A DNA stretch of 64,000 nt from Gelatoporia subvermispora B (lineage: Eukaryota > Basidiomycota > Agaricomycetes > Polyporales > Gelatoporiaceae): the NCBI GenBank assembly GCA_000320605.2, contig KB445794.1, positions 371,863-435,862 of the forward strand, written 5' to 3'. The notes beneath the pieces are model-generated. The model saw only the letters and a list, made by a program, of their open reading frames with translations. It ran no database searches and was not told where the DNA came from. This document shows, in pieces, positions 1 to 64,000 of the stretch. Positions within the stretch are counted from its first letter, which is position 1. Each line of letters starts with the position of its first letter. The translations under genes were made by a program, and so were the position numbers.

Positions 1-909
1 GTCTCGAGGGGTTTCCATGGAGATATTGTTGTCGCCAGCGTGATCCTCGACACTCTGGATAACTGCACGTTCGATCACTTCGGACAAAAGACACGTTTCA
101 TCGTACCTGTCAAGAATTTCTTAGAAGCGCTTCTACCACAGGATTCATGCGAGCAGCTCAACTACTCGCCTTCATCCCGCTCTAGCGAGCATCACACGAG
201 CGATCTCGAGGAGATGTTCCAAAGATCGAGTATGTATGTCACCCATTTCATTAGGGCGCTGGACTTGGGGGTGTTGCGCCGGGAGATTCTCATCAGATAT
301 GTCGTCCGTGGTGCTGGCATCATCTGCTCTAGCAAGGATGGCCGCGTAGACTTGGTCCTTCCTTTCCTTTATAGCGGTAACGCGCTCACGGCGACGAATG
401 TATCCGCGGTGCTCGTGCGGGTACGAAATGCTACCGCCGATAGTCCAACCTCGCATCTAGATCTCCAGGATGACATGAACCCATACACACTGGGCATGTT
501 CCCCGAGGGAGAAGCTCTTCCGGTGATTCGAATCTTCGTCGACGTCAAGTCTCGGCAGACACAACACAGATCGAAGGATCCGGTGACTGGGCGCTACATA
601 CGCGATGCGCCTCCTCAAGTCTACCCAACCCACCACTCGAAACTCCATCGGGGTGAACCTCCATCCGGATACACTTCATTTGATGTATGGTGTCACGGGC
701 TCTCTTCGAAGACGTTTCGCACCATCAAGCCCGAACATGACAAAGTCTACCAAGACTTGCAGGATCTTACATTATCGGATGATGCGAGGGATTGCACAGG
801 AAACAAAGATGATACCTTGCGGGCCGATATGATCCCACCAATGTCCATGTCCATGTGGCCGGGAGCGACCTCCAGGGACGAATCTTGGTCCAACTTCGTG
901 AAGATCTAG
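1..909 (+). CDS. C-terminal part of a large uncharacterised Agaricomycete multicopy-family protein (5' truncated by window)
   Basis: The reading frame is open from base 1 to the stop at 907-909, so the gene starts outside the window. About 300 residues are visible. The central part resembles, from memory, the C-terminal region of a very large family of hypothetical proteins in Agaricomycetes: a THFIRA motif, then GRVDLVLPF and about 20 residues later AVLVRVRN. Relatives often carry VDxxxP followed by IQVKN, a spacing that recalls PD-(D/E)xK nuclease folds, but here the final Lys is Arg. No ATG needs to be assumed inside the window. Function is unknown and the nuclease idea is only inference. 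Confidence 0.6.
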   Translation, partial: VSRGFHGDIVVASVILDTLDNCTFDHFGQKTRFIVPVKNFLEALLPQDSCEQLNYSPSSRSSEHHTSDLEEMFQRSSMYVTHFIRALDLGVLRREILIRYVVRGAGIICSSKDGRVDLVLPFLYSGNALTATNVSAVLVRVRNATADSPTSHLDLQDDMNPYTLGMFPEGEALPVIRIFVDVKSRQTQHRSKDPVTGRYIRDAPPQVYPTHHSKLHRGEPPSGYTSFDVWCHGLSSKTFRTIKPEHDKVYQDLQDLTLSDDARDCTGNKDDTLRADMIPPMSMSMWPGATSRDESWSNFVKI

Positions 910-1904
910 GAAGAATATGTCTGCTGCGTATTTGACACTCTCAGTTTGTACCTAGTAGTACAGGCTAGAGCCTTAGCTTGCAGTTCTCCTGGTTTCCTTC
1001 GTTATCAGTTAGTTCGGCCCATTTTTCCTGTTCGACTCGTCCGAATCATCGTGCCACATCTTATGACAGCCACAGTCACCCGTGTACTTATCGTAACGGA
1101 AGAGTAATATCTATTATGTTTTCATTGTACCCTGAAAAATGGTAAGGCCAGCTGCGTTGTGAAGGATACTATCTCAAGGAAGATGTGCAGGCAAGGTGAG
1201 GTCCAACGTATAGCATTGTTACCTGGCTAGAAGCAGGGTTCTGATCCGGTGTGCGAGGAGCACGCTACTGCGCACCTACACCAATACGAATTAACACGGC
1301 CACACATGCCCAGGCGCATATTGCTCACTGTGAAGCAAAGTCAGAAGGGCTCGTCTTCACGCATTAGATCGTTCATGCCTTGTGATCACTTATACTAGGC
1401 GTGGCACAAGGACGTCGAAGTATCCAGCCGTGTTCAATTACTTGCTACAATGTGCCTGCGGAATCATGAGGATCTCCTCGAAGCCACGCCTCGTGTGTGC
1501 CTTGACTCCTGATGGAGCGGAACTCCCGTCTTTGCGAAGCGAATGGAGCTATCTGCGATTATCAGGGTTCAAGTGAACACGAGAACTCTGATCACCGATA
1601 AGGTAGCCGCACACACTAGCTGCGTGGAGGCAATGAGAAGTCGCGTGGGCTGTTCCAGTACAACGGGGCCATCAGACGTAGAAGCCTGACTTCTGTTGGG
1701 GCGGCGCGGCTGAATGTATTGGTACGCACTAGAGGTGAGATGGTATATCGAGGGCGGGGAGAAGCTGTCTACAACTGCCGACTAGTTTATCCCGGAGGCA
1801 GTCGAAATGCTAAACAGAGAACCTGTGGTAGGATATACGAGGGAGAGGGCAGAATAGGGTGACTGCAGCGTACGTTCGCCCATCGCCAAAATGTTGAGAA
1901 GACC
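910..1904. other. Intergenic, nothing recognised
   Basis: Two genes converge here: the family protein ending at 909 and the P450 ending at 1905. Short ORFs in this stretch have no recognisable domain and no convincing splice partners. Confidence 0.5.
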
Positions 1905-3947
1905 TTACTGCCCTTGATGAATATCTCCAGAAATCAACTGCGCAATTGCTTCCGATCGGGGCTTGATATCGCATTCGAAAGGACTCGGATGTCTAAACAG
2001 CAGCTCAATGCGGCGAGCGGATGGACTGAGGACCATGCAGCTTACGACAGGAAGCCCGTTGTCATATTAGGTTCAAGCTTTCTCGGCTTTCCGTCCTCAT
2101 CAACGCCTGGAGAGATATCGAAAAGGTGAAGGACAGACGCTACATTGATGAAGAGCGACATATCACTGAAGTATCTTCCGGGACAGATTCTGACATCGGC
2201 GCAAAACGTCAGCGTTACTTGTCAGCTGATGCTAGATGAATATGTACCTTCGTCCGGTGCCGAATGCGACCGTAGTAGGATCCAGGATGGCGGGATTGAC
2301 TCGACCATCCTTCAGATACCGTTCGGGCTTGAATGCTTCCGGATCAGGGTACATCTCTGGATCATGCAAGATCGCCCTCCAACAACAGTCATCATATTGT
2401 GAGGCTTAGTTCGAGCTGTAAACGTACCACGTGTTCTGCATGAGAACCGAGCCTCCGGGAATTCGAAACCCGTTGTATTCGTCGTCTTTGATGCTCTTAT
2501 GTGCGAGTCCTAATGGTGTCACTGGCTGCCACCGCACGCACTCCTTGCACAGTAGATTGATGTACGGGAGCTCATCGCGATCTGAGAATTCAGGCAGTCT
2601 ATTTGGCCCTATTACCCTCATCAGCTCCTCTTGAGCACGGTGTTGCACTCCGGGGTGCAAAGCCATGGCGAGGATGAACGAGTGAAGCGTCGAAGCTGTC
2701 TGGCAAATCATGATGAAGTCAAGCATACTTCAAAACCAAATTAATAAGCTCACCGTGTCCGAGCCAGCTATCACGGTCAACAGCAATCAATAAGCACAAC
2801 GCTACCTGTAACTCCGGCAAATTTGCGTCGCACCTCCATACGCAACACCAGCTGTATTCTTAGCGATCTCTTCCTCTTCAGCATAGGCTTCGCCGTGCAG
2901 GTGGGACATACGCTCCATCAACTTAACGGCCATCGGTGTGAATGGACCGTCGGTCTAGGTGCCCGTCAACAACGCTCGAGGGGCATACGCTGCCCTCGAA
3001 TTAGGATACTCACAACGGTGGCATTCCAAGGATCGTCCTTCAGAGCAAGCGCGTCGACTCTCCATTTTGCAGACTTTCTTCTGAATTCTGCACCGGGCAT
3101 CCAGGCTGGGACATACTTCAGGAACGGCAGGAAATCGACCCAAAAATGTCCGGGCGTGAAGCCGTCTATGACGCCTTCCATTGCTCGCTCTGATACTTCG
3201 ACGTATGGGTCATTTTTGTCCGCTGTTCGGATGCCATAGACTACAAGCAGGACGCTGGATCCGATCAGGCTCCAAAACGAGTTAGTCTAGCGCTGAGCAC
3301 GATAGCACTCATGATACTTACTAACGACTGTGGTGCGCGAAACCTCGTGGCTCGTTATAGAGGTTTCTAAGAAAACCAAGCGAGGCCTCCTTGATCTGTG
3401 GCTCGTATTCGCGGATAGCAGTCTGGTTGAAATATTGATGGAAGGCCCGTCGGTGCCGTCGCCACCATTGTCCATATTCCATGAGACTGAAAACCCATTT
3501 CCATCCGATTCTGTGTTTTACGATCAGTGCACATGGGTGAACCCATGCAATCCGACGTACAGCGTATGCATCTCAGTCTGCAGTCGGTCGGAATAGTTCG
3601 AAGATCGCTTTTCAAATAAGTCATTCACAGGTTTGAGCGAGTTGAGGATGATGATCGATTGGCCGAAGCTTTGCATGTAAATGATGTCGCCTGTAACCGT
3701 CCATGAGCGAGATTGTGCTTTGTGAAGACCGTGGTAAAGGCGTACCATATACATTGGTCCAGTCTTTGTACGTTTTCCAAGGCTGCCTGGTAGGTATGTC
3801 TAAAACATTCCCAATGAGAGGTAGAGGCTTTGGCCCTGGAGGAAGTGGGAGCTGTGTAGCTACTCTGCGGCCAAGCTTCACGTACTTTTCCCACAGCAGC
3901 AACACCAACACCGCCCAAAGAATAGTCGAAGCAATGTTGTAAGGCAT
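1905..3947 (-). CDS. Cytochrome P450 monooxygenase (O-methylsterigmatocystin oxidoreductase-like)
   Basis: This is a full-length microsomal P450 in many exons. It starts at 3947 with a hydrophobic anchor (about residues 5-19) and the proline hinge LPLPPGPKPLPLIGN. The order of motifs is complete: C-helix WWRRHR near 3450, I-helix AGSDT|T split by an intron near 2750, K-helix ECVR near 2560, KPERY near 2310, and the haem loop FGTGRR|ICPG split by an intron near 2210. The last short exon gives the usual C-terminal FECDIKPR sequence, with its stop at 1905-1907. Apparent in-frame stops all fall in GT-AG introns, so the gene looks intact. The family acts on aromatic or secondary-metabolite substrates; the substrate here is unknown. 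It is divergent from an ABC transporter. Confidence 0.9.
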
Positions 3948-4921
3948 CTTGTTATCTGAAGGGAATTGTTTGCAGCCCCACGGGTGCTATTGATAGTAGG
4001 TTCTACGATAGTAGTTTTGCTCCCCCAACTCCTGGCCTCAAAAAGACATTGAGAGATGTCGTGCCATTTTCCGCGAGGGTTGACATATCAGTGAAATGAA
4101 GCTGCTCCGATGGGAGAGGACCGCCCTTGATCAAAACCTTCTTTAGAGTTCTCTGAAGCTATGAATAGACTTTGGATGATTCACCTGGTTCAGAGGTGCC
4201 AATAGATGAGTGCGCGCAGAATCTACATCACATAGAGGGATTATGCTTGCCGATGTCATGAACCTGAAAGCAGATCGTCGCTGTTTCTTAAGCGAGTCTA
4301 TTGGCTTGACGGAACAAGCTGAGATATAGTTGATCGTTCAGAGGTCAACTGATATCTTGCTCAGTGGCGCGTGCGTGTGAGCGCACTAAACTGTTCCCAA
4401 TTCCGCTCCGATGGACCCTACACAGTCGATTTAGAAATCAGTAGCACTACCACGTAGCTCGACGCGCGCATATGACACGCGGTTGTGCCGTCTGGATTGG
4501 TCCGGTCCTTGCCGAGTTAAGGCGCCTGTGTCCAAGGAAGGAAAGGCATAGCCCAAATGTAGTAATCCCCGAGTCTGCTCTGCGGCTGGCTGACCTGCGT
4601 CCTATGACTCCAAGAAATTAGTGTAAAATAGATCATAATCGGTATCTCTTAATTGAAGTGGCCTGCATGTACTCTGATAGGTCTCAGAGGATTGAAGTTT
4701 GCGGTCCGCATATATGCGACGTGCGGGCGGGCGGGCCGGTCAGAGAAAACGAGCGCTTGATGACGCATTGGGCGCCTGAGCGCGCCTTTCGCTGTGAGAT
4801 TTTGGTGGAAAGGCCGGAGGTGGCAGCTGACAAGGCAGACCGGCTGGTGCGAGAAGCGCCAACGCAAAAGTCGCCATCCCCTGGAGATTGTGCGTGCTCC
4901 GTTTCCACGTCGTCGCTGCCA
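3948..4921. promoter_or_regulatory. Shared divergent intergenic region of P450 and ABCC transporter
   Basis: About 970 bases separate the P450 start (minus strand) from the ABCC start (plus strand) and must hold both promoters. No gene is recognised inside. The plus frame is open from 4658 into the transporter, but the transporter family sequence begins only near 4922. Confidence 0.5.
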
Positions 4922-7900
4922 ATGGCGACCTTTGCTCGCTGTCGCAGTTCCGAAGGATGGGGCCCAGTCTCCCCTCTACGACCCTTTGACCTCACGCCAT
5001 GCTTCGAAGAAGGACCGGTGCTCTCCTCCCTTCTGATTGTCTTCGTCGTCCTCGCCCTCGGCATCTGCTGGTCACTCAAGAATGCGGAGAAACGCTCAAG
5101 ATGTCGCAAAAGTGTTTGGGTTCTGCGAGCTAAAGTGGTGCGTGCTGAAATTCTGCGCAGCCGCACGTGCGGCACTGATCCCATCGTTCCAGGCATGCCT
5201 GTCGCTCGCGTGCGCGACGAGCTGTGCCAACTTGATATTCATTTTGGCCACGAAAAGACCCGTCGCATATGTGCCTCACTATGCCCTGGAAGCTGTCGCG
5301 CTGTTTGTCGCGCCTCTCCTGACGTCGCTAAACCATTATCGGACGCGGACTTCCTCGACCCTGCTTCTGCTTTTCTGGCCGACCTACGTCGTTGGTCTGC
5401 TCATCTGGGGGCGGACTGCTCTGGTCTCTGCTCCTTCGAGCCTACTTGTGGTTGCATCCCTGAAGGGTGCAGTCGTGGTATTCGGTCTCGCTTCGTTCCT
5501 GCTGGAATGCCTCGGTTCGGAGTTCACACCGGAGGATTGCCCAGAGAGCCACGTCAAAGGTCACGTCGAGAGCCCACTGCTCACAGCGAACGTCTTTAGC
5601 GTCTGGACCTTCAGCTGGATGTCCGGCCTGATGAAGAAGGGCGCGAAGCAGTACATCACGGAAGAGGACCTCCCGTCTCTTGTACCAAAGGATGAAGCGG
5701 AGAACCTTGGACTGAAGTTGCAGAAATCTTTGGGCGAGCAGTGAGTGTCCAAAGTGGCTGCAGCACCATTCACGTCGATCTCACAATGACGGTTCCAGCT
5801 CGTCTCTCTGGACAGCGTTATTCGTCGCGTATGGCGGCCCGTATGCGTTCGCCGCACTCTTGAAGCTCATCCAGGACAGTCTCGCCTTCCTCCAGCCGCA
5901 ATTGCTCCGCTGGCTCCTCGCATACATCTCCGAGTACCAAAGCACGCGGCACAGCGGCGAGGCTAGTCCGAGCCCACTTGAAGGCTTTGCGATTGCCGTC
6001 ATCATGTTCGTTGCGTCCTGCGTCCAGACTGTAATATTGCATCAGGTACGTTCGTCCCACTAGCTGGTTCCAAGTGTGTCATCGGAATGCTGATGTGCCA
6101 TGCAGTACTTCCAACGCTGCTTTGAAACGGGCATGCGCGTGCGTGCTGGGTTGGTGACGGTCATCTACCAAAAGGCTCTCGTCCTGTCCAATGACGGACG
6201 TGGAAGCGCGTCCGGCGACATCGTCAACCTGATGTCTGTTGACGCGACACGTCTTCAGGATCTCTGCACATACGGGCTCATCGCTATCTCAGGCCCCTTC
6301 CAGGTATGACTCCAAGATCATATCTGCATGATCGCGCAGTCATAGATAATGCCTACAGATCGTACTTGCGTTCATCTCGCTGTACAATATCCTGGGGTGG
6401 GCCGCTTTTGTCGGCGTTGCCATCATGATCGTGTCCATCCCGATGAACACCGCCATCGCACGGATGCTCAAGAGGATGCAAGAGCAGCAGATGAAGAACA
6501 GGGATAAGCGCACGCGGCTCATGAGTGACTTGCTCGCGAACATCAAAAGGTGAATTTTCTTTTTGGCGAGTATATGCTATCGATATTGAGGCTGCGACTC
6601 AGCATCAAGCTGTATGCGTGGGAGAACGCGTTCTTGCGGTGGATACTGCAAGTTCGAAACGAACAGGAGCTGAAAATGCTACGCAAGATCGGCATTGTTA
6701 CCGTCAGTGGTGTTTTGGTCGCTTATATCCATTCAAGCTTACCCATGGTTCATGTAGTCTCTCAATACCGCGCTCTGGAGCGGGATTCCTCGTAAGTGTC
6801 TGCCGTTAACTTTGACATTTTTGGCCATCTGACCGTACCATCATACAGTCATTGTGGCCTTCAGCTCCTTCGCAGTAGCCTCAGTTGCATCTACGACCAC
6901 ACTGACTTCCGACGTCATCTTCCCCGCCATATCACTCTTCATGCTCCTCCAATTCCCTCTCAACATGGTCAGTCTTACCTAGACTCTCAGGTGTCTTCCA
7001 TCCTGACTTGCGCTTTAGTTCAGCATGGTCACCTCAAACATCATCGAAGCGCTTGTCTCCGTCAAGCGGCTGTCGGCCTTCCTCGCCGCGGACGAGTTGC
7101 AGCCGGATGCGCGCGAGCTGAAGGAGGACGTCAAGCTCGACATTGGTGATGAGGTGCGCATCATGCTTGTCTCCGCCGATACTTTGCTAAAGCAGTTATT
7201 AGGTCATTTCGATCCAACATGGAGAGTTCGCCTGGACGAAGGACGCTGTTTCGCCTACGCTAGACGATATCAACCTCACTGTGCGTAAGGGAGAATTAGT
7301 CGGTATCCTCGGTAGAGTCGGGGCGGGCAAGGTGAGTGTCTGTGTAATGTTACAACATTGCGGATCCTAAGTTGCATATACAGACCAGCCTTCTTTCCGC
7401 CATCATCGGAGAGATGAGACGCCTGGAAGGTGTGGTCAAGGTATCCGGCACTATCTCGTATGCCCCTCAGAATCCCTGGTGCGTCTCGAGGCTCAAAGGC
7501 TGGATCATCGATGTTGTCCTGACGCCAACGACAGGATTATGAGCGCCACGATTCGGGATAACATCTTATTCTCGCATGCGTATGACGAGGCGTTCTACAA
7601 CCTTGTGCTAGATGGTACGTCTTCGTTATTCGCACCCTATACCCTTTCGGTCTGGACATTCAAGTTCGTCTTAGCTTGTGCACTTCGGCCCGATCTTGCA
7701 CTGCTTTCTGACGGGGACCTGACTGAGGTTGGTGAGAAGGGTATCACGGTAAGTAACCCTGCGTAATCGTGTGAGCATCTGTCTAACCAAGCGAAGTTGA
7801 GTGGTGGACAACGTGCGCGCGTTGCCCTCGCGCGGGCGGTCTATGCTCGGGCTGATATGTAGGTTGTCTTCATGTGGTTCTAGGACAGTAGTGTATTGAC

Positions 7901-10900
7901 ATCCTGAGCAGAATTTTGCTCGACGATGTTCTTGCTGCGCTTGACTCCCATGTCGCTCGTCATGTCTTCGGTGAGTATGCAGACTCGCCTCGGGCTCTAC
8001 GTAACGGAATACTGACATTGTCGAAGATCACGCCCTGGGTCCCAGCGGTATCCTCGCGACGAAAGCCAGGATTGTTGTCACCAACAGCATACACTTCCTG
8101 AAGCAGTTCGACCAGATCGCTTACATTCGCCGCGGTGTCATCCTTGAATCTGGCCCGTACCATGAACTTGTGAACAACAACAAATCCGAGCTACACAAGC
8201 TCATGTGAGTTTTTGTAGCAGAGAGTAGGCATCCTAACATTCATCGTATGCGCAGCAAGGGCCACGGGACACTGCCGACCTCGGGCGTCTCGACGCCGTT
8301 TACCACTGTCAACAGCTCAACGCCCTCGTCGGAAGGCGAGACCGCCGTAACAAGCTCGCAGATCCTCACGGAAGAGAAGCTCGAGAGCCTGGACAAGAAG
8401 CTGGTCAGGAGACGCAGCTACGGCAAGGCGACACTTATCAACAGCCTGCCTACCCGCACGGTGTCCGACGGCCCGACGAAGGAACACATTGAGCAGGGCC
8501 GTGTAAAGCGCGATGTGTACCTGCAGTACATCGAGGCAGCATCCAAGGCGGGCTTCATCGCGTTTGTCGTTGCGTGCATCGCGCAGCAGCTCGCGTCGCT
8601 CGCGGGGAACAACGTCCTGCGCGCGTGGGGTGAGCACAACCGCAAGGTTGGCGACAACGAGGACGCGTTCGGGTATCTCTTGAATTACGGGCTGTTCTCG
8701 CTCTCGTCGACGATCCTAGGTGCGATTGCGGCGATCCTGATTTGGGTGCTGTGCTCCATCCGGAGTGCGCAACATTTGCATGACTCGGTGCGTTTGTCCA
8801 ATGCGATGCTACAACGGTTCGGGGTGCTCACCTATGCCGGTAGATGCTCTATGCCGTTATGCGTGCCCCGTTAAGCTTCTTTGAGCTGACGCCTACTGGC
8901 CGGTGAGTAATTTGACGTGTCCTGTGCGAAGCGCGCCGACCAGAGATGACAGCATACTCAACTTGTTCTCGCGAGATACCTACGTCGTCGATCAAATCCT
9001 CGCGCGAGTACGTGGCATATCTCATATCATCATGAATTACGGCTAACTGGCGACAATGCAGGTCATCCAAAACTCCGTCAGGACACTCTGTGTGACGGCC
9101 ATGATCGTGCTGGTGATTGGCTGGAGCTTCCCGCTATTCGTAGGTCATCATTGTATCCCCTCTTGTCTATACCGCTCACCCTTGTCTTAGCTCATTGCAG
9201 TGCCTCCCTTGACATGGTTCTACCTCCGCGTCATGGCGTATGTGAGACATTGCTGACTACGTAAAACTTACTCAATCCCCTTAAATGTTCAGGTATTACC
9301 TCGCTACATCCCGAGAGCTCAAACGTCTCGATGCGGTCTCCCGTTCGCCCATCTTTGCATGGTTCTCCGAATCTTTGAATGGTTTGTCTACGATCCGCGC
9401 CTTCCACCAACAGGGCATCTTTATCGCGAACAATGAGCACCGCGTCGACCACAATCAAATCTGCTACCTTCCGAGGTGCGTCCATTGTCTCTGCATCACA
9501 ACATGCCAGCTAAGGTAGTGAACTCAGTATCTCCGCTAACCGATGGCTGGCTGTTCGCCTCGAGTTCGTAGGCTCGGCGATCATCTTCCTTGCTGCAATC
9601 TTCGCGCTTGTTGCGCTCGTGACGACTGGTGTAGACGCTGGTCTTGTCGGTTTTGTGCTCTCGTATGCATTGAACACTACCGGATCTCTGGTAAGAGCCA
9701 TAACGTTAGATTTTTCGTGCTGATGTCAAACATCGTGCTGCCCAGAACTGGCTAGTCCGCTCTGCTAGCGAAGTCGAGCAGAACATTGTCAGCGTTGAGC
9801 GTATCTTGCACTACATCCAGCTACCGCCCGAGGCGCCTGCTGAAGTTGCTGACGCTGTCCCTGTGGGATGGCCGTTGAAGGGTGAGATTGAGTTCCGGTA
9901 TGTGAACGAATGCGCATTCCGTACCACCGTTGACTCACTTGCACACGCGTTATAGTGAATATTCGACACGTTATCGTCCGGAACTTGACCTGGTACTGAA
10001 GGACCTCAATGTTAAGATTGTAGGTCGCTGTGCAACCTACTTCTCTCCAACATTCTTGACAAAGTGTATATTTCTAGAATCACAGAGAAAAGATCGGTAT
10101 CTGCGGAAGGACAGGATCAGGAAAATCATCGGTAGGTGGATTGATCATGTTTAGAAAGCCGTTACCCAACGAAGAAAACAGCTGCTTCTTTCACTGTTCC
10201 GCATCATAGAACCCGCCGCGGGTACTATCTTCATAGATGGTGTAGATATCACTAGAATAGGCTTGCACGATTGTGAGTCGTTAAGACTTGTCGATGAGTG
10301 TCTTCTGACGCGTCCCGAAACAGTACGGTCCGCAATCTCTATTGTGCCGCAGAGTCCGGATCTCTTCGAGGGTACCATTCGGGATAATATCGATCCAACT
10401 AGCGCACATAGCGACGCCGATATCTGGACTGCACTGGAACAGGTGTGTCCATTGTTCGACGCCGCAGTGCTCCTGACTGATACCTGTACAACCCAGGCCC
10501 GCTTAAAAGACTTCGTCACATCGCTGCCAGAAGGGCTTGATGCGCCCGTACGGGAGGGCGGGTCGTCCATGTCCTCGGGACAGCGGCAGCTACTGTGCTT
10601 TGCCCGTGCACTCCTCCGCAAGGTTTGTATCTGTTCAATTGGAGACGTTACCTTACTAACGATTATCTTGCAGTCAAAGATCCTTGTTCTTGACGAGGGT
10701 ATGCATCAAAGAGAGCATGACTAAGGGTGTATACTGACCTTCCCCCCATCACAGCGACGTCTGCGGTCGATCTTGACACCGACCGAGCAATACAAGAGAT
10801 TATACATGGTCCTCTGTTTAAGGATGTTACGATGTTGACGATTGCGTACGTTTCAATCATGATTTATTTAGTACTTACACTGAGACATCTCTTGCCCCAG

Positions 10901-11102
10901 GCACCGTATCAATACAATCTTAGAGTCTGACAAAGTACTGGTACTAGATGCGGGCAGGGTACGAGCTCCATTTCGCTGAAACTTGACGAGGGCTTATTTT
11001 TTGTGTATCACCTAGGTAATCGAGTTTGAATCACCTCACAGTTTGCTGGCCAAGCAGCACTCCGCGTTCTACTCGCTCGCGGCCGAGGCTGGACTTGCAT
11101 AG
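4922..11102 (+). CDS. ABC transporter, ABCC (multidrug-resistance-associated protein) family
   Basis: This multi-exon gene encodes a full ABCC exporter with an N-terminal extra membrane domain (EGWGPVSPLRPFDLTPC near 4960), TMD1, NBD1, TMD2 and NBD2. NBD1 has Walker A GRVGAGK|TSLL across an intron near 7330, signature LSGGQRARVALARA near 7800 and Walker B LLDD. The usual catalytic Glu is Asp there, as is normal for the degenerate site of ABCC proteins. NBD2 has GRTGSGKSS near 10120, the Q-loop VPQSPDLFEG, signature SSGQRQLL near 10575 and an intact LVLDE Walker B near 10690. The stop is at 11100-11102. The likely role is ATP-driven export of conjugates or drugs at the vacuole or plasma membrane. 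The start at 4922 and the first intron (about 5119-5167) are the least certain points. Confidence 0.92.
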
Positions 11103-11451
11103 ATAGTCGTCTCGCACTCAGACTGACACAATCACAAGGACAATCATACCACACGTTAGTTAGATGTTTACACGTAGATAAATGACATGCTGTACCCTAG
11201 AAGGAAAGGCCAGGCATTGTGTCGCGCATGGGTGAAGTCGGCAAAGACCAGCAAAGACCATCGAGAGTTCGCGGAATGAACCACAACGTGACTTGCTATT
11301 TTGAGACACGCAATATGATCGGACGGAAATAGCCGGAGCGCGGGTTGGACGCCGGAGCGCTGTTCATAGGTTTTCTTGCCGCAAAGGCTTCAGCGTGTCC
11401 TCCGTCAACCCCCTTCCACTTTCTTTGCACATCATATTAAAATCCCTCCAA
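11103..11451. other. Intergenic between ABCC and cytochrome c haem lyase
   Basis: This holds the 3' end of the transporter and the presumed promoter of the haem-lyase gene. No other feature was recognised. Confidence 0.5.
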
Positions 11452-12381
11452 ATGGGACAAGCTACCTCACAGGCTTCCGCAGTGCCGGCATCACCTCCAG
11501 CGGGCTGTCCCATGCACCAGTCAGAGCAACCTCAGCCAGTGGCGAGCAGCTCGAAATCCCTTGCAGAATGCCCTGTCCCGCACGATGTCCGCTCTTCCAC
11601 CCGCAATGTGCAACCCCCTGCTGAATGCCCCATCAGTCATGAATCCGACTCCTTCAACCCTCTGAACCAAATGCCCGTCCTGTCGCAAGCGCCTGCTTCC
11701 GAACAAACTATCGCTCTCCCTACGGACCGCGAGACCTCTTCCATCCCTCGTGACGATGAGCGGAGATGGGAGTACCCTTCTCCGCAGCAATTCCACAATG
11801 CGCTCGTGCGGAAGGGGTGGGAGACGCCCGAGGAACACGTCGAAACTATGGTGCAAATCCACAACTTTTTGAACGAGCAGGCGTGGAATGAGATTGTGAA
11901 GTGGGAGCGTAAGGAAAACCCGTGAGTGAGCCGTAACCTGTTGTATGTCTTCCCCTAAGTGTTACTCTGCTGTAGAATAGAGAACCCGCAATTGACGCGG
12001 TTCAAGGGACGTCCGGGTGAATTGTCACCCAAAGCTCGTTTCTGGCTCTTTGCCGGCTGGCTACTTCCTTCACGATTCAAGTTCGTACCCATTTCGGTCG
12101 CCATGCTCTGCATAACTTACAAAATCACATGTAGCACCGAACCGCCGTTTGACCGACACGACTGGGTAGTGCGCCGACGCCAGACAGGCGAGGAAGTGCG
12201 CTATGTGATTGATTACTACTCTGCACCCCCAGAGTCCGATGGTTCACCTGTCTTTTCGCTCGACGTTCGACCTGCCCTGGATAGCTTCGGCTCGGTCAAA
12301 CAGCGGATCAGAGCTGCGACGGAAGATGTATGGGCATCGTTCAAGGACGAGCACAGCGCAGATGGTGTGCGACGAAGTTGA
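11452..12381 (+). CDS. Holocytochrome c synthase (cytochrome c haem lyase), mitochondrial
   Basis: The enzyme attaches haem to apocytochrome c (or c1) in the mitochondrial intermembrane space. There are three exons. The N-terminal part has repeated Cys-Pro haem-regulatory motifs (AGCPM, AECPV, AECPI). The conserved core follows: RRWEYPSPQQFHNALVRKGW, NEQAWNEIVKWE, then after an intron LTRFKGRPGELSPKAR. After a second intron come PFDRHDWVVRR and EVRYVIDYY. The ATG at 11452 is chosen because MGQATS followed by CP motifs is a normal start; an earlier GTG or CTG is not needed. The length of about 270 residues fits the family. Whether it serves cytochrome c or c1 cannot be told from this alone. 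Confidence 0.93.
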
Positions 12382-12878
12382 TGAGTTCGCTTACAGTTGC
12401 AGCACTGGTAGATATCTTAGACGTGCAACCCATCTCAGCCGAGTCTTACATCTCGTGCTCTTGTTGTCCCCTATTCGACGATACAGAGTCAATAATATCC
12501 ACCTCTACTATGTACATCCTGGACCCGCAAATTCGAAAGCGTGTTCCATTTCAGAATGCCGCGGATGTATGGAGCCTTATTGGTTCAACACCGCGATAGT
12601 TAATTCTATCCACGTCCCGCGACCTTAGCTCCTATGAAAGATGCAATGGCGCCTATAGTAGCTGATCAGTATAGTGTACAGTCTTGGGTGTTGTGTTAGC
12701 GGGTCGAGCTCCTGCGCAAACCTATTCGTCCACCATCCAACTTCCTCCACACCTATTAGTTAGGGAGGAAGGCCCTAGCTTCGCCCGAGGAACTACACAA
12801 ATTAATTTAGGAAGAAGCAAAGTGAGGAACAGCTCATAACGCGTTATCAAGGCTTTCGGGCTCGCTCAAGCCACGGAC
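12382..12878. other. Intergenic, nothing recognised
   Basis: This is the downstream region of the haem-lyase gene. It has short ORFs without domain signal, and ends at the tRNA terminator. Confidence 0.45.
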
Positions 12879-12883
12879 AAAAA
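12879..12883 (-). terminator. RNA polymerase III terminator of tRNA-Thr
   Basis: On the minus strand five T residues lie four bases after the tRNA 3' end, the expected Pol III stop signal. Confidence 0.75.
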
Positions 12884-12887
12884 GAAT

Positions 12888-12987
12888 TGCCCATTGGCTG
12901 GATTGAACAACCGACCTCACCATTGCGTTGGGCTCAGTGCTGCGCCGCGCTTACGAGTGGCGCGCTCTACCACTGAGCTAAACGGGC
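12888..12987 (-). tRNA. tRNA-Thr (anticodon CGU) with a 28-nt intron
   Basis: Read on the minus strand, the cloverleaf folds completely. The 7-bp acceptor is GCCCGTT/AATGGGC with one G-U. The D stem is GCTC/GAGC. The anticodon stem is CGCCA/TGGTG, with loop CTCGTAA giving anticodon CGU. The T stem is GGTTG/CAGCC with loop TTCAATC, and the discriminator is A. A 28-nt intron sits after position 37, the normal eukaryotic place; without it the anticodon stem cannot pair. The mature length is 72. An A box (TAGCTCAGTGG) and a B box (GTTCAATCC) are present. It decodes ACG. Confidence 0.93.
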
Positions 12988-13439
12988 TTGTAAGGTTATG
13001 ATGATGTATACCACGAATCAATGTGTCTCAAGCCGATGAGCGGACAAAGGTGACCAGTGTGTCCGCATTTACGCTGCTAGTTGTAGTTACAGATCAACAA
13101 ATATACCGGCCAAGAAACCCAGGACATCTTGGCAAGATGGATGCATGGCAGCGATAAGTGAGCAGCTTCCCGAGCTGCCTTACACGAGGATGACATGCCG
13201 TATGGGATGGCGATGACTATACCTGGCATGCTGCTTTGTGGGTCCATGCGAACGAGGGAAGTCGCTTGAACACACGGATATAGTCACATTGTCTCCATCA
13301 CGATAAGAGATCGTGGGATAGGCAGTACCCGTTCCGAGAATGCCGCGTGGAGACAATATACAATACGTAGGAGAGCATCGTGTACACAAGTGGAACACAC
13401 AATGCATGATGGGGAGCGGCTGATAACGATTAACAATGG
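12988..13439. other. Intergenic between tRNA-Thr and kinase-like gene
   Basis: This is upstream of the minus-strand tRNA and downstream of the minus-strand kinase-like gene. No coding signal was seen. Confidence 0.45.
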
Positions 13440-15014
13440 CTACGACTTGGGGGTAGGAAGAGCAGGGTATCTAGCTAAGAGGTAATAACTCGTGAGGAAA
13501 AAATGTCGGACGTCACGAAAGAATCTAAGTGCAGGGTCTTCCTTGACATAGATCAACCTGGACCGGAGCTGTCGGCCTTTCAGGGAGCTAAGCAACTTCG
13601 CAAAGCGATCTGCCACTTGCTGGATGGGAGGTCGCCGAGAGGGATCATCCTGAACCATGTCCGTGACCAATGGCTCCATGAACTCGAGACCGCGTGTAGC
13701 CTAGCCGTAACGTTATGATCAACAGCAATCACCGGGATCATAATCACATACCTCAAGAAATGTTTCACGTATCATATTCCCAAGGTAGTATATGTCGGTC
13801 GGAAACGGATTACATGGATCATTAGACCTGAGGAACTCTGGGACGGTCTTATCGCCTCCCCAAATTGGATCCTCGAGCGGTGATATCTCTTCAATTCCGT
13901 ATCTCCTTGACAGGCCAAAATCAATGAGCATGTATCTTGTTGGCCGTTTTGTGCGTGTAAAGCGTTTGGCATCACCAGAGAAATCGCGCTTCATGTCAGT
14001 TACTTGCGGGTGATACATGTCCGGATACAATGGTTTAGGGTCCATCATGATATTGAGCACCATGCAATCTCTTGTTTATTTCAGATTGTGGTAGCCCGCT
14101 GTACTGGTTCCTGTCTGAGTACTCACCGATGAGCGACGTGATGCTCGTGCATGAACTGCAAGCCCTGTGGTACAAAATTAGACCAGGTAGCTGGAGCGTA
14201 TCAAGCAATACCTCAAATATCTGCTTGAAGAACTCCACCGCTTCGCCTATTGTCTCCATTCGAGGATCATCGAAGGGACGTAAAAATGGCATAACTAGTA
14301 AGTGGAGATCGGGATCATCCGGAACGTCCAGCACCTCATACACGGGTATACAATGGTTTCGTGCATCTGATCTGAGTGGCTCAGACGAAAAGTACACAGC
14401 AATGTCGACCTCGTATGGATGTCGAGACTTTCGCACTTGTTTGAGAACTACCATCTCTCCGTCCAACGCTCTCGCAGCATCCATTATAACCGCCCTCTAG
14501 ATTAGACAATGTCACGTAAGAAAGCTACAGAGAGCTTCTGTGTGCTTACCGTCGGACCGTAAGCATCTTCACATCGCCACCATCGTTTTCCGGTTATTTT
14601 CCACGAAGGGACCCAGTCGAGTGTGTAGCGCGGACGTAGGAGATATCCGCGTTCTCGTAGCCAAGGCTGGTGATCGCGCCACCAAATCTCAGAAGAAGTC
14701 AGTGCGCCGCGTTCACGACCCGCAGGCGCATTAGATGAGCCTTGTGGTAGTTGTACTGCATCAGTCATATAGAATAAGGATGGATTGGCATGAAGAAACC
14801 AAGGCGTCAGATATCGAGCTCGGATTTGTTTGCCTATGTTGAATTCGACGTAAGGCGCTAATCTACTGGACTTCGATATCTTGCTCACGCATGTCCAAGG
14901 CAGTCCGACCTCCCTCGTGTCCTTAGATGCGGCATGGGAATGCCACGGCTGGGGACACAAAGGCGTTGATTTGGATGTCTATACGTGATTGTTAGCGGCG
15001 TCAGATTTTGTCAT
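13440..15014 (-). CDS. Protein-kinase-like domain protein (Agaricomycete family)
   Basis: The N-terminal part is family-specific (SEIWWRDHQPWLRERGYLLRPR near 14650) and is followed by a kinase fold. The fold has the catalytic-lysine strand EMVVLKQV near 14440, HEHHVAHR|DC across an intron near 14090, NIMMDPKPLYP, and LIDFGLSRRY near 13920. The C-lobe ends with DDPSRRPPIQQV near 13630. Key Lys, HRD and DFG residues are all present, so activity is possible. The start is uncertain: an ATG at 15012-15014 can be joined by a very short 36-nt intron to the acceptor just before 14946. Substrate and pathway are unknown. Confidence 0.78.
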
Positions 15015-15439
15015 GACGATGCGTTCTGTGTTATCAGATGGTCGCGGACGGTTCACGAGTCCCGAATCGCGGATGCTTTGTTAAGTTCTCACACAGCAAC
15101 TGGGTACATGCGTAAGGTTCTGTCTGTCTTGCCAATGCAAAGATAAATACGGTCGACATACGAGTTCCTTGTTGCCGCGCGGCTGTAATTGTGCCTTCAC
15201 TGCATAATTCTGATCTTCTGACCCATGAATTGAGCGGAAAATACTATTGTACTTGCTTCGAAACGTGTTCTGCTTATTTTTGTAGATTCATTCCCAGCAT
15301 GGAAAAGCATTATATTACGATGTCCCCTCGCGCCCCTCGCAGGGCTGGGGGTTATATCAAGTGATGCACTGGTTTGATGTCGGCACGTTCCCCTCTTCCT
15401 ATGGTCAACAAGAACCTCTGACTGCTGGACAGTACGACC
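15015..15439. other. Intergenic between divergent loci
   Basis: It lies between the kinase-like start and a low-confidence plus-strand locus. Nothing further was recognised. Confidence 0.4.
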
Positions 15440-16460
15440 ATGGTTGATCCTTTTGATGTTCTCAAATGTGTATATGCCGTGGTCACTTTTGCATACAAGC
15501 GTGGTCCTACACATAGGCTCGATAAGACCGATAAGCACCTGTCCAACGTATTGGATGTCATCGAAGATCACAGGGACTATAAGCCCGACCAGGAGGTGAA
15601 AGATTTGCTGGAGGAATACGACTCGTACGCTGAGGTGCTCTACAAGCTGATTCTCGTTGCTGATGGTGCTTTTCATGACTAGGCTTCGGGTGTTAGTTCA
15701 AGATACACGAGAGGAGTATACCAGCAGACCTGTACTTCTCAAGATTACTCCCAAGGTGATGAGCGACGTCAGGAACCTCAAGAAAAAGTCAAAAGTTTTA
15801 CTTACGTCTGCCAAGGTTTGTAAACACCTCTGTCGACCGAGTCTAGTCGCTCAAAGAAGTTCAGAGATCTTCTGATGCGGCTAAGAGGAGAGCGCTACTC
15901 CAGCCCACTACCGTCACGGGTCAATATCAATTTGTATTCATATCCAACAGCGACCTAACAGTCTACGGCGAAATGCAGGTGATGTAAACTCAGGTCATCA
16001 AGAAACCATAGGCTCCTCCGACTTGTCCTCCATACCGGAGGGAACGGACGCTCCAGTTGTTACGCTCTCTCCAGGCGGGGTCTATATCGAGCGTGCGGTG
16101 ACGTTAGCAGTGCATGATCAGGGTATCAACATAGTGAATTCTCGGCATAATGGTACGTCGATCAAATTTATACCCATCATGTTTCGATTGAAACTAGAGC
16201 ATCTAGAAGAGACACCTCATCTTATGCGTACAATGCAGTTCACAACCACCCTCGGTACCCTTGAGCAATGTTGTCCTGGTATCATAAATCAGATCTACGC
16301 GCCCGTGGGTAGCGCGATCGTGGATGAGAGTCCGCTAGTGATCAATGTCACTGCTGTCGTGTTTGCCGACATACTCCGGCAACTAGCCGCAGGAGCAGCC
16401 AGGGAAGGGATCGTAGATGAGGATTATCCTATGGGAGATACTACTGGAGTTACTGTATGA
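15440..16460 (+). CDS. Unrecognised locus, possibly HeLo/Fungal-N-like helical protein; gene model unresolved
   Basis: An ATG at 15440 opens an 80-codon frame with helical, charged sequence. A second frame (about 15700-15820) continues with VQDTREEY and VMSDVRNLKKK. Then, after a possible intron, QRSSDAAKRRALLQ follows near 15870. This pattern recalls, weakly, N-terminal helical domains of fungal STAND/NACHT proteins. A further open frame (about 16023-16460) has TLSPGGVYIERAVTLAVHD. The junctions would need introns of only 31-36 nt, so the locus may be decayed or mis-assembled by eye. I do not recognise the C-terminal part. Confidence 0.3.
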
Positions 16461-17665
16461 CGTCTCAGTAATGTTATTTCGTTGCTCCAAGAGGGCGCCT
16501 ACTTTTATGCGAACTCTCCAATCGAGGGCGGCGGTCCTTCTCAACGAGGTCCTTGAACATATCACCGTTTGTCACTCCATTGCTCATGGGGCCCTGCGGT
16601 ATCTTGATGAATGTGCGACATTCTCAACCGTTCGTGGATTCCATCCCGTCCCTCGAAGTCAAAGCGGAGATTCGGCTGCTCCGTAAGCCTTGTCTACAGA
16701 CATCAGAGGCCGAGCAGCGCGAGGTGCGCGGAATTTATTGGTGAGCCGCGAACAAGAGATCAGTTAGACGGCTGTCAGCTTGGAGTTCCGACACAACCTT
16801 GCTAAAATGGGCACCATGGCGAAGGGTCAGTAATTCAGTACTTCAGCTCTCATCATTGTCGTCGTCCTCGCACGCTGTACTACAAACCACGTGTATAACG
16901 CGGCTTCAGTTACTTCTCAATAGTCGATGACGAGTGATCTGAGAATGGCCACAAACTCTTCTTTCTCCCCAGTACGATCCTAGGTCCAGGGACCCGCGCT
17001 TTGTCCTGGCCACTATGATGGGCTCACATTACCCGACGACCTCGAATTCCTTGCATCGAGCTCCCTCAAGCCTGGCGCAACCCACTGCTCGAGACTATAC
17101 TTGACACCTTCTCCACTTTATGGGTATGTAGATGTTTCGATGAATGGCAAATCTAGCGCCCAATGCTACCGGAGACCTGTAGATAGAGTGGGAAGTCAAT
17201 TGTGACTTTTTTTTCTGCCTCCTCGTTTATTGTCCGTGAGGGCATAGCCCTATGGTAGACAATACATGTGTCCGTATGCTATGTTGGGAGTCTACTGCCA
17301 CTGCGCGATAAGTACTAGGTCTCCCGGTGTGGGAGCAAAAAGGGGCGTGCTGTAAGAAGTATAGGGAAGTGAGTAGAATATAATAAGGGTTTGTATAGTA
17401 ACACGGACGACGAGGAGTGCTTCAGTAAATAAAAAACACAACGCTCCTGGCAGTCAAACGCAAGGCACGGAGTTCTAAACCGCCCGCACGTTCAAGGGAG
17501 GTTGCTCCCCAGGGCTCTCGGCGCCTCTTGCTACGGGGGAATCCGTCCGTCAGTCCCCTGACATCCGTCGAAACTCCCTCCATGCCTGGAGCAGACGTAG
17601 AGATAACATGTTGTAACAAATAGTGTCGTGCTGAGAAACATCGCGAGCCGGATGCAGCTCCGTGA
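16461..17665. other. Intergenic, nothing recognised
   Basis: About 1.2 kb with only short ORFs lacking domain signal, ending at the LINE remnant. Confidence 0.45.
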
Positions 17666-18060
17666 TTACTTGCCCTCGTTGATCGCATGTTCGGTCCTTC
17701 CAAATGTGGATGTCATGCGTCGCGTTGCGTGGACATAGCAGATGGTGTGCTTCAGATTTGCGGCAGTACCAAGGAGGCCCCGTAGGGAGAAAGCGCGTCT
17801 TCTCAGTTGGTGTGCGAGTCGCGCCCGGAGGTGTTGACATGCGGGGCAAGCGAAGAGGAAATGCTCAATGCTCTCTCGGGTTGTACCGCATTTGGGGCAT
17901 AACGGTGAAAACGTAAATTGTGACTTGTGGAGAACAGAATGTCAGTATTTTAGTCCGTTGCGTGCAATTTGAATGTAGAGGCAACTATGTAGCGAATTCT
18001 GTATGTGTTTGGGAACAACTGGCCTGACAAAATGAGGTGGGTCTCAGTGAAGTACCGTTA
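17666..18060 (-). mobile_element. Decayed 3' end of a non-LTR (LINE-type) retrotransposon
   Basis: On the minus strand one frame reads LHSCLYIQIARNGLKY, a stop, then HSVLHKS and the zinc-knuckle-like PLCPKCGTTRES-IEHFLFACPAC, then a segment ending KHTICYVHATRRM and a stop at 17666-17668. This C-x2-C ... H-x4-C arrangement with a downstream RTRRF-like end is typical of the C terminus of Agaricomycete LINE reverse transcriptases. Only about 130 residues remain, with an internal stop near 17945 and at least one more upstream. No reverse-transcriptase core was found. It is a dead fragment. Confidence 0.65.
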
Positions 18061-18287
18061 TTTGGGAAACATTTGAACACCAAGTATCCTTATTATTTAA
18101 GTTGAAAACCATGCTGACAGGGTTCACCGTCCTGAGAAGGTCTCGGCTTCTCTCATTTCGTGCCGTAGGTCACCTTTCTAGCCAGGTTCGAAGGCCGCAC
18201 GCTGGTTGACGGTTATGCATTTCAGTACTTCTGATGGCGAGCATGTACGCGAGCGGCCACAATGAACTCACGCAAGATCATACGAGT

Positions 18288-19448
18288 CTACAAGTGGCAA
18301 GAACTCGTAAACCGTCTGGCACGTATATCGATCCAGACAGTACATAAAAGCATATGGGGTTCCAGATAGCTCTTAGATGTATCGGATTGGTCGGCGAGGT
18401 TTAGAGTCCATAAGCGGATCTCAAGGTCATTTGTAGAGAATTTGCTCGCTGGGACCCTCGGGTCGTCGAGTGATGTGTTGAACACATAGTCGAGACATTC
18501 TCCTGCACCACTAAGATGGAATACACGAGTTAATGGTCTATGGAGGGCAATCAAACGAGAATCGGGGAGCGGGTGATCTTTGCTCCCTGCATGCTGAACA
18601 AACCTGATGCACTCGAGGCAGTGTGCGTCAACTCGGAGACAATTCCATGGAACGTCACTCAGTCTGACCACTGTGTGAGCATGCTCTCCAAGCTGTTTGA
18701 AAGAGTCAAGCTTGATGAGCGTTACCGCACGAAAATGACACCCACCGGGATAGACTGCAGATACCATAAGAATTCGTTGAACGCACGGTGAACCATCATG
18801 TTCATGGGCATTCCATTGGCCGTAGAGTCGAAAGTCTCGCGTAGCCTCTCAATGTCTTCCGGGAGATCTGCATAGTGACACAGTATGTCCCAGGTTGGCA
18901 AGCTGCTAACATGTGAAACTGGGTGTGAACATTTCAAGTACCTGACCGACCTGATGCTCATCTAAAATACTAGTGCTGAGCGACAAATAATCAACAATGT
19001 GTGCGGCCTCTGGATATGCTATTACTGATGTAATGGCACAGCGGTTGCCGTCTCGTTGTGTCACCTATGATGATATGAGATGTATGAGTAGACTGATGGC
19101 TATAGGTCACCGTATTTCCACAGTGAACTTCGCGCGTCTGCATTCGACTGGCTCCACTTCTGACTTCTGACCATATACGACAGACATTGAACCCTACGAT
19201 GATGGTATCTCCGCAATTCGATATGCGGTCTTGACTCAGTGCCAATAAGGGTGTCAGTCCAGGTATGTGACTTGAAAACACGTATGCGGCCATGAAACGT
19301 ATGTAAGCCAGTCATACGCGAGATACGAAAGCCTCTGTACACAAGATTCAAGGCCCATTTGAGCATCTTCGCATGTCACCACTGCACAGGCAGCAAAGCG
19401 ACGACCACGCTCCGTAGGTGCATAGTCAAGGCATCTTACTTGCTCCAT
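18288..19448 (-). CDS. HNH-endonuclease-domain-like protein (basidiomycete family)
   Basis: The start ATG at 19446-19448 gives MEQVRCLDYAPTERGRRF. After introns, VTQRDGNRCAIT near 19065 and AAHIVDY follow, with NGMPMNMMVHRAFNEFLWY near 18800. This is the pattern of the large fungal HNH_2-type family: xRDGxRC, then AAHI, then NGxxMxxxxHxxFxxFxW. The C-terminal part has LPDSRLIALHRPL and SGAGECLDYV near 18510, also typical, and stops at 18288. A 53-nt GT-AG intron (about 18696-18748) restores frame where a simple translation appears shifted. The exon joining the N terminus to the HNH core is not firmly placed. The biological role of this family is unknown. Confidence 0.65.
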
Positions 19449-19930
19449 GAAGGTAGGGTCACGTGATAGACGCCGAAGCGTTCATCGCACCCCTCGGAAG
19501 GAGTCGTGTTTTGGTTCTGGGGCTGAAGCTATTATGTACGACGGCAGACCGAGTATCCATCGCTATAGTTATGGTATTGAAATTCATTTATTGAGACTGC
19601 TGTAACAGGAAGCCTTCGTAATGAACCAGTGTGAGTACTGGAGCTGCGCCTTTCCGACATGAAATGTCAGAAATGGACGCATCCGAAGGCCAGCACAAAG
19701 ATAGGCGTTCGAACTTCGTGAGATCATCTTTGGAAGGCTGTTCACATGGACTCAGAAGCAGATTTGGAGCCACCCTGGGAACTGTGCTATTGCCTGGCCG
19801 GGGCTCGGTGCGAAGGTCGCTCGGAATTCAAGTGGACACTGATATCAGCGGACGCTTGACTTCTAGCTGCTATGTATAAGTACGCGCCAGAGAGCGGTGT
19901 GCCGTTCTTCTAATTCTGTGAACTGCAAGC
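19449..19930. other. Intergenic between divergent HNH-like and dioxygenase genes
   Basis: It must hold the promoters of both flanking genes. The small ORFs here are not supported. Confidence 0.45.
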
Positions 19931-21360
19931 ATGCCTGGGCTCACAGCATATCCCACTTTCCCGGAGGACGTGCCCACCGCGCCCCTCCTTATCATCGACT
20001 ACGCGCTGATCAAAGCTGGAGATGAGCACGAGAAAGATAGGCTCTTCCAGGCAGCCAAGGACCTTGGCTTCTGGTAGTGAGTAGCGCTAACGCGCGAACA
20101 TGCACCGGCGGGGACTAGATATTGACAAAGGTGTATCTCGGACGGGTAGCCTCAAGAATCACGGAGCCGATGAAGAGGTGAACAGCATGTTCGAGTTCGG
20201 CATGGAAACGATGAGTCTTCCCCTCGACGAGAAAATGAAGTTTGAGCAAGGTGACAGCGGACTGTCATTTGGGTGAGTTAAACGCTGTCCAGAGTACACT
20301 TGCGATGACCAACCTCTGTGCAGATACAAAGCCGCCGGGATGAGCGCGATAGATGAGAAGGGCACACGCGATGCCACCGAGATCTTGAACGTTGCAAAAG
20401 ACGACGCGCTTGCATGGCCCGCCGTCGCGCGCCGCACGTACCCAGAGTCCGTCAACGCGTGCATGACATCCACAATTCGGCCATTCGTTTGCAAGGCGGT
20501 CGAAGTCAACACCACGTTGATCAATGTGCTGAACGACAAGCTCGGCCTGCCCGAGGGTACACTCGCGGGCCTGCACAGGCCAGAGGCGTTCAGTGCGGAT
20601 GTAGCGCGCTTTATTCGAACGTCGTCGGAAGCGTACGCGGCTGTTGACGCGAAGCTGCTAATCCTGGGGCATACGGACTATGGTTCACTCGTGAGTTCTC
20701 ATCGTCTATCCAGCGTGAGCTTGTGCCGAAGTCAATTTAGTCGTTCTTGCACAACAGGCTAGGAGGCCTACAAGTGCGAATGCCGGTGACGGACGAATGG
20801 CTTTATGTCAAGGTAAGTTAGAATTGCGCCAACTAATAGATCCTGCCTTGCTGATCTGGGTAGCCGCTTCCTGGGCACGCGATCTGTAATATCGGAGATG
20901 GTCTGACCGTCTTCAGTGCTGGTATTCTGCGTTCCAACATCCATCGTGTTGTGTACGTATACCAACCAACTCTGTATGCGTCACTGACTGAGTAAACTGC
21001 AGTGCACCGCCAGGGGAACAACGCACGTATGAACGACACTCCTTGGTTTACTTTACAAGGCCAGAAGACGCTGCAGTACTGCGGCCGATTGCAGAAAGCC
21101 GAATCGTTGCAGATGCTATTGCCAAGAACCCGGAGAAGAACTGGGACACCGGAACGACTGCAAAGGACTGGGTCGCCAGGAGGATCAGTTCCACGAGATT
21201 CAACAATTTCAAGGTGGGCTTGTGCTTAACTGCAGGATCGCATCTACAGTTCACTACAATTGACGACCACTAAACGTAGAGCGCTGAGGCGTGGAACGCG
21301 CAAGCTAGAGGAACTGAGACTGACGCACTATTCGCCCGATCCGCAGTTTCTGCAAAATGA
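19931..21360 (+). CDS. 2-oxoglutarate/Fe(II)-dependent dioxygenase, isopenicillin-N-synthase-like (copy 1)
   Basis: The start MPGLTAYPTFPEDVPTAPL at 19931 is followed by an N-terminal non-haem dioxygenase (DIOX_N) segment ending GFW|YLKNHG across an intron. The catalytic part has the iron ligands HTD in ILGHTDYGSL near 20680 and the distal His in RSNIHRVV near 20945. The 2-oxoglutarate-binding RxS lies in RHSLVYFTRP near 21045. Several introns of about 50-60 nt are needed, including the Tyr codon split TA|C near 20077. The protein is about 355 residues. This family oxidises small molecules in secondary metabolism; the substrate is unknown. It is closely related to the next gene. Confidence 0.88.
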
Positions 21361-21616
21361 GAGAGTTGTGCTATTCGATTATTCGAGGCCGTCAGTGATA
21401 CCATGACAGAGCGAATGCGCCAGAAGAACATGTACATTACTTGATAGACTGTTCTATATATGCACAGACGGACGCTTTGCTTCGAGGCCGACCAACTCCG
21501 ATCTGGGTCACGTTTCAGCTACTGAGATAAAGTGCTCCTGGGCTATTAGGAGGGCTGCTGATACGCATCGTGCTATAAGAACCAACACCCTCAGTGCGGT
21601 TCAGCTGACCTCCACT

Positions 21617-23037
21617 ATGCCAGGACTCACAGTCTACCCGCCCTTTCCGGAGGACGTGCCTACTGCGCCGCTCCTCGTCGTTGACTATGCGCTCATCAAA
21701 TCCGGTGATGGACCTGAGAAAGAGAAATTGTGGAAGGCCGCCAGGGAGCTTGGCTTTTGGTAGTGAGTGCGGCCACTGTAGTGCCACGCGCATATACACA
21801 GCGCTAACTACGATTCTGGGAAATGATGCAGCCTGAAGAACCACGGCGCAGACGCAGAGGTCAATGGTATGTTCGACATGGGCGCTGAGACGATGCACCT
21901 ACCGCTGGAGGAGAAGATGAAATATGAGCAGGGCGACGAGGGCGGGTCCTTCGGGTGAGATCCTCGTGTGAACTCCTTTCCGCGCCTGCTGAGCCGCCCG
22001 GCCAGGTACAAGGCCGCCGGCGCGAACGCCATCGACGATAAGGGTACACGCGACACGACCGAGTTTCTAAACGTTGCGAAGGATGACGCACTCGCTTGGC
22101 CCGCGGTCGCGCACCGTGCGTACCCCGCGCCGGTATATGCGTACATGGAGGGCGCAGTCCGTCCGTTCACGCACAAGGCGCTCGGCGTGAATCTGACCTT
22201 GCTTGCGGTGTTGAGTGAGAAGCTGGGCCTGCCAGAGGGCAGCCTCGTGCGGCTGCATCGACCTGAAGAGTACAGTGCAGACGCATCACGGTTCATCAGG
22301 ACGACGGCCGACTCGCATGTCTTCTCGGAGGAGAAAGCTCTGCTAATGGCACACACGGACTTCGGGTCTCTGGTACAATCTGTCCTTGTTGTGGCGAAGG
22401 AATGAGCTCATATGGCGGCAGTCGTTCTTGCATAATCGGCTGGGCGGTCTCCAAGTGCTAATGCCTGGGTCCGACAAATGGCTCTACGTTAAGGTGGGAC
22501 ATTTGCGAGATCTTAGAAGTCGTCGCTCACGTCTGCACAGCCGATTCCTGGGCATGCTATCTGCAATGTTGGAGATGCACTCACTATCTTCAGTGCGGGT
22601 ATCCTGAGGTCAAATGTTCATCGAGTCGTGTAAGTACTTGACAAACATGAGTCACACAAGACCACTTTTCATAAGTGGCACATAGCCCCCCGCCGAAGGA
22701 GCAATGCAAGTACGAACGCCAGTCACTTGTGTACTTCACTAGACCGGAAGACACTGCGGTGCTCCGACCGCTGGAAGGTAGTCCAATAATTGCAGAGGCG
22801 GTCTCAAAAGGCCCAGAGAAGAACTGGGATACAGGGGTCACTGCACAGGAATGGATCGCCAGAAGAGTCAGAGCAAGACGACTCAAGAACTTCCAAGTAC
22901 GTGACCGATGGCGTTCACTCCGTTGTCGTTGGGATCATGCTGAATGTCTAAACCAGGGAGGCGAGCATTTCAAGAAGACGATAGCAGGAACTGAAGGCGA
23001 CGCCGTGCTCGCTCGGGCGGTGGCAAGCACATACTGA
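21617..23037 (+). CDS. 2-oxoglutarate/Fe(II)-dependent dioxygenase, isopenicillin-N-synthase-like (copy 2, tandem paralogue)
   Basis: The gene has the same exon order and very similar sequence to its upstream neighbour: MPGLTVYPPFPEDVPTAPL at the start, GFW|YLKNHGAD, LNVAKDDALAWPAVAHR, iron ligands HTD in MAHTDFGSL near 22355, distal His in RSNVHRVV near 22625, and RxS in RQSLVYFTRP near 22720. The stop is at 23035-23037. All active-site residues seen in copy 1 are kept, so both copies look functional. Only 256 bases separate the stop of copy 1 from this start, consistent with recent tandem duplication. Confidence 0.88.
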
Positions 23038-23786
23038 GTAAGAGTCTGTCGGACGTAACAGCTGAGCGCTGAGCAACGGTAGCTTGAAACTGGCGGCGAA
23101 CTGGCGGAACTGCGCATGCAGGACCTGGGAAGCAAGGGAATGCAGATGACCACAAGGCGTTTAGTGCCTGAGAGTGGATGTGGAGCCAATATGTCTGGTA
23201 AACGTGATAGACAGATGCGTGCGCAGTCATGGTGTTGCTTGTCAAAGAGTTCTTCAATTTATAGTCGGTGCCCCGAAAATGTCGAACACCATTGGTTGCC
23301 TTGGTGGCGAGTCCAACGATCGTCCACCGGAAATTTTGAACGCCCATGCAGTGACGTCACTTCCATACTGGGGCGATTTCAAGACTCGTGTGTGGCACCT
23401 GAGGCGTCTGCTCGCATCGCAGAGATCCCATGTTACATTAAAACGTAACAAAAAAGGTCCCATTGGACCGTATCAGTATTCTCCACATCTAGGGACCATG
23501 GAAGACGACCAGAGGTGAAAGTTCTGCGTTCGAAGTATGCTGTGGAGACTCACGTGACACGGTGATTACGGGCGCTTGGAAAGCCACTTTGAATTGCTGT
23601 TAATTTAGGCGGGATCGCGCCGGTAGTCTTGTCCATGCGAGATTTGTCCTCCTCGAGGTCCTTCTGCGTCCTGGTTTGACTTGCTGTTTTATTATTCCTC
23701 TCTCGGTCCTGCTGACGTCGCTGTATTTGTGCTGCATCTTGTATCTGTGTTGTACCACCTTCCATACCCGCGGCGACTGAGGCATC
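23038..23786. other. Intergenic upstream of MscS-like gene
   Basis: This is the presumed promoter and 5' UTR of the channel gene. It has pyrimidine-rich stretches near 23640-23760 on the plus strand and no supported ORF. Confidence 0.45.
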
Positions 23787-26780
23787 ATGCCCGTTGCACG
23801 CACCCCTACACCACCACCACCACCCGAAGATGTACCACTCGAAGAAGTACCACTCCCAAGCCTCGGCGACGTAAAGGAGAAGGAGCTCGAGATCGCCGCG
23901 CAGGACATCACGGCTACCTCGCACACTGCTGGGAGCGAAGATCGCGAGCATCTGGTGAACCCCGGCGTGCAAGCACAAGAGAACTCCGACTCGGAAACTG
24001 CGACGGAGGCATCGTCGGACGAGTTCGACTGGGAGGCTGATGACGAGACACATAGTCAGAACAAGCAGCCCCTGGATACGTCCCTCAAGCTCAAGAGAGG
24101 CCGGCTACTATGGAATTCCTTCATGAAGCTCGCAAAACCCTTGCGTGTATTGATTATCGGAGCCATCGGCGCGGGCATTCTCATCACCCCTCTGTTAGTC
24201 TTCCAATTGCGTGTTGAAGGCAGTGAAGTCCGGACGGAGATTCGCGTCTGGTCATTATGGTTATCTGTTACATGGGCTACAGGCATTGCCACATATATGG
24301 TCGTGGATGCGCTCCCACATCTGGTCATCATCTTCCTCCGCACCATGGGACACAAGGTTGAGCGACTAAAAGTAACGATCGAGGTGCGTACTCTTTTGTA
24401 TCACCCTCGGTTCCTGTAGCTGATTTGATGCACATGTAGCTCGTCGCCGCTGTGAAAGGGTGGTTCAAACTTGCTCTGGACATCACCTGGATGTGGATAG
24501 CTTTGTCGGGAATCCGGGCAGCGTATAAGCCAACAGGGTCGTATTGGACGATTATCAACCGCATAATGCAGGTGAGTACCGACCTCAATTTCTCAGAATG
24601 CCTTCCAGACGGATGTGGTAGGAGACAAACACGAGTGTCACCAATTTGAGTTCGATGGTCGTCTACGTACTCGCTGCTCTGGACCCCGCCATCTTGCCCA
24701 AATGGGTTGACGGGCGTGGGAAGAGCGCTGTCCTCCCGTCGTACACCTCTGTTCAGCTCTGCTCACATTCCATCCGCAGGCTGCGTTTGCTCTCGGGCTC
24801 CTACTTCTGGCAGAGAAAATATTCCTTCGCTATGTCGCCATCAACTTCCACCGCAAGGCCCTCGCTGATCGTCTCGCCGAGAACCGCCTTGGGCTGCTCG
24901 CCATCGAGCGACTCTCTAGCGCGCACCCTACGAGCAACAGGAAGAGCCCGTACTCGGGCACGCCGCGGCGCGGGTACCGTGCATCCATGGATGTGCTCGG
25001 CATGGGTGGATGGGGCCGTGGACGCCAACCCCCGGCTCAAGGACGAGAGGCGGGCTCATCCGGAAGTGGGTCACCCGTGCAAGAGAAATTCGAAAGCACA
25101 CAAAAGCGCGAGAAGGGCCACGGAAAGACTGTCAGGCTATACACTGCGTCACCTGAGCGTGATGGTGGTCGTGGAAACGGAAATGGGAATGGGAATGGAC
25201 ACGGCAAGGAAAAGCAAGCGAATCAGAAGAAGTCTAGGCTGAGCCTACGGAGAAAGAGCAAGAATGTAACCTCGGTCATTGTGGACCAGCTCGGCGGTGC
25301 AATTGGCCAGGTTGCCCTGAAAAACTCGAAGTTGAATCGGGAGGTCGAGTTCGGCGGCTTGTACTCGGCCGGTCGGATCGCGAGAAAGCTATTCAGTCAG
25401 TTGAGCAACGTCTATCCGCCGCGGGAGCACCTCCTTGTCGAGGGTATGTGATTATATGGGTCATATTCAGCAATACGTTTGGCTGCTGACTACACGCACT
25501 CGACAGATTTCTACCCTTACTTCCGTACAACGGCCGACGCGCACGCTGCGTTCGCTATCTTCGACAAAGACGGCAATGGCGATATCTCGAAAAGAGAGAT
25601 GCGGGAAGCCGTGAGACGCATATACAGGGAGCGGAAGGCTCTTACTGCAAGTCTTAAGGTACTGCATGCGGACAGTGAGCCCCGAGACCAACGCTGACGC
25701 CTCTCGAATAGGACGTCGGCTCCGCTGTGGCTAAACTCGATTGGGTCATGCTTGGCGTCGTTTTGGTCATCTTCATCTTCATCTGTTTGCTCGTTTTCGA
25801 CCGCAGTGACACTCTCGCATCGCTGGTGCCGATGTCATCGATCATCCTCGGCTTCTCGTTCGTCTTCGGTCACTCAGCGCAGCTGATATTCGAATCAGTG
25901 AGAACGATCAATGCGATGCGACACTGACGCATTAGCTGATTTTAACTATAGTTGATCTTCATCTTCTCTACGCACGTCTTCGACGTTGGCGATTTGGTGA
26001 TGATTGATGATCAGGTCATTTCCTTTCGCTCAATGACGAAGCACGACGAATTAATCACAAATGACTTCAGGTCTTGTTCGTCAGAGAATTCGGGTTATTC
26101 TCTACTACATTCCGACGAGTCGATGGCCAAGAGGTGATTGCCCCAAATGCTCTGCTGTCCAGTGCAAAGATTGTGCACAACTTGCGTCGCAGCAACTCCA
26201 TGTACGTGCCACAATTATCTAGCATTCGCTCTGTATTGTCACTTATGTGACGTTCAGGTGGGAATCTACAAACTTGATGATCGCATTCGACACACCGCTC
26301 GAGATCGTCGAGGTGTTGCGCCAGCGCTTGTGCGATTATGCGCAGCAACATAGCCGCGAATGGTCCCAAGTGTCTGTACACATCGACAAGATGGAATATC
26401 AGAACGCCATCCATCTTCTTATATCGATGGAGCACCGTCCGAACTGGCAGGACTGGGGCGGTCGGTGGGTGCGTCGGACAGCATTCATGCGCTTCCTCAA
26501 GACCGTCCTCGAGGAGCTTGACGTGCGCTACACTGCGCCAGTGCAGCCGGTGTTGATGCCGCGCCAGCTACCCCCAGGGTTCGGTGGAAGCATGAACCTT
26601 GGCTCACCAAAGTCTCCACGGTCGCCCATGTCACCCAATATTCACCTCCGTGCGCCGAGCGACCATAGTCTGCGCAGGGGTAGCCGTGACACACTTGGGA
26701 ATGCGGGCTCATTCCATGGGAGCGACCAAATGGCTGCTGCGGCATCGCGCAGCATACGCTCGGAGCGGGATAGATTCTGA
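23787..26780 (+). CDS. EF-hand mechanosensitive ion channel, MscS family
   Basis: The acidic, disordered N terminus has a proline run near residue 10. Paired membrane segments follow (LIIGAIGAGILITPLLVF near 24160 and several more). A single canonical EF-hand loop, DKDGNGDISKREM near 25570, is next. Then come the pore and beta region: DWVMLGVVLVIFIFICLL, SSIILGFSFVFGHSAQLIFES near 25850 and VFDVGDLVMIDDQ near 25990. The last exon carries the C-terminal alpha/beta part and a Ser/Pro-rich tail ending at 26780. The family comprises ER or plasma-membrane calcium-regulated tension channels (MSY1/MSY2 of fission yeast) that protect against hypo-osmotic shock. A low-complexity (GN)n run occurs near 25175-25205. 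It looks complete. Confidence 0.92.
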
Positions 26781-27281
26781 AGTGCAGGGAGTGCGTTGAA
26801 CGCACTGGAACAGTTGTAGAAGTTATGACATCGCGGTATCATTCAATGTATTTGGTGCTAGATTTCCAAAACACTATATAATTACCCAGAGAATGCCCAG
26901 AAGAGGAGGTTCGCATGCTACCAATACATGGGGTATATGTGATGTGATGTGATCTGACAATGCAGTGCGTGGTGGGTGCTCGGACGAGTTGCGTCCGGCG
27001 GGTATCATGAAACATGGTATAGGCGTTATAAATAGCAATAAGAATAAGAGGAGGACTAAAGCTACTCGGACGAGTCAAGAGAGCGCGTGCACTCGCTTCC
27101 TGCCACGAACCGAAGCAACTTGGAAGGGTCTCTCAGCTACCCAGACGAGGACAGGAAGCGCGTGCACTCGCTCCCACCCAAGTCCGGGTAGCATCAAGAA
27201 ATAGAAGGGGTAAAACAAGAGAGGATGGAGAGAAGAGAGAGAGAGCACAGATATAAGCGTGTGTACAGAACGAAAGAAAAA
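26781..27281. other. Convergent intergenic region with an imperfect tandem repeat
   Basis: It lies between the 3' ends of the MscS gene and the disordered-protein gene. A 16-base sequence occurs identically at 27082-27097 and 27157-27172 within two imperfect copies of roughly 45 bases, 75 bases apart. No ORF is supported. Confidence 0.55.
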
Positions 27282-30252
27282 TCAGTTGCCAGTCATCGCA
27301 TTCCAAAGAGAACGCATCCAACCTGCGGAGCCGCAAGACTTCGCAGGTTGGTGAACAGTAATAGTGGGGTCGGTGATAACACCACGCTCGAGGTCAGGGC
27401 CCCAAGGACCAGTAGTGGGTGGGGTCCTGTCGCGACCGAGACAGCCGAACATGCGCGCGAAGAAACTAGGACGCTTGGGCGTATGCGGCGGGAGGTTGAT
27501 CTTCTCTTCATGCAACTTCGACAGCTTAGAGTAGAGTAGAGAGTCGTGCGTATCGCCAGGAAGCGGCTGCGGGCCGCGCTGCACAGGGACCAGGTGTTGT
27601 TGCTTGGAGATTGGGACCAGCTCGCCATTCGTGGTCACGTAGTGCTTGGTCTTAGATTTTGGCACGGAGGGGGCAAGCTCGATGTCAGGGAGCGCATTTG
27701 GCGCGTAGGACACAGCGACGAGCTCGTAGAAATTTATGCCGTCGAGGGTGTAGCGCAAAGGAACAACGCGCGAGCGGCGTGCAGTGTAGACTTTATCCGC
27801 GAGAGGGCTGCCGTGCTCAAGCTCCGCGGGACGTACGGCGCCGAGGTGCGGATCGTAAACGAGCTGTACGCGAGTAACAGGGAGCGGCGGGGTCGACGGT
27901 ACGGGCACCTTAGGCTGTGGTGCTGTCCTGCTGAAACAGAATCAGGGTCATTGCTATAGAGAAAGGTAGAACGAGGACGTACGATTTAGGGACATCTTCA
28001 TTGCGGGATGTGGTGCCCACAGAAGAGACTCGGTGATCGTTTTGAGTCGAACTGGTGGTATGGCTACGACAACGGCCATTCTGAGAGGGTTTCGACGTAG
28101 AAGGGACCTGGAGGTAGTCCGCCTTCGTTTCATTGGGGAGGGAAGGAAGCTGACTGGGCGCGGTAGCAGAAGTATCTTCAGTCACAGAAGTATCGTTCGA
28201 CTCGTCTTCGTCCTGGGGGATGTCTAGGAACGCGGGGTTCTTCTGCTAAATTAGTTAGTATATAATTCGGTGAGTACTTCGGTAAAAACTCACAACAACT
28301 TCTTGTGCGGGGGCGTCTGACGTCGCCCCGGTCTCCTTCAGAACCTCGTCCGTCACCACGATGTCAGGCACATCTAATATCGAGTCAAAGTCAGAGCCAG
28401 GGATCGTCTTCGCAGCATTCGCCATGTCAGAGATATACTGCAATTCAGATCCTGGAGGTACGGTAGCAGAGTCGGATCGAATAGATGAGTCAGGAGACCC
28501 CAAAAAGCCGTCAGAAGAGTTGAGCTGATCCATGAGGTCGTCACTAGATAAGATATCGCCAGAATTTCTCTCCGCTTCAGAAGCTTGAACGGTGGCGAGG
28601 GGCATTGGAGGTTCGAGCTCCTCACTGACAGACTTGAGCTTAGATAAATCCGCTTTCTCAACAGCAGAAAGAGCGGCGGGATGCATAGAGTGGCGACGGC
28701 TCCGTGCTCGCTGGGGTGAGTCGGCATTCAGAAGAACGTTGGTATGCAACTCTGACAGAGGAGGCACTGGCCCCCGAGAGGGGCGTATTGGACGTTCCCC
28801 GGTGCGCGTTGACTCGGATAGAAGAGCCTTCGAGGGCTTGCCAATGTAGACAGAGCCACGGGCACGGCGAGGAGGGACAGCCGTAGAAGCCAGGAAGGGT
28901 GTGATCGCCGGGTCAGGTTCTTCGGTATCAACCTTGAAGCGTAGTGGGGCAGGTCCAGCAACCTTGAGGCTTCTCGTCAATTGCACGAGCCGCAGAGGTA
29001 CGAGTGGGGCGCGCGAAGGATGGGGCCTTAGGATCGTGGCTGACGGCGGATGATAGTCTCTCAAGTCGAACCGTGGTTTCCTTGATGATAGGCTTCGCAA
29101 CCACGTTCTCCTTCGCAGAGACGGTTATAGAGCGGCTCTATATAAAATTGAAGATCATCTCAATCAGTCAATGTATTTGAGAGCATAACAATGCAGCTTA
29201 CCCTCGAGAGAGGCTGCGCTAATACAGCTGCCGATGAACCGCAGGGTGCTGATGAGACGTTTAAGAGAACTGCCACGGGCGGAGGCTGAATACATACCTT
29301 GCGAATCTGGGTTTACTACGCGCAGGGGCCGGCGCTTGCCATTGGTTTCACGCGACGCAGATCCATTCCGACGCAGAGAAGACGTGCGGGTAGGGGGTGA
29401 AACTCTGCCCGATTGCGTCAGCTGACCAGGAACGCGAGTGGTCTTGACCGTGCTCTCGGGAGTCGAGCCCGGAGGAGTACGGGAGCCGGGTTCGGACTTG
29501 AGTAGAAGCGGCTGACCAGCGACAGTACCTGAGCGGCTGCGGCGCGGCTGAGGGGGAGTAAAAGCTACCGGAGCTGCAGCACGAGTGGGGCTGACAGGCG
29601 GCGAGGCAGGCCGTTTACTGGGCCAAGTGGTAACTTGAACAGACCGAGGCGAGACCGGAGACCCAGGGCACGAGACCGGGGAGCCACCATTAGGAGATCC
29701 GGTGCTGACAGCCTCAGAGTAGAGTTTAGCACCTGGTGGAGTGCTTGCCCTCGGAATAGAGCTCACGCGAGACATTCCAGACGCCGCCGGAAGAGCGCGA
29801 GTGACTGAGACGGGCCGGATGTTGGCACCGATCTTAGAGACGAGCGGGCGGCCAGCGGTAACAGTGCCGGAATGAGAGCGATCTGGCTTTGAAGTAAGAA
29901 CAGCTTTGACAGGCACCTGGGTCAGGGCCGGTAACACCTCAGCCATGGAATTCGGGGTTGAGACGGTGATAGACACAGCTCCAGTATCGAGGTCACCACC
30001 CTTGACAGTGTCCAGGAACTCCTCATCAAGGTACGCAAGGGTAGCCGGAGGGCCCGAGAGACGAGATCCAGCGGCAAATATATGGGTGGAGAGCTCGGTC
30101 TTGACAATGACACCAGCATCCAGAGCCTTCTTGATGGGTGCAGCAGGGAGGGAAGGAAAGTTGGGGTCGTAAAGAGAGTCGAAGACAGGCACCATAATGA
30201 TAAGAAGTAGTATAAAAGAGAGGAAGATGTTGATGATGTGCTTAAGATGCAT
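27282..30252 (-). CDS. Large, mostly disordered Ser/Pro-rich protein of unknown function
   Basis: Exons at about 29164-30252, 28255-29100, 27960-28240 and 27282-27925 join by GT-AG introns into one protein of roughly 900 residues. The frame opens at 30252 with MHLKHIINIFLSFILLLII, which would be a signal anchor. The next Met (30195) begins MVPVFDSLYDPNFPSLP and could instead be the true start, making the protein soluble. The rest is rich in Ser, Pro, Thr and Arg, with repeats such as SRSGTVAGQP/SHSGTVTAGRP and an acidic segment near 28370. The C-terminal exon is the most ordered part: VQLVYDPHLGAVRP, YTLDGINFYELV and FARMFGCLGRDR. I recognise no family. Confidence 0.6.
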
Positions 30253-32125
30253 CTAGTTCGAGGACAAGATGGATGAAGATATTCTGCGATTTTTTTGGGG
30301 TTTATATACATTTTCATTGCTGGCTGACGATACGTCCGCCTCAGCGCTGCTTTCATTTCAGCCGGTGTTGAGGCGATACTAGAGGCGAACAGCAGATAGT
30401 GTGCAGACAAGTTGCTAATTAGGCCGAGCGACAGTCAGGTACGCAATGCCTAAACGTGAGGCTGCACAGTACAGGGGTTGAGACGTTGAATGCTGAATTG
30501 CCAGACAGTATAGCGGAGCCTATAGTCCGATGATATGGGCCAAGTTGAGCTCGTCATAAACGTTCCACAAGATTGCTGGAGAACGACAAGTAGGGGCCAT
30601 CAGCCGTCAGACAAACTTGACCCCAAGACTGTTGCCTTACGGCTGATCTACTGCAAGGTGTTTTATAAACGCGAAAGCAGCATCCAAAGAGGGAATAGAG
30701 GTAGAGAGTCTGCGACGGGCTGGTTCCAGCAGCTCAGTTCACATTGTGTCGGAAGAGAGAGTGGCGTAAAGGCGCTGGCCGCCACGGTTATGTCGAAGCG
30801 CCCACGGGCCATCGGCAACAGCACGCGCGGTGAGTGGTCGAAATACTGCAGATCCTGTCCGTGCGCGTTCGTGAGCACTCCTCAAGGCCTCATGGACGAA
30901 GGTACTGGATACATCATCGGACCAGTAACAAATCTAGGCCGGTAGCGGACCATCAGAAACGACGTCCCAAGTAGCATGGTCATCGAACAAATATGGCATA
31001 ATAATAATTTTGACCTCTGGGCACTCTAAACCGAAAGCGCCGCGACATTCTTGAGAACCTCGCATGATGGCTGAAATCGATAGGCTAACAGACGAGCAAG
31101 ATAGGGAAACCTCCATCTGTATCATGCTCATCTGTCAGTCCATGGGCTATGAGCCTATGAATGGATGATAGCACGCATTGTCTTCATAGTAGAGCAGAGG
31201 GTCATACTTAGGCCTGACGTTATAACCGGCAATCTCACTTTTACGCCGGCATGCGCGAATCTGCATATTCTGCATCATGCCCGAAGTCAAGGCATGGCGG
31301 CTCTGCGAAGTGCGTTTGGTTTCACGGACAAGATTCGATACATACAAAAGTAGACCTTTAGTGAATGCCATAATCACGGAAGATGTCAAACAACTCCGCG
31401 CAATCATCGAAGGACGAAAGAAGTGCTCGTTCATGCATCGACGCATCTCTTTGATCAGACGAAATCACGTGGGGCCTCGATTTGCACAAGGCGATCACAG
31501 GCATTCGGCCAATGATGTGTCCTACGAGGTCTTGTACTCTGTAATATGAGTTGTGTTCATCACCTTAGATATAATCTGAACACAAGTTCAACCATTGTCT
31601 TACGACGAACAGATCGTGTCGTTTCCCCTAGATGATATTCGAACTACTTACAATACAATAGCTTGATGTTCTGTTGGAATGCATAGCGGATACACCACTA
31701 TCGAGAGGTCTACGATCTCAGCATACTGTGACAAATGAATTTCGGCGGGCGATACAGGTGGGCGATTTCCGAGTCATAACTTCGAATGGAGCAATTCGCT
31801 CAGGGTCCGCCTCAATGATGCCGCAAAAAAGACTTCAGAATGAGCGAGGTACAGACGCAAAGCACTATCAGAGACGGCAGTTCGAGTGCAGAGGCAATTT
31901 CTCTGCAAATCGAACAACCGCAAAAAGAATGCACAGCGTGCCAGCTCGGCAAATAAGCGCTCAACACTCATGAACGTAAGAGTTTGCTTGTCGCTGACAA
32001 CTCGGCTTATCTGGGCGTTAATAATGGTGAATTATTTGACCCAGCGAGATGGAGTGCTTCTCGAATACGCGCTGTTGTACTAGTTCCTCAGGCTACTGTG
32101 TTGGTGTACTTCCTTGGCTTGAGCT
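30253..32125. other. Long intergenic region, nothing recognised
   Basis: About 1.9 kb between the divergent disordered-protein gene and PRP40. Open frames of 60-136 codons exist (for example 30535-30945 plus strand and 31147-31446 minus strand), but none shows a domain, conserved motif or sensible splicing. Confidence 0.45.
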
Positions 32126-35100
32126 ATGAACGTCTGGGTGCGTCTGTCAAAGGCTCCATGATACCACTGGAGATTGGCTAATATCTGTGACCAGACCGAG
32201 CACCGAAATCCAGAGGGACGCACGTACTGGTTCAATACCGGTACTCGAGAGAGTGTTTGGGAGAAGCCAGATGGTATGCGCACGCTATACGCCATATGAT
32301 CGTTCAAGCTGATGTTTTGCCACAGATCTCAAGACTCCGTTCGAAGTAAGAGACACCTTGAGCCACAGCCAGTCAGCGTGCTGATCGGTCCCATCCAGCG
32401 TGCCCTGAATCAGACGAAATGGAAGGAGTACTTCTCGGGAGGCCGCAAATATTACTACAACGTATGTCCCTAAGTTATGCTATATGTTTCTTTCTGACTT
32501 CATGCTTCGTCCAGACTGAGTCGAAAGAGTCGAAATGGGACATGCCCGATGAGCTGCTGCTCCTTCTCGAGAAGGTCGAGAAGGAGTCTAAGGCCGGAGC
32601 AGTAGTGTAAGCCGGTCTCCCACTTGCCGCTCTTGCCACAGCTCATATCATGTAGTCCAAGCCGTGGCCCTGCTCCCAGCTTCACGTCAGGAGGGAACCT
32701 CCCTACCCAAGGTGCAGCAGTCCCTCTGGGCGGCTCTGATCAATCCTCATCCGCACCCGGTTCCCAGCAGCCGAATGGCCACAGCGATATGACTGTGGGG
32801 CAGCACACTGGCGCGCTGCCCTTCCAGCCGTCAAGTGTCCTCCCTGCTAGACCGGCACTGCCAGACGATCCAGTGATCCCCCACAATGGGTTTGCGACAG
32901 TGGAGGAGGGCGAGAAGGCGTTTATGCATCTTCTGAGGAAAGCAGGTGTTGATGGCCATTGGACCTGGGATCAGACTATGAGGGCTATCATTACAGATCC
33001 GTTGTACAAGGCCTTGAACACCCTCGCAGAGAAGAAGGCTGCGTGGCAGAAGGTTAAAGTCCCAGAGTTTATTCATCTGGTCTACTTTCTGACGCCCCGG
33101 CACAGTATGTCGACGGTTTGAAAGCAAAGGAGCAAGAAGAGCGCGATGCTCGCCTGTCCAAGTTTCGTCCAGCTATCCGCAACATGCTTAAGGGCAACCC
33201 CAATGTCTTCCACTACACGACGTTCACTACCGCAGATAAGCTCTTCGCTCAGCATCCCATTTGGCAGCAGGCTAAGATCGAGGCCGAGCGGCGCCTCATC
33301 TTCGAAGAATACGTCGCGGAGCTCAAGCAGCGCGAAGTGGTGCGCCCTTCATCCTCTACTTCTATTGCGACTATAGCAGGATTCAGCATACTCATTCCTA
33401 ACATCTGATTGTAGCAAGAGAGCCGTGCTGCACGCGCCCGCAGCATCTCCAAGGTCGTCGCGCTGTTCAAGCGCCTCGACGTCGACGTCGTGACGCGTTG
33501 GCGTCAGGCGCACCAGATGGTGCTCGACTCGGATGAGTGGAAGGAGGACGACGAGCTTCAGAAGCTCCCGACACTTGATGTCCTACTTGCCTTTGAGGAT
33601 TACAGCCGTGTCAAGGAGCGTGAATTCGAGGAGCAGATGCGCCGTGCGCAGGTAGAGAAGACGCGCAAAGAGCGCAAGGCGCGCGAGGCCTTCAGGGTGC
33701 GTGTCTCTCCCTCATTCTGTGGATAGCACGTCTTGACAAGTTGTATATGTTCAGTCTCTGCTGCAGGAACTCATCGAGTCCGGTCACCTGAAGGCTCGCA
33801 CCAAGTGGAAGCAGATATATCCGCGATTCTCGGATGACAGCCGTTACCTTGATATACTCGGCAACCCTGGGTCGAACCCGTTGGAACTGTTCTGGGACAC
33901 TGTTGACGCACTCGATCAAAAGCTCGACGCAAAGATCGCCGTCGCTGAAAGCGCGATCAAGCGATATAATCAGAAGTTCTTGGACTCTACATCAACTAGC
34001 GAGACTAAGGACGGAGAGACCAAAGAAGACAGCCTCAAGTTCAAGATCACACCCGAGACTACTGAGGAAGAATTCATGGCAATTGTCCGGGAGGATCATG
34101 ATGAGGAAGTCAAGAAGCTTACGCAGAAGGATCTGCGCGAAGTACACCGGACGGTTAGCTAATGATTGTGACTTGGTCTCGGTGCCTCTGATTTACATGG
34201 CCGTATTAGCTCCACGAACAAGCTGTGAAACATCAAGCTGACGAGAAGCGTCGTGCCGAGAGGCGGTTGCGCCACCTGCAAGAGGACCTGCGGTACGCTC
34301 TCAGGAAGCTCCCTGAGCCGTTGGACCTCAACATGTCGTACGAAGAGGTGAGTCATATATCGTTGATAGTGGCCACATTCGAATGCCTTTTCAGGCACTG
34401 CCGCTCATTCAGGACTTACCGGAGTACAAGGCGCTGGAGGACGAAGAGAGCAGGAGGACTGCATTCGCGAAGTTCGTGAAGAGACAAAAGGTCCGTATCA
34501 AAAATCAAACATTTTAAGTTCGGTCTGTGCTCACAGCTCCCAGGAACGTTTGCGCGAGAGGGAACGCGAAGCGTCTGAAGATGGGGGATCGACTACGAGC
34601 CGTAGGCGCAAGGAACCGGTCAAAGACACCCGCGATGTCGACCGGGCGCGTTCTCGCGACCGTGTCGACCGAGAGCGTGATCGTGAGCGGGACCGCGACC
34701 GCGACCACCGCGACAAATCAAAGGATGTAGAGAAGAATCCACACGAGAGGCGGCATGGACGACACGACGACTACGATAGCCATGGAAACCGCTCGTCACG
34801 AGACTACGCGCGCGACCGCGAATATCCCAAGGACAAGCCTTCCCATACTCATATAAGAGAAAAGGACCGGCCGAAGGACCGCGACTACGCGTATCGCTCC
34901 TCGAGACATCGGGACTACGAGCGGGACGAGCACCGCCGCGACAGGAGAGGCTCTCGCGGTGATCACGAAGACTATCATGCATACCCGGTGCATGAGACGA
35001 CTCCCTACCGAGACGACAGGGAAAGGAGCGCGTCGGTGTACCGAGAGGACCCGCGTGAAAAAAGGGATCGCACGGTCTACGAAGAAAAGGTCCTCGACGA

Positions 35101-35264
35101 GAGGGCGGAAAAGGTGAGATATGTGATTGACGGGTGATCGTACTTTTCTAACATGATTCCTGTAGCGTGCAAGATACAGTGTGCCGCCGGACGTCCCGCC
35201 GGAGGAGCCGTCGAGGCATGAGCCTCTCCCGCGCGCGGAGACACCTGAGGAGGGAGAGATCTAG
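32126..35264 (+). CDS. PRP40: Pre-mRNA-processing factor PRP40 (U1 snRNP component; WW and FF domains)
   Basis: Prp40 bridges the U1 snRNP at the 5' splice site to branch-point factors. The start is placed at 32126, where ATG-AAC-GTC-TGG plus a 57-nt intron gives [17 protein letters not shown], matching the MxxW start of yeast Prp40. WW1 is [20 protein letters not shown]2 follows after an intron ([23 protein letters not shown]). A Pro/Gln-rich linker leads to FF domains: [16 protein letters not shown] near 32920, then [40 protein letters not shown] and others. The tail (34560-35110) is an Arg/Asp/Glu-rich RD-repeat stretch, ending with EEGEI and the stop at 35262-35264. It appears intact. Confidence 0.93.
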
Positions 35265-35347
35265 GCAGGTGGGCGAAGACATAGCACCGTGACTCGCTCG
35301 AGAAGCTTTGTAGTCTGGTATAGGTATCCTGTATGTTTTTCGCAATG

Positions 35348-35865
35348 CTATGATGATTGCTGCTCTAGCTGGTCTACAAGCTCGATAGACCCGACACGGA
35401 GACGCGTGTACGTCTGCTTGTGCTTGATCGTTCTCTGATAGCCTTTTCTCCGCTTCTTCTTGAAGATAACCTCCATCTTGCCCTTGGTGTGCTCGACGAC
35501 CGTCGCCTCGACGCGCACACGCTCTGGTGGGACGAAGGGGTTACCGCGGATGGTGTATTCGCGCGAGCCGACTTCGTGAATCTCGGAGAGCTTGAGGACG
35601 TCGCCGACAGAGACGTCGCGGAGGCGGGGGACAGTGAGGAGGTCGCGGGGTGCGAGGAGGTACTTGCGGCCGGCGACGGAGGCGACGACGTACTGGGACG
35701 GCTGGGACCGGATGAGAGAGAGGGCGGCGGGGGCGCTGGGTGGCGGCACGGGCTGGGTGTGCAGCGCGCGGGTCGCCGCGCGGAACGGCGCCACCACTGT
35801 GCGGACTTTGTTAGTATGTCGCCGACAGCGATGCGCAGGGACTCACGTCTGAGGATGCTCGCCAT
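35348..35865 (-). CDS. Mitochondrial large-subunit ribosomal protein bL21m
   Basis: Two exons: MASILR at 35865, a roughly 50-nt intron with a CTAAC branch site, then LVAPFRAATRALHTQP, a typical basic mitochondrial presequence. The mature part is bL21: SQYVVASVAGRKYLLAPRD, VGDVLKLSEIHEVGSREYTI and the C-terminal KKKRRKGYQRTIKHKQTYTRLR that binds 23S-type rRNA. The stop is at 35348. A length of about 157 residues is normal. An upstream in-frame ATG at 35883 (MPTPSIM...) is less likely because translation through the intron loses the L21 frame. It is divergent from ATP1. Confidence 0.92.
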
Positions 35866-36050
35866 GATGGACGGCGTCGGCAACGAGTAGGACGACGACG
35901 GGGATGGGATGGTCGGCCTGTCGGAGGGGATGCGCAGGGTGGGAATATTGGGGCGGCGCCTGAAATGACTTATGTAATGGAAACTTTGGCATCCCGGATT
36001 CTTCCCTACCGACCGAACGACGCATCTCCCTCTCTTTCCCCTCGACCCCC
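35866..36050. promoter_or_regulatory. Bidirectional promoter of bL21m and ATP1, with a CCAAT box
   Basis: Only 185 bases separate the two start codons. ATTGG at 35947-35951 is a CCAAT box on the minus strand, placed near the middle. CCAAT is the site of the HAP/NF-Y complex, a known activator of respiratory genes in fungi. Its use here is inference. Confidence 0.55.
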
Positions 36051-38282
<2,232 letters not shown>

Positions 38283-38866
38283 ATCGCTCGCATCATAGAC
38301 AGAACAAAAAGTGTCGTGTCCGTTGATTAGCTGCTCGACGTCAATACATCGGACGGTTTTTATGGTCGTCTAATACGTCTGTAGCGCGATTACTTGCATG
38401 TTGTGAGAGGGGGAGCCCCAATGCAAATTTCTATGCTCTATCTCCACACCTAGTGTGCCATTACGGCTGTCGGCGTGAATCATCGCTTTCTTTGTGATCC
38501 TTCAAAAGTTCACAGATCGGTCTGTGATATTTGTGACACTCATGCAGCTGATAGCTTAAGTGTGGCACTGAGTAATCTGAATATGGCGACTTGATCCATC
38601 TGGATGAGCGTCTCCATCAAGCAGATCATGTCATGCCGGGGCTATATGTACAACATCGACCGACGAGCGGGACAGTCCGGGGGTGTAGTGCGGATCGTTC
38701 AGCAGGAGTGAAGTGGGGCGAGACAGTACAGGATAATTCAATTGTAACAGAGCGGGGAGTGATCAACCCATAGGATATCCATCCGAACGGTGCGTGACGG
38801 GTCGTGCAAGTGCGTGTAGTAAGGATCGGCATGCAGAGAGAGCAACCTGTTAGATGGCGCAAGACG
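38283..38866. other. Convergent intergenic region, nothing recognised
   Basis: It lies between the 3' ends of ATP1 and FIS1. No coding or RNA feature was seen. Confidence 0.5.
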
Positions 38867-39630
38867 CTATTTGCGGGTTGCTCGCCGTATGAGACTCGCG
38901 AGGAGGACCGTGCCGATCGCGGCGGCACCACCGACGAGGGCCATGCCGATGTAGCCTTCTGTTATTGAGAGGTGTTTGAGTGGATGATTTGAGACGAAGG
39001 GAGGGGAACGAACCTCGCTTGACGCGCTCGTCGATGAGATCGCCGAGGCTCTGAGCTTGCAGATTCGTCGGCTCTTTCTCCAATAGTAGCGCTGTGTACG
39101 GTCGGCGGTCGTGTGGATTAGAGAGCACATCAACGGCAGACGAGGCTAATAGGTGGGTGGTGCGTACAGTTGAACCTCCTGGCTTCCTCGTAGTTGCCCA
39201 TCTTGTAGTGCCCTAGCCCAAGGTAGTACAAGCATTCTCTTCTCCTCGTGGGCTCGGCTCGGTAGATTTCTGCAGCGTGTTTTCGATAGTATCAGAAAGT
39301 GTTCCGCATCCACCGCATGCGAGACGCGGGCTGACATGGACCGAGCTAAAAGTGAGAAGTGAGATGACGTACCCTGAAGCAGACGCACCCCCTCGACCTG
39401 ATGTTCGCGCAGGGGGCTCTTCACCAGGCCCCATGCGTAGTTGAACTTCGTCTGGATCGTGACGTGCGACTGCGCGAGTTCCTTCTGGTACTGCAAGCGC
39501 AGGACCTGCCGGGCATTCAGTCGGTTAAGACGCGTTGTAGCTGCATGCAAAGCTCGTGCGCGCGCACCTCCAGCTCATCGTACGCCAGGGATACCTCCGC
39601 GTCGGCGGCGTAAGGAAGCTCTGTTGGCAT
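38867..39630 (-). CDS. FIS1: Mitochondrial fission 1 protein
   Basis: A tail-anchored outer-mitochondrial-membrane adaptor for the fission dynamin. The start [20 protein letters not shown] is at 39630; a 75-nt intron follows. Then [19 protein letters not shown] and [20 protein letters not shown] give the first [23 protein letters not shown] is the second TPR near 39200. [20 protein letters not shown] follows. The last exon, [19 protein letters not shown] plus a basic RRATRK tail, is the membrane anchor, ending at 38867. About 155 residues, normal for Fis1. Longer frames upstream of 39630 are out of family. It is divergent from COX23. Confidence 0.94.
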
Positions 39631-39886
39631 CGTGGGCGTAGGAATACGAGGACAGACAGTCAGAAGTGCTGCAGGATGTTGCACCGCCCAAACTGCACGG
39701 CTGCGGGCCTCGAGCCTTGGGCGCCTGAGACTCAACACCTCCACGTGGTTGAGAATCCTCCGTGAAGCGCCAGTGCGCGTGAGCTTCAGCACCTCCCGCA
39801 ACCCAGGGGGTCACATTCGGGTCTTGACTGAGCAATCCCATCTCGAGGGCTGTCGCATCTCAACTTTCTGCATTGCCACGACCATC
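39631..39886. promoter_or_regulatory. Shared divergent promoter region of FIS1 and COX23
   Basis: 256 bases lie between the two start codons, so regulatory sequence is probably shared. I did not identify specific factor sites. Confidence 0.4.
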
Positions 39887-40341
39887 ATGGCGATTCGCAA
39901 AGATAGTCTACCCGAAGCGTCCCAAGCACCTCTTCCTGACCCACTGGACGTTGCCAAACCGCAAGATTACCGACAGCACTTTACAGTGAGCCTATCTGCA
40001 TTCCTGGCCAGTACGCCACGTTCTAAATGTTAGCTACAGAAAGAGCGTGTGGTGACAAAGTTCGTCGAGTGAGTGTTTGCCACTGGCGCGTGATGCCCGG
40101 CTGACTGACTGTGCGAAGTCCCTGCACGGAAGCCTCGAAGGCTTCTATGGCGTGCATGGACCGCAACGACTATGATCGGGATAAATGTATGGACTTCTTC
40201 AGGGCATACCGCGATTGCAAGAAGGAATGGGTGCGTCGCGTTCCCTCGCTTCTAGCCCCGAACTCAACTGAACATCTCACCGTCACGCTTCAGCTCGAGC
40301 AGCGAAAGACCGACCGCCGCGCGGGCCACGAAGTCCATTGA
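39887..40341 (+). CDS. COX23: Cytochrome c oxidase assembly protein COX23 (twin CX9C)
   Basis: Four exons: MAIRKDSLPEASQAPLPDPL at 39887, then KERVVTKFV|DPC, then the CHCH core, then LEQRKTDRRAGHEVH and the stop at 40339-40341. The core has two CX9C pairs, CTEASKASMAC and CMDFFRAYRDC, the Mia40 import and folding signature. The spacing and the CMDRNDYDRDKC link fit Cox23 better than Cox17 or Cox19. The protein works in the intermembrane space in copper-dependent complex IV assembly. About 95 residues. The gene symbol rests on motif similarity only. Confidence 0.86.
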
Positions 40342-40512
40342 GCCCCATGCCCATGCCCACGTCCGAGATACCCTTCCGCTGTGCACTATCATTGCTGTGA
40401 CGTACTATGCAACATGTACCAATAATCCACCCCTGTCAGAAGCCCCAGAATGAGAGGATCATCACCCTCGTCCGCTCATTAACATCATTAGCATCATCGC
40501 GTGTACTATCTG

Positions 40513-43039
40513 TCATGGGTCCTTCTTCTGCCCCTTCCAGCTCAGCGGCCCAAACCCACGCTCGCCGAGCGCATCGTCCACGACTCGCATCATCGCGAGC
40601 ACCTTCTCGTCCTCCCACTGCCGCCCGACGACCTGCACAGCCACCGGGAGACCCTCCATCCGCTTCGCGTCGTAATATCCCTTTTTGAATTTGCTCGTCA
40701 TCCCCGCCTCATACAGCATCCGCTCGTAGATTCGCGATCCGTGCCCGCCGCTCGCCTTGGGATCTGACCATTCTGCAGTGTGCACGTCGAGCACGGCGTC
40801 CACGTGTGTCACTGGGACAGTCCCTACTGGGTTATCGATGATGTTGTATAGGATAGTCGGTCCAGCTAGCATGGGCAGGAATTTGACAGTGCTAAGATGT
40901 GTATGTGATCAAACCTATTGATTGCAAATTCGCGGGAGGGATCGACGTACTCATTTGGAAGCGCTGGGATAGCTTGTACAGGTGCTATGATGCCGTCCAG
41001 CTCATGTTTATCCCAGACCTAAGAATCCGCGTTAACCTCGAAGCAAACCCGGAGACATTGTAACGGCCGACCTCACGATAGAACAGCTCGCGATATTTGT
41101 CGCGCATATCGGTCCACTGCCAGAATTCATAAACACTCTTCTTGCGCGCCGCACGCACAATGCGTGCGAAGATGTGGTCATTGTATGCGGCTCGGACGGC
41201 CCAGTCACACAGCGAGCGCACCCAATCTGACTCGCAGCGTTGATCAACGTACGAGCTGCAGAACGAGGGGAGCACTTACCGAACACTTTCGGGCCCATCA
41301 ACATCATGAACAAACTGGGTTCCTGTAAGTGCGTCGGCGAGCCGCCGTGAATGCATTACAACCCCGCATGCTTACCGTAGGATCAGGGTCGATTGGCTTT
41401 GTGAGCGTCTTGTATCCATCTCCAGAAGTCAAGCCGACGAATAGTTCAATAGGTCTTGCAGCTATATTTGTACTAGCAGTGAGTTGATCCCGGTCCTTCA
41501 CCATTAGTGGTAAAGCCACTTACGATCGGGCACCTTGACCTCCACACATTCGTGTCCTGCGCGGCGCAGAGCATTGACCGCTTCCCTCACTGCCCGTTGG
41601 CATGCGGGGGACGGCTTGACCAGCTCATCTGCAGCACACATGAGCGGCCCGCCTCACATTGCAGCACAGTCCACACCGCTTACCGGACAAGTAATACCCA
41701 AAGCGCAGCCTCTGTGGCAGCTTGACCTCCCGGAACGGGACAGGCGCAGGTTCAGGCCCGTTATCCCGCGCACCGAATGTAAGGCGTGCGGCCAGCTCCA
41801 GGTCGTCCACGGAGCTGGACGTTCAGCAGGCGTGAGCGGCGGGTCGACGAGTCGAAAGCGGACCGGGGCAAAGCTATCGGAACATACCGTCCCATAGGCC
41901 CTACCGTCGCGCGGAGCGCTTCGAACCCAGCCCAGCAATCTAGGGGTGCCGGCGTGTCAGCGACGGCGTACGGTACGAGGCTGATCGGCACCGACTCCTG
42001 GTTCCCCCTCCGCTTATTCTCATCCAACATGGCTTCAAGGAGTAGATACCACAATATGACGGGGGGATCCTGTCAACGGATGAATCTCGGCGGCGGGCAC
42101 GCGCAGATATGCAGGCCACCGTACCTTAAAGAGCCACCGATATCATTCCCCCATCCCAGTGCGACGCCGTCCATTGCGAGCAGCGCCGCCTCACCTCCAG
42201 AACTACCCCCACACGTGAAGGCAGCATTGTGCGGATTTGTGGTGCGACCCCACAAGGGATTTATGCATTCGAAGAACAACATGGTCTGGGGAATATTCGT
42301 CTTCGCCAATATCACCCCACCTGCTTCACGTACTACGCGCACAAGCTACATGGATCTGGAGCTCAGCGCTCCTGTCTCGGGTAGCTTGGAATAACTTACG
42401 TGTGCGTCGTCGGGTGCTGGTTGACCGGCGCAGCTGGTGAACCCCAGAGTGGTGTCATAGCCCTTGATATCGACTACACAAGAGGCGTGAATATCTCGTC
42501 AGCTCAAGAGTAACGCACTTGGCCATGCTCTTACATATGTCTTTGAAACTGATCGGGACCCCATGTAGAGGCCCACGAAGCTTTTTGGTGGCGGCGAACT
42601 CTGCGTCAAGTTCGAGTGCTGTTTCTCGAGCATCTTCGAACATGACTACGACATTGCACGCATCAGGAGCGTGTTTCGAGACTATCGACAACGCGAGGGT
42701 CGTACTCACCCTCAGTCAAGCAATTCGTCACGTTCTGGGCAAGCACTGCGCGCTCGATATATGCCTCCAGCACCTGCGACGCGGTCCACTCCCCATCCCC
42801 TATGCGCTGCACAATTTCCCGAGCTACGAAAGGATTATGAGCGCCCCTTCCGCGCGATCTGCCACGCCTTGCTCACCTGTCGCGCGTAGATAAGCCTGGG
42901 TGAGCTGCGATTCCGAGGAACTCGGAGACGCGTTATCAGGCGCACGTGCTGCCTCCGCGGCGACGACATCGTCGCGCAGCGCGAGCTTCGTGCGCGCGAC
43001 GTCCCGCCAGGAGGAGCTCGACGAGAATGGCCAGGGCAT
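40513..43039 (-). CDS. Amidase-signature-family amidase (acetamidase/fatty-acid-amide-hydrolase-like)
   Basis: It hydrolyses carboxamides through a Ser-cisSer-Lys triad. The start MPWPFSSSSSWRDVARTK is at 43039. Lys is in GVPISFKD near 42545, the amidase signature is TCGGSSGGEAALLAMDG near 42190, and the nucleophile Ser is in GNDIGGSLR near 42135. After an intron come IPPSYCGIYSLKP and GFEALRATVGPMGR; this join uses a GT-AG intron starting GTCGGT (about 41940-41997), which repairs an apparent frameshift. The C-terminal exon has PVGTVPVTHVD and LPVAVQVVGRQWEDEKVL, ending at 40513. All triad residues are present. It is cytosolic by absence of a signal peptide. The substrate is unknown. Confidence 0.9.
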
Positions 43040-44150
43040 TGCGTGGGGGGACGGGGCGTGCGCGTTGGTCGGGCGACAGGCAGGGCGCAGCGGGGAACAC
43101 GACCTGGAAAAATCGATGCACCTTTAAATCTGCTCGGCTTGCGCACGATCGCACCGAGCACGGGCGTGGCAGGTGCGGTTCTGCGGATGTGGGCGCGAAG
43201 CGGGGTCGTGTTCGGGAGCACGGCGGGCGGGGGACACACACTTGATCCACCGGGGCTCGTGTCTCGTATACTGGATGCGCGCGGCGAGCAGCCGCATTAT
43301 ATACTATACGCTGGCAGGCCCCACACCACTGCCATGATCCATGTACCATCCCCTCTTTGTAACTGGTCCCTGACACGGCGCTCCGTTGTAAGTACGCTCA
43401 GGATGGGTGTCGAGCAGGCCATGCGACCCGTGCGAGAGCACGTCAAACGCTGGCGGCTCATCGATGCATTCAGAAACAACACTGCCTGTGCACTGCGTCG
43501 AGCCCGCGGGAGTGCGCGGCGCCGTGCACCCAATGGGGCCGACCATCGCATCGGCGTTGAGGATCGTTCGACATCTGTAGAACTGGCGAAGTGGCCGTGA
43601 GGGAGACATGACGGCAGCGCTGGGCTTGACAGTGGGCCAGCTTCGAGTCCTCGTCCCGAATCGCGACGGCGTGCATTGTTTGCGCGAGAGAAAAGTGCCA
43701 GAGGAGGAAGTATTGACGTGGGCTAACCGGGCGGACTCATCGCGCTTAGCATGGTGGACGGAGTGGAGCATGCCCTATAGCAAGGCTGCGATGAGAAGAA
43801 CTCTTCCCTGTGTCATTTCATGTGCCACGCTGCAACGCACCGTAGACCTAGGCGCGTCTCTCGAGATCGTCCTCCCGCGATACTTCCATCTTCCTCCGAG
43901 ATTCTCTTGTCCTTACGGTCGATAGCCGAAGTATCTGTCACATAACCTACAGACATGCAGGGCCCAGATCGACGTGCTCACACCGTCCAGGGCCAAATAA
44001 CGCACTGTATTGCAATGTCGCAACAGACAATCAAGGTACAATTCACAGAAAACACTGCAGCCGCGCATGCGCATCGAGCCAGACAATATCAGACAGCATC
44101 CGTACATCTTACCCTCGTGTCCTTCCTCCGTTAAAAACGTACACACCGGG
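43040..44150. other. Intergenic, nothing recognised
   Basis: GC-rich at the amidase side. Long ORFs here (for example 43043-43600 plus and 43304-43771 minus) have no domain or splice logic and overlap one another, so I treat them as chance frames. Confidence 0.45.
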
Positions 44151-46397
44151 TCAGTCTTTGGGCAACGGCGGAGGTGCCTCGGGTTGCGGAGCGAAGATGA
44201 GGTGCAGGGGAGGCGTCGTCTGGCTGTCGTCGCTCAGAAGTGTCGCAATGATACTCCGCCCCGCGAAGCTGCGTCCTGCCAAGGCCTTGAGCGCATTCGC
44301 GGCGCTGTTCGGCTGCGCGTATTTAACATACACGCGGCCCACGCCAGCAGCTTCGTCCGCGAGCTGTGCCGCACGTGCGCTGTCCATGCCGTTCTCGCCC
44401 CACTTGGCCTTGTCGCGCTTGACGGGCCGGGGGATGCGCAGGTCCTCGACTGCGCCGTATCGGCCGCACTCCTCCGTGATGTCCTCGTAGATATCTGCGT
44501 ACTCCTGGTCGTCCTGCAGCTCCTCCGGAACGACCATGTTCAACATGAGCAGAATACGCGACTGCGTGCTGTCGATGTCTGTGGCAGGCATGATCGGCCG
44601 GGGGATCGGCGCCGGGCTTCCGTACATTTCGTCTATGGGTGATTGGCCCGGCTTCGCACCAACTGACGCCCGCTGGACGACCAGGTATTTGTCACCTAAC
44701 TCCATTCCGCTTAACGACTGGATTGCGACATCTGTGACGCTTGGGTCCACATATTCGAAAAATGCGAAGCCCTGTGGGATGACATTGTAAGCGAAGTAAA
44801 GACCATATGAAAGAGTAGAACACGCCTTTGACGGTCCGTTTCCGTTCTCGCGAACAAGGTTGAATGCCTTGAGTTCGCCAAAACTCTTCAGGAGCTCCAT
44901 CACCTGCTCCTCGTTGAGGTACATTGGGAGTCCGCCGACAAAGACCTTATTAGCGGAGTCTGGAACATTGGTCGATACCACTCCGGGCACATGCATCATT
45001 GGTGCGAGGACATCAGGACCGCCGTAATCCTTCGGGCGACGAATCTTCAGGGGTCCGTTCAAGAAGATGATGCCGTCAAACGCCATGGCTGCTGTAGCAT
45101 CTTCTGCGCTGCGGAACTACACAAATGTCACTCGTGAGAAATGGGTCCAGGAAGAGACATCTCAGGGAAGCTACCTCGACAAATGCATAGTTCTTCTCGT
45201 AGTTGCACTGGACAGCCAGAACAGGGTTCCCGGGCGCACCCGTCCCGATGTCCATTTCCTTCATCTTGCCATTGAAGAACTCAGCGAGATTCTGCTCGTT
45301 GATATCTGGCGTGATACTGCCAATGTACAACCTGCGCGACTGCCGCGACAAGTTCGGGTTGCCACCAATGCCCATGCCGAAGCTCTGTACCGGCATGGGA
45401 GGCGGCAGGCCTGGAATCGCAAGGATTGGCGGGATCTGCGTGCGGTTCGCACCGGGCAGGTTGAACAGGCCTGGCCGCGCACGGCGTGTTCAGCACAGTG
45501 AAACCCCCACATCACAAAGGGCACGCACCTGTCTGCTTCGCCTGCATTGCGGTATACTGCTCATAGCCGGGCGCGTGCACATCCCAGCCACTTGCCTTCC
45601 GCTTCCTTTGCGAAATCGGCACAGCACTGGGCGGTGTGGGCGACCGCCGCTCGGGCGTGCCCAGCCCGTCCCGCTCGCGGCGCCTGCCGCGGCCTTTCCG
45701 GTCCTCACCGTCTCCTTCGTCCCGCGGGGGACGCCGCCCGAAGCCACCCATCGGTGCATGGTCGTCATCTCCCCGGGGCGGCCGGCGGTGCTCGCGGCGG
45801 TCGTCTTCGAAGGGCGCACGGCGAGACTGGCGCTCGTCGTGCTCGGGGCGGCGGCTGTAGCGCTCACGCTCACCGCGGTCGTGCCCTCCTCTGTCGCGGT
45901 CGTGCCCACGGCGTTCGTAGTGGCCGCGGTCCCTGTCGCGGTCGTCGCGGTGTCGGTGCTCGCGCTCGCGGCCGTAGCCGCGGTCGTCGTTCCGCGAGGA
46001 GTGGTAGCGGTCGCCGTAGCGGTCTGGAAACGAGGGGCGGGGTGAGTATGCGTGTGCGTGCTGGGCGGGTCAGTACAATGGCCGCGCGGCGCGGTGCCGC
46101 CGCGGCGGGGGGCATCTACATCTGCGTCTGCATCTGCATCGAAATCACACCGGGTACCGGGCAGGCAGGGAAACTGGTTCGGGGGCTAGCTAGCTAGAAA
46201 AAGAGGAAGGCGCAGATGGGACACCACGAGCTCGTCGTTTCTGCTGCTGCAAACAAAAAAGAACGGCCCCGGGATGGCAGTCATCTGTGCAAGTTCGCGA
46301 GACGGCCGTTCTCATCCCTGCCTCTGGAAGGGCATAAAAGGACGAAGGAGTGGGACGAAGGGAGGGGCTCACCGTTTTCGTCGCCTGCGCTGGCCAT
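44151..46397 (-). CDS. Splicing factor U2AF large subunit
   Basis: It binds the polypyrimidine tract and branch-point factor at 3' splice sites in the nucleus. The start MASAGDEN is at 46397 in a 27-base exon, followed by an intron of about 350 nt. An Arg/Ser/Asp-rich region (46020-45780) comes next, then the linker SAVPISQRKRKASGWDVHAP. RRM1 has RRLYIGSITPDINEQNLAEF and KNYAFVE. RRM2 has NKVFVGGLPMYLNEEQVMEL and PSK|GFAFFEYVD. The C-terminal UHM has GRVYVKYAQPNSAANAL and the RxF motif GRSFAGR. The stop is at 44151. RRM2 is interrupted by a 54-nt GC-AG intron at 44772-44825 (see findings). Confidence 0.93.
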
Positions 46398-47151
46398 GTC
46401 TCTCGCTCTGCTGCGCTTTGGTAGGAGGCAAGTTTGGGAGCGGAGTGGGAATCGCCCGCCACACTGTCAATGGCGTGCCCAATCCCTCGTTAGTCTCGTG
46501 TACAAGCGTGGTTAGTCGCTTTGAAACTCCGATAGCCACGCTATTACAAGCCCGGTAAGCGCCTTGAGCCTTGTTCTATCCCATGTGTTCCTCGCTGTTC
46601 TCAGCATTCCAATGTCCTTGAGCACAATAATTTGACCAGCCGCTGCTGTTGTAGACCATCTCTTCATACTCAGATAGATGAGAAGTCCTCGCAAGCCCTC
46701 GTGACGAAGCCCGCGCGAGCATGTGGACGACAGCGCTAGCCCTACGTCAACTTCTCTGCCGATGTCCGGTTCGAAGTGCATGGCCCAACCACACGACATG
46801 CTGAGGCGTCTTCTGTCCGAGGCCACCTGAAATAGCCGGGCAGCCAGACTCGAAAAGCGATAGAGGAGCAGGAGGGACCTGTGGCGACGAACGTGCCGGT
46901 GGCGGCAGCGCGCTCAGATATCCCGGAAAGGCAGGCGATCGTGCCTGTGATGGCGATCGCACATTGTTTTTGGCCCGAGAAAAGCAAAAGATGCAAATTT
47001 GAATGGCGAGACTCCACCAATTTCGAGAGGCAGCTAGCCGTCCAGGGCTAGCCACTGCTACCCAGCCCTCCTCTCGTAAGGGTCGCCCGTAAGCTAGTGC
47101 TTAGCTGTGACCATAAGAAAGCCGCCCCCCGACGCTGTCCCAGCTTGCGCC
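46398..47151. promoter_or_regulatory. Divergent intergenic region of U2AF large subunit and SLC35F-like gene
   Basis: About 750 bases between start codons of opposite-strand genes. Short ORFs are unsupported and no specific sites were identified. Confidence 0.4.
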
Positions 47152-48765
47152 ATGGCCTCCGACCTCTCCCCCTCCATCACCAAGCAGGATTACCTCGACG
47201 AGGGGCTACCCCACGTCGAATATCAGGAGGACGCCTCCCAGGTCGACCAGAGGCCGCCCCTGGACTACTCCTCCTTCTCTGGCTTCTTCGCCAGTGTCTG
47301 GAGGCGCTTCTGCAGCATCTGGACGAAGCGCTTCATCTTATCGCTCCTCGCAGGCCAGATTGTCTCGCTTTGCATCACTTGCACGAATGTCACGACCACG
47401 GAGCTCGTCAACCGGAACTGGGCTCTCCCCACGACACAGACATGGTTCCTGTGAGTGCACTGTTGGGCTGCTTGCCGCGGTCGTGACTGATGCCAGGACA
47501 GTTACTTCTCTCTATGTGTGATCTACACTCCATACACAATGTATCAATGTACGTAGCCTCGCGTATCGTCATAGGACAAGGCCTGATAATCGAAATAGAT
47601 GGAATCAAGGGCTGGGGAAAGATGATAATGCGGGACGGCTGGAAGTGTGAGTGTTCAATCATATGAACTAGTTCGACCCTCTTATCGCATTCCCCCACAG
47701 ACTTCATCCTAGCCGCATGTGACGTCGAAGGCAACTTCCTCGCCGTCAAGGCATACGACTACACAACGCTCCTCTCCTGCATGCTGCTCGACGCGTGGGC
47801 CATCCCCGTCTGCCTCTTTTTCTCCTTCCTCTACCTACGCCCAAAATACCACTGGACACAGCTGCTCGTACGTCCTGCACGAATTCTGCACTCAAAAGTA
47901 TTTACCTAGACCAACGACAGGGCGTGTTCATCTGTGTCGGCGGTCTTGGCATGCTTGTCGCATCTGATGAGCTTACCGACAAGGACTGGCCAGCACTCTC
48001 GCGTGCCAAGGGTGACGTCTTCATGCTCGTCGGTGCGACGCTCTACGGCTTCAGTACGTCCCTTAGCTATCTCCCACACTCTCGATGACGCCTTGAAGCT
48101 AACACCCTGCCATAGCAAATGCGACAGAAGAGTTCTTCGTGCGCCAGTCGCCGCTGTACGAGGTCGTCGGTCAGCTCGGCATGTGGGGCATGATCATCAA
48201 CGGCATCCAGGCCGCCGGACTGGAGCACAACGACATGCGCACCGCGAGCTGGAACGGCGCGACCAGTGCGTCTCTTTTCTCCCCTCTGATTCCGCGCACC
48301 GCGAGCTGACGACAATTTTTCCGCAGTTGGTTTGCTGGTCGCATACACCGCCGCGATGTTCATCCTCTACACCGTTGCGCCCATCCTCTACCGCATGGCG
48401 TCCTCTGCATACTACAACCTCAGCCTACTCTCGAGCGATTTCTATGGCCTGCTCTTCGGGCTGTTCCTCTTCGTGCGTCTCCTCCGCCCTTGCATCCTTG
48501 TTCCTCGGTTACTGACGACTCATTCATTGACAGCACTACCACGTCTACTGGCTGTACTTCCCCGCGTTCGCCGTCGTCATCCTCGGGCTTGTCATCTACT
48601 TCTGGACTGCCACACGTACGTCGTCTCTCGACCGAACATTTTGCCTCGGACTTGTACTGAAGTACTGCGTTGATAGCGGAGGCGCAGGGCAAGCTCGACC
48701 CGCGGGCCCCGGAGTATGTCGACAGGCGCGCAAAGGGCATCGACATCGTCGCGGGACAAGTATGA
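47152..48765 (+). CDS. SLC35F-type (DUF914) solute transporter
   Basis: The start MASDLSPSITKQDYLDEGLP is at 47152; an upstream in-frame GTG is not needed. Ten or so membrane segments are spread over about nine exons, for example FILSLLAGQIVSLCITCTNV near 47350, AACDVEGNFLAVKAYDYTTL near 47720, GVFICVGGLGMLVASDE near 47940, FMLVGATLYGFANATEEFFV across an intron, and AFAVVILGLVIYFWTAT. The ACDVEGNFLAVKAYxYTSL-like motif is diagnostic of the SLC35F1/2/6 group within the drug/metabolite transporter superfamily. The stop is at 48763-48765. The transported substrate is not established here. Confidence 0.9.
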
Positions 48766-50401
48766 AGCGTCGTATGATTTGAATGATTGAGTTGTCGTGT
48801 TATATGATTACTGTGGAGTTTGGGCGGCGTGGTATGCTGTATCGATTATATTGGGCCTATTCGATGTCTTCTGCTGCACGGGGACTCCCAAGACTGGACG
48901 AGCGTGCGACATGACTGTCGTACTGGATCTAGAAACAGTGCAAAAACCAAGGTATGTGTGTGAGCATCATCAAATAGCGCGAGAACCCATGGTTTCGATG
49001 ATCTTTGTCATGTCGCTGTGGAGTCAAGATCGAGGTATCGATTATGTAGTGCGACAAGCATGTCATGGGAAGTTCAATGTCGCTGCTGGGAGGTCTAGGA
49101 GAGAAGGCTCGGAAGAAAGGCATACGTTCAGATATGATGAAAACGTCTCCGGCCAACGTCGCGAAATGAGGGCAAGTCATCAAGGGCAAGGAGGTCACAT
49201 TCGACGAAAGACACCCCGAGTGATTGACGGCCTGGCGTCTGCAATGAACAGAAGGATGACAAGAGAAGTGTTCCGCAGTATAGTTGTCGCTCGACTCGGA
49301 AGAATAAGGATCATTTCCGCAAGCCCCTGTCTCAGCACCGACAGTGAGAAAGGACTTGGTAGGTCTCTGTCAACAGAAGAACGGAAGATATAGAACAGAA
49401 GCTTCGCCCGAGAACCCTTGCTCACCGGCAGCGCTGGCTCCTGTGTATAAGGCCCGGCGTCGTGAGCGTGATGATCAGTCTGTTCCTATCTGTCCCGCAA
49501 TCAGTTCCCCTGGGCTATCTCTCGCTGTCTGGCTGGAGAGCCTCATCCAAATACGAGGAGTTCCCGCGGAGGCAGAACGTCGTGGTCCGTGGACACATGG
49601 GGCTTGGTGAGTTGCACGGGCAGCAGTATAGTTGGAGCTCGGATCAGAGAATGGTTGCCTTGTCAGTGCAGGAAGCATGTATTGGTGTTGATGCAGATAC
49701 CTACATGCAAACAAGAGCGACTATGGTGTTGCAGCCTACCACTCAAACTCCCGCAGGTGGATCCAAATGATCTATGAGCATACTACTCACCAGCATCTTG
49801 GGTGGCAGGTCAGTGATCTAATTTCCCATCTGTGTGTTTAGTTCCAAACTCTGACCCAAAGGGATTGCATGTGAAGCACAGAAAACAATATATGGCAAGT
49901 CTTGACATATGTGAACTGCAGGTGAGTCATCGACAGCTCAATCGAGGTGGGAAATGTCAGAATGCCAGATATGGAACCTGATCTCGCCTTGGAATCTCGA
50001 GCTTGCCCCTATCACCTTTTCATGTTGACCTTTCAGTTGAGCAAAACTAGCAATTCAGGAAGACATACACAGGTAAGCACGAGACTTGGCTGCACATGTC
50101 GACCAGAATCCTCACCCTGCTGTGGCATTGCCACAGCAGGTAGAGGAATCTCGTCGATGATTGCATCCAGTCTCGCGCGAACAGATCACAGCCAGTGCAG
50201 GTTTGTTCCAGACATGCCTCCAAGAACTTGCAAACAAAAGTGACTTTCACTGGTGGCCCTCCCTAGCCCTAGAGCGATCATGTGACAGTAGTAACGCGAT
50301 CGGCGCAATGCGCGATGCGAAGCGCGACGTTTTTGAGCGTGCGTAACTCACTCCTTGCCCGCTCCTATAACAAGTCTAACTCGAGGCGTTCATACTTGCG
50401 G
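48766..50401. other. Long intergenic region with a perfect hairpin
   Basis: About 1.6 kb without a supported gene. Small ORFs at 48797-49393 and 49462-49770 show no domains. A perfect 11-bp hairpin is present at 50116-50140 and listed separately. The 3' end must hold the promoter of the chromodomain gene. Confidence 0.45.
50116..50140. repeat. Perfect 11-bp inverted repeat with 3-nt loop
   Basis: CCTGCTGTGGC at 50116-50126 and GCCACAGCAGG at 50130-50140 are exact reverse complements around ATT. It lies about 260 bases upstream of the chromodomain gene start. Its role is unknown. Confidence 0.8.
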
Positions 50402-52023
50402 ATGGTGCGGACACGCCGGGATTCCACCCCAAATACTCCCAGAGTACAGCAGGCACGGCGGCACAACACACCTGCCAGTTCATCTTGTTCGCCAAGTTCG
50501 CGCCAACCTCGATCGCGAGGATCATTCATACGTCAACCACCCCCGAAGAAGGTTAGCATCGCCGGGAAAGAGTTCCGCGTCTCGCCCGTCCTCGACACAT
50601 TCTTCTGGTTCGTCACGGAGCGCCATCGTGTGCACCAGCGCCGGCTAGCTGGCGAGCGACAACCATGGACCACGGACGAGATCTTGTCAACATACCCCTT
50701 CGCGAACGTCTTCCGTGTGTACGATCGCACGACGCAGTATATCTTGCGTCACGTCATCATGGAGGGCAGCCAGGAGCTCAACGAAATGTGCTTCCGCGTA
50801 ATACTCTTCAGGACTTTCTGCAGAATTGAGACCTGGGAGCTCCTCAAACGACGGCTGGGCAACATCACATGGAAGTCATTTAATCTCAAAGTCTACGAAG
50901 AAATCGTGCTTTCGGAGACTGCTGCTGTTTATGGACCCGCGTACATCATGCCGGCTCCTAAACTAGGCGCAACAGCAAATGCTGCTAATCATCTGCGCCT
51001 TATCGAATTGATGATGAAGGAGAAGGTCCCTTCTCGACTCAAGCAATTTGTGTATCTCAGAGACGCGCACGGGTACCTGCGCCTCTTCCCCAGCATGGGT
51101 GATTTTATCGCATTACAGTGCGTCCGGTCCCAGAATCATTACCATACATGCACGCTGATAGAGGTTTCTTAACTCGTCCCAGGCTACTCCTAGACCTTAA
51201 CATGACGCCGCATTTCCGATGGGACGAGAACACGTGGGCGGCCCTCGGCCCAGGTGCACTCATGTGCATCAAGAAGATCTTCGGCCCCGACATCCGGGGG
51301 CGCGAGTACGAGGCATTCAAGTACCTCCATGAATCCCAGGATTACCACTTCCTGCGCCTCCGCATCTCCCCCAGACAGCGTCCACGCCTGAGCGACACGA
51401 TCCCCGCCGGCCTCACGATGGTCGACATGGAACACGCGCTCTGCGAGACCGAAAAGTATTCGCGCGCGCGACACCCGAACATCTCGGGCAAGAAGATCAA
51501 GGTCGCCCGGCGGGAGTACGTCCCGCGCTCACCACCGCCAACCGCTATCCTGCCACAGCACTGGCTCGCCCCTGGAGGCATCCGGAGGCCTACCCTGCGT
51601 TGCCCGCCGCCAGTCAATCCTCACACAGACGACCCGAACCCCGAGTACGAGGTCTCGCATATCGTTGCTGAGAAACCCCACTACACGGAAGGTCCAAAAC
51701 ATTATCTCGTCCGCTGGGCGGGGTACGGTCCAAATGACGACATATGGTTACGCGAGTGCGACCTGATTGAAGGCGCTAGTGATGCCCTGAGCAAATGGCA
51801 AACAATGAAGGCGCGTATTTCGGAACGGGTCGCCGAGTACCAGGCAACAGGCGACTGTGAGGCGAGTAGCAGAACGAGCTCGATGAAACAAGGTAATAAC
51901 AGAACGACCTCAAAAAAACAAAGTAATATCGTCATTGATCTTGTAAGTCAACAAATCGCCCGAGGTACAGCCTACCACTGACATGGTTCGCAATTGTTCT
52001 AGTGTGGTTCGGACACGGAGTAA
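50402..52023 (+). CDS. Fusion protein: alpha-glutamyl/putrescinyl-thymine-pyrophosphorylase-like (5-hmdU-kinase helical type) domain plus chromodomain
   Basis: Three exons (50402-51117, 51183-51942, 52003-52023) give about 498 residues. Residues 1-50 are basic and disordered. Residues about 51-330 match, by recall of its hallmark order, the helical domain of phage thymine-hypermodification enzymes: FFWFVTERHRVHQRRLAGE, PWTTDEILSTYPFANVFRVY and FRVILFRTFCRIETWELL. Residues about 393-445 are a chromodomain (YEVSHIVAEK, YLVRWAGYGPNDDIWL) that keeps the three aromatic-cage positions (Y, W, Y). The tail IVIDLCGSDTE resembles a SUMO-interacting motif. In phages related enzymes install amino groups on phosphorylated 5-hydroxymethyl-uracil in DNA; in fungi the role is unknown. 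MVRTRR at 50402 is preferred over an upstream GTG. Confidence 0.75.
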
Positions 52024-52662
52024 ATCAAGCGAGCATCGATTTTTTGCGCTGATCTGTGGTCTCATGAATTTCGCTACCATCATCATGCTATATAATCGAG
52101 CATTTTTTTTTACTAATGTTATCTCATCATCTTCGCAGTGTAGATATGGATTCCATGTACATTACTTCACACTCGTCGGATCATGTTTCACGTGCATTGT
52201 AATGTCGCTCCGCCCATGCCTGCTCGCTCTTTGGTGACATGAATGGCAGGCTAGTGCCATAGGCCGTCTATAGCTTTGCGTCATGAATGTAACAGACTCG
52301 ACCGCGAAGACATTCACACACAGCGTACGCAAATCTGCCAATGTGGCGCCAGAAATAGCTTTGCGATGGCCATTTTGAAGGTAGGATCAATACGTCCCAC
52401 AAATAAAATCACAAGAAATTGGGACTCATGCGAACCATGTCAGTATTTTACAGGCATCCACAGATCTCAATCAGCGCCACCTCAGAAGACAAGGACTACA
52501 ATGCTCAGCATCCAGCCTCAGGAAGACGTGACGTATGGTGCGCATACACTTGCATTGTTGACTTGCGACGGGTTTTCTGTCAGGAAGCCAAGCTTCACTC
52601 CTTCGAAGTAGGACCTGAAATCAAGCCTCTGTCAGGATCGGCCATATGTACATCGTCAACCA
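52024..52662. other. Convergent intergenic region, nothing recognised
   Basis: It lies between the chromodomain-fusion gene and the GH5 gene. No supported coding sequence. Confidence 0.45.
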
Positions 52663-54724
52663 TTACGCATACCACTGCCGCGCCAGGTCCCCGGCTAATT
52701 CAGAAATTTCAACTTTGAAGTTCCAGAACTGCGGCCGCCAATCATCAGCTGAGGTGGACCTTCGAGTGCTTCGTGACTCACGATCCAACCCTTTCCTTGG
52801 CTATACGCGAGCTTCTGCGCGTCCGCCCACTCAAAGAGGAAGTCATCGGTCGCGTTGAACTGGGTCGGCAAGCCCCACTCGCCAAACCATAGCGGAGAAT
52901 CGCCAAGCGCCGCATCTGCTTGGACGCGCTGGAGATCTGCAAACAACACCTCAGTACCTCTGCGATACCATCAGGGCGCAAGAGACTCACTGCAGATGCT
53001 TGTCAGGTAAGCGGTCGGGTTAGGATCGGCGACTCCCTGCGAGAGCGTGACGCGTCAGCATCCATGCAGTCTGCGCCGAGCGCAATACTCACTCCGAAGC
53101 TGTCACGGGAGGTAAGAAACGATCATTGGCAAGATGAGCAAAGTCTCACCTATAATACAAATGATTGTCATAGCCCTGAGGGCCGATCGCTGCATCGGCC
53201 GGGTTGGGTGGGTTGTCAAACTGCCAGTTCACGTCCATGAAACTGAAATGTTTCGGGTCAAGACATTTGCGGAAAAAACTGCCTCGTGTTACTCACGTCG
53301 TGACCAGCGGCTCCCGTGAATTGTGCAAAGGCGCCGCAGCAAGGTCGAAGTTAAATATCTCCGGAATCGCGAGTTCTGCACCGAGCTCGACAAGGATCGG
53401 GACCGCGTCCACTAGAGCAGCCGTGACCTCCGAGTTGAAGACGTTGCTGCTTGCAACGTTCATGATCGCCGACGTGAAGTTTGAAGTGGAGACACTGGTA
53501 TCGAGCTGGAGACCAGGCACTGGGATGCCCAAGATGAGTTCGACGGCGCGAACTGTCTGCACGAAATTCGTCTGGACTGCAAGATATGTTGTTAAACTTT
53601 GTGTCTACATTCGAATGATATCGAACGTACAGTCCCCATACCCGGGTGTCTGAGCTGCGTCCATGATGGGTTCGTTGACAGCCTCAATTGCAAATACAGA
53701 ACCGAAATTGGGGTCCAAGTGAGAGAGCGATGTCATGACCGCGGTCCAGACAAGGGCACGGTGGTAGTTGTAGTCAGTCTGCTTGATACGTCAGAACAGC
53801 CCGAAGCGTGTATACTGGGGATGATCTCACGTAAAATTCAACGTCAGAAGTGCAGCTGCATTCAGTCAGCGATAAGTCGTCTGTATGTTGTGCTTCACGG
53901 ACTCACTTTCCGGTGAATGATTGGTCGGCCGTTTGCACACCAGGGAGTGCATGGTGATCAAGGATGGCTTGTATACCAGCATTTTTGAGCATTTGTAGAC
54001 CGCTTTGCTATATGCGAATGCCTGCATCAGCACTGTTGACTTTATGTTCGAGCTGGCCATATACCAAGAATTTGATACCACCCCGGGGGTAATGCTCGGT
54101 TGCTCGGTTGACCAGGGGTTCCACTATCCAGTAACCGAGCTTTCAGGATAACAGTTCATAATGAATCTCTGGAGCACAGCTGGGGAGCGCACCGGTATGC
54201 GGACGACGTTGAGGCCTAGGGTGGCGATCTGGTTGACATCATCCTGAGTGAGCCAAGTGGACCTGGAAAAGCGAGGTCTAAGAAACAGCCATGAACGAGG
54301 TCTCGAAGTGCAATACCAATGTTCCGCGAACTTCTGGTCTACGGTATCAGGGTAGGCTTCAGCGAATTTACTGTGCAACAGCAATCATATCATGAGACGT
54401 CCGGTATCCTGCAATACAGATGTGTTCTCACAATTCCGACCCGATACATTGCGAACAGTCATCACAACTCTGTCCGCCCATCGCTTCCCATTCTGTGGCG
54501 GTCGATGAGCCATAGTCAAGCGCATCCCACAACATGAGGCCCACCTGCAGGCAACATCCACGGTTCCAGAACCAGCCTGTACCATAGTCGTTACACGTGT
54601 CCTACCGGGTCGAGAAAAAGTCATACCATCCCCCGAGGTTCACGCCATAGATCTTGTCAGGCAGTCCGGCAAAGGTGAGTCGGGCGAGCGCAAGCAGCAC
54701 GCCGAAACTGAGCAAACCGTGCAT
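52663..54724 (-). CDS. Secreted glycoside hydrolase family 5, glucan 1,3-beta-glucosidase-like
   Basis: The start near 54724 gives a signal peptide MHGLLSFGVLLALARLTFA, followed by KIYGVNLGGW|LVLEPWMLPA across an intron. Many short exons follow: FAEAYPDTVDQKFAEHW, TWLTQDDVNQIATLGLNVV, IP|LGYWIVEPLVNRATEHYP, then the acid/base Glu in FAIEAVNEP near 53680 and the nucleophile Glu in LWFGEWGLPT near 52880. The end is VEISELAGDLARQWYA with the stop at 52663. This order is typical of fungal exo-beta-1,3-glucanases of GH5, which remodel cell-wall or extracellular glucan. Both catalytic Glu are present. Exact splice sites in the 5' third are approximate. Confidence 0.88.
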
Positions 54725-55768
54725 GTCGAGTTGAAGGAGGGCAGTGCCTAGTCCTCGCACCCGTAGACGCAGAGTAACTTATAGTCGACACTCAGAAGGT
54801 GGCAGGCTTCCCCGTCAGCCGCGGCCGACGTCGATCGCGAGCGTTCTCGCTTCCTGGACATGTCGGACGAGCACGCAACGCAGCACGGAGCGCAGAACCC
54901 GGCGGTGACGGACGGAATGAGCAGAGCGCAGGTTCGCGTCCCTGGCCGCACCGTCGGCAATAGAATGATAAGCATGGCCGGACTTCATATGACCTCCCGT
55001 GGAGGTGATGGAAGAGAGCATGAAACCCTCGAGCGGAGCGCGACGCGTCTGCCAGCCGCCGCACGAGACCGCGTTCCGCGGTCAAGTGACACGTCTCGCG
55101 CTCGCGCACCACGCGCTATGTTCGAACCTGGCAGTCAGCGAATTTTCTTCAGCAGATTATTTCTGTGATCAGTGAACTCTGCTTCTGGACGCGCGTCCCG
55201 GTCCTGAAGCGACCTCCGTAGATACGCCTATTGGACAACGAGCGGCGCCTCAACGAAGCCATCAAGACTCAACGGACATAAGGAGGGCCAGCACAGTGGC
55301 ACAATGCCTGAGGGCGGTTGAAATGGACGAAACGACATCTCATCTCGTCGAGATCAGAGACTCACGTGTGTATCTTAATGTACCTAAAATGCAATGGAAG
55401 AAGTAGCGATGCGCGCGGATGGCAGGGTCTGGCTCGCGTCAGAAGCATTGGACAACGCATCCATTTCAAACTCCAATTGCAACTCGCGGGGTTCACAGGT
55501 ACAAAGGCCGTATGACCAGGCAACGCGATTACGACTCCTGGTGAATAGATTTCACGGCGGAGACGTTCTCCCCGCCTAAGCCATGGGCAAAGTGCTGCAG
55601 ACTGATAAGTGGAATGCGGCGCAGTTGTCGAAAAAGAATGGAAGCTTGTGCAGAGGTTGAAGATGTTGTGGTTATCTCAAATGTGAACAAGAGTTTGATG
55701 TGGCGTATAGATACAAAGTACAAATGATAATGATAAACACACCCCCAGGGCAGCGATGGTGAGCTGTG
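54725..55768. other. Intergenic upstream of GH5 gene
   Basis: This is the promoter side of the GH5 gene and the 3' side of the coiled-coil gene. ORFs around 54792-55168 on both strands overlap each other and have no domain. Confidence 0.45.
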
Positions 55769-56436
55769 TCAGACAAGACGCCGTTGCTTCTCAACTTCCG
55801 GCTGCTTGCGGTATTGCTCCATCTGCTTCTTCCACTCTTCGAACTGTTTCGCCTGCTCTTCTCGAATCGTCTGCAGCTGTTGCAACTGCTCCCATTGCTG
55901 CTCCCGCTCAGCGCGATGTTCAGCGAGTTTCTGCGTCGACCGATCAGTTTCAAATTACAAACTCGATGCCACGATGCATCGTGTGGACTCACAGCCTTGA
56001 GCGATTGCACGGTGTTAAGCACTGCATCCAAGGTCGCTTCAGACATCTCGGAGAACTAGTAGACCGAGGACGTACGGTAAGTCGCAAACCAATACAAAGA
56101 GGCATCACAACTCACGCGGTCCGAAGCTTGCTTACTGAACGCCGCCGCACGTTCCTTGTCCTCGTCCCACTTCTCCGTCGGCATGGGGAGCGCCGGCTTG
56201 CTCGGTGCCTCCGTCTGCTGCTCCACACTAGGGATCATGGGCGGCTGGGGGACCGGCGGCGGCGCAGGGTACGCGTGCTGTGGGATTTGGTGCCGCGAGC
56301 AGTGGTGAGCGACCTTAAAGTGATACTCGGCGTCCCTGTGCTTGAAGAACCAGGTCGCGGCCCCGGCACCGAAGACGAACCACAGGATGCGGGAGCCGTG
56401 ACGGTGGCATGCATGCATATGGCCCATATGGCCCAT
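55769..56436 (-). CDS. Small membrane-anchored coiled-coil protein, conserved-looking, unknown function
   Basis: It begins MGHMGHMHACHRHGSR at 56436, with a His/Cys-rich start, then a hydrophobic span ILWFVFGAGAATWFF that could insert in a membrane. A Pro-rich segment (PAPPPVPQPP) and EKWDEDKERAAAFSKQASD follow. After introns come LSEMSEATLDAVLNTVQSLKA and a highly charged helix, KLAEHRAEREQQWEQLQQLQ through VEKQRRLV, ending at 55769. The heptad-like last 50 residues predict a coiled coil. About 190 residues. The layout is similar to unnamed fungal proteins I have seen, but I cannot give a function. Confidence 0.7.
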
Positions 56437-57837
56437 CTCAAGAGAGGGGTAGAGGAGAGAGGTCTTGAGGAGGTATGGGAAGAACCAAGGCAGGCTCTAG
56501 TGCCAGTGTGTTACAAGTGGTCGTATATTTTGAAGACATCGGAGGCCCGACATGGCGCCTTTATAAACAAGCCCGCTCAGCTGTCAATGTCCGCCGTGAG
56601 TCGTCGTAATGCAGATCCGGGCATCGTATGTAGGGGTTAGCCCCCAGCCGGAAGATTGCGACATCGACTGGCAAAGTAAACAAATGTCATACGCAGCGAT
56701 GCGGCAACGGTCCAGGGCAAGTCCGTCCGAGGTGCCGCGTGTACTGGCCGGCCGTGGGTCATCGTCACGGCTCTGTGACTATTCAGAGGGGAAGCTGTGC
56801 AATGAGGAATTCTGGGCGAGCGGCGAGAGCATGTGCCGTACTCATGTTCCAAAAAATCTCCCAGCACGTGAGAAAGACAAGTGTAATGAGGAATTGATGG
56901 CGTTCGTACAACGGAGGTGCTTGAACCTGCCTAACCTCAGTAACTCCCGCTAAGATTGGGATGCACAGCTGTTACCGTCACATGATCAGTGTGACATGGC
57001 GCGCCGACGCGACGCGTTTACGGCATTGACTCTGCCGTCTGTCTGCTCCTGTGCATGTTCCGCGGGGTCTGTGCTGCAGCTCGAACGAACCTCGCCTGTT
57101 GTTCTAATCCAGTCCGCACTGGGGAGTTTGTCTACTCCGGAAGCCTGAGCTCTAACCGTGGATGTACTCTCATTTGCGCAGTGCGAGTTATCGAGCCTCG
57201 CCTTCAAGAACCCCGTGCGGATCAATTTTCGAGTCGGCCCAAACGTAGTCGATCTTCAGGCTGCGAACAGATCTCTAAACCAAAGCATAGTATCAAAATG
57301 GTCATGTATGTGCGCTCTAGGAAGGAAACTTGCCTCATCGCCGCCACGCCCCCAACATGGCCTGAATTTGTTGTCGCAGTAGACCCTATCATCAGACACG
57401 ATCTTGTACTATGTGAGGTATTCGGTAAGTAATGCGAGGTGCGTTGTGCATATCCACATTTCCCCAAGATCAGACAGCTGATGCACTGTATCAATGAGAA
57501 GCTGTGGGCGGAACGCGCGATCCTTGTCTTTCCGACGCGGTCAATTGACTAATCGACATGATAAGAGAGCGCCCACGTTGCTCACGGATGGTCTGGTGGT
57601 GTACTCAATTACTAGTGACGGGCTCTGGGGCTGCGATGCACCCACTAATGCAAGCTCGACGAGAGACGCTGTTGCCGATGGGTGCCTATCTTTCGTGCAA
57701 TCCGTGGCGCATCATGTATCATGGTTCCCTCGTTCTGGGCCTGCGAATCCAGTTAGTCCGAGTCCAATCTCAACCTGAGGGTATAAGAAGTGCGCAGATG
57801 TGACTGCACTTTCTACAGCCCCAATTGGAGCTTCAGT
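56437..57837. other. Intergenic between divergent genes; possible coding fragment on minus strand
   Basis: About 1.4 kb. On the minus strand around 57240-57405 one frame reads coding-like sequence (SDDRVYCDNKFRPCWGRGGD, HIHDHFDTMLWFRDLF) bounded by an AG acceptor-like site and a stop, but no full gene could be built. Confidence 0.35.
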
Positions 57838-59734
57838 ATGTCTACACTTCAGGCTCTCGTAGAGATCATTGCCAACGGCGTCGCTACCATACACGCCGAA
57901 TGCGACTCACGCAATGCTCCCTTCCCTTCCCTCGACGAGCCGTTCTCTCCGGAATCGGATGCGATTCGCCAGGACGTTTACTTGCATGCTATCCCAGTGA
58001 TTGCTGCTGCACACCAGTTGATTGCCAGCCTCCAGCATCCCTCCGTGTACGCTACATCGGCTGCTCTGGCTGTAAGTGCCTTGCTTTCCGTTTTCATGTC
58101 GAATTCTCAATTAATTGGTCAGTATCAAAATGCCACTTGCATGGAGACAATTGTCTCTGGAAATGTACCGGAGATTCTGCGGGAAGCAGGAGAGAGTGTT
58201 TGTGATAGTTGCTCATATCCGAGTCGCCAACCCTCACTTAAGCTGATGGTACGCAGGGTTTGCACGTAGATGCGATCGCTGCCCAGAACCACATGGATCC
58301 TGTCAAGCTGAGTAAATATTGCCAATCTTCGAAGTTTGATCAGAGTCACTAGTACTGAACTTGGTTTTAGGTCGTGTACTTCGCATGCTCGCGAATGAGC
58401 ATATCTTCAAAGAAGTGTCGCCGAATGTCTTCCGTCACAACCGTATCTCCTCCATTCTCGATACAGGAAATTCTGTGGAGTTTTTGCAGCACAAGTGAGC
58501 CTCTGACATCACTCGTCGTAGAACAATATTGAACACTGACAATACAGCCCGAACGAGAAATTCAAGACTGCGGCAGGTGTTTCCGCTCTTATCGGCTTGC
58601 TGTGAGTGGTCTTTATAGATTTTCAGCTCAAATATTTAGTTTTTAAAGTGGAGATGAACCTATGAAATCGGCAGCGTATGTTCCAGAGACACTTCTGGAC
58701 CCACGCACAGCTCGCTCGGACGAGCCCAGCCACGCCGGCTTCAATCGCGCGTTCCAAACGGACCTCGGCTTCTTCCAGTGGTACGGACAGCCCGGCAACG
58801 AGTTTCGCCACGCCAGATTCAACACCGCGATGACGAATTCGACCATCCTCGCTAGAAGTATTCTCCAGGGTAAGTGTACTTGCGGCGTAACGCTTCTCAG
58901 TAACACCTTGACTTTCGTTATTAGGTCTCGATTGGGCTGCCCTGCCAGAGGGAAGTGTGGTCGTGGATGTTGGTGGAGGAGTTGGGACAACGATTATGAC
59001 CCTGTCGGACACACACCATCACCTGCGGTATGTTGTGCAAGACCTCCCTCCAACAGCTGAGCAAGGCACCAAAGTACGCAACTCCTAGAAAGAGCCCACC
59101 TGACATCACGCTGACAGGCTTGACAAATTAGGTCTGGGAAGCCGAACATCCAGACGCACTCGAGACAGGTCTCGTGCAAATCCAGCGTAAGGGACACGAT
59201 GCCTTCGTTGTTGTTCCTGGATGTTGATCATGCCCTCCGTATAGCACACGATTTCTTCCAGCCGCAGCCAGTCAAGAATGCATCGGTGTTCATTGTCCGC
59301 GGCGTTCTCCACAACTGGTCAGACACATATGCAACCAAGATCATCAGGCAGCTCCGCGATGCCGCCACTTCCGACACGAAGCTCCTGGTCGTGGACCATA
59401 TCATTCGCTATACCTGCTCCGACGAAGGTGAATTTGAGGATATTCCCGGAGCAGCCGTGACCGACGCCCCTGCACCCCTCCTTGCAAATTACGGGATTGG
59501 AAGCGGTATAGAATACAAATTGGACCTTCAGGTGAGTGACATTCGATCATCATCGTCGGAACTTAGAACCTATTCCATTTTTTCGCCTATTTTCAGATGT
59601 TGACACTGGTCAATGCTCCTGAGAGGACCTTGCGTCAGTTCGTCGACCTCTTCCGGGCTGGTGGATGGAAGCTTGAGAGGGTTGCTCGTTCTGATGGCGA
59701 ACAAATGCAGCATTTGATCGCTTCTCCCATGTAA
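57838..59734 (+). CDS. S-adenosylmethionine-dependent O-methyltransferase (COMT-like), intact copy
   Basis: The start MSTLQALVEIIANGVATIHA is at 57838. The N-terminal dimerisation domain continues through small exons: GLHVDAIAAQNHMDPVKLS, RVLRMLANEHIFKEVSPNVF and HNRISSILDTGNSVEFL. The Rossmann part has SAM motif I, GSVVVDVGGGVGTTIMTL, near 58960. YVVQDLPP follows, then VFIVRGVLHNWSDTYATKII near 59300, including the HNWSD segment with the usual catalytic His position. The C-terminal LRQFVDLFRAGGWKLERV leads to a stop at 59732-59734. The family methylates phenolic hydroxyls or other small secondary metabolites. It is intact, and paralogous to the relic at 61230 and the partial copy at 62690. 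Confidence 0.88.
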
Positions 59735-60153
59735 CGATCTGCTACTGCACTCGGCCGGCGCTACGATCATACTTAAAACGTACTTGACTCGTTTGGAATT
59801 GGGTGCTGAGGGTCGTCTCTCCCACCATGACATACTGCGGCAACATCAACATCAGCAGGTCGTAATATGCAGCAATGGAGTGCTCACCAACCTGATGTCG
59901 CTCTTCAACATGTCGCCCGCAAGCTTGACGGGATCTTCGCCTTCATATGATGGTCAGCATCTTGCACGAAGCCATAGTACTCAAAAATGGGTGAACACAT
60001 ACGATCCAGCGTCCCTCGAGAGAACGCATCCATATTTTCGCCAATTGCAGTGGAAACATGTTGATGACCAGGACCACCATCTTAATTGCATCATTCCATC
60101 ATCTTATCTATGCGCTAACAACCTCGGTCAACGCCGCCGCCTACCCGCTGGAT
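59735..60153. other. Intergenic, nothing recognised
   Basis: Downstream of the intact methyltransferase. Its short plus-strand ORFs have no domain. Confidence 0.4.
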
Positions 60154-60540
60154 CTAGTGCTGCCGCCTGTCGCCGTGAGTGCCTTGAAGTTTTGCGACCT
60201 CGGACCATATTCTCGGCTCCCACAAAGCATTGAGCATGGCCGTATCTATTGGCTTGTAGTCTCGGAATACGACGATCCCGATACGCAGGTCTAGCGGTAA
60301 ATTCTGGAGCTTCGGATCCGTCGAGATGACACAGAATATCTTCTCCATATCATGCCGTGAAGCATCGATGTATGACTGATCTCTTTCGGCTACGTCCTGC
60401 AAGATAATGATTTCCTTATATGCCTAAATAGATGAAACTAAGGACAGATAAGTTGAGACAGATATGTCGAAGTGCGGCAACTCACAGCTGGTGCGGAGCA
60501 GTTGTTGTCTTCGATTATGCGAGCAAAGGTATCCGCCGGT
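60154..60540 (-). pseudogene. Fragment of a von Willebrand factor A-like domain protein
   Basis: On the minus strand PADTFARIIEDNNCSAPA joins across a GT-AG intron (about 60425-60486) to YKEIIILQDVAERDQSYIDA and LPLDLRIGIVVFRDYKP. This is the start of a fungal vWA domain, but the metal-ion DxSxS site is replaced (DVAERD) and the frame soon ends. No rest of the gene was found, so it is probably a relic; a divergent small gene is the alternative. Confidence 0.4.
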
Positions 60541-61229
60541 CTCAGGAAAATGAAAAATTTATAGGCATAGGCCGTAGCCGATGGGTCTAGTGGTTTGGCG
60601 AAGCCATCAATCTGAACAACTACTGCTACGAGTCGATACTGTGGTCATCTCTATGCACAGTGAGGAGATCCGGCACTCTATACTCTAATTGCCAATTTTG
60701 CCCATCATGATGAAACACTCGGTGATGGTTACAAAGATACAGGATACTGGAACAAAAATTGATAACTGAATCGTTCCTTGCGCATCGCAGCTGTAACTCT
60801 CTAGTCAGCGACTGAACTAAGAGAAGGCAAATCTGCAGGTCTGGGAGAAGTCAGACTCAGAAATTCCGAGCCCAGCACGTATAGGTGATTGTTACCACTG
60901 CAGCGTATGTCGTATGAATGGCGAGACACAACAGCCTATATCCGATGGAAATAATGTAGTACTCTCGAATGAGAGTAATGAGCAGAACAGTGCATTGCAG
61001 GTCGTTGTATCATCGGAGGAGTAGGAAGCTTGAAAGTATGGTAATGATTATGGAGCTCGGAGCAATGAGCTGCAAGGTTCAACGATTTGGTGCACAGCAT
61101 CAGGGCTGCGTAAGGGTCGCGATATGTCGGGTGCTGTTCCTGGGGTCAGGAACGCTGGTCACGCTGCCAGCCTCAGCGCTACAGCCTTGCCTCAGCCGGT
61201 CAAGCTCAAATCCGGACAAGGAGGAGTCG
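60541..61229. other. Intergenic, nothing recognised
   Basis: AT-richer spacer between the vWA-like fragment and the methyltransferase relic. No supported feature. Confidence 0.4.
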
Positions 61230-61410
61230 ATATTCAAATACTCGTTTTCCGCGGCGTCTTCCACATTTGATAGGACAAGCATGCCACCGACATCATCGAG
61301 CAACTCCGTGAGGTCGCCACCCCAACACGGAATTTTTCGCCGTGAACTACATCATCCGGTCGACCTGTTCCAGCCGAGGCGATTCTGAGGACATTCCCGG
61401 AGCAGCTGTG
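61230..61410 (+). pseudogene. Relic of an O-methyltransferase (third copy of the local family)
   Basis: One frame reads IQILVFRGVFHI, two consecutive stops, then DKHATDIIEQLREVATPT. It goes on, after a frameshift, as NYIIRSTCSSRGDSEDIPGAAV. This matches the intact upstream copy over VFIVRGVLHNWSDTYATKII to EDIPGAAV. The stops and the shift show it is dead. No other clear part of the gene was found nearby. Confidence 0.75.
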
Positions 61411-62357
61411 AGTCGGACTGGAAACATTAAGAGTAAGTCGCACCGATGGCGTACATATGCAGCGCATGATCGCTTCGCCATTGTGAACATGTTCATACTA
61501 CCCTTGTCGTCAAGGGTGCAACTATCACACCAGAACGTTGGGTGCCATCAGTCTGACGAATCGCTGCGGTGTGTACCTCGCTTTTCTTGAGCTTGGGAAC
61601 GCCTGGGCGACTGGTCTGGTCATGCGACTCATACGGTACTATTGGTGCTATCGAGGCTGACTTTCGTGTTTACATGTAGTTGAAGGCTTGGCCTAGCTTA
61701 ATGAAACTCAACTTTGCCGTCTCTGGCTTCCTCCGTAGTTCTGAATGCTGAGCACACCCTAGATCCGTCGCTGTGACTGGTCCTCTGAACTAATGCGCAT
61801 ATCCACATTCATTATATAACTTTGTGCCACCATCAAGAAATTGGGGTCTCTCTGCTCGGGATCGAGCGCTGGCTTTGTGCCTGTCTACTGTGGTCTTCTG
61901 CCCGAACGAAAGATGCTGCAGTCCCACAACATGCGGCTTAGCGTGTACGCTCAAATCCCACAAGTGGTATGTATATGCGGCGAACAGATTTCAGGGGCGA
62001 ACGAAGCCACTCGCAGAACTTCTGTCTTCATGAACTGATCGAATCTCTCCACAGAATTGTCAAGAATGCGGTGTAAATTGGCATGTCGGAAGCTATGGAG
62101 GGGTACCCGTGCTCAAATGGTAGCAAGTGAGCAATTGCACGAACTGGACTAGGCCAAATGAATACGACATTCACGTATTGTCGGTGAAGCGATACAGTCC
62201 GCCCATCTAGCTTCTATTGAGTGTGCTAGATTTGAGTTCTGTCAAAGTGCGTAGATAAAATGAACGTTCATAGGCCTCTTGGCCCCCCACAACAGCCCCA
62301 ACCATGATGCCCATAATTGTAGCTCTCGCTGATATTATCACTAACAGATGCGCAGAT
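61411..62357. other. Intergenic, nothing recognised
   Basis: Spacer between the relic and the short repeats. The small ORFs at 61824-62038 overlap in two frames and have no domain. Confidence 0.4.
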
Positions 62358-62387
62358 CTAAGACGAGCGACGAAGTCGCGTCAATAC
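62358..62387. repeat. 30-nt direct repeat A, copy 1 (partly palindromic)
   Basis: This 30-base sequence is repeated exactly at 62422-62451. Its centre GCGACGAAGTCGC is a 5-bp hairpin with a 3-nt loop. Confidence 0.85.
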
Positions 62388-62408
62388 CTCAGACGGTTCA
62401 CTAAGTCT
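62387..62408. repeat. 22-nt direct repeat B, copy 1 (one hairpin arm shortened)
   Basis: Identical to 62504-62525. The flanking bases that complete the stem in copy 2 are missing here. Confidence 0.85.
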
Positions 62409-62421
62409 ATATCTTATGTAC

Positions 62422-62451
62422 CTAAGACGAGCGACGAAGTCGCGTCAATAC
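62422..62451. repeat. 30-nt direct repeat A, copy 2
   Basis: An exact copy of 62358-62387, 64 bases downstream. Confidence 0.85.
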
Positions 62452-62501
62452 TAGCGTACACATCAGTATCGTAGTCAGACAAGCAATATAATACGGTACT
62501 C

Positions 62502-62531
62502 ACCCTCAGACGGTTCACTAAGTCTGAGGGT
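62502..62531. repeat. Hairpin containing repeat B copy 2 (10-bp stem, 10-nt loop)
   Basis: ACCCTCAGAC at 62502-62511 and GTCTGAGGGT at 62522-62531 are exact reverse complements around GGTTCACTAA. The 22-base part at 62504-62525 also occurs at 62387-62408. Confidence 0.85.
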
Positions 62532-62689
62532 TTCTCTGGAAAACACGAAGACAAAACGAAAAGAGATATTACATAAGAACTATATAGTTCAACGGAAGTC
62601 CCGTGAAGTGAGATCGAACATACTGACATATCCGGCGGGTTTCCTTATCGGGAAACAGTGCGCCGCCGCGCAAGGGCGCGTCCGATCTT

Positions 62690-64000
62690 GAACTCCAACA
62701 ATCACAAAAGGTGTTGCAACTATACAAGCTGAATGCGACTCGCGCAGTGTTCTCTTTCCTTCCCTCGATGAGCCTTCCACCACGGACTCCGAGGCTGTTC
62801 GCCAGGCAGTCTACTTGCACGCAGTCCCAGTAATCGCTGCTGCCCGCCAGTTGGTTGCGACTCTGCGGCACCCCTCATTGTACGTGATTTCCACCGTGAT
62901 GAGCGTAAGTGCGTCGTTTGTAGTTGCTGCTGTCGCTACAGATACTGGCCTCTAGATGCATACTACCTCCTGCATGACTTCAGTGATTGCTGGTAATGTC
63001 CCGGAGATTTGGCAAACAGCGGGAGTAGAGGTACGTGATAGCTGATCCTAATATTTCTGTGACATGATCGGATTTATGTCAGGGTCTTCATGTCGACGAT
63101 ATTGCTACCAGGAACAATATGGATCCCGCCAAGCTAAGTACGAGCTGTCAGGTCTCCCCAGACCTGCAGACTCTGATCATATGGTGCATAGGCCGCATCG
63201 TGCGTTTACTCGCAAATGAGCACATGTTCAAGGAGATATCCCCCAATGTCTTTCGGCACAACCGGATTTCTGCAACACTCGACACAGGGAACTCTTTGGA
63301 GCTCATTGAGATACAGTAAGCGTTGGCTCATGAACGTCAGAACATGTCGTAAACTGTGATTGTAGCCCACAAGCTAAGTACAACACAGAACTAGGGATTT
63401 CCTCCTTCGTCGCTCTCATGTGAGCGTCCAATCCTATGCCATGATGGCACAGTATTCAGCTGTTTTAGGGGCGACGAGTCGATGGAAGCATCCGCTAACA
63501 TGTCTGAGACGCTTCTCGACTCTCGCACGGCTTATTCGAATGAGCCTACTCAAACTGCTTTCAACCGCGCATTTCAGAGAAATGCCGACTTATTCGAGTG
63601 GTATAAGCAACCCGAGAATGAACACCGCCGCAGTAGGTTCAACACTGCGATGACAGATGCTATGGTATTCTCCGAGCGTATTTCATACAGTGAGAACAGC
63701 ATGTCTGTATTTCTATCTGTGAAGGTTTCAATTGGGGCGCCTTGCCTGATGGCAGTGTGGTGGTAGATGTCGGCGGAGGAATCGGCACAACGGTCTTGAC
63801 TATATCCAGTGTGCATCGGCATCTGTGCTACGTGGTCCAAGACACTCCCGACACAGTCGACCAGGGTGTGAAGGTACGTAATGTATAGATAGCCTATCGT
63901 AACACTACTGAGGAATTGTTACAAAAGTTCTGGGAGAGCAAACAGCCAGATGCCCTACAGACTGGTATGGTGCAATTCCAAAGTATGACTTACGCGTGTG
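62690..64000 (+). CDS. O-methyltransferase paralogue, 3' truncated by window, start unclear
   Basis: It is very similar to the intact copy at 57838: GVATIQAECDSRSVLFPSLD near 62710, VYLHAVPVIAAARQLVATL, SVIAGNVPEIW, RIVRLLANEHMFKEISPNVF, HNRISATLDTGNSLELIEI|, PQAKYNTELGISSFVALM|, MSETLLDSRTAYSNEP, and the SAM motif GSVVVDVGGGIGTT near 63765. Introns fall at the same positions as in the intact copy. The first about 12 residues do not match: a stop lies just upstream in frame and no ATG equivalent is seen, so the gene may have lost its start or begin in an unseen exon. The sequence continues past the window end. Confidence 0.75.

Follow-up and report, generated by a model that had tools for sequence, protein, structure and literature searches.

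A candidate chromatin-linked descendant of the phage 5-hydroxymethyl-dU DNA kinase helical domain in basidiomycete fungi

Introduction

Thymine-based DNA marks of eukaryotes are, to our knowledge, few; base J of the kinetoplastids is such a mark. The closest described relatives of the fungal gene presented here lie elsewhere, among the helical domains of phage 5-hmdU DNA kinases (YuA gp14, PaMx11 gp50, SP10, PhiW-14), with which the fungal protein has the whole domain and a conserved core in common. Pfam names this family "5-hmdU DNA kinase, helical domain" (HMUDK_hel, PF18723), and some records call it aGPT-PPlase clade 1. In Pseudomonas phage PaMx11, the PF18723 gene (gp50) starts at the last base of the P-loop gene gp49 and is followed by a thymidylate-synthase-like gene. 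In YuA and in Bordetella phage CN1, a P-loop/PF18723 pair (gp13/gp14 in each) overlaps by one base; a thymidylate synthase gene is nearby, and the profile of the 5-hmdU kinase family, PF18748, picks out gp13. The corresponding pair overlaps by 8 bases in Microbacterium phages BouleyBill and SirVictor; in Bacillus phage SBSphiC, kinase and PF18723 share a single 652-residue frame, and bacterial proteins with PF02223 plus PF18723 in one chain also exist. Given this gene order, the fusions and the Pfam name, PF18723 is best read, from sequence, as the base-handling half of a phage and bacterial 5-hmdU DNA kinase. There are PF18723 genes in other settings: in Brevibacterium phage LuckyBarnes its neighbours are two glycosyltransferases and a thymidylate synthase, and nothing in the stretch concerned (L008, 5846-9861) is annotated as a kinase; the gene of the Nodularia phage likewise has no kinase beside it.

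Two further sets of described proteins are relevant. Upstream of gp49 and gp50, PaMx11 encodes gp46, the solved 5-phosphomethyl-dU glycinyltransferase (PUGT, also ADDT; PF18724; PDB 8z2m, 8z2n), whose substrate is the already phosphorylated base, so that it works downstream of the kinase. On the chromatin side, the chromodomains of Chp1, Clr4, MPP8 and CDY are readers of H3K9me3 that have their fold and aromatic cage in common with the fungal protein. Unlike these readers, the fungal chromodomain is joined to a DNA-base domain; and unlike the phage kinases, the fungal gene has a C-terminal chromodomain, two introns and a eukaryotic host, and no P-loop partner was found for it in our searches. 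The pairing of the two domains is already visible in databases, since a JGI record (P0178) is titled "alpha-glutamyl/putrescinyl thymine pyrophosphorylase clade 1/Chromo". Iyer 2013 reportedly mentions basidiomycetes, and an open-literature search, judged on titles and abstract openings, found no paper treating the fungal protein.

Gene structure

The gene lies on the forward strand of contig KB445794.1 of Gelatoporia subvermispora B, a wood-rotting polypore, within the 64,000-nucleotide stretch that we analysed (the window), and consists of three exons (Table 1). With its two GT..AG introns spliced out, the frame from the ATG at 50402 to the TAA at 52023 encodes 498 residues and contains no internal stop, in agreement with the intact gene of about 498 codons of a preliminary description made from the DNA letters. 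The public record of the gene (P0001, CERSUDRAFT_151547) differs from this model at the first residues alone; the start at 50402 (MVRTRRD...) is favoured over that of P0001, as the nearest relative, Obba rivulosa P0002, begins MVRTRQD.... A residue of P0001 plus 6 gives the residue in the 498-residue model. Across the 37.7 Mb genome (52 contigs), PF18723 matches fall in both exons of this gene that encode the domain, and no other PF18723 gene was found.

Table 1. Features of the Gelatoporia HMUDK_hel-chromodomain gene, in window positions; residues are those of the 498-residue model.
Feature	Position	Strand	Content or basis
Exon 1, ATG to GT donor	50402..51117	+	Basic N-terminal region, start of HMUDK_hel; ATG backed by P0002
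HMUDK_hel (PF18723), residues 62-340, split by intron 1	50585..51486	+	Pfam, E 1.8e-106
Intron 1, GTGCGT...CAG, 65 bases	51118..51182	+	Splice matches public record P0001
Exon 2	51183..51942	+	Remainder of HMUDK_hel, linker, chromodomain
C-terminal signature D-x-E-H-x-x-C-E-x-x-x-Y-x-R, residues 320-333	51424..51465	+	Alignment
Chromodomain (PF00385), residues 394-445, aromatic cage Y394, W417, Y420	51646..51801	+	Pfam, alignment, fold
Intron 2, GTAAGT...TAG, 60 bases	51943..52002	+	Splice matches public record P0001
Exon 3	52003..52023	+	Final six residues CGSDTE and stop

Several smaller features were seen at the ends of the gene. An imperfect inverted repeat with 41-base arms (78%), at 50087-50169, precedes the start codon by about 230 bases. 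The protein ends in a SUMO-interaction-like IVIDLCGSDTE (51928-52020), which we do not regard as a family feature: of the 73 rows in the first protein list, 6 carry the pattern, and its [VL]IDL form is confined to Gelatoporia and Obba. At the other end, among the listed rows starting with methionine, 21 of 65 in fungal subfamily I (defined below) and 1 of 108 in subfamily II begin M-[A/T/V/S/G]-R-[T/V/I/S]-[R/K] (50402-50416 in the window). Some of these N-termini read exactly M-ARTK, like the histone H3 tail once the methionine is removed, and such a start is a possible H3 mimic or self-ligand.

The HMUDK_hel domain

The N-terminal two thirds of the protein had been assigned to the HMUDK_hel family, a reading that hinged on a significant family match, and the profile search bears it out: PF18723 is matched with 356 bits against a cut-off of 25, over profile positions 2-280 of 281. 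When the 498-residue protein was searched against Pfam to E 1, no family appeared besides PF18723 and PF00385, and PF18724 was thus not among them. In PHROGs, one phage family was matched (phrog_2396, no function attached, E 4.9e-43); the LuckyBarnes protein is the top phage match of the fungal domain.

The preliminary description had also treated aGPT-PPlase and HMUDK_hel as one family, and here it needs correction, as the glycine-adding enzyme belongs to the separate PF18724 (PaMx11 gp46), and PF18723 corresponds to gp50. For the same reason we discarded a reading of the fungal protein as an aGPT-PPlase transferase: the solved enzyme for such a step is gp46, and the PF18723 gene gp50 adjoins a kinase. 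Because it is PF18724 that performs the transfer, and PF18723 that pairs with a P-loop gene, the fungal protein alone does not equate to a known hypermodifying enzyme.

Conservation of the domain extends from bacteria to fungi. Seventeen columns are invariant across 84 aligned bacterial and fungal rows (in P0001 numbering R68, F94, R99, D102, Q106, R126, T138, Y171, L192, F229, Q233, G255, G257, D314, C320, E321 and Y325), the last four being the D, C, E and Y of the C-terminal signature. A set of 128 bacterial rows, which includes the 80 best bacterial loci described below, has 100 positions at which 90% or more of the rows agree. Of these positions, 52 hold the same residue in 85% or more of 68 fungal rows, 17 retain it as the majority residue and 31 are changed; for the polar subset, 28 of 53 are kept at the 85% level.

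Within the signature, the residues before x-x-C-E set the fungi apart from the bacteria. They are E-H in 186 of 189 fungal rows, the other three having no readable motif, and Q-N in all 48 bacterial-like rows of the protein search; the 80 bacterial loci are excluded from this count, having been collected in part with a pattern containing QN. Among phage proteins, those of YuA, CN1 and PaMx11 have E-H, in a signature (D/E-x-E-H-x-L-C-E-x-D-K-Y-x-R) that matches the fungal one; Det7 and TSW001 have E-N, SBSphiC has E-G, and LuckyBarnes, Nodularia, BouleyBill and SirVictor have Q-N. The glutamate at this position is thus common to the fungi and to the phages with E-H, E-N or E-G, which, by kinship to M6, ViI and SP10, would belong to thymine-hypermodifying groups.

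A pattern search for the Walker A motif GxxxxGK[ST] found none in the Gelatoporia protein; the single occurrence among 73 first-list rows, in the C-terminal tail of P0066, was taken as chance. The solved folds nearest to the predicted model of the helical domain are PUGT, DUF2419 (a queuosine salvage enzyme) and the DNA glycosylases AGOG, AlkA-type and OGG1. PUGT is the best of these, with 8-10% identity over the aligned part and membership in a different Pfam family.

The chromodomain

A chromodomain behind HMUDK_hel, with its aromatic cage kept, had likewise been proposed, and both parts of that claim stand. The PF00385 match (E 1.5e-5) is barely above threshold, at 25.2 bits against a cut-off of 25.1. 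All three cage positions are aromatic in every scorable fungal row, 65 of 65 in subfamily I and 102 of 102 in subfamily II, in an alignment that leans toward an aromatic cage because the 65 rows, out of 189, that seeded the chromodomain profile were picked by an aromatic pattern; in the other 18 subfamily II rows the first cage column is missing from the alignment, and one of them has S at the third position. The top PDB sequence matches are Clr4 and Chp1, and the best fold match is Chp1 bound to H3K9me3 (3g7l; 36% identity over 55 residues). From these likenesses we infer the histone specificity of the fungal domain. The genome holds one Pre-SET gene and DNA methyltransferase matches at four places, so the machinery for both H3K9 and cytosine methylation is probably present in Gelatoporia.

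Distribution and phylogeny

Two protein searches defined the fungal family. With a threshold of E 1e-3, the first found 428 relatives in 5847 candidates; the second, begun from three more distant fungal seeds, gave 1019 relatives among 7993 scored; the best 120 of each were used. Among the matches listed there are 69 fungal rows of one subfamily (I) and 120 of another (II), unnamed metagenome rows having been put with the fungi on rank and similarity. The C-terminal chromodomain is present in 65 of these 69 and in all 120; of the four proteins without it, three are short (274-292 residues) and one is Meripilus lineatus P0034, of 425 residues. Since the chromodomain is found in this way across the relatives, it is very unlikely that the two halves are separate genes.

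Among the matches listed, we assign the named species of subfamily I to Polyporales, Russulales, Gloeophyllales, Jaapiales, Gomphales, Hysterangiales and Ustilaginomycotina, and those of subfamily II to Agaricales, Boletales, Hymenochaetales and Sistotremastrum. The laboratory model Coprinopsis cinerea carries a copy (P0190, CC1G_11207). The basidiomycete occurrence that the preliminary description had mentioned thus extends, for the fusion itself, to many Agaricomycetes and some smuts; and because the fusion recurs in this way, in two subfamilies, we consider from sequence that the HMUDK_hel-chromodomain gene is a conserved host gene.

A maximum-likelihood tree was built from 49 rows chosen among 237 proteins. 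In this tree, subfamily I, subfamily II and the bacteria each fall on one side of a branch with support of 100/99, and Boletales (100/99), Polyporales (99/94), Gloeophyllales (99/93) and Russulales (92/94) are grouped. A 72-row tree, drawn from 200 domain rows, places 23 of 23 fungal rows on one side of a branch (100/99). Four phage rows are omitted from both trees; a FastTree of all 200 rows, in which these long-branched phage rows are included, splits the fungi (2 changes, not 1). P0040, P0067, P0068 and P0072, with matched stretches below 230 residues, were left out of the domain set. The bacterial loci form the next branch and, in the bacterial rows listed, are 33-40% identical to the fungal protein. 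The trees are unrooted, and the donor cannot be named from them. A single early capture, with later duplication and loss, would fit, as would two captures each joined to a chromodomain; two captures, if true, would be stronger evidence that the pairing of HMUDK_hel with a chromodomain matters.

Partner genes

Bacterial PF18723 loci were collected by a contig scan with two peptide patterns and an actinobacterial query, which gave 552 confirmed loci; the counts below refer to the best 80 of these, a non-random set with mostly Actinomycetota at the top. Of the 80, 64 have MazG_C (PF18722) near PF18723, 63 have a thymidylate-synthase-like protein and 59 an M78 peptidase; P-loop kinase matches occur in 12 loci and are weak in 5 of these. 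Kinase or MazG_C is found in 70 loci; the remaining ten, with 3.2 to 17.0 kb of sequence each, show neither. The actinobacterial neighbour resembles thymidylate synthase weakly: Pfam matches one such protein at E 0.0017 and two others not at all, and NCBIfam scores are below cut-off. An HTH protein is present in L017, the one locus checked for it. In L079 (3087-12099), HMUDK_hel and MazG_C are accompanied by a Schlafen/AlbA protein, a type I specificity protein and three TIR proteins, of which one is SLOG/TIR and two are ThsB-type. PADLOC, on the examples tried, matched no model to HMUDK_hel, MazG_C or the synthase-like protein. In the DefensePredictor paper (PMC13092281), MazG-C is given as a predicted nucleotide kinase, aGPT-Pplase and MazG-C are among predicted, unvalidated defence domains, and 5-hydroxymethyluracil kinase and thymidylate synthase are among the newly validated ones. 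The bacterial set of HMUDK_hel, MazG_C, synthase-like protein and M78 peptidase (L012-L091) may represent an uncharacterised thymine-modification or defence system.

In the Gelatoporia genome, partners were sought by six-frame profile searches, which are blind to introns. PF18748 gave no match there, in a search whose control matched 4 of 4 phage records, 3 above cut-off; PF18724, MazG_C (so unlike the bacterial loci) and the TET/JBP families PF12851 and PF20515 gave none in searches run without a positive control. A P-loop domain, as a complete 5-hmdU DNA kinase would have, is found neither in the fungal protein nor in an adjacent gene. One thymidylate synthase was found, and one thymidylate-kinase-like gene (PF02223), which probably encodes the housekeeping dTMP kinase and lies on the contig of the fusion gene at a distance of about 435 kb.

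The association with TET/JBP oxygenases and transposons raised in the preliminary description fared less well. A coupling to TET/JBP gained no support from the genome searches just given, which lacked a positive control. Nor is this gene supported as transposon cargo: it is the only PF18723 gene found, the trees follow fungal orders, no listed match to KDZ transposases (the class searched) is close by, and the repeats found within 8 kb of the gene are trivial. KDZ matches cover at least 59 stretches of the genome (for example C12:777260-777961), yet TET/JBP was not found in it; none of those listed falls in the window, and the gene's own contig has a single listed stretch, about 549 kb distant. 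In PMC12730594, the TET-bearing DNA transposons found in Polyporales were of the Kyakuja kind only.

Discussion

Overall, we believe that the gene described here is, on the evidence of its domains and their conservation, a chromatin-linked descendant of a phage or bacterial thymine-hypermodification domain. The function that we rank first, with a probability of roughly 0.4, is that of a heterochromatin-anchored HMUDK_hel reader or targeting subunit for 5-modified thymine. A captured part of a DNA-hypermodification system would then have become a host protein of basidiomycete heterochromatin, in which the chromodomain would dock on methylated histone H3, most likely at K9, and HMUDK_hel would, judging by its fold, flip out and recognise, or scan for, a 5-substituted thymine such as 5-hydroxymethyluracil or a derivative. 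Without the P-loop kinase half, the protein would serve mainly to couple a modified pyrimidine to histone methylation. The preliminary description had the chromodomain bringing a base-modifying or base-recognising activity to methylated histones; modification is plausible, and recognition is at least as likely, because no kinase partner was found.

The protein might instead be the targeting half of a two-part 5-hmdU DNA kinase, one that recruits a P-loop kinase in trans and phosphorylates thymine, leading to hypermodification in heterochromatin. Phages often encode the two halves as separate neighbouring genes, the kinase half seems interchangeable in the bacterial loci, and the YuA, CN1 and PaMx11 proteins carry the EH signature seen in fungi. 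At the same time, the sole thymidylate-kinase-like gene is probably taken up by housekeeping, a single thymidylate synthase was found, and the genome searches found none of PF18748, MazG_C, PF18724 and TET/JBP; we consider a kinase in trans doubtful, though second in rank.

We know of no PF18723 member that acts alone, and we consider it unlikely, and rank it third, that the fungal protein is a stand-alone enzyme, performing a glycosylase-like excision, a hydrolysis or a transfer on 5-hydroxymethyl- or phosphomethyluracil in chromatin with methylated histones. Such an enzyme would accord with the nearest solved folds, which are those of enzymes that work on a base and have no P-loop partner, with polar residues that are invariant from bacteria to fungi and with the ten bacterial loci that have neither kinase nor MazG_C; but fold likeness shows no activity, and a glycosylase-type catalytic residue was not identified. 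Quite improbable, and last in rank, is a plain DNA- or protein-binding scaffold that has lost modified-base recognition and leaves the work to the chromodomain: the absence of modification partners from the genome searches and the 31 changed positions would suit it, but the positions kept in fungi, polar ones included, and the 17 invariant columns exceed what a bare scaffold would need.

Regardless of which of these functions applies, a phage-type thymine-modification domain and a histone-mark reader have been kept together over many mushroom orders and some smuts. We suggest, tentatively and as something that may well prove otherwise, that mushroom-forming fungi and smuts have kept since early in their evolution a chromatin-targeted system, derived from phages or bacteria, that makes or reads modified thymine in H3K9-methylated DNA. 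If true, eukaryotes would have a thymine mark besides base J. With a single gene to work on, the question of thymine marking or reading in the silent chromatin of fungi can be addressed directly.
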